Source: Marichromatium purpuratum 984 (GTDB lineage: Bacteria; Pseudomonadota; Gammaproteobacteria; Chromatiales; Chromatiaceae). From it: a stretch of DNA of 64,000 nt. Location of the stretch: positions 62,001 to 126,000 of the forward strand of contig NZ_CP007031.1 in NCBI RefSeq assembly GCF_000224005.2, written 5' to 3'. The notes beneath the pieces were generated by a model. It worked only from the letters and a program-made list of their open reading frames with translations, had not been told where the DNA came from and did no database searches. This document shows positions 1 to 64,000 of the stretch, piece by piece. Made by a program: the position numbers and the translations under genes. Each line of letters begins with the position of its first letter. The stretch's first letter is position 1.

Positions 1-352
1 GCTGCTCACCTGTCTGGCGCTGATGTGGGTGGCGGCGCTGCTCAGCGCGGTGGTCGACAACATCCCCTTCACCGTCACCATGATCCCGATCGTACTTGGG
101 CTCGAGCAGCAGGGGGTGAACATCACCCCGCTGTGGTGGGCGCTGGCGATCGGCGTCGGGCTCGGCGGCAACGGCTCGCACATCGGCGCCACCGCCAATG
201 TCATCTGCGTGGCCGAGTCCGAGCGCAGTGGCATCCCCGAGGCGCGCATCACCCCGCTCGGCTGGCTGCGGGTGGGTATCCCGGTGATGCTCGTCGGGCT
301 GGTGGTGGCGAGCGCGGTATTCGTGTTGCTGTTCGATTTCTATCGCGGCTGA
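1..352 (+). CDS. ArsB/NhaD-like ion permease, C-terminal fragment
   Basis: The last 116 codons of an integral membrane transporter; the gene begins outside the window and the frame is open from base 2. The fragment holds about three hydrophobic segments. It carries a pattern typical of the ArsB/NhaD and citrate-transporter (IT) superfamily: SAVVDNIPFT followed by GLGGNGSHIGATANVI. In this superfamily the paired regions containing DN and GGNxxxIGAT line the ion or substrate path. Substrate (sodium/proton, arsenite or a dicarboxylate) cannot be told from this end. The stop at 350-352 lies inside the 3' end of the convergent draG gene, an overlap of 13 bases. Confidence 0.8.
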   Translation, partial: LLTCLALMWVAALLSAVVDNIPFTVTMIPIVLGLEQQGVNITPLWWALAIGVGLGGNGSHIGATANVICVAESERSGIPEARITPLGWLRVGIPVMLVGLVVASAVFVLLFDFYRG

Positions 353-1293
353 GCGCGACCTCGGCACAGCGCCGAGGCACGCACCAGCGCCTGTGCCTGT
401 TCGCGGCAGGCCGTGGCACTGGTGTGCTCGAGTCCGTCGAGCCAGCGCCGAGGGATGGCCTCGGGACCGTGCAAGGCGCCGACGATCATGCCGAGGATGG
501 CGCCGGTGGTGTCGGCGTCGCCGCCACGGTTGACCACGTCGACCAGCGCCGCCTCGAAGCCGTCGGTGGCGAACAGCGCCTGCAGCACCGCGCGCATCGT
601 CTCGACGATGTAGCCGCCGGGGTTCTCGGCGCGGCCGCGATCGTAGGCGAAGCACGGCTCCTCGGCGATCAGTGCCTCGGCCAGTTCGCGCAGATGCTCG
701 CGGGTGGCACCGAGGATGGCGCTCTGCACCATGCGCACCACGGTCAGGGTGGCGGCATCCGAGAGCGGGTTGTGATGGGTGACATGGGCCTGGATCCGAC
801 AGGCCGTGGCGACGGCCTCGGCCTCGGCGCCGAGGGTGAAGAGCGCGATCGGCAGGGCGCGCATGCAGGCGCCGTTGCCGGCGTCATAGGTGTTCTCCGG
901 GACCACGGTGGCGCCGGTGCGACGATAGTGCGAGATGCCCCGACGCACGGTATGGCCGATGTCGACCGGCTTGGTGCGCATCCATGCACTGAAGGCCTCG
1001 GCGATGGGCGTGGCCGCGACGCTGCCGTGCTCGAGCAGTGCCTGGCCGAGGGCCAGCGACATCGTGGTGTCGTCGGTGACCTGACCGCGGCGCAGCCTGA
1101 GCCAGCCGCCACCGATCAGGTCGCGGTGGGTGCCGTGGCGTGTGCGGATCTCGGTCGGGGTCATGAACTCCACGGTGGCACCCAGGGCGTCGCCGATGGC
1201 CAGTCCCAGATAGGCGCCGAGCGCGCGGGCATGGAGGGTGTTGGCGGTGGTCTCGCCGGCGGCGAGATCAGTCCTCAGGTCCAAAACAAACAT
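340..1293 (-). CDS. draG: ADP-ribosyl-[dinitrogen reductase] hydrolase
   Basis: Predicted to remove ADP-ribose from the nitrogenase iron protein (NifH) and so restore nitrogenase activity after an ammonium or energy shift. The 317-residue protein is the usual length for DraG. It shows the ADP-ribosylglycohydrolase metal-binding segments: GDALGATVEF near residue 35, DDTT near 74 and a C-terminal GGDADTTGAI; in DraG these Asp/Thr residues bind two manganese ions. The start overlaps the end of nifQ by 26 bases, so it is very likely translated from the nifB-ferredoxin-nifQ transcript. The partner draT is not next to it and is not in this window. A generic ADP-ribosylglycohydrolase is possible, but the nif context favours DraG. 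Confidence 0.9.
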   Translation of the reverse strand: MFVLDLRTDLAAGETTANTLHARALGAYLGLAIGDALGATVEFMTPTEIRTRHGTHRDLIGGGWLRLRRGQVTDDTTMSLALGQALLEHGSVAATPIAEAFSAWMRTKPVDIGHTVRRGISHYRRTGATVVPENTYDAGNGACMRALPIALFTLGAEAEAVATACRIQAHVTHHNPLSDAATLTVVRMVQSAILGATREHLRELAEALIAEEPCFAYDRGRAENPGGYIVETMRAVLQALFATDGFEAALVDVVNRGGDADTTGAILGMIVGALHGPEAIPRRWLDGLEHTSATACREQAQALVRASALCRGRAQPR

Positions 1294-1849
1294 GGTAGTC
1301 GGCGCACTCCTCGCATGATGGTGCCCGGCACAGATAGACGCCCTCGCGTTCGCACAATTGCTTGTAGAGAAAGCGCTTCCATTTCATGTCGCCGGCGTTG
1401 GTCATGGCCAGACGCGGGAAGTTGCGACGCATCAGCGCGGTCAGCGCGCGGCGGTTCCACAGGCCGAGGTCCTGCCACAGATGATCGGTGGCCATGCAGC
1501 CGGCGGCAACCACCTCGGCCATCCACAGCTCCGAATGAGTGTGTCCGGCGCGCTGACTGCCGAGCAGTGCGACTAACTCCGTGCGCTCGTCCTCGCGCGC
1601 GGGATTGGGCGCCGCCCCGTCGAGGCTGGAGAGCACCTCGGGCGAGACTCCGGGGAAGTGATAGCCCATCAGCGCATTGAACGCCTCGGGCGCGAGCCCG
1701 AGCCAGGGGGGCAGGGCGCCGAGACCGCTGGCGCGGCTGGCGATCATGCAGGCGAAGGCATGGTCGTTGCCCGCGCCGACCGCCCGGGTCATCAACCGGA
1801 CGAAGATCCGTTGGATCTCGCGGGTGCGTTCGGGGCAGGGCGTGGCCAT
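1268..1849 (-). CDS. nifQ: NifQ, molybdenum donor for FeMo-cofactor synthesis
   Basis: NifQ is an iron-sulfur protein that supplies molybdenum to the NifEN/NifH step of FeMo-cofactor assembly. The 193-residue product ends in the family signature C-x4-C-x2-C-x5-C (C174, C179, C182, C188), which binds the Mo-Fe-S cluster. The frame extends 57 codons further upstream, but that part is Arg/Pro/His-rich shadow sequence. The ATG at 1849 is preceded on the minus strand by GGAGGCGAGACC and begins a normal NifQ N-terminus, so it was chosen. The gene follows the ferredoxin by 76 bases and overlaps draG. Confidence 0.95.
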   Translation of the reverse strand: MATPCPERTREIQRIFVRLMTRAVGAGNDHAFACMIASRASGLGALPPWLGLAPEAFNALMGYHFPGVSPEVLSSLDGAAPNPAREDERTELVALLGSQRAGHTHSELWMAEVVAAGCMATDHLWQDLGLWNRRALTALMRRNFPRLAMTNAGDMKWKRFLYKQLCEREGVYLCRAPSCEECADYHVCFGPED

Positions 1850-1925
1850 GGTCTCGCCTCCATCGGTCTCCTGGTGATGGTGCCGGGCCCGCGGGCGTCC
1901 CTGATATCGGACCCGGTGGTTGGGG

Positions 1926-2204
1926 TCAGCGGGCCTGGATGCGTGCGCGTGTCTGCTCGAGCAGGCCCGGCGGGATGCCGGTGAGCGAGCCCGGGGGATT
2001 GAGCGCGCTGCCGCCGGCATCGACGATCGCGCCCTCGATGGGGCAGATGCTCGCGCACTGTGGGTCGGCGTATTCGCCCGCGCACTCGCTGCAGGCGGCT
2101 GGATCGATACGGAAGTGCGGGATGGCGGGCTCGATCGCGGCGCTCGGACAGAGCGGCTCGCAGGCCCAGCAGTTGACGCATCCGGCGGTGATCTTCAGGG
2201 CCAT
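1926..2204 (-). CDS. 2[4Fe-4S] ferredoxin of the nifB-associated type
   Basis: A 92-residue electron carrier expected to hold two [4Fe-4S] clusters. The first set is C-x2-C-x2-C-x3-CP (CVNCWACEPLCP). The second has the longer spacing C-x2-C-x8-C-x3-CP that is characteristic of the FdxN/NifB-linked ferredoxins. The start MALKI is only 17 bases after the nifB stop, so the two genes are almost certainly co-transcribed. In diazotrophs this ferredoxin donates electrons to NifB or to nitrogenase assembly. The open frame upstream of 2204 is a shadow of the 3' end of nifB. Confidence 0.92.
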   Translation of the reverse strand: MALKITAGCVNCWACEPLCPSAAIEPAIPHFRIDPAACSECAGEYADPQCASICPIEGAIVDAGGSALNPPGSLTGIPPGLLEQTRARIQAR

Positions 2205-2221
2205 CTCGGGGATCTCCGTGG

Positions 2222-3715
2222 CTAGGCGCTCAGGGCGGCGCACTGGGGTTGATCGACGTTCAGGACACCCTGCTCGGCGAGTTCGCGATGGGCCGCGCGC
2301 AGTGCCTGCTCGATCGGCAGCATCGCCAGCTCGCCGTTGGGGCGGATGCCCGCCGTCTCGAGCCGCTCCCAGGGAGCGAGCCCGATGCGCGAGCACAGCA
2401 CCATGGCGCAGTCGGCGAGCGCGGCCAGTGCCGGGGCCAGGGCGTCGTCGTCCTCGTCGCAGTGCTCGGCGCCGTTGCAGTAGCGCGCGAGTGGGCGTTC
2501 GTCGAGCAGCCGTTCGCCCTGTTCGTCGACCTCGTAGACGAGGAAGCGCTCGGCATGACCGAAGTGCTGATCGACCAGTCGAGCGTCGCTGCTGGCCACC
2601 GCGATGCGTGCCGCGTGGGTGACGGGGCGGGGGCGGGTGGTGCTCAGCGTGGACAGCGGCACCAGCGCCGGGGCGACGCCCTGGCGCCGCTGCTCGATCG
2701 CCTCGCGCGCGGCGGTGCGTCGCGCCAGTGCGGCGGCGTCGTCGATCTCCATGGTCGCGATGCGCTCGAGCGTGAACTCGGCGCTGCGGTCCTCACCAAG
2801 CATGCCGACGGCGTCGGCGCGACACTGCTTGCAGTGACGCATGATCGCCATGTCGCCGGCGCACTCGGTCTGCAGCGCGCGCAGCTCGCTGGCGCGCGGT
2901 GCGCGCTGGCCCATCAGGCCGTAGAAGGTGCCGTGCTCGGGCTCGGCGATCAGCGGCATCAGGTTGTGGAGGAAGGCTCCCTTGGCCTTGACCGCGCGGC
3001 TGACCTCGGTGATGTGCTGGTCGTTGACCCCGGGGATCAGCACCGAGTTGACCTTGACCAGCATGCCGCGCTCGACCAGCCGCTCGAGCCCGAGCTGCTG
3101 CTGCTCGATGAGGATCTCGGCGCCCTTGCGACCGCGCACGCGGCGGTTGTTCCAGAACACCCAGGGGTAGATCTCGGCGCCGATGTCGGGGTCGAGACAG
3201 TTGATGGTGATGGTGACGTGCTCGATGTTGTAGCGACACAGGGTGTCGACCGCCTCGGGCAGCGCCAGGCCGTTGGTCGAGACACACAGCCTGAGGTCCG
3301 GGGTGCGCTCGGCGATCAGCCGGAAGGTTGCGAAGGTGCGCTCGGGGTTGGCCAGCGGATCGCCCGGACCGGCGATGCCGACCACCGAGAGCTGGGGGAT
3401 GTGGGCGGCCACCGCCGCCACCTTGTCCGCCGCCTGCTGCGGTTCGAGCAGCTCGGAGACCACGCCGGGCCGTGACTCGTTGGCACAGTCGTACTTGCGG
3501 TTGCAGTAGTGGCACTGGATGTTGCAGGCCGGCGCCACCGCCACGTGCATCCGTGCGTAGTGCTGATGGGCATCCTCCGAGAAACAGGGATGGTTACGCA
3601 CCCGCTCGCGGGTCGCGGCGGGGAGCCGGTCGAGCGCGCTCCCGCCACCGCAGCCCCCCGCAGCGCAACCCGAGGTGGGGGTCTTTCGATCGTGACCCGC
3701 TTGCTTCGACTCCAT
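2222..3715 (-). CDS. nifB: NifB, radical SAM FeMo-cofactor core (NifB-co) synthase
   Basis: NifB fuses two [4Fe-4S] units and inserts the central carbide to make NifB-co, the precursor of all nitrogenase cofactors. The 497-residue protein has the long gammaproteobacterial architecture. A Cys/Gly-rich N-terminus is followed by the radical SAM triad C-x3-C-x2-C at C64, C68 and C71 within VAPACNIQCHYCNRKYDC, then the radical SAM barrel to about residue 300. A C-terminal NifX/NafY-type carrier domain spans about 369-480 (start RIAVASSD, with FGHAERF). It is the first gene of the nifB-ferredoxin-nifQ-draG unit, with a sigma-54 promoter and two NifA sites upstream. Confidence 0.97.
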   Translation of the reverse strand: MESKQAGHDRKTPTSGCAAGGCGGGSALDRLPAATRERVRNHPCFSEDAHQHYARMHVAVAPACNIQCHYCNRKYDCANESRPGVVSELLEPQQAADKVAAVAAHIPQLSVVGIAGPGDPLANPERTFATFRLIAERTPDLRLCVSTNGLALPEAVDTLCRYNIEHVTITINCLDPDIGAEIYPWVFWNNRRVRGRKGAEILIEQQQLGLERLVERGMLVKVNSVLIPGVNDQHITEVSRAVKAKGAFLHNLMPLIAEPEHGTFYGLMGQRAPRASELRALQTECAGDMAIMRHCKQCRADAVGMLGEDRSAEFTLERIATMEIDDAAALARRTAAREAIEQRRQGVAPALVPLSTLSTTRPRPVTHAARIAVASSDARLVDQHFGHAERFLVYEVDEQGERLLDERPLARYCNGAEHCDEDDDALAPALAALADCAMVLCSRIGLAPWERLETAGIRPNGELAMLPIEQALRAAHRELAEQGVLNVDQPQCAALSA

Positions 3716-3779
3716 CGTCTGGCCTCCACGACTGACGGGGCGTCGGGCCCCGCGGATTCAATGGTTCTGTCGTGCATGA

Positions 3780-3794
3780 GCAAGCAGCGTGCCT
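3780..3794 (-). promoter_or_regulatory. sigma-54 promoter of nifB
   Basis: Reading on the minus strand, AGGCACG-N4-TTGCT matches the -24/-12 consensus TGGCACG-N4-TTGCW, with the invariant GG and GC dinucleotides correctly spaced. It would start transcription near 3768, about 50 bases before the nifB ATG. Confidence 0.85.
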
Positions 3795-3811
3795 GACTGA
3801 AGAGGGTGCGG

Positions 3812-3824
3812 TAACCGGTTGTTT
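3812..3824 (-). promoter_or_regulatory. possible IHF site in the nifB promoter
   Basis: TAACCGGTTGTTT resembles the IHF consensus read in reverse (YAANNNNTTGATW). It lies between the sigma-54 promoter and the NifA sites, where IHF normally bends the DNA. The match is short and imperfect. Confidence 0.35.
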
Positions 3825-3857
3825 TTGCGTGTGGCGAATGGCTGGGGGCGTGACCCT

Positions 3858-3873
3858 TGTGGGGATCGCAACA
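3858..3873 (-). promoter_or_regulatory. NifA upstream activator site 1
   Basis: Exact TGT-N10-ACA, the NifA binding consensus, centred about 98 bases upstream of the predicted nifB transcription start. Confidence 0.8.
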
Positions 3874-3891
3874 GGCCGTGTCGGCGGGCTT

Positions 3892-3907
3892 TGTGACAAT
3901 CGGTACA
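3892..3907 (-). promoter_or_regulatory. NifA upstream activator site 2
   Basis: A second exact TGT-N10-ACA, centred 34 bases (about three helical turns) beyond site 1, so two NifA dimers could sit on the same face of the DNA. Confidence 0.78.
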
Positions 3908-3941
3908 GTGCGTGGTGGTGTTTCCCGGCGCCGCCGGGCGG

Positions 3942-4127
3942 TCAGTCACGCAGGTCGGGGGTGTTGCCGAGGCCGCGATAGATCTCCGGGCGGGCGCCGC
4001 TCGCGGGCGTCATGTTCACGCCCTCGAACAGATCGGCGTTGCCGTCGGCCCGCGCCCGGTAGGTATCGAGGCTGCCGACGCGGCTGGCGTGCCCCGCCAT
4101 CGGCTCGAGATGGGCATGGTTGGACAT
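3942..4127 (-). CDS. unrecognised small protein upstream of nifB
   Basis: I do not recognise this 61-residue product (MSNHAHLEPM... to ...NTPDLRD). Nearly every codon ends in G or C and the composition is balanced, unlike the Arg/Pro-rich shadow frames elsewhere, so it looks coded. The same quality of frame runs upstream to about 4190 (ITTIAATLCTHQ), but no good start codon is seen there and a run of eight A residues interrupts it. The true N-terminus may therefore be longer, use a rare start or be frameshifted. No clear ribosome binding site precedes the ATG at 4127. A short CCCGG/CCGGG inverted repeat follows the stop. Confidence 0.4.
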   Translation of the reverse strand: MSNHAHLEPMAGHASRVGSLDTYRARADGNADLFEGVNMTPASGARPEIYRGLGNTPDLRD

Positions 4128-4529
4128 CCGGCCCGCGCGCTGGTGGGTGCACAGGGTGGCGGCGATGGTGGTGATGATCGGGGCCGACAGGTTTTTTTTC
4201 GTCGCCCCTGCTGGGCCCTGGCCCGTACGGTGTATACTTATGAATTCCCAACCCTGGCACGCCTGGTGATCACCCGTTCCATCGTCGAGCCGCTGACCGA
4301 CAGCTTTGCCGGTTGCGCGCGTCCGGGTGCCTGTCGACCAACTCCTTGGTCGCGACCACGGGTCAAGAAGACCATCCCGCGCGTCCATATTCGACGAGAT
4401 CGGACCCGTTCGGGCGCATCCCTCGCCGTGATGCCCCTGGCGCGGGCCGTGTGGAGTCCGCCCCATAATCCCCGGGCCCAGTGAACACCCAAAGAGGCGC
4501 GCGACGCCTCGTCAACGAGTGATAAGGCA
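4128..4529. other. intergenic region and long typA leader
   Basis: Contains a T8 run (4192-4199), a -10-like TATACT at 4232-4237 for the plus strand, then about 290 bases before typA. A perfect hairpin lies at 4335-4352 (7-bp stem CGACCAA/TTGGTCG, loop CTCC). No tRNA or convincing ORF was found in the leader. Confidence 0.5.
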
Positions 4530-6356
4530 TTGTCAAGCAAGCAAATCGAGAAACTCCGCAATATCGCCATCATCGCCCATGTCGACCACGGCAAGACCAC
4601 CCTGGTCGATCAGCTGCTGCAGCAGTCGGGCACGCTCGGCGAGCGCTTCGGGCCGGTGGAGCGGGTGATGGACTCCAACGCGCTGGAGAAGGAGCGCGGC
4701 ATCACCATCCTCTCCAAGAACACCGCGATCCGCTGGAACGACTATCGCATCAACATCGTCGACACCCCCGGGCACGCCGACTTCGGCGGTGAGGTCGAGC
4801 GTGTGCTGTCGATGGTCGACTCGGTGCTGCTGCTCGTCGATGCCCGCGAGGGACCGATGCCGCAGACCCGCTTCGTCACCAGCAAGGCCTTCGCCCACGG
4901 TCTGCGTCCGATCGTGGTGGTCAACAAGATCGATCGTCCGGGCGCGCGTCCGGACTGGGTCATCGACCAGGTCTTCGATCTCTTCGACCGTCTCGGCGCA
5001 ACCGATGAGCAGCTCGATTTCCCCATCGTCTATGCCTCGGCGCTCAATGGCTATGCCGGACTCGAGGACGATGTGCGCGACGGCGACATGAGCCCGCTGT
5101 TCCAGGCCATCGTCGAGCACTGCCCGGCCCCCGAGGTCAAGCCCGAGGCGCCCTTCCAGATGCAGGTCTCGACCCTCGACTACAACGCCTTCGTCGGCGC
5201 CATTGCGGTCGGGCGCATTCGCCAGGGCAGCGTGCGCCCCAATCAGCAGGTGACCGTGGTCAAGCGCGACGGCACCCGGCAGAAGGTCAAGATCGGTCTG
5301 GTCTACGGCTATCTCGGGCTCGACCGTCACGAGGTCGACTCGGCCAGCGCCGGCGACATCGTCGCGCTCACCGGGATCGAGGCGCCGAACGTCTCCGATA
5401 CCCTCTGCGATCCCGATCATGTCGAGCCGATGACGCCGCTGACCGTCGACGAGCCGACCGTGACCATGACCTTCCAGGTCAACACCTCGCCCTTCGCCGG
5501 GCGCGAGGGCAAGTACCTGACCTCGCGCCAGCTCAAGGACCGGCTCCAGCGCGAGCTGATCCACAATGTCGCGCTGCGTGTCGAGGAAGGCAACGATCCG
5601 GAGAAGTTCCGCGTCTCCGGGCGTGGCGAGCTGCATCTCTCGATCCTGCTCGAGAACATGCGCCGCGAGGGCTACGAGCTGGCCGTCTCGCGCCCCGAGG
5701 TCATCTTCCGCGAGATCGACGGCGAGATCTGCGAGCCCTACGAGCAGCTCACCGTCGACGTCGACGAGGAGTGCCAGGGCGCGATCATGCAGGCGCTCGG
5801 CGAGCGTCGCGCCGAACTCAAGGACATGGTGCCGGACGGCAAGGGGCGGGTGCGGCTCGACTACGAGATCCCCTCGCGCGGCCTGATCGGTTTCCAGACC
5901 GAGTTCATGTCGCTGACCTCGGGCACCGGCCTCAAGTATCACGTCTTCGAGCGCTACCGTCCGGCCACCACCGGCGGCATCGCCGAGCGGCGCAACGGCG
6001 CCCTGATCTCCAACGCCACCGGCAAGGCGCTCGGCTACGCGCTGTTCAACCTCCAGGAGCGGGGTCGGATGCTGGTCTCGCCGGGCGACGAGATCTACGA
6101 GGGCCAGGTGGTCGGCATCCACTCGCGCGACAACGACCTCACCGTCAACCCGCTCAAGGCCAAGCAGCTGACCAACATCCGCGCCGCCGGTTCGGACGAG
6201 AACATCCTGCTGACCCCGCCGGTGAAGTTCACCCTGGAGCAGGCGCTGGAGTTCATCGAGGACGACGAGCTGGTCGAGATCACCCCCGACGCCATCCGCG
6301 TGCGCAAGCGTCACCTCACCGAGCAGGACCGCAAGCGCGCCAGCCGCGGTCTCTGA
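4530..6356 (+). CDS. typA: TypA/BipA ribosome-associated translational GTPase
   Basis: A ribosome-binding GTPase of the EF-G/LepA type that helps 50S assembly and translation under cold and other stress. The 608-residue protein is full length. G-domain motifs are AHVDHGKTT (residues 16-24), DTPGH and NKID; domains II, III and V and the BipA-specific C-terminus follow. The start is a TTG at 4530, preceded by ATAAGG. No ATG or GTG lies in frame between it and the conserved [12 protein letters not shown] that begins other family members, so TTG is the best choice. It stands alone, with a long leader that may carry regulation. Confidence 0.95.
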
Positions 6357-6386
6357 TCGGTTCGGGCGCGGGGCGGCTGGGCGGGC

Positions 6387-6941
6387 TCAGTCCCGTGGCA
6401 ACACGATGTTGACCAGCCGCCAGCGCAGTCCGTCGCGCTCGAGCACGCAGCGGAGTTCACGCCCGTCTTCGGTCGGCACCCAGACCGAGAAGGTGTCGAG
6501 GTCGTCGTAGACATAGCGGGCGTCGGCGAAGGGGCGGCGCTCGCCGCCGCCGTCGTCGGGCGCGTCCGCCTCTTCGACCGGGGCCGTCGGCAGCTCCGCG
6601 CCCGGCTCCGGGGTCTCGCCGGCCATGATCCTGGCCAGCCCCGCCGGGGTGACGAAAGTGTCCACCACCTTGTCGATCAGTTGCGTGGCCAGACCCACCA
6701 GCGCCAGCGCGAGCGGGTTGGACGTCTCGCCGTCGTCCTGGGCCTCTTCGAGCAGACGGACGTTGAGCTGGTCCTTGAGCCCGGCGCGTAGCCGTGGGAA
6801 GTCGACGTGCTGTTCGAGCATGACCGGGTCGCGCTCGACGAGACCGGTGCGGATCTGCGCCACGGTCAGGTAAGGGCCGGCGGCGACATAGCCGAGCCCG
6901 AGCAGCAGGGCGACGGCAAGTAGCAGGGGGAGGAGCTTCAT
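6387..6941 (-). CDS. DUF2939 family exported/anchored protein (copy 1)
   Basis: A 184-residue protein with an N-terminal hydrophobic segment (residues 4-22, a signal anchor or signal peptide). The rest matches the DUF2939 pattern: an early PYLTVAQIRTGLVERDPVMLEQHVDFPRLR-type region, a helical middle, an acidic linker and a C-terminal strand pair ending RDGLRWRLVNIVL. Function is unknown. A GTG immediately precedes the ATG at 6941; AAGGA sits 8 bases before the ATG, so the ATG was chosen. It is convergent with typA. A paralogue lies at 41890-42432. Confidence 0.7.
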   Translation of the reverse strand: MKLLPLLLAVALLLGLGYVAAGPYLTVAQIRTGLVERDPVMLEQHVDFPRLRAGLKDQLNVRLLEEAQDDGETSNPLALALVGLATQLIDKVVDTFVTPAGLARIMAGETPEPGAELPTAPVEEADAPDDGGGERRPFADARYVYDDLDTFSVWVPTEDGRELRCVLERDGLRWRLVNIVLPRD

Positions 6942-7087
6942 CACGGACGTCCTTGGTGTACGGCGGTCTGCCGCGCCCCAAGGCTAGCATGGCGTCCGTC
7001 GGCGCGGCGGGTGCGTGATCGACGGTGGTTGCGTACCATCGGGGAGTCCTGGCCTCGTGCCGAGTCCACCGCAACCCCGAGCGACCC

Positions 7088-8062
7088 ATGCAGAGCACAG
7101 CGCAATTCCTCCACCCCATCACCGACCCCTTCGCTGTCCACCGGTTGGACGTGGGCGACGGGCATCAGCTCTATGTCGAGGAGTGCGGGCGGCGCGACGG
7201 TGTACCCGCCGTTTTCCTCCACGGCGGTCCCGGTGCCGGTTGCGAGCCGGCACACCGCGGTTTCTTCGACCCCGGGCGCTATCGCGCGGTGCTGTTCGAC
7301 CAGCGGGGTTGCGGGCGCTCGCGCCCGCACGCCGAGCTTGGCGCCAACACTACCTGGGACCTGGTCGAGGATATCGAGCGCATTCGCGAGCACCTCGGCA
7401 TCGAGCGCTGGCTGGTGTTCGGCGGCTCCTGGGGCTCGACCCTGGCGCTGGCCTATGCCGAGACCCATCCCGAGCGGGTCGCGGCACTGGTGGTGCGCGG
7501 CATCTTTCTCTGTCGCGACGCCGAGATCCAGTGGTTCTACCAGGAGGGCGCGAACTGGGTCTTCCCCGATCACTGGGCGGGCTTCCTCGATCCGATCCCC
7601 GAGACCGAGCGTGGTGATCTGTTGCACGCCTATCACCGCCGTCTCACCGGCGAGGACGAGGTCGCGCGCATGGCCGCGGCCAAGGCCTGGTCGATCTGGG
7701 AGGGACGCTGTTCGACCCTGCATCCCAACCGCACCGTCAGCGATCACTTCGCCGATCCCCACCTGGCGCTGAGTCTGGCGCGGATCGAGTGTCACTACTT
7801 CGTCAATCACGCCTTTCTCGCCCCCGAACAGTTGTTGCGCGACGCCGGACGGCTGGCCGAGATCCCCGGGGTGATCGTGCAGGGGCGCTACGATCTCATC
7901 TGTCCGATGCGCTCGGCCTGGGAGCTGCATCAGGTCTGGCCCGGGGCGCGCTTCGAGGTGGTGCCCGATGCCGGTCACTCGGCCTTCGAGCCGGGGATCC
8001 AGCGCGCCCTGGTGGCCGCCACCGATCGCTTCGCCGTCGAACTCGGCGGGGGGGCGGCGTGA
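7088..8062 (+). CDS. pip: proline iminopeptidase (prolyl aminopeptidase)
   Basis: An alpha/beta hydrolase that releases N-terminal proline from peptides in the cytoplasm. The 324-residue protein shows the oxyanion segment [19 protein letters not shown], the nucleophile elbow GGSWGS, the acid in QGRYDLICP and the catalytic histidine in DAGHS, all typical of peptidase family S33 Pip. The open frame starts earlier, but the ATG at 7088 fits the family N-terminus. Its stop overlaps the GTG start of dtd (GTGA), so the two genes are translationally coupled. Confidence 0.93.
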
Positions 8063-8496
8063 TCGGGTTGCTGCAACGGGTGAGCCGGGCGCGGGTGACG
8101 GTCGGCGACGAGGTGGTCGGCGCCATCGATCGCGGTCTGCTGGTGCTGGTCGGGGTACAGCGTGGCGACACCGAGGCGCGTGCCGAGCGGTTGCTCGAAC
8201 GTCTGCTCGGCTATCGCGTCTTTCCCGACGCCGAGGAGCGGATGAACCTCAGCCTGCGCGACATCGACGGCGGGCTGCTGCTGGTGCCCCAGTTCACCCT
8301 CGCCGCCGACACCCGCAAGGGCACCCGCCCCGGCTTCAGCAGCGCCGCGCCCCCCGAGGAGGGCCGACGCCTGTTCGAGCTGCTGCTCGAGCGCGCCCGC
8401 GCCGCGCACCCCGCCGTGCAGTGCGGGCGCTTCGGCGCCGACATGCAGGTCGAGCTGGTCAACGACGGTCCGGTGACCTTCTGGCTGGAGACATGA
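8059..8496 (+). CDS. dtd: D-aminoacyl-tRNA deacylase
   Basis: Hydrolyses D-aminoacyl-tRNAs (for example D-Tyr-tRNA) and so keeps D-amino acids out of proteins. The 145-residue protein is full length and closely matches the bacterial Dtd pattern: [15 protein letters not shown] at the N-terminus, PQFTLAADT with the SQxxL-type active-site strand (here PQFTL), and the Gly-cisPro-type C-terminal motif [11 protein letters not shown]. It begins with GTG inside the stop of pip. Confidence 0.95.
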
Positions 8497-8523
8497 GACG
8501 AGCGGTTTTCCAGCCGTCACGAG

Positions 8524-8787
8524 CCGCCAGCCGCCAGCCGCCAGCCGCCAGCCGCCAGCCGCCGCCAGGATTGGACCGCAAAGCCGCGAAGCACGCAAAG
8601 TGAGTGATGTGTGATGTCGGCGTGAGGCTACAGGCGGCGCGGGCCCGCTCCCACTGGTGGCTGATCGCTGGCCGCTGGTGGCTTATTCCCCTTTGCGCCC
8701 TTCGCGCCTTCGCGGTTCAATCCCCTGGTCGCTGGTCGCTGGTCGCTGGTCGCTGGTCGCTGGTCGCTGGTCGCTGGTCGCTGGTCG
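8524..8787. repeat. composite repeat element 1: heptamer arrays around an inverted 30-mer
   Basis: Four parts are visible. Five tandem CCGCCAG heptamers span 8524-8558. A 30-base arm lies at 8571-8600 and begins TTGGACCGC. Its inverted partner is at 8691-8720, with 25 of 30 positions complementary. Nine perfect CTGGTCG heptamers fill 8725-8787. In both arrays the unit reduces to CCAG plus three variable bases, in opposite orientation. The short open frames here are products of the repeat. A related element is at 21765-22044. Confidence 0.85.
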
Positions 8788-8861
8788 CAGCCACGAACCC
8801 GGCGCAGGCTGTTATCCTAGTGAATTGATCCGTATACCAGGCGTCACCGAGCGATCATCCC

Positions 8862-9467
8862 ATGTCTGCTGAGACCACACACCGCCGCGCGCAGGTCGCG
8901 CGCGATACCCTGGAGACCCAGATCCGCGTCACGCTCGATCTCGACGGGACTGGCCAGGGCAGTTTCCGCACCGGCGTCCCCTTCCTCGAGCACATGCTCG
9001 ACCAGATCGCGCGTCACGGTCTGATCGACCTGCAGGTCGAGGCCGAGGGCGATCTCCATATCGACGCGCATCACACCGTCGAGGACATCGGCATCACCTT
9101 CGGTCAGGCGCTGGCCCAGGCGCTCGGCGACAAGCGCGGCATCCGCCGCTACGGTCATGCCTATGTGCCGCTCGACGAGGCGCTGTCGCGGGTGGTGGTG
9201 GACCTCTCGGGACGCCCCGGGCTGACCTATGCCGTGCCCTTCACCCGCGCCCAGGTCGGCGCTTTCGAGGTCGATCTGTTCCAGGAGTTCTTCCAGGGGC
9301 TGGTCAACCACGCCGCGCTGACCCTGCACATCGACAACCTGCGCGGCACCAACGCCCACCACCAGGCCGAGACCATGTTCAAGGCCTTCGGGCGGGCGCT
9401 GCGCATGGCCGTCGAGCCCGATCCGCGCATGGCCGGGATCACCCCCTCGACCAAGGGCGCGCTGTGA
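8862..9467 (+). CDS. hisB: imidazoleglycerol-phosphate dehydratase
   Basis: Catalyses the sixth step of histidine synthesis, converting imidazole glycerol phosphate to imidazole acetol phosphate. The 201-residue monofunctional form has the two manganese-binding repeats of the family: HHTVEDIGI (about residue 68) and the later [30 protein letters not shown] is also present. There is no fused histidinol-phosphatase domain. It opens a his cluster in which hisA follows directly. Confidence 0.96.
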
Positions 9468-9522
9468 GCGCGCCCGCGCCCCGATCACCGTTTTCCGAAC
9501 CCCAGCAAGAGACCCAATCCCC

Positions 9523-10269
9523 GTGTTGCTGATCCCCGCAATCGATCTCAAGGACGGCCGCTGCGTGCGGCTGCGTCAAGGCCGGATGGACGACGAGACC
9601 GTGTTCTCCGACGACCCGGTCGAGGTCGCCGCCCGCTGGGTGGAGGCCGGCACCCGTCGCCTGCACCTGGTCGACCTCAATGGCGCCTTCGCCGGCGAGC
9701 CGGTCAACGGCGAGGCCATCCGCGCGATCGCCGCGCGCTACCCCGAGCTGTCGATCCAGGTCGGCGGCGGTATCCGCGACGAGCGCACCATCGCCGCCTA
9801 TCTCGACGCCGGGGTGAGCTACTGCATCATCGGCACCCAGGCGGTGAAGGAGCCCGAGTTCGTCGCCCGCGCCTGTCGCGCCTTCCCCGGTCACGTGATG
9901 GTCGGGCTCGACGCCAAGGATGGTCAGGTGGCGATCAACGGCTGGGCCGAGGTCACCGAGCACCGTGTCGAGGACCTGGCGCGCCGCTTCGAGGACGACG
10001 GCGTCTCGGCGATCGTCTACACCGACATCGGTCGCGACGGCATGCTCAGCGGTCCCAACGTCGAGGCCACCCGCGCCCTGGCCGAGGCGATCCGTATCCC
10101 GGTGATCGCCTCCGGCGGCATCACCACGCTCGATGACGTGCGGGTGCTGGCCGAGGCCGCCGCCAGTGGCATCAGCGGTGCGATCACCGGGCGGGCGATC
10201 TACGAGGGCACCCTCGACTTCGCCGCCGGTCAGCAGCTGGCCGACGCGCTGGAGGCGCAGCGGGCATGA
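9523..10269 (+). CDS. hisA: ProFAR isomerase (HisA)
   Basis: Isomerises ProFAR to PRFAR in histidine synthesis. The 248-residue (beta-alpha)8 barrel begins [17 protein letters not shown], which is HisA and not HisF (HisF begins with a KRIIPCLDV-type segment). The catalytic aspartates lie in IDLKDG and in [10 protein letters not shown], and a phosphate-binding GGI segment is near residue 81. The start is a GTG at 9523 without an obvious Shine-Dalgarno sequence. The gene lies 55 bases after hisB and overlaps hisI by ATGA. The usual neighbours hisH (before) and hisF (after) are absent. Confidence 0.95.
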
Positions 10270-10679
10270 GCGACCCAGCGACGCGCGCCGACGACTGGCT
10301 CGATGCCGTCTCCTGGGACGACAACGGTCTGGTGGCGGCGATCGCCCAGGAGCGTGGTACCGGCAAGGTGCTGATGATGGCCTGGATGAACCGCGAGGCG
10401 CTGCGCCTGACCCGCGAGAGCGGGCATGCGGTCTACTGGTCGCGCTCGCGCCAGCGGCTGTGGCACAAGGGCGAGTCCTCGGGCCATCAGCAGGTGGTGC
10501 GCGACATCCGTCTCGACTGCGACGGTGACGTGGTGCTGCTCGAGGTCGAGCAGCGTGGCGGCATCGCCTGTCACACCGGGCGTCACAGCTGCTTCTATCG
10601 CGCGCTCGACGAGAGCGCCGCCTGGCGTGCGGTCGAGCCGGTGCTCAAGGACCCCGACGCCATCTATTCCAAGGGCTGA
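10266..10679 (+). CDS. hisI: phosphoribosyl-AMP cyclohydrolase
   Basis: Opens the adenine ring of PR-AMP, the third step of histidine synthesis. The 137-residue protein has the family core: [23 protein letters not shown]-like [19 protein letters not shown], a DCDGD metal-binding segment (DCDGDVVLL) and the C-terminal zinc ligands in [11 protein letters not shown]. It is the single-domain form, with the pyrophosphohydrolase coded separately by hisE downstream. The start overlaps the hisA stop. Confidence 0.95.
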
Positions 10680-10711
10680 TCCCAACACTTGCAGAAGGTT
10701 TGTCACGCTCC

Positions 10712-11029
10712 ATGAACGATGTACTCGATCGCCTGTCCGAGGTCCTCGAAGCGCGCAAGGCCGCCGACCCCGACAGCTCCTATGTGGCCAAGCTCCATGC
10801 CAAGGGGCTCGACGCCATTCTCAAGAAGGTCGGCGAGGAGGCCACCGAGACGGTGATGGCGGCCAAGGACGGGGTGCCCGAGAAGGTCGTCTACGAGGTT
10901 GCCGATCTGTGGTTCCACACCCTGGTGCTGCTCTCGCATCAGGGGCTGGGACCGAACCAGGTGCTCGCCGAGCTCGAGCGCCGTTTCGGTCTCTCGGGGC
11001 TCGAGGAGAAGGCCGCACGCAAGGGCTGA
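10712..11029 (+). CDS. hisE: phosphoribosyl-ATP pyrophosphatase
   Basis: Hydrolyses PR-ATP to PR-AMP, the second step of histidine synthesis. The 105-residue all-alpha protein carries the MazG-like metal site [17 protein letters not shown] followed by [18 protein letters not shown] at 10700 would add four residues, but AGAAGG lies only one base before it, whereas the ATG at 10712 begins the normal HisE N-terminus, so the ATG was preferred. A gap of 278 bases separates it from tatA, with a -10-like TATGAT at 11070-11075. Confidence 0.93.
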
Positions 11030-11307
11030 GCCGCTGCGCCGGGGGCTGCCGGGGCCGCAGCGATTGCGGTATGATTGCGCGTTGCCGGCGACCCTGGGTG
11101 TCCCGAGCGCGCGCTCGGCGCGGCCTGTCCGGCAGTCACCGGCCCCGTTCTTTCCGGGGGGCGGTAAAGGCGGCGGTCGAACGACTCCTCCGCACACGCG
11201 TCGCACCCGGGGCACGAATTCCCGATGCGCGCCGACCACCCGCTGGTCGGGCGCGTTTCCACTGAGGCTAGAGTCGACCGCCGCACAGGGGTGGTCCGGA
11301 GGAAAAG

Positions 11308-11559
11308 ATGGGCGCAGGCGGTATCAGTATCTGGCAGCTTCTGATCATCCTGGTGATCGTGCTGCTGCTGTTCGGCACCAAACGGCTGAAGAACCTCGGC
11401 TCCGATCTCGGCACCGCGATCAAGGGCTTCCGCAGCGCGATGTCCGATGCCGACAAGGATCGGGACAACGATGCCGCGCCCGAGCAGCTGAGCGAGGCCG
11501 AGCGCACCGACGCCAAGGCCACCAACGCCTCGGCAGAGAGCCACAAGCGTCAGCCCTGA
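11308..11559 (+). CDS. tatA: Sec-independent translocase subunit TatA
   Basis: Forms the size-variable channel of the twin-arginine translocase. The 83-residue protein has the standard plan: a short N-terminus, one transmembrane helix ([18 protein letters not shown]), the [21 protein letters not shown] hinge and amphipathic helix, and an acidic C-terminal tail. It is preceded by GGAGGAAAAG. TatB follows after 26 bases and then TatC; folded exported cofactor proteins such as hydrogenase subunits depend on this system. Confidence 0.95.
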
Positions 11560-11585
11560 GCTGAGCGCCGGATCGGGGAGACCTG

Positions 11586-11891
11586 ATGGTCGACTGGGGA
11601 TTCTGGGAGTTCATCCTGATCGCGGTGGTCGCGCTGGTCGTGATCGGCCCGGAGCGACTGCCACGGGTGGCGCGCATGGCCGGGATGTGGGTCGGCAAGG
11701 CGCGCCGCACCCTGGCCTCGGTCAAGCACGAGATCGACCGCGAGCTGCATACCGAGGAACTCAATCGCGTGCTCGACGAGCAGCACCGCTCGCGCTCGCT
11801 CGAGACCATTCTCGAGGAGTCCGAGCCTCCCGCCGCGGCTCCCGACGCCCGGGACGGGGCGAGCGCCGCGCGGACCCCGCCGCGCGGCTAA
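11586..11891 (+). CDS. tatB: Sec-independent translocase subunit TatB
   Basis: Works with TatC as the receptor for twin-arginine signal peptides. The 101-residue protein has one N-terminal membrane helix (FWEFILIAVVALVVIGPERLP) with the Glu characteristic of TatB near the start (E8), the GPERLP hinge, and a long amphipathic helix (VARMAGMWVGKARRTLASVK). The tail is Pro/Ala-rich. It is shorter than Escherichia coli TatB but normal for the family. Confidence 0.94.
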   Translation: MVDWGFWEFILIAVVALVVIGPERLPRVARMAGMWVGKARRTLASVKHEIDRELHTEELNRVLDEQHRSRSLETILEESEPPAAAPDARDGASAARTPPRG

Positions 11892-11959
11892 CCCCTGTCA
11901 TCCACCCGAGATCCGCCGCCACCCGGGGCCCTGGCCCCTCGCCCGGATAGAGTCCAGTC

Positions 11960-13084
11960 ATGTCACCTGCGATGCATCCCGATGATCCGGGCGCCGAACA
12001 GCCCTTCGTCTCACACCTGATCGAGCTGCGCGATCGCCTGATTCGGATGGTGATCGCCATCCTGGTAGTGTTCCTGGCGTTGTTCCCCTTCGCCAACGAC
12101 CTCTACGTCTACATCGCCGCGCCGCTGATGGCACAGCTGCCCGACGGCAACACCATGATCGCCACCCAGGTGGCCGCACCCTTCCTCACGCCCTTCAAGC
12201 TGGCGCTGGTGGCGGCGGTGTTCCTGTCGATGCCCTTCCTGTTCTATCAGCTGTGGGCCTTCGTCGCTCCCGGGCTCTATCAGCACGAGCGGCGTCTGGC
12301 GGTGCCGCTGCTGCTCTCCAGCGTGCTGCTGTTCTATCTCGGCATGTTGTTCGCCTACTACGTGGTGTTCCCGCTGGTGTTCGCCTTCCTCGCCGGCTCG
12401 ACGCCTGAGGGCGTGGCGATGATGACCGACATCTCGGCCTATCTCGACTTCGTGCTGACCCTGTTCTTCGCCTTCGGTCTGGCCTTCGAGATCCCGATCG
12501 CCACCATCCTGCTGGTGGCGCTGCGCCTGACCACGCCGGCTGCGCTCGCCGCCAAGCGTCCCTATGTGATCGTCGGTGTGTTCATCGTCGGCATGTTTCT
12601 CACCCCGCCGGACGTGATCTCGCAGACCCTGCTGGCGATCCCGATGTGGCTGCTGTTCGAACTCGGCATCCTGTTCGCCCGGGTGTTGCTCAAGGGGCGG
12701 CTCGATGAGGACGAGGACGACGACGGCACCGATCCCGACGGCCCCGGCGACTCGCCGGCGCCCGGTGGCGGTCCCCGTCCTGGGACCTCGGTCGGCGGCG
12801 AACTCGATCCGGCGCTCGACGACGAGTCGCGCTGGCAGCCGCTGAGCGAGACCGAGATGGAGGCCGAACTCGATCGTATCGACGTCGAGGAGGCCGCGCG
12901 CGAGACCTCGACGCCGGTGCCTGCGGCGATCAATTCTGTCGAGGAGAAGCTCAAGCGCGCCAACCGGCTACGGGAACTCGACAGCCTGGTTGCTGCCAGA
13001 CACGTTCTGTACGAGGTGCTTGAGGAGGGAGACGAGGACGCGCGCCGCGTGGCACGCAATATCCTCGCCCAGCTCGACGACTGA
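11960..13084 (+). CDS. tatC: TatC with an unusual C-terminal FimV-like extension
   Basis: The six-helix core subunit of the twin-arginine translocase, which binds the signal peptide. Residues 1-246 are a complete Tat[13 protein letters not shown], the first periplasmic loop, [26 protein letters not shown] and the last helix. TatC normally ends soon after. Here another 125 or so residues follow: an acidic linker ([17 protein letters not shown]), a Pro/Gly stretch and a helical C-terminus from about 330 to 374. That module ([16 protein letters not shown]... [19 protein letters not shown]...) resembles the C-terminal repeat of FimV-type proteins. The start may be the second ATG at 11972. Confidence 0.95.
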
Positions 13085-13203
13085 GCCGTGTACATGTTGT
13101 GCGTCGATCGTCAAAACGTGAGACTTTTCTGGTGGATAACAGGGGTATTGCTTTTATCAATGGCGTTCATCCGCTAATATCGGCACTTGTTGTCGACTGA
13201 GGG

Positions 13204-14190
13204 ATGTCTGCCATGGGTTCCGGATCCCAGATCCATTACAAGCAGAACCGGCTCAAGCAGCTGCGCGCCTTCTGTCACGCGGCCCGAACCGGCAGCGTCA
13301 GCGCCGCGGCGGAAAAGATCTTCCTGAGCCAGCCAACGGTCTCGCTGCAGATCCAGGCGCTTGAGCGCGAGTTCGGCACCGTGCTGTTCGAGCGCCGAGG
13401 TCCCAAGATCAAGCTCACCCCCGAGGGCGATCTGCTGTTCCAGATGGCCGAGCCGCTGGTCGAGGGCATGGACAAGCTCCACGAGACCTTCGCCACCCAG
13501 TGCGGCCGGGTCGATCAAGGGGTGCTCAACATCGCCGCCGGCGAGTCGACCATCCTCTATATCCTTCCCGATCCGGTGCGCGAGTTCGTCGATCAGTACC
13601 CCGGCATCGAACTCAAGATGCACAACGTCACCGGTCGCGACGGCCTGGCGATGTTGCGCGCCGACGAGGTCGATCTCGCCGTGGGCTCGATGCTCGAGGT
13701 CCCGGACGACATCACCTATCGGCCATTCGTCACTTATCGCCCGACGCTGATCACCCCGGCCGATCACCCACTGGCCGGTCGCGAGACGGTCACCCTGGAG
13801 GACATCGCCCCCTACGGGCTGATCCTGCCGCCGCGCCATCTCAGTACATGGCGCATGGTTGACCTGGTGTTCAAGCAGCACAATCTCGGGTATCGGGTGA
13901 CCCTGGAAGCAGGCGGCTGGGAGGTGATCAAGAAGTATGTCGAACTCGGACTCGGCATCTCCATCGTCACCGATGTCTGTCTGACCGGGGAGGAGAGGCT
14001 CAGCACCATCCCGCTCGATCACTACTTCCCGAAGCGCAGCTACGGCATCGTGCAACGTCGCGGCAAGTTCCTCTCGCCGCAGACCAAGTGCTTCATCAAG
14101 ACCCTCGATTCCGCCTTCGCCGACCGTGTCGTGGAGCCCCAGCCCCAGACCATCGGAGAAGCCGAATGGGAAGACGCCTTCCTGGGTTGA
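13204..14190 (+). CDS. LysR-family regulator, CysB-like
   Basis: A 328-residue DNA-binding regulator. Residues about 13-72 form the LysR winged helix (LKQLRAFCHAARTGSVSAAAEKIFLSQPTVS). The rest is a periplasmic-binding-like effector domain with YVELGLGISIVTDVC near residue 245, as in the CysB/Cbl group that responds to sulfur metabolites. That subgroup assignment is by eye and the target genes are unknown. An AT-rich stretch with TAATAT lies 25-30 bases upstream. The neighbour downstream is another regulator, not an obvious target. Confidence 0.85.
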   Translation: MSAMGSGSQIHYKQNRLKQLRAFCHAARTGSVSAAAEKIFLSQPTVSLQIQALEREFGTVLFERRGPKIKLTPEGDLLFQMAEPLVEGMDKLHETFATQCGRVDQGVLNIAAGESTILYILPDPVREFVDQYPGIELKMHNVTGRDGLAMLRADEVDLAVGSMLEVPDDITYRPFVTYRPTLITPADHPLAGRETVTLEDIAPYGLILPPRHLSTWRMVDLVFKQHNLGYRVTLEAGGWEVIKKYVELGLGISIVTDVCLTGEERLSTIPLDHYFPKRSYGIVQRRGKFLSPQTKCFIKTLDSAFADRVVEPQPQTIGEAEWEDAFLG

Positions 14191-14374
14191 TCGGCCCTCG
14201 AAGAGACGCAATCGTTCCCTGACCCACCGTCGTCAGACGGTGGGCCGGGACGACGGCGGTTCAGTTCCTCATGCACCTTGGACGTGTGTCGGAACCGGCT
14301 CAAGGATGAACTTGACCGCCGGCCTTCGATCATTTTTTCGTACCACCAAACTGGTTAAAAGAATCATTATCACT

Positions 14375-14770
14375 ATGGACCTGACCAAACGTATCGGCCA
14401 ACGCCTTCGCGCCGCCCGGCAAGAGCAGAAGCTGAGTCTTTCCGACCTGTCCAGCCGGACCAACTCGTTGTCGAAGTCGCGGATCAGCAACTATGAGCAG
14501 GGGATCCGTCGGATGGGGCTCGAGGAGGCCCACGAACTCTCGATGGCGCTGCGTACCGTGACCCCTACCTATCTGCTCTGCCTCGATGACAAGGGGCCGC
14601 TCGACGCCGAGGAGATGCGTCTGGTGGAATTCTTCCGGCTCAGCGACGAGCGGGGCCGCGCCACCGTTCTCGAGGTCGCCGAGCGTCAATCGGAGTTCGG
14701 GGTCGCCGCCAAGGCCGCCGCCGCCGAGGAACAGGCACCGTTCGTCGAGGGTGAACTCTCCACCGCCTGA
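14375..14770 (+). CDS. XRE-family helix-turn-helix regulator
   Basis: A 131-residue protein with an N-terminal Cro/CI-type helix-turn-helix at about residues 5-65 (IGQRLRAARQEQKLSLSDLS, SRISNYEQGIRRMGLEEA). A helical C-terminus (EEMRLVEFFRLSDERGRATVLEVAERQ) probably dimerises. The frame is open upstream and a longer start at 14306 exists, but the ATG at 14375 begins at the HTH. The upstream sequence has an ACCAAACTGGT inverted motif and an AT-rich block, possibly an autoregulatory operator. Target unknown. Confidence 0.82.
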   Translation: MDLTKRIGQRLRAARQEQKLSLSDLSSRTNSLSKSRISNYEQGIRRMGLEEAHELSMALRTVTPTYLLCLDDKGPLDAEEMRLVEFFRLSDERGRATVLEVAERQSEFGVAAKAAAAEEQAPFVEGELSTA

Positions 14771-14899
14771 GCCCCTCGTCTGACGGTCCCCGTGTCCCGG
14801 CTCCCCGGATCCAGGAGACACGCCCCGCCGACGGAGATGACCGTCAGGTCCTGACCCGTGCCTCCAACGGGTACGTCTCGCCACCGTCGGCGTCGAATG

Positions 14900-14928
14900 G
14901 GGAAACGCTGATTTGCTCAGCGTTTCCC
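14900..14928. terminator. strong hairpin between convergent genes
   Basis: A perfect 12-bp stem (GGGAAACGCTGA with its complement) around the loop TTTGC lies between the XRE gene (plus) and the Cache-domain gene (minus). It lacks a long T run but is well placed to end transcription from both sides. Confidence 0.6.
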
Positions 14929-14938
14929 GCTTGGTGCG

Positions 14939-15397
14939 CTACCTGTAGGCGCCGACCCCGCAGAAGAAGCCGGCATCGTTGCCGATCACATAGGTGGCCT
15001 TGTCGCGGATCTCGTCACTGCCCGGATAGGGCCAGCGATAGTCCACCCAGCCCTCGCCCGAGTCCTTCACCGTTTCGATCATGTCCCTGAACAGGGTGTC
15101 GCCGTACTTGTCGAAGTCGATCAGGTTCTTGCCGACCAGCTCGGGCTTGAGTGGGTGTGCGAGCATCTCGCCCTCGAGATCCATGCAGAACACATAGAGA
15201 TCACGGTCGCGGAAGCCCCCGTCCTCGGCGGCGAAGGTGGCGAATGCGGCCTCGGCCCCCTGGCTCTCGACTGCCTGGTGCGCCTGCTCGGAGAGCGCCT
15301 TGGCCTCTTCCGGCGTGGCCATGTCGGGGGTCGCGGCGAATACCTGCGGGGTGAGCAGTGCGAGTGCGAGCGAGCCTGCAAACAGTGCGCGGGTCAT
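14939..15397 (-). CDS. exported single-Cache-domain protein
   Basis: A 152-residue periplasmic protein. The signal peptide MTRALFAGSLALALLTPQVFAA is followed by a complete type-2 single Cache domain (EEAKALSEQAHQAVES..., RDLYVFCMDLEGEMLAHPLKPELVGKN... , DYRWPYPG..., FFCGVGAYR). Cache domains bind small ligands such as carboxylates. Here the domain stands alone, with no kinase or chemoreceptor attached, so it probably acts as a soluble binding or partner protein. The ATG at 15397 follows AGAGGACC; the earlier in-frame start would spoil the signal peptide. Confidence 0.85.
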   Translation of the reverse strand: MTRALFAGSLALALLTPQVFAATPDMATPEEAKALSEQAHQAVESQGAEAAFATFAAEDGGFRDRDLYVFCMDLEGEMLAHPLKPELVGKNLIDFDKYGDTLFRDMIETVKDSGEGWVDYRWPYPGSDEIRDKATYVIGNDAGFFCGVGAYR

Positions 15398-15558
15398 GGG
15401 TTGGTCCTCTTCTCGTCTGTGGTTTTTTCGTGTACGAGCGGGACCGACCATACCCGAGCCCGGCGGTGCGATCCAGTCCCCGAGGCACTGGTCAAAGTGA
15501 TCGAGTCACCGGACAATGCCTCGCCGATCCATCGTCGTCACCACATCAGGAGTCCGTC

Positions 15559-15606
15559 ATGCCGTCAGCCCAAGCCGCCCCATCCAGTGATCAGCGGGGG
15601 CATTGA
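15559..15606 (+). CDS. possible 15-residue leader peptide of the PAP2 gene
   Basis: The ORF MPSAQAAPSSDQRGH has a good Shine-Dalgarno sequence (CAGGAG, 8 bases before the ATG), and its TGA overlaps the ATG of the PAP2 gene as TGATG. The PAP2 gene has no ribosome binding site of its own, so coupled translation is plausible. Confidence 0.35.
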   Translation: MPSAQAAPSSDQRGH

Positions 15607-16820
15607 TGATCGCGCGCGATCTGCGAGGTCAGCTCATCGCCCTGGCCGTGGTGGCGCTGCTTGGCACCCTGCCGTTCTGGCTCAGCGACCTCGACACCCG
15701 CCTGGTGTCGCTGTTCTACCATCCCGGCGCCGACGATCCCTGGTACGAGGCCCAGGCACCGCTGTGGTCGGCGCTCTATGTCGCCGCGCCGCTGCTCACC
15801 GGTCTGGTGATGCTCGGCGGGTTGCTGGTGCTGATCGCCGCCGCGTTGTGGCCGCGCTTCAGACGGCTGCGTATCCATGCGGTGTTCGTGATCGCCACCG
15901 CGCTGCTCGGCCCCGGGTTGATCGTCAACGGCGTGTTCAAGGAGCAGTGGGACCGTCCGCGGCCACATCAGACCGAGGCCTTCGGTGGCACCCAGCCGTA
16001 TCTGCCGCCGTTGCGGATCGGGGACTATGGCGAGGGCAAGTCCTTCCCCAGTGGTCACGCCTCGGTTGGCTTCGTGCTCGGCGTCTTCTTCCTGATCTGG
16101 CGTCGGCGTCGACCGCTGCTGGCCTGGATGGCGCTCGCCGGCTCGGTGGCCTTCGGTGTGTTGCTCGGGATCGGTCGCATGGCCGCGGGCGATCACTTCC
16201 CCTCGGACGTGATCTGGGCCTGGGTGTTCGTCTATGGCACCGCGCTGCTGCTCTATCACGGCGTGCTGCGGGTGCCGCGGCGCGAGCGTGCCGCCGCGCT
16301 CGCACCGCCGCCGTCGAGCCGATTGCGTCATCCGCGCCTGACCGCGCTCGGCTACGCCCTGGGCGTGCCGGTGCTGATCGCGGTGGTGCTGGTCGCGACT
16401 CCGCTCAAGCGGATCGAGTACGAGCGCATCGCCCACGACGAGTTCCTGCCCGCGCCCGAGGTGTTGCGCATCGAGGCCGACGACCTGGACGTCGTCCTGT
16501 TCTGGATCGGCGAGCGTGATCGGCGCGCCCAGTTGAGGCTCGAGGCGCGTGGCTTCGGCCTGCCCTGGAGCCGGGTGGAGAGCCGGCTGGTCGCGCGCGA
16601 CGGGGTGTTGACCTACGGCGTCGTCCATCGCGGGCTGTTCACCGAGCGCGATACCAAGCTTGCGCTCGGCGTGGTCGCCGACGAATGGCGGCGGGTCGAG
16701 GTGATCACCGGTGAGGGTGACATCCGCCGCTATCCCGCACCGCCCTCGGTCACGCTGCCCGAGCTGCGCCTCGAGAGCGCCCACGGGCGGGTGGTCGAGG
16801 GCGTGCCCGAGACCCGCTAG
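15606..16820 (+). CDS. PAP2-family membrane phosphatase with extra C-terminal domain
   Basis: A membrane phosphatase acting on lipid phosphates such as lipid A or undecaprenyl pyrophosphate. The 404-residue protein has several membrane helices and the three PAP2 motifs: KEQWDRPRP (about 116), PSGHAS (about 148) and GRMAAGDHFPSDV (about 189). After the last helix (near 265) comes about 130 residues of soluble sequence, rich in charged strands (EADDLDVVLFWIGERDRRAQLRLEA), which I do not recognise. The LpxE/LssY-like assignment is tentative. A TTG at 15603 is an alternative start. Its end overlaps the convergent hypE end by 4 bases. Confidence 0.85.
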   Translation: MIARDLRGQLIALAVVALLGTLPFWLSDLDTRLVSLFYHPGADDPWYEAQAPLWSALYVAAPLLTGLVMLGGLLVLIAAALWPRFRRLRIHAVFVIATALLGPGLIVNGVFKEQWDRPRPHQTEAFGGTQPYLPPLRIGDYGEGKSFPSGHASVGFVLGVFFLIWRRRRPLLAWMALAGSVAFGVLLGIGRMAAGDHFPSDVIWAWVFVYGTALLLYHGVLRVPRRERAAALAPPPSSRLRHPRLTALGYALGVPVLIAVVLVATPLKRIEYERIAHDEFLPAPEVLRIEADDLDVVLFWIGERDRRAQLRLEARGFGLPWSRVESRLVARDGVLTYGVVHRGLFTERDTKLALGVVADEWRRVEVITGEGDIRRYPAPPSVTLPELRLESAHGRVVEGVPETR

Positions 16821-17863
16821 CAGATCCGCGGCAGCTGCTCGCCGGTGAGCCAGTCGACCACCCGCGAGCCGCCGAACCCGGTCTCCATCTGCACCAGCCG
16901 CAGTTCGTCCTCGACCACCTCGCCGATGTGGCTGGCGGCGACGCCGAGCGGGTGGGCGCGCATCGCCGCGAGCAGGTCATCGACGCGCTCAGGCGGACAG
17001 ATCGCCACCAGCTTGCCCTCGTTGGCGATGTGCAGCGGGTCGAGCCCGAGCAGTTCGCAGGCGGCGGCGACCTCGGGGTGGACGGGGATCGCCGCCTCGC
17101 GGATCTGCATCCCCACCCCGGACTGTCGCGCCAGCTCGTTGAGACAGGCCGCCAGCCCACCGCGGGTGGGGTCGCGCAGACAGCGCAGCCCCGGCACCGC
17201 CGCGAGCATCGCGGCGACCAGCCCGTGCAGCGCGGCGCTGTCCGAGCGCACCCCGGTGGCGAAGCCGAGGTGCTCGCGCTGGGCGAGGATGGCCACCCCG
17301 TGCTCGCCGATGCCGCCGCTGAGCACGATGGCATCGCCCGGGCGGGCGCGCTCGCCGGAGAGTTCGACCCCCTCGGGCACTACCCCGAGTCCGGTGGTGG
17401 TGATGAACACCCCGTCGCCTTTGCCGCGTTCGACCACCTTGGTGTCGCCGGTGACCACCGTCACCCCGGCCTCGCGCGCCGCCCGCGCCATGCTGGCGAC
17501 GATGCGATCGAGCGCGGCGAGAGCGAAGCCCTCCTCGATGATGAATCCGGCGCTGAGATGCAGCGGTCGCGCGCCGCCCATGGCCAGATCGTTGACGGTG
17601 CCGTGCACCGCCAGCGCGCCGATGTCGCCGCCGGGGAAGAACAGCGGCGAGACCACGTGGCCGTCGGTGCTCATCGCCAGCCGACCGGGCGGGACGGCGA
17701 AGCGGGCCTGGTCGTTGCCCTGGGCGAGCAGCGGGTTGTCGAGATGACGACGGAAGATTCCGTCGATGAGCTGGTCCATGGCGCGACCGCCGGCGCCGTG
17801 GGTCATCTCCACTCGGCCGTGGTCGAGGTCGAGCGGGGTGTGGGGGCTGGATTGGCTGGTCAT
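16817..17863 (-). CDS. hypE: HypE, carbamoyl dehydratase in hydrogenase maturation
   Basis: Dehydrates the carbamoyl group on its C-terminal cysteine to a thiocyanate, the source of the cyanide ligands of the [NiFe] site. The 348-residue PurM-like ATPase begins with the GRVEMTHGAGGRAMDQLI segment and ends in PRIC, the required C-terminal cysteine. Other family motifs include GNDQARFAV, STDGHVVSPLFFPGGDIG and VTGDTKVVERGKGDG. It is the last gene of hupK-hypC-hypD-hypE; hypF is not adjacent. The ATG at 17863 was chosen because the longer frame is an Arg/Pro-rich shadow. Confidence 0.96.
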   Translation of the reverse strand: MTSQSSPHTPLDLDHGRVEMTHGAGGRAMDQLIDGIFRRHLDNPLLAQGNDQARFAVPPGRLAMSTDGHVVSPLFFPGGDIGALAVHGTVNDLAMGGARPLHLSAGFIIEEGFALAALDRIVASMARAAREAGVTVVTGDTKVVERGKGDGVFITTTGLGVVPEGVELSGERARPGDAIVLSGGIGEHGVAILAQREHLGFATGVRSDSAALHGLVAAMLAAVPGLRCLRDPTRGGLAACLNELARQSGVGMQIREAAIPVHPEVAAACELLGLDPLHIANEGKLVAICPPERVDDLLAAMRAHPLGVAASHIGEVVEDELRLVQMETGFGGSRVVDWLTGEQLPRIC

Positions 17864-17915
17864 CGGGTCGGTTCTCGTCGGTGATCGCGGGCGCGGCGCC
17901 CGGGGTGCATGCGGG

Positions 17916-19031
17916 TCAGCCGGCGGCCGCCCGGTCGCGGGTCCGGCCATAGCTCCAGTAGGCGGCACAGGCGCCCTCGGAGGAGACCATGCAGGCGCCG
18001 AGCGGGTGCGCCGGGGTGCAGCCGGTGCCGAACAGACGACACTCGGTGGGGCGCTTCTCGCCGCGCAGGATCGCCGGGCACTCGCAGCCACGGGGCTCGC
18101 GCGCCGGTGTGCACGCGACCGGGAAGCGGCGCTCGGCATCGAACGCGGCGAACTCGGGGGCCAGCTCCAGGGCGCTCTCCGGGATCTCGCCGAGTCCGCG
18201 CCAGGCGAAGCGCTCGCGCACCCGGAAGACCCGCGCCATCAGTGCCTGCGCCTTGCGGTTGCCGTCCTCGCTGACCGCGCGACGGTACTGGTTCTCGACC
18301 CGCGCCGTGTCGGCGTTGATCTGGCGCACCAGCATCAGCGTCGACTGCATCACGTCGAGCGGCTCGAAGCCGGCGATTACCAGCGGCAGCCGGTGTTGCT
18401 CGGGGACGAAGGCATAGGGGGCGGTGCCGATCAGGGTGCTGACGTGCGAAGGCCCGAGGATGGCGTCGATGCGCGCGCCGTCGGCGAGGATGGCGGCGAG
18501 CGCCGGTGGGGTGAGCACGTGGTTGCAGAACACCGAGAAGTTGGTCAGCCCCTCGGCGCGCGCCTGCTCCAACGCCACCGCGGTCGGCGGGGTGGTGGTC
18601 TCGAAGCCGATGGCGAAAAACACCACCTCGCGCCCCGGCTGCTCGCGGGCGATGCGCAGCGCATCCTGGGTGGAGTAGACCATGCGCACGTCGGCGCCCT
18701 CGGCACGGGCCTGGAACAGGGTGCGACGGTCGCCGCCTGGAACCCGCATCAGGTCACCGTAGGTGCACAACGTCACCCCGTGGCGTTCGGTCAGCGCGAT
18801 CGCCTGATCGATCCGCGCCATCGGCAGCACGCACACCGGACAGCCGGGGCCGTGGACGAAGCGCAGCCGCGGCGGCATCAGCTGCTGCACCCCGTAGCGG
18901 AAGATGGCGTGGGTGTGACCGCCGCAGAACTCCATCAGCCGGTAGTCGCGCTCGGGGTCGACCTCGGCGGCGATGATCGCGGCGAGCCGCTTGGCGAGGG
19001 CGTGGTCGCGGAACTCGTCGACATATCTCAT
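17916..19031 (-). CDS. hypD: HypD, hydrogenase Fe(CN)2CO assembly protein
   Basis: The [4Fe-4S] scaffold that, with HypC, builds the Fe(CN)2CO group. The 371-residue protein has the conserved FCGGHTHAIFRYG, the GPGCPVCVLP motif, IGFETTTPPTA and a C-terminal cysteine-rich region (GCECPAILRG, CRLFGTGCTPAHPLGACMVSSEGACAAYW) that holds the cluster. Its ATG overlaps the hypC stop as ATGA. A 52-base gap leads to hypE. Confidence 0.96.
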   Translation of the reverse strand: MRYVDEFRDHALAKRLAAIIAAEVDPERDYRLMEFCGGHTHAIFRYGVQQLMPPRLRFVHGPGCPVCVLPMARIDQAIALTERHGVTLCTYGDLMRVPGGDRRTLFQARAEGADVRMVYSTQDALRIAREQPGREVVFFAIGFETTTPPTAVALEQARAEGLTNFSVFCNHVLTPPALAAILADGARIDAILGPSHVSTLIGTAPYAFVPEQHRLPLVIAGFEPLDVMQSTLMLVRQINADTARVENQYRRAVSEDGNRKAQALMARVFRVRERFAWRGLGEIPESALELAPEFAAFDAERRFPVACTPAREPRGCECPAILRGEKRPTECRLFGTGCTPAHPLGACMVSSEGACAAYWSYGRTRDRAAAG

Positions 19032-19267
19032 GGCGCATCCCCCGGGGCGAGCAGCCCGGCCTCGCGCATCGTCTCCAGGGTGCGCTCGGCCTCCTCGGGG
19101 TCGATGCGGTTGAGCGCGTAGCCGACGTGGATCAGCACGTAGTCGCCGACCTCGGCGCTGTCGAGCAGGGCGAGCGAGACGCTGCGCGCGACCCCGTCGA
19201 GTGCGACCTCGGCGGTGTCGTTGGCGTGGTCGATGGCGGTGATCCGGGCGGGGATGGCTAGGCACAT
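19028..19267 (-). CDS. hypC: HypC/HupF-type hydrogenase chaperone
   Basis: A small chaperone that carries the Fe(CN)2CO group between HypD and the hydrogenase large subunit. The 79-residue protein begins MCLAIPARI, whose Cys2 is the essential ligand-binding residue, and has the OB-fold strands with GDYVLIHVGYALNRIDPEEA, as in the family. It overlaps hupK by 10 bases and hypD by 4, showing tight coupling. Confidence 0.96.
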   Translation of the reverse strand: MCLAIPARITAIDHANDTAEVALDGVARSVSLALLDSAEVGDYVLIHVGYALNRIDPEEAERTLETMREAGLLAPGDAP

Positions 19268-20421
19268 GGCGGGACCTCGCTGGGGCCGGTGAGGGTCAGG
19301 TCGAAGGCGACACAGGGGTCGAGGGCGGCGATCAGCAGCCCGGCGCGTCGGCGCAGTTCGGTCTCGGGGACCGGTTCGAGCGCCTCGAGCGCCAGCGCGA
19401 GCGCCCCGCGCGGGTGGAAGTTCCACTCGGTGGGGGCGAGGATGCGATAGTCGGCGATGTGGTCTCGCGCGTCGAGCCGGACCAGATGGATCAGCTCGCC
19501 GCGCGCGGCGGCGGCGCGACCGACACCGAGACCGCCGTCGAGCGCGGCGGTCGGTGGCGGCTCGATCAGCGGCGGGGCGGCGACCTCGACGAGCTGCGCG
19601 GCGAGCCGCGCCAGCAGCCCGGCGCCGAGCGCGCTGATCAGCGGGTGATGGTACTGGCGGGTGAGGGGCGTGGTCTCGCGCGGCGCACCGTCCCAGGTCG
19701 GGGCGGCGATAAACCCGGGGTCGGCGAGCCGGGGCAGCAGGTCGGCGAGCGCCCGCTCGTCGAGCGCCGGCAGCGGTGCGATGGTGGTGGCGCCGAGTCC
19801 GGCGAGGTCGTCGACGATCACCCGCTGGAGCAGTCGCGCAGCCTGACTGACGCCGCTCGCCGCCCAGTCGGCGAGCCGCTCCGGGGTGTCGATGCGGGCG
19901 TGCCAGTGCGCCGGGGACATACCGAAGACGCGCTCCTCGAGCAGGGTGTCGAGGGCGTCGCGGGTCTCGGCGAGCACCCGCTGGTCGGTCGTTGCGGGGC
20001 GGGCGTGGGGGATGAAGAGGTCCGCCTCCGGGTCGAGCGCGGTGAGCAGGGTGCGGGTCAGACCGTGGACCCGGGCGAGCGTCAGGTGATCGGCCGGCTC
20101 GTCGAGCGCCGCCGGCCAGTCGATGAGGATGCGCCAGAGGTGCTCGCGCCGGGTCTCGCTCGCCACCGCCGCGGCGCGATCAGCGCGGACCGCGGTGGGC
20201 ACGGCCTGTCCCAGGGCGTGTTCGAGCGCGGTGGCGCAGGCACACGCCTGGGCCTGGCCGCAGATGCTGTAGAGACGCGGCAGGACCCGCGCCGTCTCCG
20301 CCGGCGTGCGCCCGATGAACACCTGGCTGGCGGTCACCGGCCGGGTCGAGTGGATCTCGCAGCATCGCGTCTCGGGGGCGATTCGCAGCTCGATCCCGAG
20401 TCTGCCGCCTGGCTCCTGCAT
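19258..20421 (-). CDS. hupK: HupK/HoxV-like paralogue of the hydrogenase large subunit
   Basis: A 387-residue accessory protein related to the [NiFe]-hydrogenase large subunit. HupK/HoxV proteins are proposed to hold the cofactor during assembly of uptake hydrogenases. The N-terminal region (SQVFIGRTPAETARVLPRLYSICGQAQACACATALE) matches the large-subunit L1 area but without a normal CxxC. The middle carries the RGELIHLVRLDARDHIADYRILAPTEWNFHP segment. The C-terminus has DPCVAFDLTL, where a true large subunit has DPCxxC. Only part of the nickel ligand set remains, which fits a scaffold and not an enzyme. It leads hupK-hypC-hypD-hypE. Confidence 0.85.
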   Translation of the reverse strand: MQEPGGRLGIELRIAPETRCCEIHSTRPVTASQVFIGRTPAETARVLPRLYSICGQAQACACATALEHALGQAVPTAVRADRAAAVASETRREHLWRILIDWPAALDEPADHLTLARVHGLTRTLLTALDPEADLFIPHARPATTDQRVLAETRDALDTLLEERVFGMSPAHWHARIDTPERLADWAASGVSQAARLLQRVIVDDLAGLGATTIAPLPALDERALADLLPRLADPGFIAAPTWDGAPRETTPLTRQYHHPLISALGAGLLARLAAQLVEVAAPPLIEPPPTAALDGGLGVGRAAAARGELIHLVRLDARDHIADYRILAPTEWNFHPRGALALALEALEPVPETELRRRAGLLIAALDPCVAFDLTLTGPSEVPPCA

Positions 20422-20568
20422 GCTCAGCCTCCGTCCACGCTCGTCTGTCTGTTGGTCAAACGTGCGCCGGGATCGGACAATGCGCCGACCACCGGCGATC
20501 CCCGCCGGGACGGCGCCGCGCCCCGCGCGGTGACCGGTCGCATCCGTTCAGTTCACGACCCACGCACC

Positions 20569-21156
20569 ATGCTCACTCCCGAACAGCTCGCCGGCCTGCG
20601 CCGCGACATCGTCTTCACTGCCGAGCCCGGCGGTGTTCCGCTCACCTTTCATACCACCTGGGGACTGTTCTCGCCGCGCGAGATCGATGAGGGCACCCGG
20701 CTGCTGCTGCAGTACGTCGAGGTCGCGCCCGACGCCGATTGTCTCGACATCGGTTGCGGCTACGGCCCGCTCGGGCTGTCGCTGGCCGCGCGCGCGCCCC
20801 AGGGCCAGACGCTGATGGTCGACAAGGACTTCGTCGCCGTCGACTACGCCAACGCCAACGCCGAGCGCAACGGGCTCGGCAACGCCCGTGCCCAGCTGAG
20901 CAACGGGCTGGCGCAGATCGACCCGGCCGCGCGTTTCGATCTGGTGGTGAGCAACATCCCCGCCAAGGTCGGCAAGGAGCTGCTCGCGCTCTTGCTGCAC
21001 GACGCCCGTGCCCGGCTGCGTCCCGGCGGACGGCTCTATGTGGTCACCATCAATGGCTTGCGCCAGTACATGAAGCGCAACCTCGGCGAGGTCTTCGGCA
21101 ACTACGACAAGCTCAAGCAGGGCGCGCACTATACCGTGGCGCAGGCCGAGCGCTGA
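20569..21156 (+). CDS. RsmC-like class I SAM methyltransferase
   Basis: A 195-residue enzyme with a Rossmann-type SAM site: CLDIGCGYGPLGLSLA (motif I, about residue 57), MVDKDFVAVDYANANAERNG (motif II) and VVSNIPAKVGKE (about 126), in place of the NPPF of rRNA guanine-N2 methyltransferases. It corresponds to the catalytic half of RsmC. The substrate, probably rRNA or a protein, is not certain because the signature is NIPA and not NPPF. It starts from the ATG at 20569, divergent from hupK. Confidence 0.75.
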   Translation: MLTPEQLAGLRRDIVFTAEPGGVPLTFHTTWGLFSPREIDEGTRLLLQYVEVAPDADCLDIGCGYGPLGLSLAARAPQGQTLMVDKDFVAVDYANANAERNGLGNARAQLSNGLAQIDPAARFDLVVSNIPAKVGKELLALLLHDARARLRPGGRLYVVTINGLRQYMKRNLGEVFGNYDKLKQGAHYTVAQAER

Positions 21157-21159
21157 GCC

Positions 21160-21696
21160 TCAGTCGCCGGCCTGCTCGAGCAGGCCGAGCAGACGGACCG
21201 CCTCGCCGCCGATGTCGTTGTCGGGGGCGATGTCGCGGGCGCGCTCGAGCGCGGCACGGGCGGTGGCGGTGTCGCTGATCTGGAGGTTGATGAAGCCGTA
21301 GGTTAGCCACATCCGCTGCAGCTCGGGGGCGATCTCCAGCCCGGCGCGCAGCGCCTTGAGGGCGCCAGCGGTGTCGCCGGTGTAGAACAGCGACAGGCCG
21401 AGGTCGTTGTAGGCCTCGGGGTCGTCGGGGCGGAGTTCGAGGATGCGCTGGTAGTAGCGCGCGGCCTCGCCATAGCGCTGCGACATGAACAGGCTGTCGG
21501 CGCGCTGGTGGAGCTGCTCGGGGTCGTTCCCGGTGACCGGCTCGGGCACGCCCTGATCCGGCGCCGCCACCGGGGCCTGGGCGACCTGGATCGGGTTGCG
21601 CAGATAGTAATCACGGGTGATCGCGAACACCGCGAAGCCGTAGAAGACGAGGAAGACGACGAGCAGCAGCCACTGCAGGGCGGAGAGTCGGGGCAT
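21160..21696 (-). CDS. membrane-anchored TPR protein
   Basis: A 178-residue protein with one N-terminal membrane helix (about 9-28, LLLVVFLVFYGFAVFAITR) and a linker rich in Pro/Ala/Val. Three tetratricopeptide repeats follow from about residue 58 (EQLHQRADSLFMSQRYGEAARYYQRILELRPDDPEAYNDLGLSLFYTGD...). The TPR part should face the periplasm or outer leaflet as a protein-binding surface. Partner unknown. A perfect 20-base palindrome at 21168-21187, inside its last codons, could end transcription of both convergent genes. Confidence 0.78.
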   Translation of the reverse strand: MPRLSALQWLLLVVFLVFYGFAVFAITRDYYLRNPIQVAQAPVAAPDQGVPEPVTGNDPEQLHQRADSLFMSQRYGEAARYYQRILELRPDDPEAYNDLGLSLFYTGDTAGALKALRAGLEIAPELQRMWLTYGFINLQISDTATARAALERARDIAPDNDIGGEAVRLLGLLEQAGD

Positions 21697-21764
21697 GATC
21701 TGGGATCGGCAAGATGGATGAACGCCCGATCCTAGGAAGGGGCGCAGGGGCTGTCAAACGATCT

Positions 21765-22044
21765 CCAGCTACCAGCTACCAGCTACCAGTCGCCAGCTAC
21801 CAGTTGCCAGCCGCCAGCCGCCAGCCGCGAGGGAGTTTGAACCGCAAAGACGCCAAGCACACAAAGTGGGTTTGATCGGGTGAGATCTCGGTGCCATCGT
21901 CGCTCCTGAATGGAGGGTGAAGGCTGGTCGCTCGAAAGGTTTCATCCCGCTGTCTTTATTGATCTTCTTTGTGTCCTTGGCGTCTTTGCGGTTCATGTCT
22001 CACTTTCGCCCATGACTCGCATCCCGCGCGTCTTTGCGGTTCAA
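21765..22044. repeat. composite repeat element 2: heptamer array and inverted 30-mer
   Basis: Nine degenerate heptamers of the form CCAGNNN (CTA, TCG, TTG, CCG) occupy 21765-21827. A 30-base arm at 21837-21866 begins TTGAACCGCAAAGACGCC and is matched in inverse orientation at 21967-21996, with 28 of 30 positions complementary. A partial third arm lies at 22029-22044. The arms are the same sequence family as those of the element at 8524-8787. Confidence 0.85.
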
Positions 22045-22087
22045 TGCCTCGATCGGTTTCGACGGGCGGTCCGGCGGTGTCGGTGAG

Positions 22088-24469
22088 ATGAAGCTGAGGC
22101 TCTATATCCTGTTGTTCCTGCTGGCCTTCGGGGTGATCCCGCTGATGCTGGCGGTGGCGATCAATCTGCCGCTGGTGCTCGATCGCACGGCGTTGTTCTA
22201 TCAGCGCGCCTATCTGCAGAACCTGCGCGCCGACTTCCGCGACCTCGACCAGCACCTGGCCAGTCGTCACGAGATGATCCGGTTGCTCGCGCGGCTGCCC
22301 GAGCCGGGGCTGATCCTCGGGCTCCGGGGCGAGCCCGGGCAGGTGGCGCTGGCGCGCGAGCGCTATACCCGCTGGGTCAACCAGATCCTCGTCGACCAGC
22401 GCGACATCATCCAGATCCTCTTCGTCGACGACAGCGGGGCGCTGCGCTTCCAGCTCGCGCGTGACCGACAGGATCAGGAGTGGCATGCCACCGAACGCCC
22501 GCCGTTGCTGCCCGAGCCGCGTTTCCTCGACACCGGGCTGTCGTTGCAGCCGGGGGCGGTGCTGGTCAGCCGCATCCGCATCGACCAGGAGGCCGGCGAG
22601 CGCGATCAGCGCCAGCTGATGACCCTGAGCCTGATCAGTCGGCTCGGTGACGAGGGCGGGGCGGTGGTGATGGCGATCGATGTCGGCGGGCTGGCGCAGT
22701 TCTATCGCGACACCCTGTGGGTCAACCACGACGGCAGCTATCTGCGTCCCGGCCAACCGGGTGGCGTCCTGGGCGAGGCCTTCGTCGACTTCTCCGGGCT
22801 GGAGGCCATCTTCACCGCGGGCAACCTGGCGCTGTGGAAGGGGCGTGCCGGACGCCAGCTGTTGTGGGTGCCGATGTTCCTCACCGAGGACGGCGCGCCG
22901 CTGTGGGTCGGGCGCGCGGTCGATCCTTCGCCGATCGATGCCTTCCGCGACGCGCTGATGGTGCGGGTGCTCTCGATCATGCTCGCGCTGGTGGTGGTGG
23001 TGATGGTGGTGGCGCGGCTGATCGCCAGGCGGCTCGAGCGCTTCGGCCAGTCGCTCACCCGCGGGCTGACCCAGGTGCTGCGCGAGGGGCGGGCGCTGCG
23101 CTTTGACTGGCGCGGCCCGCGCGAGATCCGCGCGCTCGGCGCCCAGCTCACCGCGCTGGCGCACACCCATGCCGAGCACCTGCGCGCCGAGCAGGCGCAT
23201 ACTCGCGAGCTGGAGCGCTCCAACCGCTACAAGTCGGAGTTTCTCGCCAACGTCAGTCACGAGCTGCGCACCCCGCTCAACTCGATCCTGCTGCTGTCGA
23301 AGATGCTCGCCGCCGAGAGCGGCGGGCTCGACCCGGCGCAGCGTCGGCAGGCTCAGGTGATCCACGCCGCCGGGCGCGACCTGCGGACGATGATCGACAA
23401 CATCCTCGACATCTCGCGGATCGAGGCCGGTCAGGTCGAACTCGACCCCGACTGGGTGGAGCTGCCCTCGCTGCTCGAGTCGCTGGTGGCGCTGATCGAG
23501 CCTCAGCTCGCCGACAAGCCGGTGCGGTTGAGTCTGGAGATCGACCCGCGCGCGCCGACCCTGATCCACTGCGATGCCGACAAGCTGCGCCAGATCCTCA
23601 AGAACTTCCTCAGCAACGCGCTCAAGTTCACCGAGCGCGGTCATATCCTGCTCGGCTGCGCGCCGAGCAACGACCCCGAGTTGCCGCTGGCGCTGAGCGT
23701 CGCCGACACCGGGATCGGGATCGCCGAGGACAAGCAGGGGCTGATCTTCGAGGCCTTCCAGCAGGCCGATGGCTCGACCCGGCGCCGTTATGGCGGCACC
23801 GGGCTGGGATTGTCGATCAGTCGCGAGCTGGCCGCGCTGCTCGGCGGGCGCATCAGTGTCGAGAGCGCGCCCGGGGCCGGGGCGTGCTTCACCCTGTTGC
23901 TGCCGCTCACGGCGCCGGGCGGTGCGCCCGATGCGTCGCCGGCGACCGAGGACACCCCCGCCACCACGGCAGATACCGCCGTCCCGGTCGCCGTGACGGA
24001 GGCGGCCCCGCCCGAGGACGGGGGCGAGTGGGTGCTGGTGATCGCGCGCGAGGTGCCGTTGTTGGTGCGACTGGCGGCGGCGCTGGGGCGGCGCGGGCTG
24101 CGGGTGCAGACCGCCGCCGATCTCGAGGAGGCACGCGAGACCCTGGCCGAGGAGGGCGAGGGCTGCATGCTGATGCTGCTGGCGCTCACCGGGGCGCCCG
24201 GAGAGTGCTGTGATAGCATCCACGGCCTGATCGCGCAGTGCCGGGGCGCCGCGCCCGCGGTGGTGCTGCTGGGCGAGGCCGAGGCGCCGTCGCCCGAGCC
24301 CTGTCGCGAGGCCGGTGTGCTCGCGCTGCTCGCCAAGTCCGTCGATGACGATCGGCTCGATCGCTTGCTCGCCGAGGTGCGTGGCGCGCGGGCCGCGTCG
24401 GCGCGGGATGCACACCAGACCGGCCGTGCCGCCACGGGATCGGGCGGCGCGGCGCGAGGAGAGCGATGA
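22088..24469 (+). CDS. membrane hybrid histidine kinase with degenerate receiver
   Basis: A 793-residue sensor kinase. A first membrane helix (about 5-25) and a second (about 293-315) enclose a 265-residue periplasmic sensor, probably Cache-like. A HAMP-like linker is followed by HisKA with [14 protein letters not shown] (phospho-acceptor H391) and HATPase_c with the N box [22 protein letters not shown] and [12 protein letters not shown]. From about 640 a receiver-like domain follows, but the acidic pair and the phospho-acceptor Asp are replaced (VIAREV; MLLALTG) while the Lys (LLAKSVD) remains, so it cannot work as a normal receiver. The gene overlaps the REC-PAS gene by ATGA. The longer open frame upstream enters the repeat and was rejected. 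Confidence 0.9.
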
Positions 24470-25350
24470 TGAGCCACCATGCCGGATTCAAGCTGCTGAT
24501 CGTCGACGATCACGCACACAACCTCTTCACCCTGCGCACCCTGATCGAGCGTCATCTCGACTGTGCGGTGCTCGAGGCCAGCTCCGGGCAGCAGGCGCTC
24601 GATCTCACCCACGAGCACGCCGACATCGATCTGATCATCCTCGACGTGCAGATGCCGGAGATGGACGGCTTCGAGACCGCCTCGATGCTCAAGCTGCGCA
24701 AGCGCACCCGCGACATCCCGATCATCTTCCTCACCGCCGCCTTCAAGTCCGAGGCCTTTCAGCAGCGGGGCTTCGCCGTCGGTGCGGTCGACTATCTGCT
24801 CAAGCCGATCGACGATGACCTGCTGATCAACAAGATCGGTACCTATTTCCGCCTGATCGAGAAGGAGCGCGGGCTCAACCGCCAGCTCGAGCAGCAGGTC
24901 GCCGAGCGCACCCGCGAGCTGGCCGAGGCGCGCCAGTACCTGGAGAACATCCTCACCTACATGGGCGAGGCGCTGCTGGTGCTCGCCCCCGACGGCACCA
25001 TCAAGTTCACCAACCCGGCCGCACGCCACATGCTCGGTTACGAGGAGACGGCGCTGCGCGGGATGGCGATCGGGGACGTCTTCGAGGAGGAGGCCGACGA
25101 GCAGGCCGGGGCCTTCATGGGCACCTGGCTCGAGGCGCTGATCCGCACCGGCGCGCTCAGCAAGATCGAGGCGCGTTTCATCGCCAGCGACGGTCGTCGG
25201 GTGCCGATCCTGTTCTCGCGCACCGCAGTGAGGAATACCCGGGGCGAGATCAGCGATATCATCTGTATTGCCAAGAACATGAGCGGCTATGTCCGGGTCG
25301 ATCCGGACGCGCCCGCACCCGCGCCGGGGCAGGCGCGGCAACCATCCTGA
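24466..25350 (+). CDS. response regulator with REC and PAS domains
   Basis: A 294-residue cytoplasmic protein. Residues 8-125 form a complete receiver: the acidic pair D14/D15, phospho-acceptor D60 (LIILDVQMPEMDGF) and K113 (YLLKPID). A coiled coil (about 128-155, EKERGLNRQLEQQVAERTRELAEA) leads to a PAS domain (about 156-275, LVLAPDGTIKFTNPAARHMLGYEE). There is no output domain such as DNA-binding, GGDEF or kinase, so it must act through a partner. The upstream kinase is the obvious phosphate donor. Confidence 0.88.
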   Translation: MMSHHAGFKLLIVDDHAHNLFTLRTLIERHLDCAVLEASSGQQALDLTHEHADIDLIILDVQMPEMDGFETASMLKLRKRTRDIPIIFLTAAFKSEAFQQRGFAVGAVDYLLKPIDDDLLINKIGTYFRLIEKERGLNRQLEQQVAERTRELAEARQYLENILTYMGEALLVLAPDGTIKFTNPAARHMLGYEETALRGMAIGDVFEEEADEQAGAFMGTWLEALIRTGALSKIEARFIASDGRRVPILFSRTAVRNTRGEISDIICIAKNMSGYVRVDPDAPAPAPGQARQPS

Positions 25351-25362
25351 GGAGGATGCACG

Positions 25363-25695
25363 ATGACCGATCCGGTTTCGCCCACAGGCCCCGGTGACGA
25401 GGAAGATGCCACCCTCACCGCCAACGCACTCAAGGCGATGGCCCATCCGCTGCGCTGGAAGATCCTCTGCTCGCTCGGCGGGCGCGAGCTCTCGGTCGGC
25501 GAGATCGTCGAGCGCGTCGGCACCTCACAGAGCAACATCTCGCAGCATCTCGAACAGCTGCGCAACAAGAACATCGTGGTCGCCCGCAAGGAGGCCAACC
25601 GGATCTATTACCGGATCCGCAACACCCAGCTGCTCGAGCTGATCGGCATCATGCGCGAGGTGTTGTGTCCGGCCAATCTCGACGACCGGCCCTAG
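25363..25695 (+). CDS. ArsR-family repressor with SqrR/BigR-type cysteine pair
   Basis: A 110-residue winged-helix repressor, 12 bases after the REC-PAS gene and probably in the same operon. The HTH core is ELSVGEIVERVGTSQSNISQHLEQLRNKNIV followed by the wing ARKEANRIYYRI. It lacks the CVCD-type metal site of ArsR/SmtB. It has just two cysteines, C36 in the second helix (ILCSL) and C102 in the last helix (EVLCPANL). They are 66 residues apart, the spacing I recall for SqrR (C41/C107) and BigR (C42/C108), which sense persulfides through a disulfide or tetrasulfide bridge. A persulfide-responsive role is inferred from this. Confidence 0.85.
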   Translation: MTDPVSPTGPGDEEDATLTANALKAMAHPLRWKILCSLGGRELSVGEIVERVGTSQSNISQHLEQLRNKNIVVARKEANRIYYRIRNTQLLELIGIMREVLCPANLDDRP

Positions 25696-25761
25696 CCCCG
25701 CGCGTCGACGTCCACCGTCGCGGGGGCCTGGCTCCCGACCCCATATCGCAGAGGAATGTCC

Positions 25762-26622
25762 ATGCTCGATCCCAATCAGTGGTTCTCCGAGGTCGTCGCG
25801 ACCGACGGTTCCGCCTTCTCGTTGAAGATGCGCGCCCGGGTGCACGAGGAGCAGACCCCTTATCAGCGCATCGAGATCTACGACACCGAGGGCTTCGGCC
25901 ATCTGATGGTGATCGATGGCTGCACCATGCTCTCGACCCGGGACAACTTCCTCTATCACGAGATGATGTCGCACCCGGCGCTGTTCACCCATGCCGCGCC
26001 GCGGCGGGTGTGCATCATCGGTGGCGGCGACTGCGGTACCCTGCGCGAGGTGCTGCGTCACGACGGGGTCGAGTCGGCGGTGCAGATCGATATCGACGAG
26101 CGCGTCACCCGGCTCGCCGAGCGCTATTTCCCCGAGCTCACCGAGGCCAACGCCGATCCGCGTGCGCAGCTGCTGTTCGAGGACGGGGTGCGCTGGATCC
26201 GCGAGGCCGCGCCGGCGAGCCTCGATCTGATCATCGTCGACAGCACCGATCCGGTGGGTCCGGCCGAGGGGCTGTTCACCCGCGACTTCTTCGCCGACTG
26301 CGAGCGCGTGCTCGCCCCCGGCGGCATCCTCATCCAGCAGAGCGAATCGCCGCTCTATCACACCCAGTTGCTGCGCGACATGCACCAGGCGCTGCGCGAG
26401 GGCGGCTTCGACACCACCCAGACGCTGTGCTTCCCGCAGCCGATCTATCCCTCCGGCTGGTGGAGCGCGACCATGGCCGGCAAGGGCGTCGCGCTCGATC
26501 GCTTCCGCCTCGAGGACGCCCGCGCCAAGCCCTTCGCGACCCGCTACTACAACGCCGAGATCCACCAGGGCGCACTCGCCCAGCCCGAGTTCCTGCGTCG
26601 CGCCCTCGCCGCGACCGACTGA
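25762..26622 (+). CDS. speE: spermidine synthase
   Basis: Transfers an aminopropyl group from decarboxylated SAM to putrescine. The 286-residue protein has the family motifs: NQWFSEV, the YQRIEIYDTEGFGHLMVIDGCTMLS strand set, IIGGGDCGTLREVLRH (dcSAM site), IVDSTDPVGPAEGLF and PQPIYPSGWWS. An ATG at 25756 lies too close to AGAGGA; the ATG at 25762 is 7 bases away and was chosen. The partner arginine decarboxylase speA is at 46744; speD is not in the window. Confidence 0.94.
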   Translation: MLDPNQWFSEVVATDGSAFSLKMRARVHEEQTPYQRIEIYDTEGFGHLMVIDGCTMLSTRDNFLYHEMMSHPALFTHAAPRRVCIIGGGDCGTLREVLRHDGVESAVQIDIDERVTRLAERYFPELTEANADPRAQLLFEDGVRWIREAAPASLDLIIVDSTDPVGPAEGLFTRDFFADCERVLAPGGILIQQSESPLYHTQLLRDMHQALREGGFDTTQTLCFPQPIYPSGWWSATMAGKGVALDRFRLEDARAKPFATRYYNAEIHQGALAQPEFLRRALAATD

Positions 26623-26632
26623 TCCTCCCGCC

Positions 26633-26652
26633 GCCCGGGCGTCCGCCCGGGC
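26633..26652 (+). terminator. GC hairpin after speE
   Basis: GCCCGGGC, loop GTCC, GCCCGGGC forms a perfect 8-bp stem 11 bases after the speE stop. No T run follows, so termination efficiency is uncertain. Confidence 0.5.
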
Positions 26653-26771
26653 CATGCGCCGGCTGAACGGCGTACGTCTTGTCTAGCGCCGCTCGAGGCA
26701 TGCTCCTGCGGGGCGCCATGCCGCGTCCCGATTCGGGGATTGCGCTCCCGATCCGGGCAGCATATGCGCGC

Positions 26772-26790
26772 GTTAATGAGAATAATTGTC
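26772..26790 (+). promoter_or_regulatory. Fur box upstream of the TonB-receptor locus
   Basis: GTTAATGAGAATAATTGTC matches 15 of 19 positions of the Fur consensus GATAATGATAATCATTATC, in an otherwise GC-rich gap. It lies about 250 bases upstream of the receptor start and implies repression by iron. Confidence 0.75.
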
Positions 26791-27041
26791 ATGTACGCGA
26801 AGTAAGGCGCTGATCGTCCATCTCACCTCGCCAGGATCGGCACGGGACAGGGGCCGAGTTCAGCCGGATGCCTTCCGTCCGGATGATCTCGGTTCCGCGC
26901 CATGGGATCTAGACCGCAAGGTCCGTGTGCTCATGACCCCCTGAATCTCTCTGCCGATGTCCCTCGCCGGTCGCCCGAGGTCGTCATGCGCCGGGTCCTC
27001 GACCCGCAGGCTGCTCGCGGCGACCAATGGAGATGACTCGT
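26791..27041. other. long leader of the TonB-receptor gene
   Basis: About 250 bases with no recognised gene. A 16-residue ORF (26986-27036, MRRVLDPQAARGDQWR) with a GAGG motif upstream ends just before the receptor start and could be a leader peptide; this is weak. Confidence 0.3.
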
Positions 27042-29129
27042 ATGCGGTATTCGAACCGACGTCGTCGGATCGCGAGCGCGATCCTCGGTGTCTCGCTGCC
27101 CCTGCAGGGGGTAGCCGCCAGCAGTGATGCGGTACAGCTCGATACCTTGACGGTGACCTCGCGTCTGAGTGAAGAGTCGCTCGCCGAAGTCCCCTTCAGC
27201 GTCGATGTGATCGATGCCTCGACCATCGAGGAGCAGCGCCTGCTGGATCTCGGCGAGGTGCTGCGTCAGACCCCCGGGGTCGACGTCAATTCATGGGGCG
27301 GGGCGAACGATGCCAACATCCGCATCCGTGGTGTCGGTTCGCTCTATCAGGTCAGTGCCGAGGACACCTCGGTGGTGATCAATCTCGACGGCGTGCCGAT
27401 GTCGAGCCGCCATGCCGCGATGGCGACCCTGGACGTCGAGCGTATCGAAGTGCTCAAGGGGCCGCAGGGCACCCTGTTCGGTCGCAACAGCGAGGCCGGC
27501 GCGCTCAACGTTCGCTCGCGTCGCCCGAGCCGCGAGGCCGAGGGCTATGTGCGCATCGAGGGAGGCGAGGCCGGTCAACAGCTCCAGGAGGCGGCCTTCG
27601 GTGGCGCGCTCTCGGAGCAGTGGATGGCGCGTGTGGCGATCCGTCACGAGGGTGGTGACAACTGGATCGAGAACCAGCGCACCGGTGATCCGCTGACCTA
27701 TGAGCGTAGTTTCGCGGCGCGTGCCAGCCTGCTCTGGGAGCCGACTGCCGAGACCTCGCTGCTGCTGATTTCGGAGCGTCAGCAGCGCGATGGTGCCGCC
27801 CCCGTCATGGTGCTCAGACCCTATGGCGATCCCCCGCTGGTCGATCTCTCGCCCGAGTCGATCGATGACAACCGCAAGGTCGTCGAGCGTCACTCGCTGG
27901 AGTTCAACCACCAGCTCGACTGGGGACGGCTGACCGCGATCACCTCGCTGACCAACGCCGATATCGATATCCACAAGGCGTATGGCACCCGGGTGAGCGA
28001 GAAGATGTTCGGCGCGCCGATCGAGATCCGCGCCCAGGATATCGGTGACGAGCGGGTGTTCAACCAGGACCTGCGGTTGTCGTCGCTGCCCGGTGCCGAG
28101 GTGTTCTGGGTGGCGGGTCTCAACCTGTCGCGCTCGGAGCGTACCTGGGACTCGTCGATCATGCAGGGGACGCAGTACGACCGTCGCTTCGATACCCACG
28201 GCGAGGCGATCTACGGTGAGCTGACCTATCCGCTCGCCGACGCCTGGAAACTCACCGCCGGTTGGCGTCATACCTGGGAGGAGAAGCGCTACGGCGCCAC
28301 CTATCGCAATCCGGGTTCGGTCTCGGTCGATCGACGCCGTCTCAGCGACAGCTATGACACCGGCCGCCTGGCGCTCTCGCACACCCTGAGCGAGTCGACC
28401 AATCTCTATGCCGTCGCCGCGCGCGGCTACAAGTCCGGCGGCTTCAACGACTTCGCCACCCAGATCGCCGACAGCGAGCCCTATCGCGCCGCCACCGTCG
28501 ACAGCCTCGAGATCGGTTTCAAGCACCATGCACTCGACGGGCGCTTCGATCTCAGCGGCGCGCTCTTCTACAACCGTGTCGCGGATGACCATCTGCTCGG
28601 TTTCGACTACCTGACCATGGCCACCCAGGCGGTCAACGCCGACACCGAGAGCAAGGGTGCCGAACTCGAGGGCAACTGGCGCATCGGCGCTGGGTTGAGC
28701 CTCTCGGCGGGGCTGAGCTATACCGACGCGACCATCACCGAGGACGTCCTCGGAGTCCAGGGCGGTCGAGTCGAGGCCGGCAACGGCGTGCCGGACGTGG
28801 CGCACTGGAGCGGTCTGGTGTCGCTGTCCTGGCAGCGGGCGATCGCGTCCTTCCCCGGCGGCGCGGCGCCGTTGCTCAATGCCCGACTGACCCATCGCTA
28901 TGTCGGCGAGCGCCCGGCCGATCCCCAGAACCGCATCGATCTCGAGGCCTACCACAAGCTCGACCTGCGTCTCGGCCTGATGTTCGACGATACCGAGTTC
29001 TACGTCTGGGGCGACAACCTGCTCGATACCGATTACGAGCACTACGCCTACGCGGTTCCGGGCGATATCTCCTTCGGTCTGCCAGCACAGGGGCGAGTTC
29101 TCGGGCTCGGGGTGAGCCACCTGTTCTGA
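27042..29129 (+). CDS. TonB-dependent outer-membrane receptor, probably for a metallophore
   Basis: A 695-residue outer-membrane gated channel. A signal peptide (RRRRIASAILGVSLPLQGVAAS) precedes the TonB box (LDTLTVTSR), the plug domain (VPFSVDVIDASTIEEQRLLDLGEVLRQTPGVDV; IRIRGVGS; VVINLDGVPM; IEVLKGPQGTLFGRNSEAGALNV) and a 22-strand barrel ending in the aromatic VSHLF. Of three close ATGs, 27042 has GGAG at 9 bases and was chosen. A Fur box upstream and two iron-type half ABC transporters downstream indicate ferric siderophore or a related metal chelate as substrate. A GC hairpin (29145-29163) lies between this gene and the first ABC gene. Confidence 0.93.
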   Translation: MRYSNRRRRIASAILGVSLPLQGVAASSDAVQLDTLTVTSRLSEESLAEVPFSVDVIDASTIEEQRLLDLGEVLRQTPGVDVNSWGGANDANIRIRGVGSLYQVSAEDTSVVINLDGVPMSSRHAAMATLDVERIEVLKGPQGTLFGRNSEAGALNVRSRRPSREAEGYVRIEGGEAGQQLQEAAFGGALSEQWMARVAIRHEGGDNWIENQRTGDPLTYERSFAARASLLWEPTAETSLLLISERQQRDGAAPVMVLRPYGDPPLVDLSPESIDDNRKVVERHSLEFNHQLDWGRLTAITSLTNADIDIHKAYGTRVSEKMFGAPIEIRAQDIGDERVFNQDLRLSSLPGAEVFWVAGLNLSRSERTWDSSIMQGTQYDRRFDTHGEAIYGELTYPLADAWKLTAGWRHTWEEKRYGATYRNPGSVSVDRRRLSDSYDTGRLALSHTLSESTNLYAVAARGYKSGGFNDFATQIADSEPYRAATVDSLEIGFKHHALDGRFDLSGALFYNRVADDHLLGFDYLTMATQAVNADTESKGAELEGNWRIGAGLSLSAGLSYTDATITEDVLGVQGGRVEAGNGVPDVAHWSGLVSLSWQRAIASFPGGAAPLLNARLTHRYVGERPADPQNRIDLEAYHKLDLRLGLMFDDTEFYVWGDNLLDTDYEHYAYAVPGDISFGLPAQGRVLGLGVSHLF

Positions 29130-29201
29130 ACCTCGGGGTTCGCGCCGGACGGAGCGCGTCCGGGGTGAGCTGTCCATTTCACTCATCTGTAGAGGTCATC
29201 G

Positions 29202-31028
29202 ATGAATACCGACCCGGATCAGAGTTCAGGCGCAGCGCCAGTCGGCACGAGCCCCTGGGCGGTGATGCGCCCGGTTCGCGGCCAGATCAGCTTCGCCATG
29301 CTGCTGTCGGCCCTTTCCACCTTTTTCGCCCTGAGCGCGCTCGGACTGCTCGCCTGGCTGGTGCACGGTCTGGTCGAGGACACCGATGCCTCACCTTGGA
29401 CCGCGTTGCTCGGGGCGATTGGCTGTACCGCAGTCGCCTATGTGCTGCGAGTGCAGGCCTTCCTCCAGTCGCACTCGGCGGCCTTCCGCCTCGAGCAGGT
29501 GCTGCGCACCCGACTCAGCCAGCACATGGCGCGGATCTCGCTCGGCGAGGCCCAGCACCTCGGTGCCGGTGCCCTGGCCAAGGTGATGCAGGACGACGTC
29601 AAGGAGTTGCACGTGTTCGTCGCCGACAGCACGCCGCTCTACGCCCGTGCCTATGTCGCCCCGGTGCTGACCCTGGTGGCCCTGCTGTGGCTCGACTGGC
29701 GTCTGGCGCTCGGCGCGCTGGCGGTGTTGGTGTTCGGTTTCATGGCGATGAACCTGGCGATGCGCAATCGCGGCGAACTCAGTCGTCGTTACCATCTGGC
29801 CCGCGAACAGGTCGGTGCCGCGGTGATCGAGTTCGTCCAGGCGATGCCGGTGGTGCGGACCTTCGACAGTGGTCATGCCACCTTCGGGCGCTATCAGCAC
29901 GCGCTGGTGGAGTACCTGGATATCGTTACCCGCTGGTATCGCGAGGCCGGGCTGTCGGCGCGCCTCGGGTTGGCGGTGCTCAACCCGCTGCCGACCCTGG
30001 TGGTGCTGCTGTGGTGCGGCGTGCTGCTGGTCTGGCAGGACACGCTCAGCTTCTCCACCTGGCTGGCGGTGTTGCTGGTCGGCACCGGGATGGCCGAGGC
30101 GATGATGCCGCTGATGTCGCTGATGCACCTGGTCGACAAGGCCAAGCTCAGCATCGGTCGTATCGAGCAGATCGAAGGCTTGCCGGTGCTGCCGCTGCCC
30201 GAGCAGGGACGCGACCCGCTTGCGGGCGATACCAGCGTGACCTTCGAGGCGGTCGAATTCCGCTACGAGGGCAGCGAGTCGGCGGCGCTCAGCGGTCTCG
30301 ATTTCCGCGTCGAGCCGGGTACCGTCACCGCCCTGGTCGGTCCCTCGGGTGCCGGCAAGACCACGGTGGCGCGATTGATCCCGCGCTTCTGGGATGTCTC
30401 CTCCGGACGCATTCTGGTCGGCGGAGTGGACGTCCGCGAGATGCGCCCCGAGATCTTGATGCATCAGGTCGCCTTCGTCTTCCAGGACACCTTCCTGTTC
30501 GCCAGCTCGATCGCCGACAACATCCGTCTCGGCATGCCCGAGGTCGATATGGACGCGGTGGTCGCTGCCGCCCGCGCGGCCCAGGCGCACGACTTCATCA
30601 TGGCGTTGCCGCAGGGCTATGACACCCAGGTCGGCGAACGCGGTCTCTTCCTCTCCGGCGGGCAGCGCCAGCGCATCACCATCGCCCGCGCCATCCTCCA
30701 GGACCGGCCGATCCTGGTGCTCGACGAGGCCACCGCCTTCGCCGACCCGGAGAACGAGGCGGCGCTGGTGCGCGCGCTCTCGCACCTGATGCGCGGCAAG
30801 ACGGTGATCCTGGTCGCCCATCGTCTCTCCACCATCCGCGACGCCGACCAGATCCTGGTGCTCGACCGCGGTCGGCTGGTCGAGCGTGGCCGTCACCACG
30901 AGCTGCTCGAACACGATGGTCGCTATGCCCGGCTGTGGCGCAGCTACACCCAGGCCCAGCAGTGGGCGTTGGGCGCGCACGCCGTCGAGGAGCAGGCACC
31001 CACCGCCAGTGAGGAGACCCCCGCATGA
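29202..31028 (+). CDS. half ABC transporter, YbtP/IrtA-like (subunit 1)
   Basis: A 608-residue protein with six membrane helices (to about residue 310) fused to an ATPase. The ATPase has Walker A GPSGAGKTT, signature LSGGQRQR, Walker B ILVLDEAT and the switch VAHR. The D-loop region reads DEATAFADPENE instead of the exporter DEATSALD. I associate that form with the YbtPQ/IrtAB group, which has exporter architecture but imports ferric siderophores. It overlaps the second half transporter by ATGA, so the two should form a heterodimer in the inner membrane. Import and not export is inferred from the receptor next to it. Confidence 0.9.
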   Translation: MNTDPDQSSGAAPVGTSPWAVMRPVRGQISFAMLLSALSTFFALSALGLLAWLVHGLVEDTDASPWTALLGAIGCTAVAYVLRVQAFLQSHSAAFRLEQVLRTRLSQHMARISLGEAQHLGAGALAKVMQDDVKELHVFVADSTPLYARAYVAPVLTLVALLWLDWRLALGALAVLVFGFMAMNLAMRNRGELSRRYHLAREQVGAAVIEFVQAMPVVRTFDSGHATFGRYQHALVEYLDIVTRWYREAGLSARLGLAVLNPLPTLVVLLWCGVLLVWQDTLSFSTWLAVLLVGTGMAEAMMPLMSLMHLVDKAKLSIGRIEQIEGLPVLPLPEQGRDPLAGDTSVTFEAVEFRYEGSESAALSGLDFRVEPGTVTALVGPSGAGKTTVARLIPRFWDVSSGRILVGGVDVREMRPEILMHQVAFVFQDTFLFASSIADNIRLGMPEVDMDAVVAAARAAQAHDFIMALPQGYDTQVGERGLFLSGGQRQRITIARAILQDRPILVLDEATAFADPENEAALVRALSHLMRGKTVILVAHRLSTIRDADQILVLDRGRLVERGRHHELLEHDGRYARLWRSYTQAQQWALGAHAVEEQAPTASEETPA

Positions 31029-32839
31029 ACGCCGAGACCCTGACCCAGGACGATACCGAGCGCCTCACCCTGGTGCCCTGGCGCACGACCTATCAGCGCT
31101 TGCTGAGTACCGCCGGCGAGCACGCTCGCGGGCTGCGTACGAGCCTGCTCGGGCTGGTGGTGGCGGCGGTGCTGCAGGGGCTGGCGCTGGCCTGCATGCT
31201 GCCGCTGTTCGTCGTGCTGCTGCGTCCGCAGCCGGAGTGGTCGACGGCGCTCGCCTGGTTGGGCGGGATGACCGCACTGGCCGTGCTCGCCACCGTGGTG
31301 CGCTGGCGCGCCATGGGGTTCGACTTCGATGGTCGGATGTCGCAGGCAACCCATGCGCTGCGTTTGCAGCTCGGCGAGCAGCTGCGGCGGATGCCGCTCG
31401 AACGGTTGCAGGACAAGCGTACCGGCGAGCTGAGTTCGATGTTGCTCGGCAACGTCGACGAGAACCTCAACTACGCGCTGACGGTGTTCAACATGATCGC
31501 CGGGGCAGTGGTCACCCCGCTGGTGGCGGCGCTGGTCACCCTGTGGCTGGACTGGCGGGTGGGGTTGATCCTGTTGCTGGTGTTTCCGGCGATCGTGCCG
31601 CTCTACCGTCGCCGCCGCCCCGCGCAGGACCGTGACAAGCGGCGCGTCGCCGCCGCCCACAGCCGCACCTATGCCGACATCCTCGAGTACACCCAGGGGC
31701 TGGCGGTGTTGCGCGCGGCCTGTTGCGAGGGCGAGAAGGCCGAGCGGCTGCAAGAGAGCTTCGCGCATCTGCGTGCGACCCAGGATGCGGCCGAGCGCGC
31801 CGGCGCCAAGCCGGCGATCATCGTCGCCAGCGTGGTCGAGCTGGGGCTGCTGCTAGTGGTCGCTGCCGGAACGACCTGGGTGGTGATGGGCTCGCTCGAC
31901 CTGGCGGTGCTGGCGGCGGTGATGGTGATGGTGGTGCGCTTCGCCGAGCCGCTGGCCAACTTCATCACCTTCACCAAGGTGTTCAGCCTGATCGAGGCGG
32001 CGCTCGAGCGCATCGAGGCACTGCTGGCGATCGAGCCGCTGGCGCAGCAGACCCCGGAGCGCATCCCGGAGCAGTATGACATCCGTTTCGAGGGCGTCTC
32101 CTTCACCTATGCGCAGAGCGCCGAGCCGGTGATCCAGGGCATCGATGCCGAGTTGGCGCCGTGCAGCCTCACCGCCCTGGTCGGCCCCTCGGGTTCGGGC
32201 AAGACCACCCTCACCCGATTGCTGATGCGTCATGCCGACGCCCAGGCCGGACGGGTCAGCATCGGTGGTGTGGATGTGCGGGCGATTCCGCCGAAGACCC
32301 TCAACGGGCTGATCTCGGCGGTGTTCCAGGACGTCTACCTGTTCGACGACACGGTCCGCGACAACATCCGCATGGCCCGCCCCTCGGCCTCCGACGCCGA
32401 GGTCGAGGCCGCGGCGCGTGCCGCCCAGTGCCTGTCGTTCATCGAGCGCCTACCGCAGGGCTGGGACACCCGTCTGGGTGAGATCGGCGGACGACTCTCG
32501 GGCGGCGAGCGGCAGCGGATCTCGATTGCCCGCGCGTTGCTCAAGGACGCGCCGATCGTCGTTCTCGACGAGCCCACCGCCGCGCTCGACACCGAGAGCG
32601 AGGTGGCGGTACAGCGTGCCATCGATGCCCTGGTGCGCGCCAAGACGGTGATCGTGATCGCCCACCGTCTCTCCACCATTGCCGCCGCCGATCGCATCCT
32701 GGTGATCGAGGACGGTCGACTGGTCGAGCAGGGGCGACATCAGGAGCTTCTCGATGCCGCCGGACGTTACCGCTCGATGTGGGATGCCCAGCAGGCGACC
32801 AAGGACTGGCACCTGAAGGACTCGCCACTGCCGGCCTGA
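31025..32839 (+). CDS. half ABC transporter, YbtQ/IrtB-like (subunit 2)
   Basis: A 604-residue fusion of a six-helix membrane domain (about 40-330) and an ATPase. The ATPase motifs are GPSGSGKTT, LSGGERQR, IVVLDEPT and IAHR; the D-loop is the ordinary DEPTAALD. It pairs with subunit 1 through overlapping genes. Both ATP sites look catalytically intact: each half has a Glu after Walker B and a switch His. The 3' flank (32843-32925) can fold into nested GC stems followed by a pyrimidine-rich stretch with five T residues, a possible terminator before the methyltransferase gene. Confidence 0.9.
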   Translation: MNAETLTQDDTERLTLVPWRTTYQRLLSTAGEHARGLRTSLLGLVVAAVLQGLALACMLPLFVVLLRPQPEWSTALAWLGGMTALAVLATVVRWRAMGFDFDGRMSQATHALRLQLGEQLRRMPLERLQDKRTGELSSMLLGNVDENLNYALTVFNMIAGAVVTPLVAALVTLWLDWRVGLILLLVFPAIVPLYRRRRPAQDRDKRRVAAAHSRTYADILEYTQGLAVLRAACCEGEKAERLQESFAHLRATQDAAERAGAKPAIIVASVVELGLLLVVAAGTTWVVMGSLDLAVLAAVMVMVVRFAEPLANFITFTKVFSLIEAALERIEALLAIEPLAQQTPERIPEQYDIRFEGVSFTYAQSAEPVIQGIDAELAPCSLTALVGPSGSGKTTLTRLLMRHADAQAGRVSIGGVDVRAIPPKTLNGLISAVFQDVYLFDDTVRDNIRMARPSASDAEVEAAARAAQCLSFIERLPQGWDTRLGEIGGRLSGGERQRISIARALLKDAPIVVLDEPTAALDTESEVAVQRAIDALVRAKTVIVIAHRLSTIAAADRILVIEDGRLVEQGRHQELLDAAGRYRSMWDAQQATKDWHLKDSPLPA

Positions 32840-32961
32840 TCCGGCGCGCGGGCGCGCCCCGGTCCGTACCGGGTGCGTGCCCGCGTCCCCCTTCCTTTTT
32901 CCATGACATGGCGGGCGCGAGACCGAGCCCTTGCGGCCGTCTTCCACCGAGAGACCTGCCG

Positions 32962-33780
32962 ATGACGACCCGACACGTTCCCAACCTCACCGATGTCCCG
33001 GAGACCATGCTGTGGACGCTGCACAATCGTGCCAGCGAGGCGGCGCGCGCCGACGGGGTGATCCGTGATCCCCGGGCCCTGGATATCCACCGCGCGCTCG
33101 ACTACGACTACGAGCGCGCCTTCGGTCCGGCCGATTACTCCCACGGCGTGCGCTCGGCGATCTTCGACGCCGAGCTGCGCGCCTTTCTCGATGCCCATCC
33201 CGATGGCGTCATCGTCAATCTCGGCGAGGGGCTGGAGACCCAGCGCTTCCGTCTCGACAGCGATCGGGCGCTGTGGCTGAGCGTCGACCTGCCCGAGTCG
33301 ATCGCCATCCGCGAGCGCTTCATCAGCCCGGACGCGCGCCATCTGCATCTGCCGATGAGTGCGCTCGACACCCGCTGGATCGATCGGGTGCCGTCGGGTC
33401 GGCCGGTCTATGTCACCGCCCAGGGGCTGTTCATGTATTTCGATCCCGAGGCGCTGGCCGGGCTGCTGCGCGAGCTGGCCACGCGCCTGCCCGGAGCCTG
33501 GCTCGCCTTCGATCACATCCCCGGCTGGCTGTCGCGGCGCACCTTGCGTGGCTGGTGGAAGACACCCCATTACCGCACCCCGAAGATGCCCTGGGGGATC
33601 GATCGGCACCGGCTTGCGCCGACGTTGCGCGACTGGGTTCCCGATCTCGTCGAGGTCCAGGATCTCGAATTCGTCGCCCCGCGCGGTCTGACGCGCGCGC
33701 TGACCTGGTTGGTGGCACGCGTGCCGGTGTTGCGCCGCTATCTGCCGGGGATCGTCAGGGTCCGTTTCGCTCCGGCCTGA
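32962..33780 (+). CDS. LCM/PpmP-type SAM-dependent methyltransferase
   Basis: A 272-residue O-methyltransferase of the leucine carboxyl methyltransferase family (PF04072 group, which also contains polyketide methyltransferases such as TcmP). Motif I is VIVNLGEGLETQRFRLD (about residue 76), with LSVDLPESIAIRERF next and YVTAQGLFMYFDPEALAGLLREL near 150. It follows the receptor-ABC-ABC genes by 122 bases on the same strand and is closed by a terminator belonging to the opposite strand, so it is read as the last member of this locus. Its substrate may be the imported chelator or its breakdown product; that is inference. Confidence 0.8.
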   Translation: MTTRHVPNLTDVPETMLWTLHNRASEAARADGVIRDPRALDIHRALDYDYERAFGPADYSHGVRSAIFDAELRAFLDAHPDGVIVNLGEGLETQRFRLDSDRALWLSVDLPESIAIRERFISPDARHLHLPMSALDTRWIDRVPSGRPVYVTAQGLFMYFDPEALAGLLRELATRLPGAWLAFDHIPGWLSRRTLRGWWKTPHYRTPKMPWGIDRHRLAPTLRDWVPDLVEVQDLEFVAPRGLTRALTWLVARVPVLRRYLPGIVRVRFAPA

Positions 33781-33788
33781 GCCGGCCC

Positions 33789-33813
33789 AAAAAAAGGGCC
33801 CCTGACGGGGCCC
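33789..33813 (-). terminator. intrinsic terminator of the glnK-amt operon
   Basis: On the minus strand a perfect 7-bp GC stem (GGGCCCC/GGGGCCC) with a 4-base loop is followed directly by seven T residues. It lies about 55 bases past the second amt stop. Confidence 0.93.
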
Positions 33814-33866
33814 TGAATGCTCAACAACAGAGGAGTGAGCAGCGCGAGAACATGGTGTTGGAGGCG

Positions 33867-35120
33867 TCAGCTGGCACGACGCGTGGCGGTGAACTCGGGA
33901 TAGGCCTCGAGACCGCACTCGCCGAGGTCGACGCCGGCGTATTCCTCCTCCTCGCTGACGCGAAGGCCCATCACCAGACGGATCAGCAGCCAGGCTAGCA
34001 GCGAGGTGGTGAACACCCAGCCGAGGATGGCGCCGAGTCCGATCGCCTGGGCGGCGAAGCTGGCACCGGCGTTGGTGATTGGCACTGCCATCAGCCCCCA
34101 CATGCCGACCACGCCGTGCACCGAGATGGCGCCGACCGGGTCGTCGATGCGCAGTCGGTCGAGGGTGACGATGGAGAACACCACCAGCACCCCGCCGACA
34201 CCGCCGATCAGGGTGGCGAACAGCGGCGAGGGGGTGAGCGGCTCGGCGGTGATCGCCACCAGCCCGGCCAGGGCGCCGTTGAGGGCCATAGTGAGATCGG
34301 CCTTGCCGAACAGCAGCCGGGCGGTGATCAGCCCGAGCAGGGTGCCGCCGGCGGCGGCCATGTTGGTGTTGACGAAGATCGCCGCCACCGCATTGGTGTT
34401 GTCGAACCCGGTGAGCGCGAGCTGGGAGCCGCCGTTGAAGCCGAACCAGCCGAGCCAGAGCACGAAGGTGCCGAGCGTGGCCAGCGGCAGGTTGGCGCCG
34501 GGGATGGCGTTGATCGAGCCGTCCTTGCCGTACTTGCCGCGGCGCGCGCCGAGCAGCAGCACGCCGGCGAGCGCCGCGGCGGCGCCGCACAGGTGCACCA
34601 GGCCGGAGCCGGCGAAGTCGTTGAAACCGACCGCCTCGAGCCAGCCGCCGCCCCACTTCCAGTAGCCCTGGATGGGGTAGATCACGGCGGTCATGACGGT
34701 GGCAAAGAGCAGGAAGGACCACAGTTTCATGCGCTCGGCCACCGCGCCCGAGACGATCGACATGGCGGTGGCGACGAACACCACCTGGAAGAAGAAGTCG
34801 GACATGCGGGCGTGGTTGAGGCCCTCGGCGGTGATGGTCGCGGCGTCGTGGTCACCACCGAACAGGAAACCCCAGTCGAGACCGGGGACGAAGCCGTTGC
34901 CCGCCGTCGGGTACATGAGGTCGTAGCCGATCACCATGTAGGTGGTGCTGGCGATGGCGAACAGGGCGATGTTCTTGGTGAGGATCTCGGCGGTGTTCTT
35001 GGCGCGGACCAGCCCGGCCTCGAGCATGGCGAAACCGGCGGCCATCCACATCACCAGGGCGCCGGTGACGAGGAAGTAGAAGGTGTCCAGGGCATAGACG
35101 AGCTGCGTGGTGGATTCCAC
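33867..35120 (-). CDS. ammonium transporter Amt (second copy)
   Basis: A trimeric inner-membrane ammonium channel. The 417-residue protein has about 11 helices and both conserved pore histidines (GLVHLCGA, equivalent to AmtB His168; ISVHGVVGMWG, equivalent to His318), plus the GWFGFNGGSQL segment. It starts with a GTG at 35120, supported by GGAGG 8 bases upstream; no ATG fits. Unlike the upstream copy it has no cleavable signal peptide, and the sequence is of a different Amt clade. It lies 92 bases after the first amt gene, before a shared terminator. Confidence 0.92.
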   Translation of the reverse strand: MESTTQLVYALDTFYFLVTGALVMWMAAGFAMLEAGLVRAKNTAEILTKNIALFAIASTTYMVIGYDLMYPTAGNGFVPGLDWGFLFGGDHDAATITAEGLNHARMSDFFFQVVFVATAMSIVSGAVAERMKLWSFLLFATVMTAVIYPIQGYWKWGGGWLEAVGFNDFAGSGLVHLCGAAAALAGVLLLGARRGKYGKDGSINAIPGANLPLATLGTFVLWLGWFGFNGGSQLALTGFDNTNAVAAIFVNTNMAAAGGTLLGLITARLLFGKADLTMALNGALAGLVAITAEPLTPSPLFATLIGGVGGVLVVFSIVTLDRLRIDDPVGAISVHGVVGMWGLMAVPITNAGASFAAQAIGLGAILGWVFTTSLLAWLLIRLVMGLRVSEEEEYAGVDLGECGLEAYPEFTATRRAS

Positions 35121-35212
35121 GGAAGGGACCTCCGAATCGGACTGGGCGCGACGCCCGGGCGCCGCGCAGGGAGCGGGGCGAGCGGCCGGAGCCGCTCGCC
35201 GTGGTGGCGGGG

Positions 35213-36529
35213 TCAGAGGATATAGCCGCGCTCGTCGTGCAGCGAGAGGTCGAGACCCTCGGTCTCCTGCTCCTCGTCGACGCGCAGCCCGATGGTGGCC
35301 TTGAGTCCGAGCAGCAGCAGCAGGCTGACGATACCGCCGTAGACCAGGGTGGCGATCACCGAGACGAACTGGATCCACACCTGGGCGCCGATGCCGTCGA
35401 CGCCGTCGGCCAGGCCCGCGCCGCCGAGCGCCGGGGCGGCGAACACGCCGGTGAGCAGGGCACCGACGATACCGGCGACGCCGTGCACGCCCCAGACGTC
35501 GAGCGAGTCGTCATAGCCGAGCCAGTGCTTGACCTTGGTCGAGGCGATGAAGGCGAAGATCGCGCCGCTGAAGCCGATGACGATCGCGCCCATCGGGCCG
35601 GCGGTGCCCGAGGCCGGGGTGATGGCCACCAGACCGGCGACCGCGCCGGTGGCGATGCCGAGCACCGAGGGTTTGCCGTGGCTGATCCACTCGGCGAACA
35701 TCCAGGTCAGCGCCGCGGTGGCGGTGGCCAGCTGGGTGACGGTGAGCGCCATTGCCGCGGTGGAGTCGGCGGCGAGTTCGGAGCCGGCGTTGAAGCCGAA
35801 CCAGCCGACCCACAGCATCGCCGCGCCCATCACCGTCAGCCCGAGGTTGTGCGGCGGCATCGCCGTGGTCGGGTAGCCCTTGCGCTTGCCGAGCACGATG
35901 GCGGCCACCAGCGCGGCGATACCGGCATTGATGTGCACCACGGTGCCGCCGGCGAAGTCGAGCGCGCCCATCTCGCCGATCCAGCCGCCACCCCAGACCC
36001 AGTGGGCGATGGGGATGTAGACCAGGGTCAGCCACAGTGCCATGAAGATCAGCATCGCCGAGAACTTCATGCGTTCGGCGAAGGCGCCGACCATCAGCGC
36101 CGGGGTGATGATGGCGAAGGTCATCTGGAAGGTCATGAACAGCGACTCGGGGATGCTCCCGGAGAGGGTGTCGACCTGCAGTCCGGCGAGGAACAGCCGC
36201 TCGAGGCCGCCGATCCAGGCGTTGTTGGCACCGCCGTCGGTGAACGCCAGGCTGTAGCCGTAGACGGCCCACAAGAGACTCATCAGACAGGCGATGGCGA
36301 AGCACTGCATCAGCACCGAGAGCACGTTCTTGGCACGCACCAGACCGGCGTAGAACAGCGACAGGCCGGGCAGGGTCATGAACAGCACCAGCGCGGTGGC
36401 AGTCAGCATCCAGGCGGTGTCGCCGGCGCTTAGCGCGGCGTCGTCCTGGCCCCAGGCGAGCAGGGGCGAGAGCAGCAGCGCGACCAGCAGGGGCGCGCGC
36501 AGGGTCGTCGAATGTCGCATCGGATTCAC
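35213..36529 (-). CDS. amtB: ammonium transporter AmtB (first copy)
   Basis: A trimeric ammonium channel controlled by GlnK. The 438-residue precursor has a cleavable signal peptide (LRAPLLVALLLSPLLAWGQ), 11 helices, the twin histidines (GTVVHINAG; WGVHGVAGIVG) and the GWFGFNAGSEL segment. A GTG at 36529 has AGGAG 8 bases upstream, while the ATG at 36520 would be 17 bases away, so the GTG is preferred. It follows glnK by 26 bases, the classical glnK-amtB pair. Confidence 0.95.
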   Translation of the reverse strand: MNPMRHSTTLRAPLLVALLLSPLLAWGQDDAALSAGDTAWMLTATALVLFMTLPGLSLFYAGLVRAKNVLSVLMQCFAIACLMSLLWAVYGYSLAFTDGGANNAWIGGLERLFLAGLQVDTLSGSIPESLFMTFQMTFAIITPALMVGAFAERMKFSAMLIFMALWLTLVYIPIAHWVWGGGWIGEMGALDFAGGTVVHINAGIAALVAAIVLGKRKGYPTTAMPPHNLGLTVMGAAMLWVGWFGFNAGSELAADSTAAMALTVTQLATATAALTWMFAEWISHGKPSVLGIATGAVAGLVAITPASGTAGPMGAIVIGFSGAIFAFIASTKVKHWLGYDDSLDVWGVHGVAGIVGALLTGVFAAPALGGAGLADGVDGIGAQVWIQFVSVIATLVYGGIVSLLLLLGLKATIGLRVDEEQETEGLDLSLHDERGYIL

Positions 36530-36555
36530 CGTTACATCTCCTAGCACTGCCTGGC

Positions 36556-37690
<1,135 letters not shown>

Positions 37691-37798
37691 TGACTGATAC
37701 CTCTGTTTGCTTGCGTTGGGTCGTGGCGGTTGCCGTCCATGTGCGCCGCAGTCGGCTGTTGGGTCGAGCCGGGGACGCGAAAACGTTCAGTGGACATC

Positions 37799-37814
37799 AG
37801 CACATCGCGTGCCA
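37799..37814 (-). promoter_or_regulatory. sigma-54 promoter of torF-glnK-amtB-amt
   Basis: On the minus strand TGGCACG-N4-GTGCT fits the -24/-12 consensus with one mismatch in the -12 box; GG and GC are correctly spaced. The start point would be near 37788, about 100 bases before the porin ATG. Confidence 0.8.
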
Positions 37815-37854
37815 GTTGCCGTTTGAGGCGTGTTGGAGACGCTTTTCGGCATCA

Positions 37855-37871
37855 TGTGCCAAAGTGGCAAC
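37855..37871 (-). promoter_or_regulatory. possible second NtrC site
   Basis: TGTGCC-N5-GGCAAC is a weaker copy of the NtrC palindrome with the same 5-base spacer, 24 bases closer to the promoter than the strong site. Confidence 0.45.
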
Positions 37872-37878
37872 AGAAGAG

Positions 37879-37895
37879 TGCACCGGATTGGTGCC
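37879..37895 (-). promoter_or_regulatory. NtrC binding site
   Basis: TGCACC-N5-GGTGCC matches 11 of 12 fixed positions of the NtrC consensus TGCACC-N5-GGTGCA and is centred about 98 bases upstream of the predicted start, the usual place for an enhancer. Confidence 0.82.
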
Positions 37896-37981
37896 GGTTG
37901 GGTGTCGGCGGTCAGATTAGCGCACCAAAAGAAGGCGGCACAGCACCGTCGATCGGCGCAGACGGCACCGTGCGACACACC

Positions 37982-37987
37982 TATAAT
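37982..37987 (+). promoter_or_regulatory. sigma-70 -10 box for ubiK
   Basis: Perfect TATAAT, 120 bases before the ubiK start; no good -35 hexamer is seen at normal spacing. The remainder of the 37691-38106 gap holds the NtrC/sigma-54 elements and no ORF. Confidence 0.55.
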
Positions 37988-38106
37988 GTGGGCCCAAGGG
38001 CGCCTCTGCGCGGTTCTTGTCGTCGTCCCGCGAAGCGGTCGGCGGCCTCGTCCAACCCCACCCACAGCGCGCGCGGACCGGTGTGTTCGCGCCGAAGGAA
38101 TCGATC

Positions 38107-38373
38107 ATGCTAGATCCCAAGCAACTCGACGACCTGGCCCAGCGGTTCGCCGCGAACATGCCCAAAGGCCTGCAGATGTTGCAGGAAGACATCAATCGCA
38201 ACGTCAAGGCCTCGCTCGAATCCGGGCTCTCCAGGCTCGATCTGGTGACCCGCGAGGAGTTCGACGTGCAGTCGGCGGTACTCGCGCGTACCCGTGAGAA
38301 GGTGATGGCGCTCGAGGCCCAGGTCGCGGCGCTCGAGCAGGCGCTCGGCGCGCGTCGGTCGAACGCCGACTGA
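38107..38373 (+). CDS. ubiK: ubiquinone biosynthesis accessory factor UbiK
   Basis: A small YqiC/BMFP-family protein that helps the Ubi complex make ubiquinone under aerobic conditions and interacts with UbiJ and membranes. The 88-residue protein shows the family pattern LDDLAQRFAANMPKGLQMLQEDINRNVKASLESGLSRLDLVTREEFDVQSAVLARTREKVMALEAQVAALEQAL, with a C-terminal trimeric coiled coil from about 58. The ATG at 38107 begins at the conserved core; the longer frame upstream crosses the promoter. comM follows after 18 bases. Confidence 0.93.
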   Translation: MLDPKQLDDLAQRFAANMPKGLQMLQEDINRNVKASLESGLSRLDLVTREEFDVQSAVLARTREKVMALEAQVAALEQALGARRSNAD

Positions 38374-38391
38374 CCCGGTCGCGATCCGGCG

Positions 38392-39912
38392 TTGGCGCTC
38401 TGCACCCTGCACAGCCGCGCCTGCGTGGGCATCTCGGCCCCGGCGGTCACCGTCGAGGTCCATCTCTCCTCGGGACTGCCGGCGTTGTCGTTGGTGGGGT
38501 TGCCCGAGGCTGCGGTGCGCGAGAGCAAGGAGCGGGTACGCGGAGCGCTGCTCAATGCCCGCTTCCGCTTCCCCGACGGTCGCCTGACCATCAATCTCGC
38601 TCCCGCCGACCTGCCCAAGGAAGGCGGGCGCTTCGACCTGCCGATCGCGCTCGGTATCCTCGGTGCCTCGGGACAGCTCGGTGCCGCCGGGCTCGATGAC
38701 TGCGAGTGTCTCGGCGAGCTGGCGCTCTCCGGCGCGCTGCGCCCGGTCACCGGGGTGATCCCCGCGGCGCTGGCCGCGCGCGCGGCTGGACGCACCCTGA
38801 TCCTGCCGCGCGCCAATGCCGAGGAGGCGGCGCTGGTCGGCGGGCTCGAGCTGCTCCCGGCCGAGCATCTCGGCGAGGTCTGTGAGCATCTCGCCGGGGT
38901 GCGTGCGCTGAGGCCGCACCCGCAGGGGGGCGAGATCGTCACCGCGCCGACTGGCGCCGATCTCCGCGAGGTGCGCGGTCAGGCGCAGGCCAAGCGGGCG
39001 CTTGAGGTCGCCGCCGCCGGCGGCCACAGCCTGCTGCTGATCGGCCCGCCGGGCAGCGGCAAGTCGATGCTGGCGAGCCGGCTGCCGGGGTTGTTGCCGC
39101 CGTTGAGCGAGGACGAGGCGCTGGAGAGCGCGGCGATCCGCTCGGTGAGCGCCAGCACGCCGTTCGATCCGGTGCGCTGGCGCGAGCGACCGTTCCGCGC
39201 CCCGCATCACACCGCCTCGGCGGTGGCCCTGGTCGGCGGTGGGGGCAACCCGCGTCCGGGCGAGATCTCGCTGGCGCATCACGGGGTGCTGTTCCTCGAC
39301 GAGCTGCCGGAGTTTGACCGGCGGGTGCTGGAGGTGCTGCGCGAGCCGCTGGAGTCGGGTCATATCGACATCTCGCGGGCGGCGCGTCAGGCACGCTTCC
39401 CGGCGCGTTTCCAGCTGGTGGCGGCGATGAACCCCTGCCCCTGCGGTTATCTCGGCGACCCCGGTGGACGCTGTCACTGCAGTCGCGAGCAGGTCGCGCG
39501 CTATCGCGCGCGGATCTCGGGGCCGCTGATCGATCGCATCGACCTGCAGCTCGAGGTGCCGCGGGTCGAACTCGGCGCGTTGCTCGCGCCCTCGGCCCCG
39601 CAGGCCGAGGACTCGGCGACGGTGCGCGCGCGGGTGTGCGCGGCGCGTGAGCGCCAGCAGCACCGCGCCGGGTGCGCCAACGCCGCGCTCGATACCGCTG
39701 GCCTCGAGCGCGACTGCGCGCTCGAGGCCGCGGGGGTACGGATGATGGAGCAGGCGATGGCCAGACTGGGGCTCTCGGCGCGCGCTTATCACCGGGTGCT
39801 CAAGGTCGCGCGCACCATCGCCGACCTGGAGGGCGCGCCGCGGATCGCCCCGGCCCATCTCGGCGAGGCGATCGGCTATCGCCGTCTCGACCGCGCCGCC
39901 GAGCGGCCCTGA
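38392..39912 (+). CDS. comM: ComM/YifB-type AAA+ helicase of DNA uptake
   Basis: A hexameric AAA+ ATPase that promotes branch migration of incoming DNA during natural transformation. The 506-residue protein has an N-terminal Lon-like domain (VTVEVHLSSGLPALSLVGLPEAAVRESKERVR), Walker A GPPGSGKS (about 225), Walker B VLFLDELPEF, the RPFRAPHHTAS sensor segment, a zinc loop NPCPCGYLGDPGGRCHC and a C-terminal Mg-chelatase helix bundle. The start is a TTG at 38392 that gives the standard N-terminus. It sits in a common ubiK-comM arrangement. Confidence 0.93.
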   Translation: MALCTLHSRACVGISAPAVTVEVHLSSGLPALSLVGLPEAAVRESKERVRGALLNARFRFPDGRLTINLAPADLPKEGGRFDLPIALGILGASGQLGAAGLDDCECLGELALSGALRPVTGVIPAALAARAAGRTLILPRANAEEAALVGGLELLPAEHLGEVCEHLAGVRALRPHPQGGEIVTAPTGADLREVRGQAQAKRALEVAAAGGHSLLLIGPPGSGKSMLASRLPGLLPPLSEDEALESAAIRSVSASTPFDPVRWRERPFRAPHHTASAVALVGGGGNPRPGEISLAHHGVLFLDELPEFDRRVLEVLREPLESGHIDISRAARQARFPARFQLVAAMNPCPCGYLGDPGGRCHCSREQVARYRARISGPLIDRIDLQLEVPRVELGALLAPSAPQAEDSATVRARVCAARERQQHRAGCANAALDTAGLERDCALEAAGVRMMEQAMARLGLSARAYHRVLKVARTIADLEGAPRIAPAHLGEAIGYRRLDRAAERP

Positions 39913-39974
39913 AGACGCATCGCGCGGGCCTCTCGCCCGCGCACCACAGTGTTCGCAACCGATACCGGATCATC

Positions 39975-41873
<1,899 letters not shown>

Positions 41874-41889
41874 GCGCCGGACTCGCGCG

Positions 41890-42432
41890 ATGATGCCGCT
41901 GTTTCCCGATCCTTCTCGTTTTCGCGCCCACTGGTCGGCCGCTCGCTGGCGTGGTCTGGGGACGCTCCTGAGGCCGCTGCTGTTGGCGCTGCTGACCTTG
42001 TTGTCGCTCTATTGCGTCTGGCCCTATGCAACCCTGTGGCGCATCGATCACGCCCTGGCCGAGGATGACTGCGCGGCACTCGACGGGTTGGTCGATCTGC
42101 CGGCGATCCGCGCCGAGATCGCCCATCGGCTCAACAAGGAGCACGAAACGGTGATCGGCGAACTCTCCGATGGCTTCATCCAGTGGTTGGAGTCGGGGAT
42201 TCGGCGTAACGGTCGTGGCGCGCTCGACGAGCTGGTGACCCGCGACTGGGTGTGCGAGCGATTGCAGGCCGCGACACCGCCGGGCGAGGCCCTGACCGAT
42301 CAGCTCGCCGGGGCCTGGTTCGTCGCGCCCCGTGAGTTCAGCGCGCGGCTCGTGGCCGCCGGTGCCGAGACGGTACACATCCGACTGCGCCTCCAGGGCG
42401 TGGGCTGGCGGCTGGTGACGCTGTATTACTGA
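41890..42432 (+). CDS. DUF2939 family protein (copy 2)
   Basis: A 180-residue protein with one membrane helix (about 25-46, LLRPLLLALLTLLSLYCVWPY) after a basic cytoplasmic N-terminus. DUF2939-like sequence follows: YATLWRIDHALAEDDCAALDGLVDLPAIRAEIAHRLNKEH and a C-terminal GVGWRLVTLYY. It parallels the protein at 6387-6941 in order and ending, though identity is low. Function unknown. Two adjacent ATGs exist (41890 and 41893). It follows the ABC-F gene by 16 bases and may be co-transcribed. Confidence 0.68.
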   Translation: MMPLFPDPSRFRAHWSAARWRGLGTLLRPLLLALLTLLSLYCVWPYATLWRIDHALAEDDCAALDGLVDLPAIRAEIAHRLNKEHETVIGELSDGFIQWLESGIRRNGRGALDELVTRDWVCERLQAATPPGEALTDQLAGAWFVAPREFSARLVAAGAETVHIRLRLQGVGWRLVTLYY

Positions 42433-42646
42433 GTGCCGGTCGCTGCGCCGTGGGGCACGGCTTCATCGAGTCGACCCGACCGGCGGCTATGATGGTCTGC
42501 GGTGAGTCGCGTGTGGGGCCGTACATCCTGGCCCGCGCCTTGCTGACGCTATTGCCCAGAGGATCCGATCGCGATCCGGGTCGTGTTCGGTAGCCGCCGT
42601 GTCGCGGTCTGCCCGACGGCCGATCTTCACACACGACTGAGGACCC

Positions 42647-45160
<2,514 letters not shown>

Positions 45161-45214
45161 GCGGGCTGGCCGTTTTCCGCGTTGCAAGCGAGGATATTTC
45201 CGAGGCACCTTGTC

Positions 45215-45263
45215 GGTGGCCGACCCCACGGCCACCGTCGACCAGCCCCAAAGGGGCTGGTCG
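45215..45263 (+). terminator. tandem hairpins after glgP
   Basis: Two perfect hairpins stand almost end to end. The first has an 8-bp stem GGTGGCCG/CGGCCACC with a 6-base loop (45215-45236). The second has an 11-bp stem CGACCAGCCCC/GGGGCTGGTCG with loop AAA (45239-45263). No T run follows. Confidence 0.55.
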
Positions 45264-45337
45264 GGTGTCCGGGGCGTCCTGTCCCCGTGCTGCGCACGCC
45301 CCCGTGGTCGTGCGCGGCGGTTATCGCTGGAGCCGTC

Positions 45338-46672
45338 ATGACCGACACCCAATCCTCGCAGTCCACCCCGCTCGCCGACGAACTCGACCCCGAGCGCATC
45401 CTCACCGAGCAGTTCCATCGTGCCCGCACCCATCTCAGCGAGGTGCCGCCGGGGCTTGTGGACTATCTGCGCCTGCCACGGCGCACCATCAACGTCAGCG
45501 TCCCGGTGCAGATGGACGACGGACACATTCGCCACTTCGAGGGCTATCGGGTGCTGCACAGCCGCATGTTCGGTCCCGGCAAGGGCGGCATCCGCTATCA
45601 TCCGGCGGTCAGTCCCGGTGAGGTGAAGGTACTCGCGGCGCTGATGAGCTGGAAGTGCGCGCTGCTGCACCTGCCCTTCGGTGGCGCCAAGGGCGGGGTC
45701 GCCTGCGATCCCAAGGAACTCAGCGAGGGCGAACTCCGACGCATCACCCGACGCTTCATCTCCGAACTCGGTGACAACATCGGCCCCTATACCGATGTCC
45801 CGGCCCCGGACGTCTATACCGACGCCCAGACCATGGCCTGGATCTACGACACCTACGACCAGCTCCACCCCGGTGAGAACAACCTGCCGGTGGTCACCGG
45901 TAAGCCGCGTGAACTCGGCGGCTCGGCCGGTCGTACCGAGGCGACCAGTCGTGGCTGTGTCTACACCGCCGAGCGGTTGATCGCGCTCGGTGGCGTGCCC
46001 GGGCTCGACAGCCTGCAGGGCGCGCGAGTGGTGATCCAGGGCTTCGGCAACGTCGGTCGCATCGCGGCGCGGCTGTTCCAGGAGATGGGCGCGCACATCC
46101 GCGCGGTGAGTGACTCCGGGGGGGCGATCCTCGCCGAGAACGGCGATACGCTCGACCTCGATCGGGTCGAGGCCCACAAGGCCGATCACGGCTCCGTGGT
46201 CGGGGTGCCGGGCAGTCGCACCATCACCAACGACGACCTGCTCGCGCTCGAGTGTGACATCCTGGTGCCGGCGGCGCTCGGCGGCCAGATCCACAGCGGC
46301 AACGCCACGCGGGTGGCGGCGCGGCTGGTGGTCGAGGGCGCCAATCGTCCGATCACACCCGAGGCCGATGACGTGCTCGCTGCGCGTGGCATCGTGGTGC
46401 TGCCCGATATCCTCGCCAACGCCGGTGGCGTGACCGTGAGCTATTACGAGTGGGTGCAGAACATCGAGCACCACAGCTGGTCGCTCGAGGAGGTCAACAA
46501 CCGGCTGCGCACCCGCATGTTCGACGCCACCGACCGGGTGGTTGCGCGCTGGCGCGGCTTCCCCCAGGATTGCGCCGAGCAGGGGCTGTGCGGCGATCTG
46601 CGCACCGCCGCCCTGGTCGAGGCGCTCGATCGACTCGCCAAGGCGACTCTGCAGCGCGGCATCTGGCCCTGA
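45338..46672 (+). CDS. glutamate dehydrogenase (Glu/Leu/Phe/Val family)
   Basis: Interconverts glutamate with 2-oxoglutarate and ammonium. The 444-residue protein has the substrate domain GGIRYHPAVSPGEVKVLAALMSWKCALLHLPFGGAKGGV, with the catalytic lysine in PFGGAKGG, PAPDVYTDAQTMAWIYDTY, and a Rossmann domain with VVIQGFGNVG. The proportions fit the GudB/Gdh-II type, not the E. coli GdhA type. The ATG at 45338 follows CTGGAG; the longer frame upstream passes through the tandem hairpins and was rejected. Its role, assimilation or catabolism, is not decided by sequence. Confidence 0.93.
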   Translation: MTDTQSSQSTPLADELDPERILTEQFHRARTHLSEVPPGLVDYLRLPRRTINVSVPVQMDDGHIRHFEGYRVLHSRMFGPGKGGIRYHPAVSPGEVKVLAALMSWKCALLHLPFGGAKGGVACDPKELSEGELRRITRRFISELGDNIGPYTDVPAPDVYTDAQTMAWIYDTYDQLHPGENNLPVVTGKPRELGGSAGRTEATSRGCVYTAERLIALGGVPGLDSLQGARVVIQGFGNVGRIAARLFQEMGAHIRAVSDSGGAILAENGDTLDLDRVEAHKADHGSVVGVPGSRTITNDDLLALECDILVPAALGGQIHSGNATRVAARLVVEGANRPITPEADDVLAARGIVVLPDILANAGGVTVSYYEWVQNIEHHSWSLEEVNNRLRTRMFDATDRVVARWRGFPQDCAEQGLCGDLRTAALVEALDRLAKATLQRGIWP

Positions 46673-46743
46673 TCGGGCCTGCGCCCGCCGGGCTTCGGTC
46701 CGGCAGGCGTGCATCATCATTCTGGAGCGAGGAGACAGGCGCG

Positions 46744-48630
46744 GTGGATCAAGCGGCCCGACGCTGCAACGAGATCTATGCCATCGACCGTTGGGGCGAG
46801 GGCTATTTCACCATCAACGGGGCGGGGCACCTGTGTGCCCGTCCCGATCCTGAGGGCGCGGTCGAGGTCGATCTCGCCGCGCTCGCCGCGCAGCTCGACG
46901 CCGAGGGGTTGTCGCTGCCGGTGCTGGTGCGCTTCACCGATATCCTCCGCCATCGCGTCGCCGCGCTCGCCTCGGCCTTTGCTGCGGCCGGCGCCGCCTG
47001 CGGCTACCGGGGCGGTTACCAGCCGGTCTATCCGATCAAGGTCAATCAGCAGGCCGGGGTGGTGCGCGAGATCCTGCGCTCCGGCCAGGCAGGGCTTGAG
47101 GCCGGCAGCAAGCCCGAGCTGATGGCGGTGCTGGCGCTCTCGCCCCCCGGCGGGCTGGTGGTCTGCAACGGCTACAAGGATCGCGAGTACATCCGTCTGG
47201 CGTTGATCGGGCAGCGGCTCGGGCTGCGCGTGCACCTGGTGATCGAGAAGCCCTCGGAGCTGGCGCTGATCCTCGACGAGGCCGAGCGTCTCGGCGTCGA
47301 GCCGCTGCTCGGGGTGCGGGTGCGGCTGGCCGCGGCGGCCGCCGGCAACTGGCAGAGCAGCGGTGGCGAGAAGGCCAAGTTCGGGCTCTCGGCCAATCAG
47401 GTGCTGGCGTTGGTCGAGGCGCTGCGCGAGGCCGGTCGGCTCGACTGGCTGCGGCTGCTGCATGCCCATCTCGGCTCGCAGATCCCCAGTGTCCAGGACA
47501 TCCGTGCCGGTGTCGCCGAGCTGACGCGCTTCTATGTCGAGCTGCGCCGATTGGGCGCGCCGGTCGGCTGTCTCGATGTCGGCGGCGGGCTGGGGGTCGA
47601 CTACGAGGGCACCCGCACCCGCAACTACTGCTCGGTCAACTACGGCTTCGCCGGCTATGCCCGCGCGGTGGTCGAGACGGTGGCCGCCGAGTGTCGGCGC
47701 GCCTCCCAGCCCGAGCCCGACCTGCTGAGCGAGTCGGGGCGGGCGCTGACCGCCCACCATGCGGTGCTGATCACCAACGTCATCGATCGCGAGCGCGCCG
47801 CCGGGCTCGGCGTCGAGCCGCGCGCCGAGGAGGGCCAGGCGCTGCTCGACGCGCTCGCCGAACAGCTGCGCGAGGCCGGGCGCGGTGCCCCCCAGGAGAT
47901 CTATGCCGAGTCGCGCGAGCTGCTCGAGGCGGTGCGCGCGGGCTTTGCCGACGATGCCGTCGATCTCGCCACCCGTGCCCGTGCCGAGGAGCTGTTCTTC
48001 GCCGTCTGTCGCCGTCTGTCGGCGCGGCTCGACCCGGCGGTGCGGCGTCATCGCGAGCTGGCCGACACCGTCAATGCGCTGCTCGCCGACAAGCTGTTCT
48101 GCAACTTCTCGCTGTTCCAGTCGATGCCCGACGTCTGGGCGCTCGATCAGCTCTTCCCGATCGCGCCGATCCAGCGTCTCGACGAGCTGCCCGGGGCGCG
48201 CGCGCTGGTCCACGACCTCACCTGCGACTCCGACGGCTGTATCGAGCACTATGTCGACGAGGGCGGGGTGGAGACCAGCCTGCCGATCCATGCCGACGCC
48301 GCCGAGAGCGCGCCCTATCTGCTCGGGTTCTTCATGGTCGGCGCCTATCAGGAGATCCTCGGCGACATCCACAACCTGTTCGGCGACACCGATGCGGTCA
48401 ACGTCGAGCTCGACCCCGAGGCCCCCGCGGGCTACCGGCTGTGCGAGGCCGAGCGTGGCGATTCCACCGACGAGCTGTTGAGCTATGTGCACTTCGAGCC
48501 GCGCACCCTGCTCGCCCACTACCGGCGCAAGCTCGATGCCGCCGGACTCGATCGTGATACCCGCGAGCGGCTGTTCGTCGAGCTCAAGGCCGGGCTCTAC
48601 GGCTACACCTATTTCGAGGGCGGGGGCTGA
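46744..48630 (+). CDS. speA: biosynthetic arginine decarboxylase
   Basis: Converts arginine to agmatine, the first step to putrescine. The 628-residue PLP enzyme matches SpeA: YPIKVNQQAGVVREIL with the PLP lysine, GLEAGSKPELMAVLAL, VCNGYKDREYIRLALIG, FGLSANQVL, HLGSQIPSVQDIR, DVGGGLGVDYEGT and CDSDGCIEHYV. The start is a GTG at 46744 supported by GAGGAG 9 bases upstream; no ATG lies near. The pathway continues with speE at 25762. It lies 28 bases before hypA, so hypA could be read from the same message. Confidence 0.95.
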   Translation: MDQAARRCNEIYAIDRWGEGYFTINGAGHLCARPDPEGAVEVDLAALAAQLDAEGLSLPVLVRFTDILRHRVAALASAFAAAGAACGYRGGYQPVYPIKVNQQAGVVREILRSGQAGLEAGSKPELMAVLALSPPGGLVVCNGYKDREYIRLALIGQRLGLRVHLVIEKPSELALILDEAERLGVEPLLGVRVRLAAAAAGNWQSSGGEKAKFGLSANQVLALVEALREAGRLDWLRLLHAHLGSQIPSVQDIRAGVAELTRFYVELRRLGAPVGCLDVGGGLGVDYEGTRTRNYCSVNYGFAGYARAVVETVAAECRRASQPEPDLLSESGRALTAHHAVLITNVIDRERAAGLGVEPRAEEGQALLDALAEQLREAGRGAPQEIYAESRELLEAVRAGFADDAVDLATRARAEELFFAVCRRLSARLDPAVRRHRELADTVNALLADKLFCNFSLFQSMPDVWALDQLFPIAPIQRLDELPGARALVHDLTCDSDGCIEHYVDEGGVETSLPIHADAAESAPYLLGFFMVGAYQEILGDIHNLFGDTDAVNVELDPEAPAGYRLCEAERGDSTDELLSYVHFEPRTLLAHYRRKLDAAGLDRDTRERLFVELKAGLYGYTYFEGGG

Positions 48631-48658
48631 TCCCGCCGCGACGCGCGGAGGTTGCGGG

Positions 48659-49021
48659 ATGCATGAACTCTCCATCTGTCAGGCGCTGCTCGATCAGGTC
48701 GAGCGGATCGCCGACGAGCACGGCGCCACCCGGGTCGAGCGCATCCTGTTGCGTATCGGGCCGCTCTCCGGGGTCGAACCCGACCTGCTCGAGCGCGCCT
48801 ATCCGCTGGCCGCCGCCGGGACCCGCGCCGAGTGCGCGACCCTGGCGATCGAGTCCGCGCCGGTGCAGGTGCGCTGTCTCGACTGCGGCGCCGAGAGCAC
48901 GGTCGAGTCCAACCGGCTGCTGTGCGGGACGTGTGCCGGGTATCGCACCCGCCTGATCAGCGGCGACGAGATGTTGCTGGCCAATCTGGAGCTGTCGATC
49001 CCCGACGACCCGGCGTCATGA
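48659..49021 (+). CDS. hypA: HypA, hydrogenase nickel insertion protein
   Basis: Delivers nickel to the hydrogenase large subunit together with HypB. The 120-residue protein begins MHELSICQALL, whose His2 and Glu3 bind nickel, and holds the zinc site C-x2-C ... C-x2-C in VRCLDCGAEST and LLCGTCAGY. hypB follows after 175 bases. The pair is 28 kb from hypCDE, so the maturation genes are split into two groups. Confidence 0.95.
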   Translation: MHELSICQALLDQVERIADEHGATRVERILLRIGPLSGVEPDLLERAYPLAAAGTRAECATLAIESAPVQVRCLDCGAESTVESNRLLCGTCAGYRTRLISGDEMLLANLELSIPDDPAS

Positions 49022-49196
49022 CCGGATTCTGACTAACCGGTGACGGTTGTGATGACATACACTCACGCCAAGGCTTGGATTCAGGAGACGTTGGCGCCAG
49101 CATCCGGTGGATGGATGACCCGGACAGGGTTCGCGCGATCGCTGCCGAAGTGGCGCGCCATCGTTCCAACAGCGCATCTCTAGCGGAGATCTCGTC

Positions 49197-50072
49197 ATGT
49201 GCGATACCTGTGGCTGCAACATCACCCCCGGCAACGAGCACCTGGTGCGCGATGGCGGACGTCACGCCCGGACCGAGGACGGTCGCGCGGCGGTCAGCGT
49301 GCTGCGCAACCTGCTCACGGAGAACGACCGTCAGGCCCGTCACAATCGTGAACACTTCGATCGTCACGGCGTGCTGGCGATCAACCTGATGTCCTCGCCG
49401 GGCGCAGGCAAGACCCGTCTGCTCGAGGCGACCATCGAGGTGCTCGGGCCGAGTTGCCGGATCGCGGTGATCGAGGGCGATCTCGAGACCGAGAACGATG
49501 CCGAGCGCATCCGCGCCAAGGGCGTGCAGGCGGTACAGATCGCCACCGGCAGCGCCTGTCATCTCGATGCCCACATGGTCCATCAGGCGCTGCACCAGAT
49601 CGATCTCGACGGCATCGACCTGCTGTTCATCGAGAACGTCGGCAACCTGGTCTGCCCGGCGAGCTTCGACCTCGGCCAGCACCGCAACGTCACCCTGCTG
49701 TCGGTGCCCGAGGGCGACGACAAGCCGGCCAAGTACCCGGTGATCTTCCGCGCCGCCGACCTGGTGCTCTGCACCAAGGGCGATCTGCTGCCGGTGCTCG
49801 AGGACTTCGACCCCGAGCGCGCCGAGCGCCATCTGCGCGCGCTGGCGAGCGTGGCGCCTTTCGATGTGGTCTCGACCCGTGGCCCCGGTGAAATCGAACC
49901 CTGGCTGATCTGGCTGCGCGACGAGCTGCAGGCACAGGACACCAGGCGCGCGCTCGGCCGGACCATCCATCCGCTGATCCAGCCCGACGGCGCCTTGCTG
50001 CACGGCGACGCCCAGGAGGGTGAGCATCACGGTCACGGTCATTTCCATCAAGCCGCGCAGAGTCACGGCTGA
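49197..50072 (+). CDS. hypB: HypB, nickel-handling GTPase
   Basis: A GTPase that powers nickel transfer to the hydrogenase. The 291-residue protein begins MCDTCGCN, the CxxCGC high-affinity nickel motif, and has the G1 loop SSPGAGKT, EGDLETENDAERI, TGSACHLDAHMV and NLVCPASFDLG of the HypB/UreG family, then TKGDLLP. Instead of the long N-terminal histidine stretch of some HypB proteins it has a short C-terminal tail, GEHHGHGHFHQ, that could hold metal. The ATG at 49197 follows GCGGAG. The gap before it holds a 43-codon ORF (49052-49183) without a recognisable product. Confidence 0.96.
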   Translation: MCDTCGCNITPGNEHLVRDGGRHARTEDGRAAVSVLRNLLTENDRQARHNREHFDRHGVLAINLMSSPGAGKTRLLEATIEVLGPSCRIAVIEGDLETENDAERIRAKGVQAVQIATGSACHLDAHMVHQALHQIDLDGIDLLFIENVGNLVCPASFDLGQHRNVTLLSVPEGDDKPAKYPVIFRAADLVLCTKGDLLPVLEDFDPERAERHLRALASVAPFDVVSTRGPGEIEPWLIWLRDELQAQDTRRALGRTIHPLIQPDGALLHGDAQEGEHHGHGHFHQAAQSHG

Positions 50073-50128
50073 TCCCACCGGCGCGTTGCCCGATCCCCGA
50101 TCCCGTCAAGCCACGAGGAGGAGCCTCC

Positions 50129-50596
50129 GTGTCAGTCCCAAAGTTCACCAGACGTTCCGCGCGCGCGATCGCGCTGCTCGCCCTGCTGGCGCAGGTGCCG
50201 GCGGTGTCGGCGTTCAACTTCGGCGACATGATGAACCCCAGCCGCTGGATGGGCGGTGATCGCTACGACGACGACTATTACGACGGTCCCTACGGCCCCT
50301 ATGCGCCGCCCTATGGCCCCTATGGTGGTCCGGGGTATGGTGGTGCGCCCTATGGTGGTTACGGTATGCCCTATGCGCCGGCTCCGGCCTATCCCGGCAT
50401 GCCGGGGACCACGCCGGCGTCACCGGTCGCGCCCACGGTGACTGGTGCGCCCGACGCGACCGCCGAGGAACTCGAGGCGCTCAAGCGTCGGGTCGAGGAA
50501 CTCGAGGCGCGTCAGCGCGCCGCCCAGCCGCCGCAGGGACCGCCCCCGGGTGACTGGCCGACACCGCCCGGATTCCGTCCGATGAACCAGTACTGA
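50129..50596 (+). CDS. exported Tyr/Gly/Pro-rich protein, sulfur-globule-like
   Basis: A 155-residue protein with a signal peptide (SARAIALLALLAQVPAVSA), then FNFGDMMNPSRWMGG, a Asp/Tyr block (DRYDDDYYDG) and imperfect PYGP/GYGG repeats from about 52 to 90. A Pro/Thr linker leads to a C-terminal coiled coil (ELEALKRRVEELEARQR). The composition and export resemble the structural proteins that coat periplasmic sulfur globules in purple sulfur bacteria, and the FNxGDMMNPSRW-type segment is one I associate with that group. No proof of function. The GTG start at 50129 has a strong GAGGAGGAG upstream. Confidence 0.6.
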   Translation: MSVPKFTRRSARAIALLALLAQVPAVSAFNFGDMMNPSRWMGGDRYDDDYYDGPYGPYAPPYGPYGGPGYGGAPYGGYGMPYAPAPAYPGMPGTTPASPVAPTVTGAPDATAEELEALKRRVEELEARQRAAQPPQGPPPGDWPTPPGFRPMNQY

Positions 50597-50714
50597 GCCC
50601 GGCGCCGGACGCGACCGTCCCCGTCGCCCCGGCGGGGACGGCGCTGTGCCCGGTGGGCGCGGCTGCTAAGATGCGGCTCGTCAACTGGGCTTCATCGACT
50701 GGAGGTCGCGTCCG

Positions 50715-51188
50715 ATGTCACGGATCACTCGCGCGCTCTGCGCGCTGGCGCTGCTCTGCGCCCCACTGTCTTCACCGCTGGCCGCGGGCGGCGCCATCGT
50801 CCACCAGGCCGAGACCAGTCTCGAGGCCGCGCTCGACGGGCTGCAGGCGGCGATCCTCGAACGCGGTCTCTATATCAACAACGTCCTCGATCTGGGCGAG
50901 ATGTTCGCCCGCACCGGCGCGGACCTCGGTTTCACCGAGCCGGTCTACGGCGAGGCGCGCTCGGTCGAGTTCTGCAGCGCCGTGCTCTCGCGCGAGATGA
51001 TGCGCGAGGACCCGACGCGGATCGTCAACTGCCCCTTCGTGGTCAGTCTCTACACCCTGCCGGACGACCCCGCGACCGTCCATGCCGCCTATCGCGCCAT
51101 CCCCGCCGAGCTGCAGGCCGCAAGCCCGGTGATGCGCGAGGTCGCCGAGCTGCTCGACGCGCTCGCGCGCGCGGCGCTGGAGTGGTGA
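50715..51188 (+). CDS. exported DUF302-domain protein
   Basis: A 157-residue periplasmic protein: signal peptide (ITRALCALALLCAPLSSPLAAG) and a DUF302-like fold (ETSLEAALDGLQAAILERGLYINNVLDLGEMFARTGADLG... VEFCSAVLSREMMREDPTRIVNCPFVVSLYTLPDDPATVHAAYRA). The family binds unknown small ligands. Two cysteines (in VEFCSAV and IVNCPF) could form a disulfide in the periplasm. The stop overlaps the next start as TGATG, which links it to the glycosyltransferase genes. Confidence 0.72.
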   Translation: MSRITRALCALALLCAPLSSPLAAGGAIVHQAETSLEAALDGLQAAILERGLYINNVLDLGEMFARTGADLGFTEPVYGEARSVEFCSAVLSREMMREDPTRIVNCPFVVSLYTLPDDPATVHAAYRAIPAELQAASPVMREVAELLDALARAALEW

Positions 51189-53308
51189 TGGCGACCATGG
51201 CGATGCCGCAGGGGGTCTCCCGCTTACTCGATCTGGTCCGTCGCTACGGTCCGCGCGCGCTGCACGTGCTGCGTACCGAAGGCTCCCGGGTGCTCGTGCG
51301 CAAGCTCGCGCGACGGTTGCGTACCACGCCGCTGCGCATCCCCGATCCCCCCGTCCTGCTCGCCTTCGACGAACCCTTCGAGCCGATCGCGCTGTCCGCG
51401 CCCGAGCACCCACGGGTGTCGGTGGTGATCCCGATCCACGGTCAGTTCGGCTACACCCATCATTGTCTGGCCGCGCTCGCGCGCTGCGGCGACACGGCGC
51501 GCTTCGAGGTGGTGGTGGTCGACGATTGCTCGCCCGACGACAGCGCCGCGCGGCTCGCCGCCTATCCCGGGGTGCGGCTGATCCGCAACCCCGAGAACCT
51601 CGGTTTCGTCGGTACCTGCAACCGTGGCGCCGAGGCCGCGCGCGGCGAGCTGCTGGTGTTCCTCAACAACGACACCCAGGTGCAGCCGGGCTGGCTCGAC
51701 GCCCTGCTGGCGACCTTCGACGACTATCCGGACGCGGGCATGGTCGGTGCCCGGCTGGTCTATCCCGACGGTCGTCAGCAGGAGGCCGGCGGCATCCTCT
51801 TCGCCGACGGCTCGGCGTGGAACCATGGTCATCTCGACGACCCGCACCGCCCCGAGTACGGCTATGTGCGCCCCGTCGACTACTGCTCGGGCGCGGCGCT
51901 GGCGATCCCGCGCGCGCTGTTCGAGCGTCTCGACGGCTTCGACCGGACCTTCGCTCCGGCCTATTACGAGGACACCGACCTGGCGATGCGGGTGCGTGCC
52001 GCCGGGCTCCGCGTCTACTACCAGCCGGCAGCCTGGGTGGTGCACTTCGAGGGGGTGAGCGCCGGGCGCGACCCCGAGGCGAGCACCGGGCTCAAGCGCT
52101 ATCAGCGCATCCACGCCGAGACCTTCCACGCGCGCTGGGGCGAGACGCTCGCCGGGTACGGCGCGCGCGGCGAGGCGCTCGACCGGGTCAAGGACCGTGC
52201 CCTGGCGCGGCGTGCGCTGGTGGTCGACAACTATATGGTGACCCCGGACCGCGAGTCGGGCTCGCTGCGCATGGTCAACCTGTTCGCCATCCTGCGCGGG
52301 CTCGGCTATCAGGTGACCTTTGCCGCGGCCAACCTGGAGGCGCCCGAGCCCTATGTCGGCGCGCTCCAGCAGCGCGGGGTGGAGGTGCTCTATCGTCCGC
52401 ATGTGCCCTCGGTCGCGCGTCATCTGGCCACCCAAGGCGCGCGCTACGACCTGGTGGTGCTCAGCCGCGCCGATGCCGCCGCGGCGCTGATGGAGGCCGC
52501 GCGGCGTCACTGCGCGCGGGCGCGGATCGTCTTCGACACCGTCGACCTGCACTTCCTGCGCGAGCGCCGGCTCGCCGAGTTGCGTGGCGACGCGGCCACC
52601 CGCCGGGTCGCCGCGCGGCGTCGCGATCAGGAGCTGGCGCTGATGCGCCGCGCCGATCAGACCTGGGTGGTAAGCGAGGCCGAGCGCGCGCTGCTCGCCA
52701 CCGAGGCGCCCGACGTCGAGGTGCATCTGGTCTCCAACATCCATCGCATCTTCGGCTCGGCGCGTCCCGCCGCCGAGCGCCGGGGCCTGCTGTTCATCGG
52801 CGCCTTCGCCCATCCGCCGAACACCGACGCGGTGCTCTTCCTCGGGCGCGAGCTGATGCCGCTGCTGCGCGAGCGCCTGCCTGGGGTGGTGCTGCGGGTG
52901 GTCGGCGCCGAGCCGCCGCCGGAGGTGCGCGCCCTCGCCGCGCCGGACATCGAGATCCTCGGCTATGTCCCCGATGTCGCGCCGCTGTTCGCCAGCTCGC
53001 GGGCGTCGGTGGCGCCGCTGCGCTACGGCGCCGGGGTCAAGGGCAAGATCAATCAGAGCCTCGCCCACGGGCTGCCAGTGGTGGCCACCGCGGTGGCCGC
53101 CGAGGGCATGCATCTGGTCGACGGCGAGTCAGTGCTGCTCGGCGAGGATGCCCGCGCGCTGGCCGACGCCATCGCCCGGGTCTGTGTCGACGACGCGCTC
53201 TGGCAGCGCCTCTCCGACGGCGGGCTGGCGGTGATGGAGCGCCACTTCGGTTTCGCCGCCGCCGAGCGCGCGGTGCGGGTCGCGCTCGACGAGGAGGTGG
53301 GCCGATGA
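51188..53308 (+). CDS. bifunctional glycosyltransferase (GT2 fused to GT4-like)
   Basis: A 706-residue cytoplasmic enzyme with two catalytic parts. Residues about 75-320 are a GT-A family 2 transferase (VSVVIPIHGQFGYTHHCLAAL, VVVVDDCSPDD, LGFVGTCNRGAEAARGELLVFLNNDT, YYEDTDLAMRVR). Residues about 340-700 are GT-B, GT4-like (LVVDNYMVTPDRESGSLRMVNLFAIL, LLFIGAFAHPPNTDAVLFL, GAGVKGKINQSLAHGLPVVAT). It probably adds two sugars to one surface polysaccharide. Two GTG codons precede the ATG at 51188, which overlaps the DUF302 stop. The next gene overlaps by ATGA. Confidence 0.88.
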   Translation: MATMAMPQGVSRLLDLVRRYGPRALHVLRTEGSRVLVRKLARRLRTTPLRIPDPPVLLAFDEPFEPIALSAPEHPRVSVVIPIHGQFGYTHHCLAALARCGDTARFEVVVVDDCSPDDSAARLAAYPGVRLIRNPENLGFVGTCNRGAEAARGELLVFLNNDTQVQPGWLDALLATFDDYPDAGMVGARLVYPDGRQQEAGGILFADGSAWNHGHLDDPHRPEYGYVRPVDYCSGAALAIPRALFERLDGFDRTFAPAYYEDTDLAMRVRAAGLRVYYQPAAWVVHFEGVSAGRDPEASTGLKRYQRIHAETFHARWGETLAGYGARGEALDRVKDRALARRALVVDNYMVTPDRESGSLRMVNLFAILRGLGYQVTFAAANLEAPEPYVGALQQRGVEVLYRPHVPSVARHLATQGARYDLVVLSRADAAAALMEAARRHCARARIVFDTVDLHFLRERRLAELRGDAATRRVAARRRDQELALMRRADQTWVVSEAERALLATEAPDVEVHLVSNIHRIFGSARPAAERRGLLFIGAFAHPPNTDAVLFLGRELMPLLRERLPGVVLRVVGAEPPPEVRALAAPDIEILGYVPDVAPLFASSRASVAPLRYGAGVKGKINQSLAHGLPVVATAVAAEGMHLVDGESVLLGEDARALADAIARVCVDDALWQRLSDGGLAVMERHFGFAAAERAVRVALDEEVGR

Positions 53309-54180
53309 GCGTCACGCCGCTGGTCAGTGTCATCGTTGTCAACTACAACGCCGGGGCGTTGCTCGCCGAGTGTGTGACGGCGGTGCTCGGCTCGACGGTC
53401 GCCGTTGAGGTGATCGTCAGCGACAATGGCTCGGTCGACGACAGCCTCACCCGGTTGCGCGCGCGGGTCGGTGCCGATGCGCGGCTGCGGATCGTCGAGA
53501 ACGGTGCCAACCTCGGCTTCGCCAAGGGCAACAACCGTGCCCTGCCGCTGGCCGGTGCGCCCTGGCTGCTGTTCCTCAACCCCGACTGCATCGTCGCCCC
53601 CGATACCCTCGGTCGTATGGTCGAGGCGCTCGAGGCCCATCCCGAGGCGGGGATCGCCGGGTGCATGGTGCGTGATCCGGACGGTGCCGAGCAGGTCGCC
53701 TGTCGGCGCGCCATCCCCGATCCCTGGATCGCGCTGCGCCGACTGCTCGGACTGGAGCGGCTCGGTGGCGCCGGGCTCGACCAGCGTCATCTGCCGCCGC
53801 CGCGTGAGTCGGTGACGGTCGAGGCGACCTCGGGCTCGTTCATGTTCGTGCGCCGCGCCGCGCTCGAGCAGGTCGGGCCGCTCGACGAGGGCTATTTCCT
53901 GCACTGCGAGGACCTCGACTGGTTCGTGCGCTTTGCTGAGGCCGGCTGGCGGGTGCTGCTGGTGCCCGGGGTCGAGGTGGTGCATCACAAGGGCGCCTGC
54001 AGCGGTGGTGATCCGCTGGCCGTCGAGCGCCACAAGCATCGCGGCATGGAGCGCTTCTATCGCAAGTTCCAGTACCGGCGCTATCCGCGTCCGTTCAGCT
54101 GGCTGGTGATCCTCGGTATCCGTCTGCACCTGGGGCTGCTGGTCGCGCGTCAGTGGCTGGGCCGGGGGCGGACGGTATGA
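53305..54180 (+). CDS. family 2 glycosyltransferase (rhamnosyltransferase-like)
   Basis: A 291-residue GT-A enzyme with VSVIVVNYNAGALLAECV, VIVSDNGSVDDS, NLGFAKGNNRAL, LFLNPDCIV, GSFMFVRRAALEQVGPLDEGYFLHCEDLDWFVRFAEAGW and HHKGACS, the arrangement of WbbL-type rhamnosyltransferases. A hydrophobic C-terminus (FSWLVILGIRLHLGLLVARQWL) may touch the membrane. It overlaps both neighbours by 4 bases, so DUF302-GT2/GT4-GT2-epimerase form one translational unit. The sugar is not certain. Confidence 0.9.
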   Translation: MSVTPLVSVIVVNYNAGALLAECVTAVLGSTVAVEVIVSDNGSVDDSLTRLRARVGADARLRIVENGANLGFAKGNNRALPLAGAPWLLFLNPDCIVAPDTLGRMVEALEAHPEAGIAGCMVRDPDGAEQVACRRAIPDPWIALRRLLGLERLGGAGLDQRHLPPPRESVTVEATSGSFMFVRRAALEQVGPLDEGYFLHCEDLDWFVRFAEAGWRVLLVPGVEVVHHKGACSGGDPLAVERHKHRGMERFYRKFQYRRYPRPFSWLVILGIRLHLGLLVARQWLGRGRTV

Positions 54181-55193
54181 GCCTGCGCACGGATGAACTC
54201 GGGCCGGTGCTGGTCACCGGCGCCACCGGTCGGGTCGGGCGGGTGCTGGTCGAGGCGCTGCTCGCGCACGGTCAGCGGGTGGCGGTGGTCAGCCGCGCAC
54301 CGGCGGTGGTCGAGCGGCTGTGGCCGGGGCGGGGGGTGGAGACACGTCGCGCCGATCTCGCCCGTCCCGAGACACTTGCCGGGGTCTGTGCCGGGGTCGA
54401 GACCCTGATCCATCTCGCCAGCTATGCCCCGGCGGCCGACGAGCCCGACATCTACGAGGCCCCGGGACACTGGACGGTGATCGCCGAGGGCACGCGCGCA
54501 CTGATGGCCGAGGCGCGCAGCGCCGGGTCGCTGCGGCGGATGCTCTATCTCAGCACGGTCAAGGCGATGGGGGATGCGACCGGGGCGCTCGGCCATCCGG
54601 TCGGCTCCGACGAGGTCGAGCCCGCGCCCGAGACCGCCTACGGGCGCGCCAAGCTGGTCGCCGAGGGCGAGTTGCTGGCGAGCGCCGCCGCGCTCGACAT
54701 CCCCGGCTGCGTGCTGCGCCTGCCGATGGTCTACGGGTTGGCGGGGGAGGGCAACCTGGCGCGGATGATCGCCGCCGTCGCCGCCCATCGCTTCCCGCCC
54801 TGGCCACGGATCGACAATCACCGCTCGGCGGTGCACGTCGAGGACGCGGTGGCCGCGGTGCTGCTCGCCGTCGCCCACCCGGCGAGCGCCGGGCGCACCT
54901 ATTGCGTGACCGATGGTGGCGCCTATTCCACGCGCTGGATCTACGAGCGCATCTGTCGCGCGCTCGGTCGCCCGGTGCCGCGCTGGACGGTGCCGCTGTG
55001 GGCGCTGCGCACCGTCGCCGGGGTCGGCACGCTCGGCGAGCGCCTGCTCGGTCGGCGCATGCCCCTGACCCTGGAGGGGCTCGACAAGCTTGTCGGCGAT
55101 GCCTGGTTCTCCTCGGCCATGCTCGAGCGCGAGCTGGGGTTCCGTGCCCGGCACCGGCTCGGTGACGAGATCGATTGCTTGGTGCGGAGATAG
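54177..55193 (+). CDS. NAD-dependent epimerase/dehydratase (extended SDR)
   Basis: A 338-residue enzyme acting on a nucleotide sugar or a similar substrate. The Rossmann motif is VLVTGATGRVGRVLVEALL (GxxGxxG), LIHLASYAP follows, and the catalytic site has LYLSTVKAMGD (Ser/Thr) and AYGRAKLVAEGELL (YxxxK). The C-terminus binds the substrate. It closes the glycosyltransferase operon, which fits a role in making a sugar donor for a surface polysaccharide. The specific product is not known. Confidence 0.85.
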   Translation: MSLRTDELGPVLVTGATGRVGRVLVEALLAHGQRVAVVSRAPAVVERLWPGRGVETRRADLARPETLAGVCAGVETLIHLASYAPAADEPDIYEAPGHWTVIAEGTRALMAEARSAGSLRRMLYLSTVKAMGDATGALGHPVGSDEVEPAPETAYGRAKLVAEGELLASAAALDIPGCVLRLPMVYGLAGEGNLARMIAAVAAHRFPPWPRIDNHRSAVHVEDAVAAVLLAVAHPASAGRTYCVTDGGAYSTRWIYERICRALGRPVPRWTVPLWALRTVAGVGTLGERLLGRRMPLTLEGLDKLVGDAWFSSAMLERELGFRARHRLGDEIDCLVRR

Positions 55194-55512
55194 CGCTGCA
55201 GGCATGAACGCGCTTGTCGCGTGAGGTCTGTGGTGTCCGTGTTCGACGGGGACGACGGCCTCATGGGGATCGGGCGAGCATTGCCGCATCATTTCCCACC
55301 CCGCCCGGGTGGCTGCAGCTCTCATGCCGATTTTGCGATGCATTCTGCCAGTCGCTTCCCGAGTTACCTCGGGAGACGACCGACATTTTCTGTCGTCATC
55401 CCATCAGGTTGTTTTTAACTATTTGATTTTTATTTGATTTATAAGGTGGCTCGAATCTCGCATTGTGTTCTGTAGACAAGCCTGTCTCCAGCTACTCCCG
55501 AGGTCGATGCCG
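55194..55512. other. intergenic region with AT-rich promoter-like block
   Basis: No gene seen. Bases 55408-55446 are strikingly AT-rich for this genome (TTTTTAACTATTTGATTTTT, then ATTTGATTTATAAGG), with a repeated ATTTGATTT, and probably form the promoter region of the next gene. Confidence 0.5.
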
Positions 55513-56397
55513 ATGAATACCTGTCTCAAGCGCGCCATGCTTCTTGGTGTTCTGCTGTGTCCCGTCACTGCCCTTGCCGGGTTGGTGGTGACGTCAACCG
55601 ATGACGAAATGGCCATCGCCGAGCGTCTGTTGGACAAGGGCTCGGGGCTGAAGATTTCCAGCGTATCGCTACTCGGCGCCAAGTATCAGCAGGGCTTTTT
55701 CGATGGTGGTCTGTCGGCTGGGATCGGTCTCGACAGCGGGGTGCTGCTGACCACGGGGCGCGCGACCAATGCCGTCGGTCCGAACCAGTCGGACAGCAAA
55801 ACGAAGGTGGTTGGGAGTGGCGGTGACTCGGACCTGGACGGCCTGATCTCCTCGGTCTCGACCTATGACGCGAACGTGCTGCAGCTCGATTTCAGCACCA
55901 CCACCGGTGGCTTGTTCTTCAATTACGTGTTCGCCTCGGAGGAGTACAACGAGTATGCGGGGTCGAGCTTCAACGATGTCTTCGGTTTCTTCATCGATGG
56001 GGTGAATATCGCGCTGTTGCCGGGATCGAGCGATCCGGTCGCGGTCAACACCGTCAATCTCGGTTCGCCCTATTTCAACGACAACGATCTGGACAGCTTT
56101 GCCAAGCCGCCCTTCGACATCGAGTACGACGGTTTTACCGATGTCTTTACCGCCGGCATCACCGGACTTGAAGTCGGTACCCTCTACACCCTCAAGCTGG
56201 CGGTTGCCGATGCCGGGGACCGTTACTTCGACTCGGCCGTGTTCCTGCAGTCGGGTAGCTTCTCATCCGTCGCCCTCGCCTCGGCCGCACCGGTGCCATC
56301 CCCCGCGCCCCTGGCACTGCTTGCCATCGGGCTGTGTGGCTTCATGTTGGTGCCGCGTCGTGCGGTCGTCACGCCACAGGAGTCCAGCAGCTGCTGA
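55513..56397 (+). CDS. choice-of-anchor-L surface protein with PEP-CTERM-like tail
   Basis: A 294-residue exported protein. The signal peptide (LKRAMLLGVLLCPVTALAG) is followed by a choice-of-anchor L domain (about 25-255): ERLLDKGSGLKISSVSLLGA, GIGLDSGVLLTTGRA, LQLDFSTTTGGLFFNYVFASEEYNEYAGSSFNDVFGFFIDG and KLAVADAGDRYFDSAVFLQSGSF. The C-terminus VPSPAPLALLAIGLCGFML-VPRR resembles a PEP-CTERM sorting signal, but has VPSP in place of VPEP and 11 residues after the Arg pair. GAGG lies 9 bases before the ATG at 55513. It follows polysaccharide genes, a usual partner of exosortase-sorted proteins. Confidence 0.8.
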   Translation: MNTCLKRAMLLGVLLCPVTALAGLVVTSTDDEMAIAERLLDKGSGLKISSVSLLGAKYQQGFFDGGLSAGIGLDSGVLLTTGRATNAVGPNQSDSKTKVVGSGGDSDLDGLISSVSTYDANVLQLDFSTTTGGLFFNYVFASEEYNEYAGSSFNDVFGFFIDGVNIALLPGSSDPVAVNTVNLGSPYFNDNDLDSFAKPPFDIEYDGFTDVFTAGITGLEVGTLYTLKLAVADAGDRYFDSAVFLQSGSFSSVALASAAPVPSPAPLALLAIGLCGFMLVPRRAVVTPQESSSC

Positions 56398-56542
56398 GTC
56401 GTCGCGATCCGCCGGGCGGAAAATGCCTCGTCTCCCGCCGACTCATCGCACGCCCGGTCGGGTGCGAGCGGAGGCAGGCGGCAGGGATGCTGTCGTTGCG
56501 TGTCGGCGGTGACGACATGAGACGACGATTTCGCGAACTGGG

Positions 56543-58816
56543 TCAGGTGTCGGGGTCGGTGCGGCGCTCCAGGACCTGACTGACCGCGCGCTCGGTGAGT
56601 GGGTCCTGGCTGAGCAGTCGGGCGCTGCCCTGGCGCAGATGATTGGCGAGGCTGGTGGTGGCGAGCGTGAGGGCGTTGTCGCCCTGACGGTTGGTGAACA
56701 GATAGACGCCACGATACTCACTGACCCAGCTCAGTCGCAGCGTCTTGCGGGTTCCGCGTACGCTCTTGAACTCGACCCAGGCGCCGACCTCGAGGGCGCG
56801 CGCGAGACGCAGGTGGTGATCGGCCTCCGCGTCGTCGACATCATCGGATGCCGATGCCGATGCCGATGCCGATGCCGATGCCGATGCCGATGCCGATGCC
56901 GAGATCGTGTCCTCGGCGGTGTCCCGCGTTGTCGACGCGTTGTTCGTGTCCTCGCGATGCAGGGCCGCCATGTGTAGCCGGATCAGCTGACCGAAGAAGC
57001 TGTCCCAGGAGGTCTCCTGGTCGATACGCTCGAGTCCCTTGCGCAGCCGGGTGATGAGATCGGGCAGCAGGGTGAGCAGGCGATCGCGATCCTCCTGGGT
57101 GAGCTTGGGCTCGACCGACCACAGCAGGTCGTCCATCAGCTGCACCGCTTCCCGCCAGTCCTCGCCGTCCTCGCCGGTGTCGATGAACACGTCGACCAAC
57201 ACCTGTCGCCAATGCTCGCTGACGAAGTCGCTGATCAGTGCCGGGGCCTCCGGGTGGGCGTGCTCGGTGATGACGGCCTCGACACGTCGCTCGGCGACCT
57301 CGCGACGATCGCGTCGGGCAAGCTCGCCGAGTACCTTGCTCGCCTTGCCACGGGCCCGCGTCTCTTCCTCGTTGAGGAATTGCTCGAACGCCTGGAGCTG
57401 GCGGGCGAAGACCTCGACATCGTCATCGAAGCCGTCGACCACGCCATCGACGATGGCACGGATCCGCTCGATCAGACGCGGTTCGTCCTCCTCGCCGCGG
57501 CCGAGGCCGGAGCTGGCGATGAGATCGAGCAGTCGGCGTGCGGGGTGGCGGCGCTCGGAGAAGAAGTGCTTGTCGATCAGCGCGACCTTGAGCACCGGGA
57601 TCTGCAGCTTGGCCAGCTCGGCACGGATCCCCGCCGAGAGTTCGGGGTCCTTGAACATGGCGTCGAACAGCATCGAGACGATGTCGATGGTGAGCGCATC
57701 GACCGGGTGTGACCAGTCGGCCATGGGGGTGGCGCGGATTCGCTGCAGTGCATCGTTTTGCGCCGGGTCGATGGGCGCTGGACCGAGCCCCGGCAGCTGG
57801 CGAACGTCGCCAGCGCCGCGTTGCAGTCCGGTGAGCGCCTGGATCAGTTCGGCGATGCCGAGTGTCTGCTGGCGAGGCTGTGACTGTGCCGCCCGAGGTG
57901 TCGGCGCCATGCCCGAGGGCAGTTGGCCGGTGTTCACGGGTCGCTGACTGGCGGCTGCCTGCAGCGCCTGGGCGAGTTGTTCGAAGACGTCGCTGTTGCC
58001 GTGCTCGCCCTGGCGCTGCGCAGCTGCCGGTGTCTGCGGCTGTTCGTCGAGCGCTGGATGAGGGTCGCCGGCGTCGAGTGGCTGGCTGCGGAGCGCGCGC
58101 TGGGGACCGGCGAGTGGGATGTTGGGGAGGATGTCGGATTCGGCGAGAAAGCGGTTGAGATCGGCGTAGATGCCGGGTAGTTCGGCCGAGGTCTGGCGCT
58201 CGAACTCCTGCAGCAGGATCAGACTGAGCTGTTCGCCGACGTCGAGTGCGCCGAGCGCGTCGAGCATCGTGGTGAAGAGCGCGCGCGGGTGCAGCGGGTT
58301 GTCGTCCTGAGTGATGCGTGACAGGTGCAGCAGTGCGGCGAAGCGTCGGTCGAGTGCGGTGAGCTGCTGCGCGCAGTTGCAGGCGGCGCGTGCCGAGAGT
58401 TTGGCGATCGCCAGGTCGCGTTCGAAGTCATCGGTCTCGATCAGGCTCAGCTCGCGCGGCTCCTGGCTCGCGCGCCCGCCTTCCACGGTGGTGCCGCGCA
58501 GGGCCGCGACCGCCGACTCGAACTGTGCGACATAGGCGCTGCGGAACTGTTGCAGCAGCAGCTGGCCATGGCCGGAGAGGAAGTCCATGGCGGCGAAATA
58601 GAGTTGCTGCTGCTCGAGGCTGGTGGCACGATCGGCCATGCCGAGGAAGTCGTCGTTGGCGCTGTCGAGATGCTGGGCGAAGACGGTGGCGAGGCCGTGC
58701 GCGATACGGTCGCGACAGGCCGCGAGCAGGCTGGCTGGATCGGCCGATGCCGTGGCCTCTGGCGGGAGGTCGCGACCGGCGAGCGGGACGACGTTCGATG
58801 AGGATCTGTCGGCCAT
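56543..58816 (-). CDS. DUF1631 protein with Ser-Ala repeat and PilZ-like C-terminus
   Basis: A 757-residue, mostly helical cytoplasmic protein of the DUF1631 family, sometimes mislabelled thymidine phosphorylase. The N-terminal half has LLAACRDRIAHGLATVF and CAQQLTALDRRFAALLH; the middle has VDALTIDIVSMLFDAMFKDPELSAGIRAELAKLQIPVLKVALIDKHFFSERRHPARRLLDLIA, the most conserved family block. A Ser-Ala repeat (about residues 639-656) links to a C-terminal PilZ-like domain (LEVGAWVEFKSVRGTRKTLRLSWVSEYRGVYLFTNRQGD). The c-di-GMP arginine motif is not evident. It has no operon partner. Confidence 0.85.
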   Translation of the reverse strand: MADRSSSNVVPLAGRDLPPEATASADPASLLAACRDRIAHGLATVFAQHLDSANDDFLGMADRATSLEQQQLYFAAMDFLSGHGQLLLQQFRSAYVAQFESAVAALRGTTVEGGRASQEPRELSLIETDDFERDLAIAKLSARAACNCAQQLTALDRRFAALLHLSRITQDDNPLHPRALFTTMLDALGALDVGEQLSLILLQEFERQTSAELPGIYADLNRFLAESDILPNIPLAGPQRALRSQPLDAGDPHPALDEQPQTPAAAQRQGEHGNSDVFEQLAQALQAAASQRPVNTGQLPSGMAPTPRAAQSQPRQQTLGIAELIQALTGLQRGAGDVRQLPGLGPAPIDPAQNDALQRIRATPMADWSHPVDALTIDIVSMLFDAMFKDPELSAGIRAELAKLQIPVLKVALIDKHFFSERRHPARRLLDLIASSGLGRGEEDEPRLIERIRAIVDGVVDGFDDDVEVFARQLQAFEQFLNEEETRARGKASKVLGELARRDRREVAERRVEAVITEHAHPEAPALISDFVSEHWRQVLVDVFIDTGEDGEDWREAVQLMDDLLWSVEPKLTQEDRDRLLTLLPDLITRLRKGLERIDQETSWDSFFGQLIRLHMAALHREDTNNASTTRDTAEDTISASASASASASASASASASDDVDDAEADHHLRLARALEVGAWVEFKSVRGTRKTLRLSWVSEYRGVYLFTNRQGDNALTLATTSLANHLRQGSARLLSQDPLTERAVSQVLERRTDPDT
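56847..56900. repeat. hexanucleotide microsatellite (GATGCC)9
   Basis: Nine perfect GATGCC units inside the DUF1631 gene, read on the minus strand as alternating Ser and Ala. Length changes by slippage would keep the frame and alter linker length only. Confidence 0.95.
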
Positions 58817-58984
58817 GGTTGGTTCCAGAAGGCAAGGACGACGCAGCGCGTCCGGTCGCGCGCGCCCGAGCGCCGGGGACGAAGAAAAGGCGGTTGGCTA
58901 TGGCTCAAGTTCGCGGCCTGCAGACCCGGTCCCCTCCTCCCGGGTCTGTTCCTTCTTACGCAGAGTATATGCCGACGTGATCTT

Positions 58985-59010
58985 GCCGCTGTCAACTCGG
59001 TCACAGCGGC
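58985..59010 (-). terminator. hairpin after glmS
   Basis: An 8-bp stem (GCCGCTGT/ACAGCGGC) with a 10-base loop begins 14 bases past the glmS stop on the minus strand. Another hairpin (CAGACCCGG/CCGGGTCTG) lies about 50 bases farther on. Neither has a long T run. The rest of the 58817-59023 gap shows no gene. Confidence 0.5.
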
Positions 59011-59023
59011 GAAGGGGACATGT

Positions 59024-60856
59024 CTACTCGACGGTCACCGACTTGGCCAGGTTGCGTGGCTGATCGACGTCGGTGCCCTTGAGCACGGCGACATGGTAGG
59101 CGAGCAGCTGTAGCGGGATGGTGAAGATCAACGGGTCGAGCAGGTCATCGGTCTCGGGCAGGCGGATGACATTAACCCCATCGGTCTCGTCGAGCGGGAC
59201 CTGGAAGTCGGCGAAGACATAGAGCTGTCCGCCGCGCGCCCGGACCTCCTCGAGGTTGGACTTGAGCTTCTCGAGCAGGGCGTTGTTGGGTGCCACCGCG
59301 ACCACTGGCATCTGCTCGTCGATCAGTGCCAGCGGGCCGTGCTTGAGTTCGCCCGCGGGGTAGGCCTCGGCATGGATGTAGGAGATCTCCTTGAGCTTGA
59401 GCGCGCCCTCCATGGCGATCGGGTATTGCTCGCCACGCCCGAGAAAGAGGGTGTGCTGCTTGTCGACGAAGGACTCGGCGAGCATCGCGATCTGTTCGTC
59501 GAGCCGCAGCACCTCTTCGACCTTGAGCGGCAGCGAGCGCAGCAGCCCGACCAGCCGTGCCTCCTCGGTCTCGTCGATGTCGCGCCCGCGACCGAGCGCC
59601 AGGGTCAGCAGCAGCAGGGCGACGAGCTGGGTGGTGAAAGCCTTGGTCGAGGCCACACCGATCTCGGGACCGGCATGGGTGAGCAGTACCAGGTCGGACT
59701 CGCGCACCAGCGAGCTTTCGGGGACGTTGCAGATCGCCAGGGTGGCGCGATAGCCGCTCTGTTTCGCCTGACGCAGCGCGGCCAGGGTGTCGGCGGTCTC
59801 GCCCGACTGCGAGAGGGTGACGAACAGCGCCTGCTCGGGGACCACATGGCGGCGATAGCGGTACTCGCTGGCGACCTCGACGCTGCACGGCAGTCCGGCG
59901 AAGGCCTCGATCCAGTAACGCGCGACCTGTGCGGCGTGATAGCTGGTGCCGCAGGCGACGATGGTGACCGCCTTGATCTCGGCGAACAACGCCTCGGCCT
60001 CGTTGCCGAAGCACTCGGGGCGCAGTCGGTTGCCGCTGAGACGGTCGTCGAGGGTGTCGGCGATCGCCTGTGGTTGCTCGAAGATCTCCTTGAGCATGTA
60101 GTGGCGGTATTCGCCACGCTCGGCGGCATCGAGGGCCAGATTGGAGGTCTTGACCGGACGCTCGACCAGGTGTCCGTCGCGGTCCCAGATACGCACCCGC
60201 TCGCGGGTGAGTTCGGCGATGTCGCCCTCTTCGAGGAAGATGAAGCGATGGGTGACCGGGAGCAGGGCGAACACGTCCGAGGCGATGAAGTGCTCGCCGA
60301 AGCCGATGCCGATCACCAGTGGACTGCCCTCGCGCGCGGCCACCAGGCGCTCGGGGTCCTGGGTGTCGATCACCCCCAGGGCATAGGCGCCCTGCAGCTC
60401 TGCGGCGGTGTTGCGTACCGCCTCCAGCAGGTCGTGCCCGGCGGCGAGCTGGTCGTAGATGGCATGCACCACCACCTCGGTATCGGTCTCCGAGGTGAAG
60501 CGATGTCCGGCCTCGCGCTGCGCGGCACGCAGCTGTTCGTGGTTCTCGATGATGCCGTTGTGGACGATCGTGCAGCGGTCGCGACAGATGTGCGGATGGG
60601 CATTGTGGGTGGCCGGCTCGCCGTGGGTCGCCCAGCGGGTGTGGGCGATGCCGGTCAGTCCGGGCAGCGGATGCGCAGCGACCTCTTCGGCCAGTCGCGC
60701 GACCTTGCCGAGGGTGCGGGAGCGGTTGAGCTGGCCCGGACCCTCGAGGATGGCGATGCCCGCGGAGTCGTAGCCGCGGTATTCGAGTCGCTTCAGCCCC
60801 TCGAGCAGGATGGCCGCGACCGGGCGTTGAGCGATGGCGCCGACGATGCCGCACAT
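59024..60856 (-). CDS. glmS: glucosamine-6-phosphate synthase (isomerising)
   Basis: Makes glucosamine-6-phosphate from fructose-6-phosphate and glutamine for peptidoglycan and LPS. The 610-residue protein begins [11 protein letters not shown], with Cys2 as the glutaminase nucleophile after Met removal, and has [15 protein letters not shown] and TDTEVVVH in the glutaminase domain. Two SIS domains follow ([42 protein letters not shown]) and the C-terminus NLAKSVTVE. The upstream part of the frame is a shadow of glmU. It follows glmU by 13 bases. Confidence 0.97.
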
Positions 60857-60869
60857 AGACTGGAACTCC

Positions 60870-62240
60870 TTAGGGTTTCGGCTGTTTCTGGGGACGCTGC
60901 CAGCCGTTGACGCTGTGCTGGCGGGCACGCGAGAGGGTGAGTTGCTCGGCCGGCGCGGCACGGGTGATCACCGATCCGGCGCCGATGGTGGCGCCCTCGC
61001 CGATGCTCACCGGCGCCACCAGGGCGCTGTTCGAGCCGATGAAGGCGCGGTCACCGATCTCGGTGCGCGACTTGGTGGCGCCATCGTAGTTGCAGGTGAT
61101 GGTGCCGGCGCCGATGTTGACCCCGGCGCCGATGGTGGCGTCCCCCAGGTAAGTCAGATGATTGGCCTTGCTGCCGGCGCCGAGTCGGGTGTTCTTGGTC
61201 TCGACGAAGTTGCCGACATGGGTGGCATCGGCCAGTTCGCTGCCCGGGCGCAATCGCGCAAAGGGACCGATGTGGGCGTCGGCGCCGACGCGGGCGCCCT
61301 CGATCACGCAATTGGCGAGGATCTCGGTGTTGGCGCCGATGGTGCAGTCGCGCAGCACGCAGTTGGGACCGATGTGGACTCCCTCGGCGATCTCGACCTC
61401 GCCCTCGATGACGACGTTGACATCGATGGTGCAGTCGCTGGCGGCGGTGAGTCTGCCGCGCAGGTCGAAGCGTGCCGGATCCCGCAGGGTGACGCCGGCG
61501 CGCATCAGCCGCTCGGCCTGCTGGCGTTGCCAGGCGCGCTCGAGCGCGGCGAGCTGGACCCGGTCGTTGACTCCGGAGACCTCGCTGAGGCTGTCGGGGC
61601 GGGCGCTGGCCACGTCCACGCCATCGGTCGCGGCCAGGGCGGTGACGTCGGTGAGGTAGTACTCGCCCTGGGCGTTGTCGTCGTCGATGCGCGAGAGCCA
61701 GTCGTCAAGACGGGCGCGATCGGCGACCAGGAAGCCCATATTCGATTCGCGGATGCGACGCTGCTGTTCGTCGGCGTCGCGCTCCTCGACGATACGCTCG
61801 ATGCGCCCCTCGGCGTCGCGCAGGATACGGCCGTAGCCGGTGGGGTCGGGCAGCTCGGCGGTGAGCAGCGCTAGCGGGCTGTCATCGGCCGCGGCGATCA
61901 GCCGTTCGAGGGTCGCCGGAGAGATCAGCGGTACGTCGCCATAAAGCACCAACACGCGGTCGAGATCGGCGAGTGCGGGCATTGCCTGCATCACCGCATG
62001 CGCGGTGCCGCGCTGCTCGGCCTGCTCGACCCAGGTGCAGGAATGGCCTTCGAGGGCCGCACGTACCTGATCGCCGGCATGGCCGTGGACGACCACGATC
62101 CGTGTCGGATCGATCGTCTCCGCCGCCTCGAGGACATGCGCGAGCAGTGGCTTGCCGGCCAGTGGATGGAGGACCTTGGGGAGTCTCGAACGCATCCGCT
62201 TGCCGAGCCCGGCGGCCAGTATCACGACGCCTAACTTCAT
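60870..62240 (-). CDS. glmU: bifunctional UDP-GlcNAc pyrophosphorylase / GlcN-1-P acetyltransferase
   Basis: Carries out the last two steps to UDP-N-acetylglucosamine. The 456-residue protein has the uridyltransferase domain ([44 protein letters not shown]) and, from about 250, a left-handed beta-helix acetyltransferase with repeated I/V-G-x4 hexapeptides ([47 protein letters not shown]). A -10-like TAGGAT on the minus strand at 62343-62348 may be its promoter. The order atpC-glmU-glmS is common in gammaproteobacteria. Confidence 0.97.
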
Positions 62241-62490
62241 GCCTGAGTGATCCTCGCTGGAGTTATCGATAGGGTGAGACGCCCGTCATCTCGGGAGAGG
62301 GTGCGCCGCTGGGGGCGGTCACGGGCATCTCGCTCGGTGGCTATCCTAGCCGTCTGGGGCACGTGTCGCGAGCACTGCTGCGCGCGCGTCGTCTTGGTGT
62401 GTCGTCGCCATCTGGCTTACAGCGAGCATGCGCCGGGGGTTTCGTCAGCGTCAAGCGCGTCGTTGGCGAGAATAAGGCCCCTTGATCGAT
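62241..62490. other. glmU upstream region
   Basis: About 250 bases between the atp terminator and glmU, holding the likely glmU promoter (minus-strand TAGGAT at 62343-62348). No ORF or RNA gene was recognised. Confidence 0.45.
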
Positions 62491-62525
62491 AAAAAAACGC
62501 CCCGGCCTTGCGGGCGGGGCGTTTT
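62491..62525 (-). terminator. intrinsic terminator of the atp operon
   Basis: On the minus strand a 9-bp GC-rich stem (AACGCCCCG/CGGGGCGTT, extended by A/T pairs) with a 10-base loop runs into seven T residues, 35 bases after the atpC stop. T residues on the other side make it potentially bidirectional. Confidence 0.93.
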
Positions 62526-62559
62526 CCTCGTGCAGTGCGCCGGACGTGGCGCGAGCGAA

Positions 62560-62985
62560 TCAACCGCGCTTGGTCTTGCGCAGCTTCTCGATCGCACGCA
62601 GCTGGGCGATCGCCTCGGCCAGTTCGGCCTGGGCCTTGGCGTACTCGAACCCGGCCTGTTGTCCGGCCAGTGCCTCCTCGGCGCGACGCTTGGCCTCCTG
62701 GGCCGCCGCCTCGTCGAGGTTCGCGGCCCGGACCGCGGTGTCGGCAAGGACCGTGACCACGTTCGGCTGGACCTCGAGCATGCCGCCGGAGACGTAGAAA
62801 TGCTCCTGCTCGCCCTGCTCGTTCTCCACTCGGACGTCGCCGGGCTTGAGACGGCTGATGAAGGCGGTGTGGCGGGGCGCGATGCCCACCTCACCCACTT
62901 CCGCGCTGGCGTACACCATGGTCGCCTGCCCGGAGTGGATGGCGCCCTCTGCGCTCACGATATCGACGTGGATCGTCATTGCCAT
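62560..62985 (-). CDS. atpC: ATP synthase epsilon subunit
   Basis: The regulatory epsilon subunit of the F1 rotor. The 141-residue protein has the N-terminal beta-sandwich ([72 protein letters not shown]) and the C-terminal helical hairpin ([41 protein letters not shown]) that inhibits ATP hydrolysis. The ATG at 62985 has GGAG 7 bases upstream; another ATG is two codons later. It is 12 bases after atpD and is followed by the operon terminator. Confidence 0.97.
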
Positions 62986-62997
62986 GGGTGGTCTCCG

Positions 62998-64000
<1,003 letters not shown>

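Follow-up and report, generated by a model that had tools for sequence, protein, structure and literature searches.

A candidate persulfide-sensing ArsR regulator encoded with a histidine kinase and a REC-PAS protein in gammaproteobacterial sulfur oxidisers

Marichromatium purpuratum 984 encodes, within the 64,000-nucleotide stretch of DNA analysed here (the window), a three-gene module composed of a membrane histidine kinase, a REC-PAS protein and an ArsR-type regulator (ArsR1). We propose that ArsR1 is the DNA-binding output of this three-gene relay in gammaproteobacterial sulfur oxidisers and also a sulfane-sulfur switch, a proposal that we regard as evenly poised between right and wrong. 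To our knowledge, little is understood of how sulfur genes are switched in purple sulfur bacteria and in sulfur-oxidising symbionts. SoxR and sHdrR, the persulfide repressors known to act on sulfur oxidation, have been worked out in other groups, and a survey set the Chromatiaceae aside as an exception, their sox genes not being clustered (PMC10451225). The module is near-universal in the window's family and occurs across further lineages of sulfur oxidisers, which makes it a concrete candidate regulator. It is absent from the published descriptions that we found in a search of the open-access literature, subscription papers lying mostly outside that search.

ArsR1 and its cysteine pair

ArsR1 is a winged-helix protein of 110 amino acids, encoded on the plus strand at 25363..25695 (assigned by translation, Pfam and NCBIfam); an earlier note, made from the DNA alone, had the coordinates, strand and length right. 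The gene runs from an ATG at 25363, preceded by a Shine-Dalgarno-like GAGGAGG, to a stop ending at 25695. The Pfam model HTH_5 (47.9 bits against a cut-off of 22) places the product in the ArsR/SmtB family, and the NCBIfam model NF033788 matches it at 86.6 bits (cut-off 55). The only cysteines are Cys36 (codon 25468..25470, plus strand) and Cys102 (codon 25666..25668, plus strand). They lie, as the same note had read them, in helix 2 and in the last helix: the predicted model has C36 in α2 (residues 29–38) and C102 in α5 (residues 88–106), the pair of positions that characterises the persulfide-sensor cluster of ArsR proteins. Both cysteines, and the 66-residue step between them (C-66-C), are kept in all 74 distinct ArsR1 orthologues, 68 of which have no further cysteine. 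The orthologues differ by up to 38%, yet the pair is strictly kept, which argues that the cysteines are functional and not there by chance. Two further features, W32, which precedes C36 by one helical turn, and an NL motif just after C102, are invariant in ArsR1 and confined to it in a 26-sequence alignment. There is no CxC in α3 and no His/Asp metal site in the α5 sequence.

The predicted model fits the HlyU, SqrR and YgaV chains at about 1.2–1.7 Å over about 80 columns, the tetrasulfide state of SqrR (6o8n) being among the chains fitted; the best PDB match by sequence is NolR. ArsR1 aligns without gaps across both cysteines to the HlyU and BigR chains. The spacing had been taken as that of SqrR and BigR; both do have 66 residues, but the match is not exclusive, since the chain sequences give 66 also for HlyU, an activator, and 67 for YgaV. 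The spacing is thus a mark of the entire persulfide-sensor cluster, activator included, and not of SqrR and BigR specifically.

Family placement

In a maximum-likelihood tree (99 columns, LG+C20), the ArsR1 orthologues form one clade (support 97/92) that is sister to a second group, ArsR2 (99/99). With metal sensors represented by SmtB, NmtR and CzrA only, and with long reference branches, ArsR1 and ArsR2 fall together with SqrR, BigR, YgaV, HlyU and NolR and are split from the metal sensors at 100/97; the branching order inside the sensor side is unresolved. ArsR1 belongs to a clade of its own next to the rhodanese-linked gammaproteobacterial ArsR proteins, and is neither BigR, whose curated equivalog model NF040642 it matches at 72.6 bits (below the cut-off of 155), nor SqrR. 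The phylogeny called for by the earlier note came out as predicted with respect to metal sensors, and its reading of ArsR1 as a persulfide sensor gains from the side of the tree, the unbroken conservation of the cysteines, the lack of metal-site cysteines and the sulfur-oxidising hosts.

In the characterised persulfide sensors of SSN cluster 4, a polysulfide bridge between the two cysteines ends DNA binding (PMC10509353, PMC10451225). As the pair is bridged by sulfane sulfur in these relatives, ArsR1 probably answers to cytoplasmic sulfur; taken alone, persulfide or polysulfide sensing by ArsR1 is, by this analogy, fairly likely. No sqr, sox, shdr, pdo or rhodanese gene adjoins the window copy, whose neighbours are the kinase, REC-PAS and variable genes.

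The ArsR2 paralogue of the same genome (G000:C1:3742550-3742825, locus L002) has the same C-66-C and is about 60% identical to ArsR1. It differs from ArsR1 in that it adjoins a rhodanese gene, lacks W32 and the C-terminal NL motif, has no REC-PAS partner and is much more widely distributed in the class: of the 369 class genomes, 180 contain a match (E <= 1e-22), for the most part at around 60% identity and with no REC-PAS. All ArsR2 paralogues read keep C-66-C, and ArsR2 is a further uncharacterised persulfide-sensor candidate, widespread in the class. Long open frames around ArsR2 in three genomes (G265, G230 and G426), considered as fusions, proved to be GC-rich read-through only. The recognition-helix core GTSQSNISQHL is common to ArsR1 and ArsR2 in the window genome and in the copies read. 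By analogy with SoxR and sHdrR, which share operators in Hyphomicrobium (PMC10451225), the operators of ArsR1 and ArsR2 may thus be common to both.

Organisation of the kinase/REC-PAS/ArsR module

The order kinase, REC-PAS, ArsR1 is found in the fetched loci of the window's family. In the window, the REC-PAS stop at 25350 and the ArsR1 start at 25363 leave a gap of 12 bp. The earlier note had put ArsR1 immediately behind a kinase and a REC-PAS protein; this was the more important half of its observation, and the link with two-component signalling proves much stronger than could be known from the sequence alone. Of 126 loci, 124 have ArsR immediately after REC-PAS; the remaining two run out at a contig end, 1 and 145 bases beyond REC-PAS, so that the pair is split in none of the 124 testable loci. 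In one locus (L137) the two genes overlap. A kinase gene lies upstream in 117 of the 126. Since REC-PAS and ArsR stay together also where no kinase is adjacent (L048, L091 and L114), these two form the core of the module. The same association holds in a sample of 369 genomes of the class: 26 have a REC-PAS orthologue (E < 1e-100), with an ArsR orthologue immediately downstream of it on the same strand in 26/26, and the reverse is also true, ArsR matches at E < 1e-36 accompanying REC-PAS. Of the three proteins, ArsR varies least: its median identity to the window protein is 83.5%, against 72.2% for REC-PAS and 48.7% for the kinase. The gene that follows in the window, speE (spermidine synthase), was considered as a further partner and rejected, being present in only 20 fetched loci, a minority.

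The REC-PAS protein (24466..25350, plus strand) has 294 residues. Its receiver site (D14, D15, D60, T90 and K113) is complete in 43/43 sequences, and Pfam finds a REC and a PAS domain and no DNA-binding domain; it is a phosphorylatable receiver without a DNA-binding output. REC-PAS lacks such a domain and its inseparable neighbour carries one, so that ArsR1 is most simply read as the output. A cysteine of the PAS domain, Cys267, is invariant (43/43) and could be a second thiol sensor.

The kinase (22088..24469, plus strand) is assigned, from Pfam, homologues and the predicted model, a periplasmic double-Cache-like sensor, HisKA and HATPase domains and a degenerate C-terminal receiver. Its likely start is the ATG at 22088, where homologues have their first Met, rather than the TTG at 22034 of the mechanical frame. 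In the predicted model, two long helices, read as membrane-spanning, flank a high-confidence periplasmic domain with PDB fold matches to the dCache sensors of kinases and chemoreceptors. Although degenerate in the window kinase, the C-terminal receiver retains a recognisable phosphorylation site in about a quarter of homologues, by a crude pattern count. Several GTCTTTGCGGTTCA-type dispersed repeat copies, in both orientations, lie within 21836-22045 of the window, before the kinase gene.

Two further observations concern the surroundings of the module. A bcp/PrxQ-type peroxiredoxin (thiol peroxidase) gene lies upstream of the kinase on the same strand in 53 of the 108 loci with enough sequence (for example L040, L098 and L102) and is absent from that place in the window. 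In one locus (L038, genome G023), the genes for the kinase and for REC-PAS are both interrupted by a transposon-like element roughly 1.7 kb long, present in two near-identical copies (1709-3429 and 4728-6466) with a transposase-like frame on the minus strand; the ArsR gene is intact, which makes this locus a natural knock-out of the relay.

Distribution of the module and sulfur oxidation

Nearly all of the 146 genomes of the window's family have an ArsR1 orthologue, at 75-99% identity, and in a phylum-wide sample of 299 genomes the module is found in the window genome alone. The module is carried by Marichromatium, Allochromatium, Thiocapsa, Lamprocystis, Chromatium, Thiocystis, Thiorhodococcus, Thiospirillum, Halochromatium, Thiohalocapsa, Imhoffiella, Sedimenticola, Thiohalobacter, Thiodiazotropha, Thiosymbion and the symbionts of Lamellibrachia and Solemya, and by many gammaproteobacterial MAGs. 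The named carriers are overwhelmingly sulfur oxidisers (purple sulfur bacteria, Sedimenticola and symbionts of invertebrates). No module member was found in viral contigs.

In the class sample, dsrA is present in 23 of the 26 genomes with the module and in 94 of the 343 others (Fisher p 7e-10, uncorrected for kinship); 94 of the 117 genomes with dsrA have no module, and the link between module and dsrA is partly one of shared ancestry. The window genome has both dsrA and soxB. Across a 38-genome sample of the family, the module occurs with dsrA, with soxB or with both, and thus tracks sulfur oxidation and not one pathway. Two genomes of this sample (G017 and G033) have dsrA and no module; in G025, an incomplete genome that carries the module, neither dsrA nor soxB was found.

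Search for operators and target genes

Operators and targets were sought upstream of the kinase gene, ArsR2 and dsrA, and none was found there. Dyad counts gave no convincing palindrome, either in the 100 loci (84 after removal of redundancy) examined ahead of the kinase gene or in the 16 examined upstream of ArsR2. A guessed CzrA-like site, TGAAN6TTCA, has 6 genome matches (control, 2), and none of the three inspected lies beside a recognisable sulfur gene. A box, (T/C)CCC-N(2-9)-GTGGA(A/G)T, precedes dsrA by 130-240 bp in many relatives (L191, L197-L201, L203, L204, L206 and L213) and is found at G000:C1:2471338-2471356 (minus strand, locus L245) in the window genome; it has no tie to ArsR1. 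Its 19-base form has a single match in the genome at 0-2 mismatches, before dsrA. As an ArsR site the box was rejected, since this genome has it only at dsrA and the region ahead of the kinase gene has none; it is possibly an activator site of the dsr operon.

A two-input model and its alternatives

Adjacency of REC-PAS and ArsR is a sign of shared selection, not of contact. Functional coupling of the two is quite likely, while direct contact between them is a weaker proposition that we lean slightly against. The model that we favour runs as follows. The double-Cache domain of the membrane kinase would read a periplasmic ligand, and the kinase would phosphorylate REC-PAS at D60. REC-PAS would then act on ArsR1, the most probable route being direct contact via its PAS domain. 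In an independent step, sulfane sulfur in the cytoplasm would link C36 to C102 by a polysulfide bridge and take ArsR1 off DNA, so that one operator would integrate the outside signal and the internal sulfur status. In its strict form, in which phosphorylated REC-PAS binds ArsR1 and changes its affinity for DNA while sulfane sulfur acts through C36–C102, the module would be a two-input gate for the energy metabolism of sulfur-oxidising bacteria and symbionts; we put this form forward tentatively, expecting it to fail somewhat sooner than to hold. Phosphotransfer, the REC-PAS–ArsR contact, persulfide release, action as a repressor rather than an activator, and the target genes are all steps that we infer. 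If REC-PAS does control ArsR1, kinase relays and cysteine persulfidation would be joined in one output; if the whole model is true, a single switch would be fed by an outside signal and by internal sulfur.

ArsR regulators frequently repress the operon that encodes them. ArsR1 could accordingly be a persulfide-released repressor of the kinase/REC-PAS operon; sulfane sulfur would then determine how much of the relay is made, and REC-PAS would act elsewhere, for example on another kinase or a protein target, without contact with ArsR1. Tight linkage and short gaps, such as the 12 bp in the window, suit autoregulation, and REC-PAS proteins without an output domain can be phosphate sinks or adaptors. 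However, ArsR stays with REC-PAS where the kinase is not adjacent, the 100 loci examined yield no conserved operator upstream of the kinase gene, and ArsR is the last gene of the module, often with a gap of its own. We consider this reading unlikely, though a serious competitor.

The bcp/PrxQ-type gene that precedes the kinase in half of the loci counts against the two-input model, as it fits an oxidant signal equally well. Together with the invariant cysteine of REC-PAS, it raises the possibility that ArsR1 uses the same two cysteines to sense oxidants (peroxide or general thiol stress) and not sulfane sulfur. This is improbable: the characterised proteins that carry this pair are persulfide-responsive, and HlyU is unreactive towards H2O2 (PMC10509353); the window locus has no bcp, and the named carriers are overwhelmingly sulfur oxidisers. 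More improbable still, the cysteines could be structural relics in a regulator that has no small-molecule inducer and is controlled by REC-PAS only. Such a regulator would be NolR-like, NolR being the top PDB match and lacking the two cysteines. Both cysteines, however, are invariant in the 74 orthologues and in every ArsR2 read, although much of the surface varies. An SmtB/ArsR-type sensor of metals or metalloids, which the match to the generic metalloregulator model NF033788 would suggest if that model did not span the whole family, is close to refuted by the missing α3 and α5 metal sites and by the split from SmtB, NmtR and CzrA.

Comparison with known systems

ArsR1 shares its fold and its α2 and α5 cysteines with SqrR, BigR, YgaV, HlyU, SoxR and sHdrR (SSN cluster 4; PMC10509353), its ungapped spacing of 66 with SqrR, BigR and HlyU, and its occurrence in sulfur oxidisers with SoxR and sHdrR. 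It differs from all of them in forming a separate, well-supported clade with an obligate REC-PAS neighbour. NolR of Sinorhizobium resembles ArsR1 in fold and is closest to it in sequence among PDB entries, but has no sensing cysteines and an unrelated neighbourhood.

On the side of the relay, the nearest likeness is to systems of the PhyR/NepR type, in which a REC protein has no DNA-binding output. There, a receiver protein acts through a protein partner, as proposed here for REC-PAS; in the window module, the candidate partner is not an anti-sigma factor but a DNA-binding ArsR protein with a putative sulfur switch of its own.

Follow-up and report, generated by a model that had tools for sequence, protein, structure and literature searches.

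Why does an operon for ammonium uptake begin with the gene of an outer-membrane porin? The question is raised by a 64,000-nucleotide stretch of the genome of Marichromatium purpuratum 984 (contig NZ_CP007031.1, positions 62,001 to 126,000; hereafter the window), where a porin gene, glnK, amtB and a second amt gene follow each other in this order on the minus strand. TIGR02001 porins, to which the first gene product belongs, are encoded by about half of the genomes sampled from the phylum (151 of 299) and are annotated without a substrate.

The original prediction, that a TorF-family porin heads glnK and two amt genes, was borne out by profile matches. The porin gene (36968..37690) codes for a 240 aa 'TorF family putative porin', which scored 164.7 bits against TIGR02001 (cut-off 47.15) and 127.7 bits against Pfam PF09694 (Gcw_chp; cut-off 24), and is the sole TIGR02001 copy in the 3.78 Mb genome. 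The second gene, glnK (36556..36894), encodes a P-II signal protein. The family match of the ammonium transporter gene amtB (35213..36559) starts from residue 26, and its true start is perhaps inside the ORF. The second amt (33867..35096) matched TIGR03644, the 'marine subtype', with 649 bits; the mechanically called ORF extends from 33867 to 35378, the match begins at residue 95, and the true start is uncertain.

The promoter of the operon

Control of the operon by NtrC and sigma-54 had been proposed on the basis of a near-perfect NtrC site, a weaker second site at the same pitch and a -24/-12 element. The main NtrC-like site, TGCACCGGATTGGTGCC (GGCACCAATCCGGTGCA on the minus strand), lies at 37879..37895 and matches TGCACC-N5-GGTGCA in 11 of 12 positions. 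The sigma-54 element TGGCACGCGATGTGCT, also on the minus strand (37814 to 37799), has 11/12 matches as well. A second site is present but weak: it is either a doubtful NtrC-like site overlapping the main one (37866..37882, minus strand, 9/12) or a half-site farther upstream (37921..37937, minus strand, 7/12), 42 bp from the main site.

Taken singly, each promoter element is unremarkable in the GC-rich window. Matches to the NtrC-like site with up to two mismatches numbered eight in the window, with 4.2 expected, so the site is not significant on its own; the exact sequence TGCACC-N5-GGTGC is present at 10 places in the 3.78 Mb genome, the window site included. Two-mismatch matches to the -24/-12 element numbered 15, with 9.8 expected. 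What is significant is the pair. The NtrC-like site and the -24/-12 element stand in the correct order, 81 bp apart, with a combined score of 22/24. In a more stringent scan, not one of 4,046 control windows taken from the same set of loci came to 20/24. A scan of the region for sigma-70 consensus promoters found none.

The main site is kept in both loci of the same genus (L016 and L031). The upstream half-site looks unchanged in these two loci and occupies the position held by the main site in most relatives; its spacing to the -24 element, 123 bp, is within the commonest range of the relatives (120-125).

The genome also encodes the two proteins that such a promoter calls for, a full-length NtrC (746 bits, over the cut-off) and RpoN (481 bits). 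On the 5' side of the ntrC match, approximately 0.9 kb away from it, there is another exact NtrC-like site (G000:C1:3748832-3748817, minus strand), which is likely to be an NtrC target too. Because the sequence is joined by a precedent in Herbaspirillum seropedicae (discussed below), we regard NtrC/sigma-54 control of the window operon as nearly certain. Under nitrogen starvation, phosphorylated NtrC would bind upstream of 37814 and activate the sigma-54 polymerase, and a single transcript would then provide the outer-membrane porin, GlnK, AmtB and the second Amt.

Linkage of the porin to glnK in other genomes

Of 77 genomes from the window's family (Chromatiaceae), 58 contained TIGR02001. In 49 of the 65 family loci the porin gene immediately preceded glnK in the same orientation; 13 of the others were not glnK-linked and three were at contig ends. 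Behind glnK the relatives carry an amt of the TIGR03644 type, one of the amtB type or, in some cases, both. In one family member (L012, G006:C1) the porin gene has a single in-frame TGA stop. The NtrC and sigma-54 pair reached at least 18/24 in 44 of the 47 linked family loci that had enough upstream sequence to be scored, compared with 1.0% of 1,091 control windows. When linked loci from both sets, family and phylum, were pooled (n = 58), the spacings between NtrC site and promoter clustered with a helical periodicity near 10.75 bp, with a vector length of 0.53 against less than 0.40 for 99.9% of random sets.

In the phylum 130 loci were examined, the 30 best fetched automatically and 100 other listed places; this set is not a random sample, because the remaining listed matches and the unlisted weaker ones were left out. 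The porin gene was directly upstream of glnK in 18 of the 130 loci, in eight families and with gaps of 14-72 bp. In six further loci, all outside the window's class, it followed amt in the same orientation. The adjacency to glnK or amt is recurrent, in the phylum as in the family. When Burkholderiales-type porins were used to query a named collection, glnK adjoined the porin in 69 of 80 loci. A chemoreceptor (MCP)-like gene was observed upstream of the porin in nine loci (L119, L128, L144, L190, L216, L225, L011, L013 and L017), in most of them on the same strand.

The double motif scored 18/24 or higher in 12 of the 18 glnK-linked phylum loci, compared with about 1% of control windows. Ahead of glnK in loci where the porin follows amt, two of four scored 0 and two scored 17-18, so NtrC/sigma-54 control of this arrangement is not supported. 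On a porin tree built with FastTree, the quickest method, glnK linkage was patchy, with 19 changes. With four contig-end loci set aside, linkage and motif were compared on 10 phylogenetically independent pairs: about seven went the same way and none the opposite way (sign test, p about 0.016).

Patchiness of this kind could mean that the porin gene is a passenger of a promoter that serves glnK-amt, with no tie between the porin and ammonium, and the NtrC-driven glnK-amtB operon of Escherichia coli does function without a porin gene. A mere passenger is at odds with the position of the gene, which in all eight linked families of the phylum is directly upstream of glnK at a short distance, with the glnK-amt-porin order in another class, and with the double motif on unlinked copies described next. 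We consider this reading very unlikely.

Among the 103 phylum loci without a glnK or amt neighbour, 13 had a double motif of at least 18, compared with 0.74% of 2,169 control windows, and eight had one of at least 19, compared with 0.09%. Five unlinked porins with an NtrC and sigma-54 pair (L107, L150, L152, L175 and L219) are located between genes which we take, from our own reading of the neighbour sequences, to be rpe/trpS-like and dam-like; these may be stand-alone nitrogen-regulated porins. Taken together, the linkage, the promoter and the NtrC-like promoters on some unlinked copies support a nitrogen role for the glnK-linked branch, and to this extent the nitrogen-related function originally suggested for TorF-type porins is supported.

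Promoters on unlinked copies would also be expected if the porin served nitrogen in organic form (amino acids, amines, urea), or was of broad specificity, and was induced by NtrC together with other scavenging genes; the linkage to amt would then reflect shared regulation, not a shared substrate. Some neighbourhoods agree with this. They come from plasmid records: in Azoarcus KH32C the porin is next to betA and agmatinase, and in Pseudoalteromonas it comes after a betaine/choline cluster. In Aquabacterium olei pTB101 (L332, 5908-8161) it adjoins an ammonium transporter gene but no glnK, and genes for dimethylamine monooxygenase and for a sigma-54-dependent regulator lie beside them. Several porins are placed in the NtrC regulon of Burkholderia cenocepacia in the accessible text of PMC5491218. 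What speaks against an organic-nitrogen or broad porin is the recurrence of the family inside kdp operons, where the inner-membrane substrate is K+ and the NtrC signature is absent. We hold it to be rather unlikely.

Porins in kdp operons and the possible substrate

Potassium-ATPase (kdp) operons contained or bordered on a TIGR02001 porin gene in at least 11 loci of 10 genomes and seven families. Adjacency was defined as a porin within about 4 kb of kdpB in the same 299 genomes; kdpB was present in 107 of these, 56 of which also hold TIGR02001 (93 matches). Random placement in a genome assumed to be 4.5 Mb would give about 0.17-0.2 such loci. The adjacency count and the totals of 56 and 93 come from listed coordinates compared by eye, and the adjacency count covers only TIGR02001 matches with listed coordinates, weaker ones being left out. 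Also left out were G190 and G324, where porin and kdpB are 11 kb (on one contig) and 17 kb from each other and did not qualify as adjacent, and L186, which has a weak histidine-kinase match.

The porin gene was always on the same strand as the kdp genes and occupied five positions: ABC-porin-DE, AB-porin-C-DE, ACB-porin-DE, porin-A... and BCDE-porin. In L372 kdpE precedes kdpD. Among the neighbours, KdpC of L319 and KdpB of L321 were confirmed by NCBIfam; KdpD and KdpE of L319, and KdpD of L321, were identified as best matches. Other records added seven kdp-linked loci to the 11. In the named collection five of 80 loci were kdp-linked, including those of Roseateles cellulosilyticus and Massilia phyllostachyos; the porin of Cupriavidus sp. 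KK10 is in a kdp context, and Sphingomonas parapaucimobilis has the annotated order TorF-kdpF-kdpA-kdpB. The kdp-linked loci noted were L138, L141, L176, L187, L207, L223, L226, L228, L269 (Roseateles), L271, L278, L298, L308, L328, L370, L372, L373 and L374.

None of the eight kdp-linked phylum porins examined had the NtrC/sigma-54 pair (8/8 scored 0). Because members recur in kdp operons without an NtrC signature, 'nitrogen' looks too narrow for the family as a whole. The window's own genome gave no match in a kdpB profile search.

We asked what kind of protein could be shared by these operons. An AlphaFold2 model of the window porin, built on 39 sequences, has 12 strands (pLDDT 77.6, pTM 0.73). 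The best fold matches were small beta-barrels, among them OmpG (Z 14.4), KdgM (4pr7; Z 14.2) and NanC (Z 12.7), with CymA and autotransporter barrels also among the top matches. A search for solved relatives by sequence returned none, the best match (E 0.013) being ribosomal S9, a chance hit. Residues E87, D89, E123 and the R46-G47-Q50 motif are highly conserved whether the porin adjoins amt, kdp or neither; this fits one shared mechanism, and the residues may line the pore. The window porin is very acidic, with a pI of about 4.05. Overall acidity was considered as a mark of cation selectivity and rejected, the median pI of amt-linked porins being 5.6 in the phylum against 4.05 in the window's family.

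It is probable that the protein is an outer-membrane channel. It could instead be an envelope or sensing protein that is needed under starvation and conducts no solute, as the periplasmic location given by its authors to the H. seropedicae protein NlmA, found in membrane extracts, might suggest (PMC3023670, accessible part). The 12-strand model, with porins among its top fold matches, and the amt and kdp neighbours, which are uptake systems, leave this reading only a slight chance.

K+ and NH4+ are of nearly equal ion size, and the Amt and Kdp systems alike scavenge monovalent cations with high affinity. Since TIGR02001 porins have joined operons of both inner-membrane uptake systems, recurrently, a channel for small cations is the likeliest reading; the cationic-amine genes next to some members count in its favour as well. 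The porin would be a small barrel that lets scarce small cations, in this operon NH4+, cross the outer membrane more readily and so keeps that membrane from cutting off the supply of the Amt transporters, whose affinity is in the micromolar range; a benefit at low ammonium would follow. Other members would be built into kdp operons for K+, or stand beside choline or methylamine genes, and the TIGR02001/TorF/NlmA family in general would provide outer-membrane channels for small cations.

We lean towards this explanation as a whole, a starvation-induced small-cation porin co-expressed with glnK-amt, by a narrow preference. That its substrates are small cations (NH4+, K+), as the operon partners suggest, we judge to be evenly balanced. 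More tentatively, TIGR02001/TorF proteins may be small monovalent cation channels repeatedly recruited into a starvation operon with the matching inner-membrane system: with Amt for NH4+ under NtrC/sigma-54, with Kdp for K+ in operons with kdpD and kdpE, and with amine or choline systems.

Several observations run against the small-cation reading. In most of the phylum loci, 98 of 130, the porin adjoins neither amt nor kdp; no shared neighbour stood out when 146 neighbour ORFs of these loci were compared with Pfam, the commonest family being short-chain dehydrogenases with a count of eight. Some neighbours are off-theme, such as heavy-metal or metal efflux genes, electron-transfer flavoproteins, an ABC transporter and flagellar genes; ABC transporter, electron-transfer flavoprotein and metal efflux genes do not suggest small monovalent cations. 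E. coli, used as a control genome, has kdpB and no TIGR02001 match. Both NH4+ and K+ can cross the outer membrane through general porins, and the need for a special cation channel is not obvious.

If the small-cation reading is true, high-affinity scavenging of ammonium and potassium would have its outer-membrane half in the TIGR02001/TorF porins. The conserved NtrC promoter and the recurrent glnK-amt and kdp operons point to a specific, testable class of substrates, NH4+, K+ and small amines, and they raise the question whether the outer membrane limits ammonium or potassium scavenging at micromolar levels.

Comparison with known systems

The promoter layout is like that of the enterobacterial glnK-amtB operons, in which the NtrC enhancer is roughly 100 bp upstream of the sigma-54 -24/-12 element and a second site lies upstream; these operons lack a porin gene, whereas the window operon has one. 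The small monomeric porins KdgM, NanC and OmpG transport acidic sugars or have broad substrates. Their barrel fold may be like that modelled for the TIGR02001 porin (Z 12.7-14.2 for NanC and KdgM, 14.4 for OmpG), and no sequence relation was found; a shared fold says nothing about the substrate.

The PVP family of TCDB (1.B.71), as described in the accessible part of PMC4827864, is alike in its Gcw_chp domain, its size of about 247 aa and its 12 predicted strands, and is called poorly characterized there. SO4694 of Shewanella oneidensis is named TorF, 'TMAO reductase system outer membrane porin' (PMC5955497, accessible part); the likeness lies in the family name, the role being TMAO respiration and not nitrogen assimilation.

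The closest counterpart is the nlmA-glnK-amtB operon of H. seropedicae. According to the accessible part of PMC3023670 (see also its references 15 and 16), this operon, described in 2006/2011, is NtrC-dependent and is 21-fold up under nitrogen limitation. Like the window porin gene, nlmA precedes glnK-amtB, and its membrane-associated product has no assigned function; the authors give NlmA no channel role, and neither a porin role nor a potassium link is proposed in that part of the paper. The H. seropedicae operon has one amt, the window operon two. In a proxy genome for H. seropedicae the letters of the published primer GlnKdelR were found without a mismatch, their end falling on glnK base 107 as it does in the paper, and a TIGR02001 gene (202 bits) was immediately upstream of glnK; the second primer was unmatched, so this genome, though a close proxy, falls short of proof. 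NlmA very likely belongs to TIGR02001.

The window operon, in which a TIGR02001 gene immediately precedes glnK and amtB in the same orientation, is of the nlmA-glnK-amtB type, and because of this precedent its arrangement and regulation were already known as a kind. A literature search, with most subscription journals outside its scope, found no report of a TorF-kdp link or of a porin-glnK-amtB link beyond nlmA. The finding in the window is real and conserved, the nitrogen operon type itself was known previously, and what is new in this analysis is that TIGR02001 porins sit inside kdp operons too.
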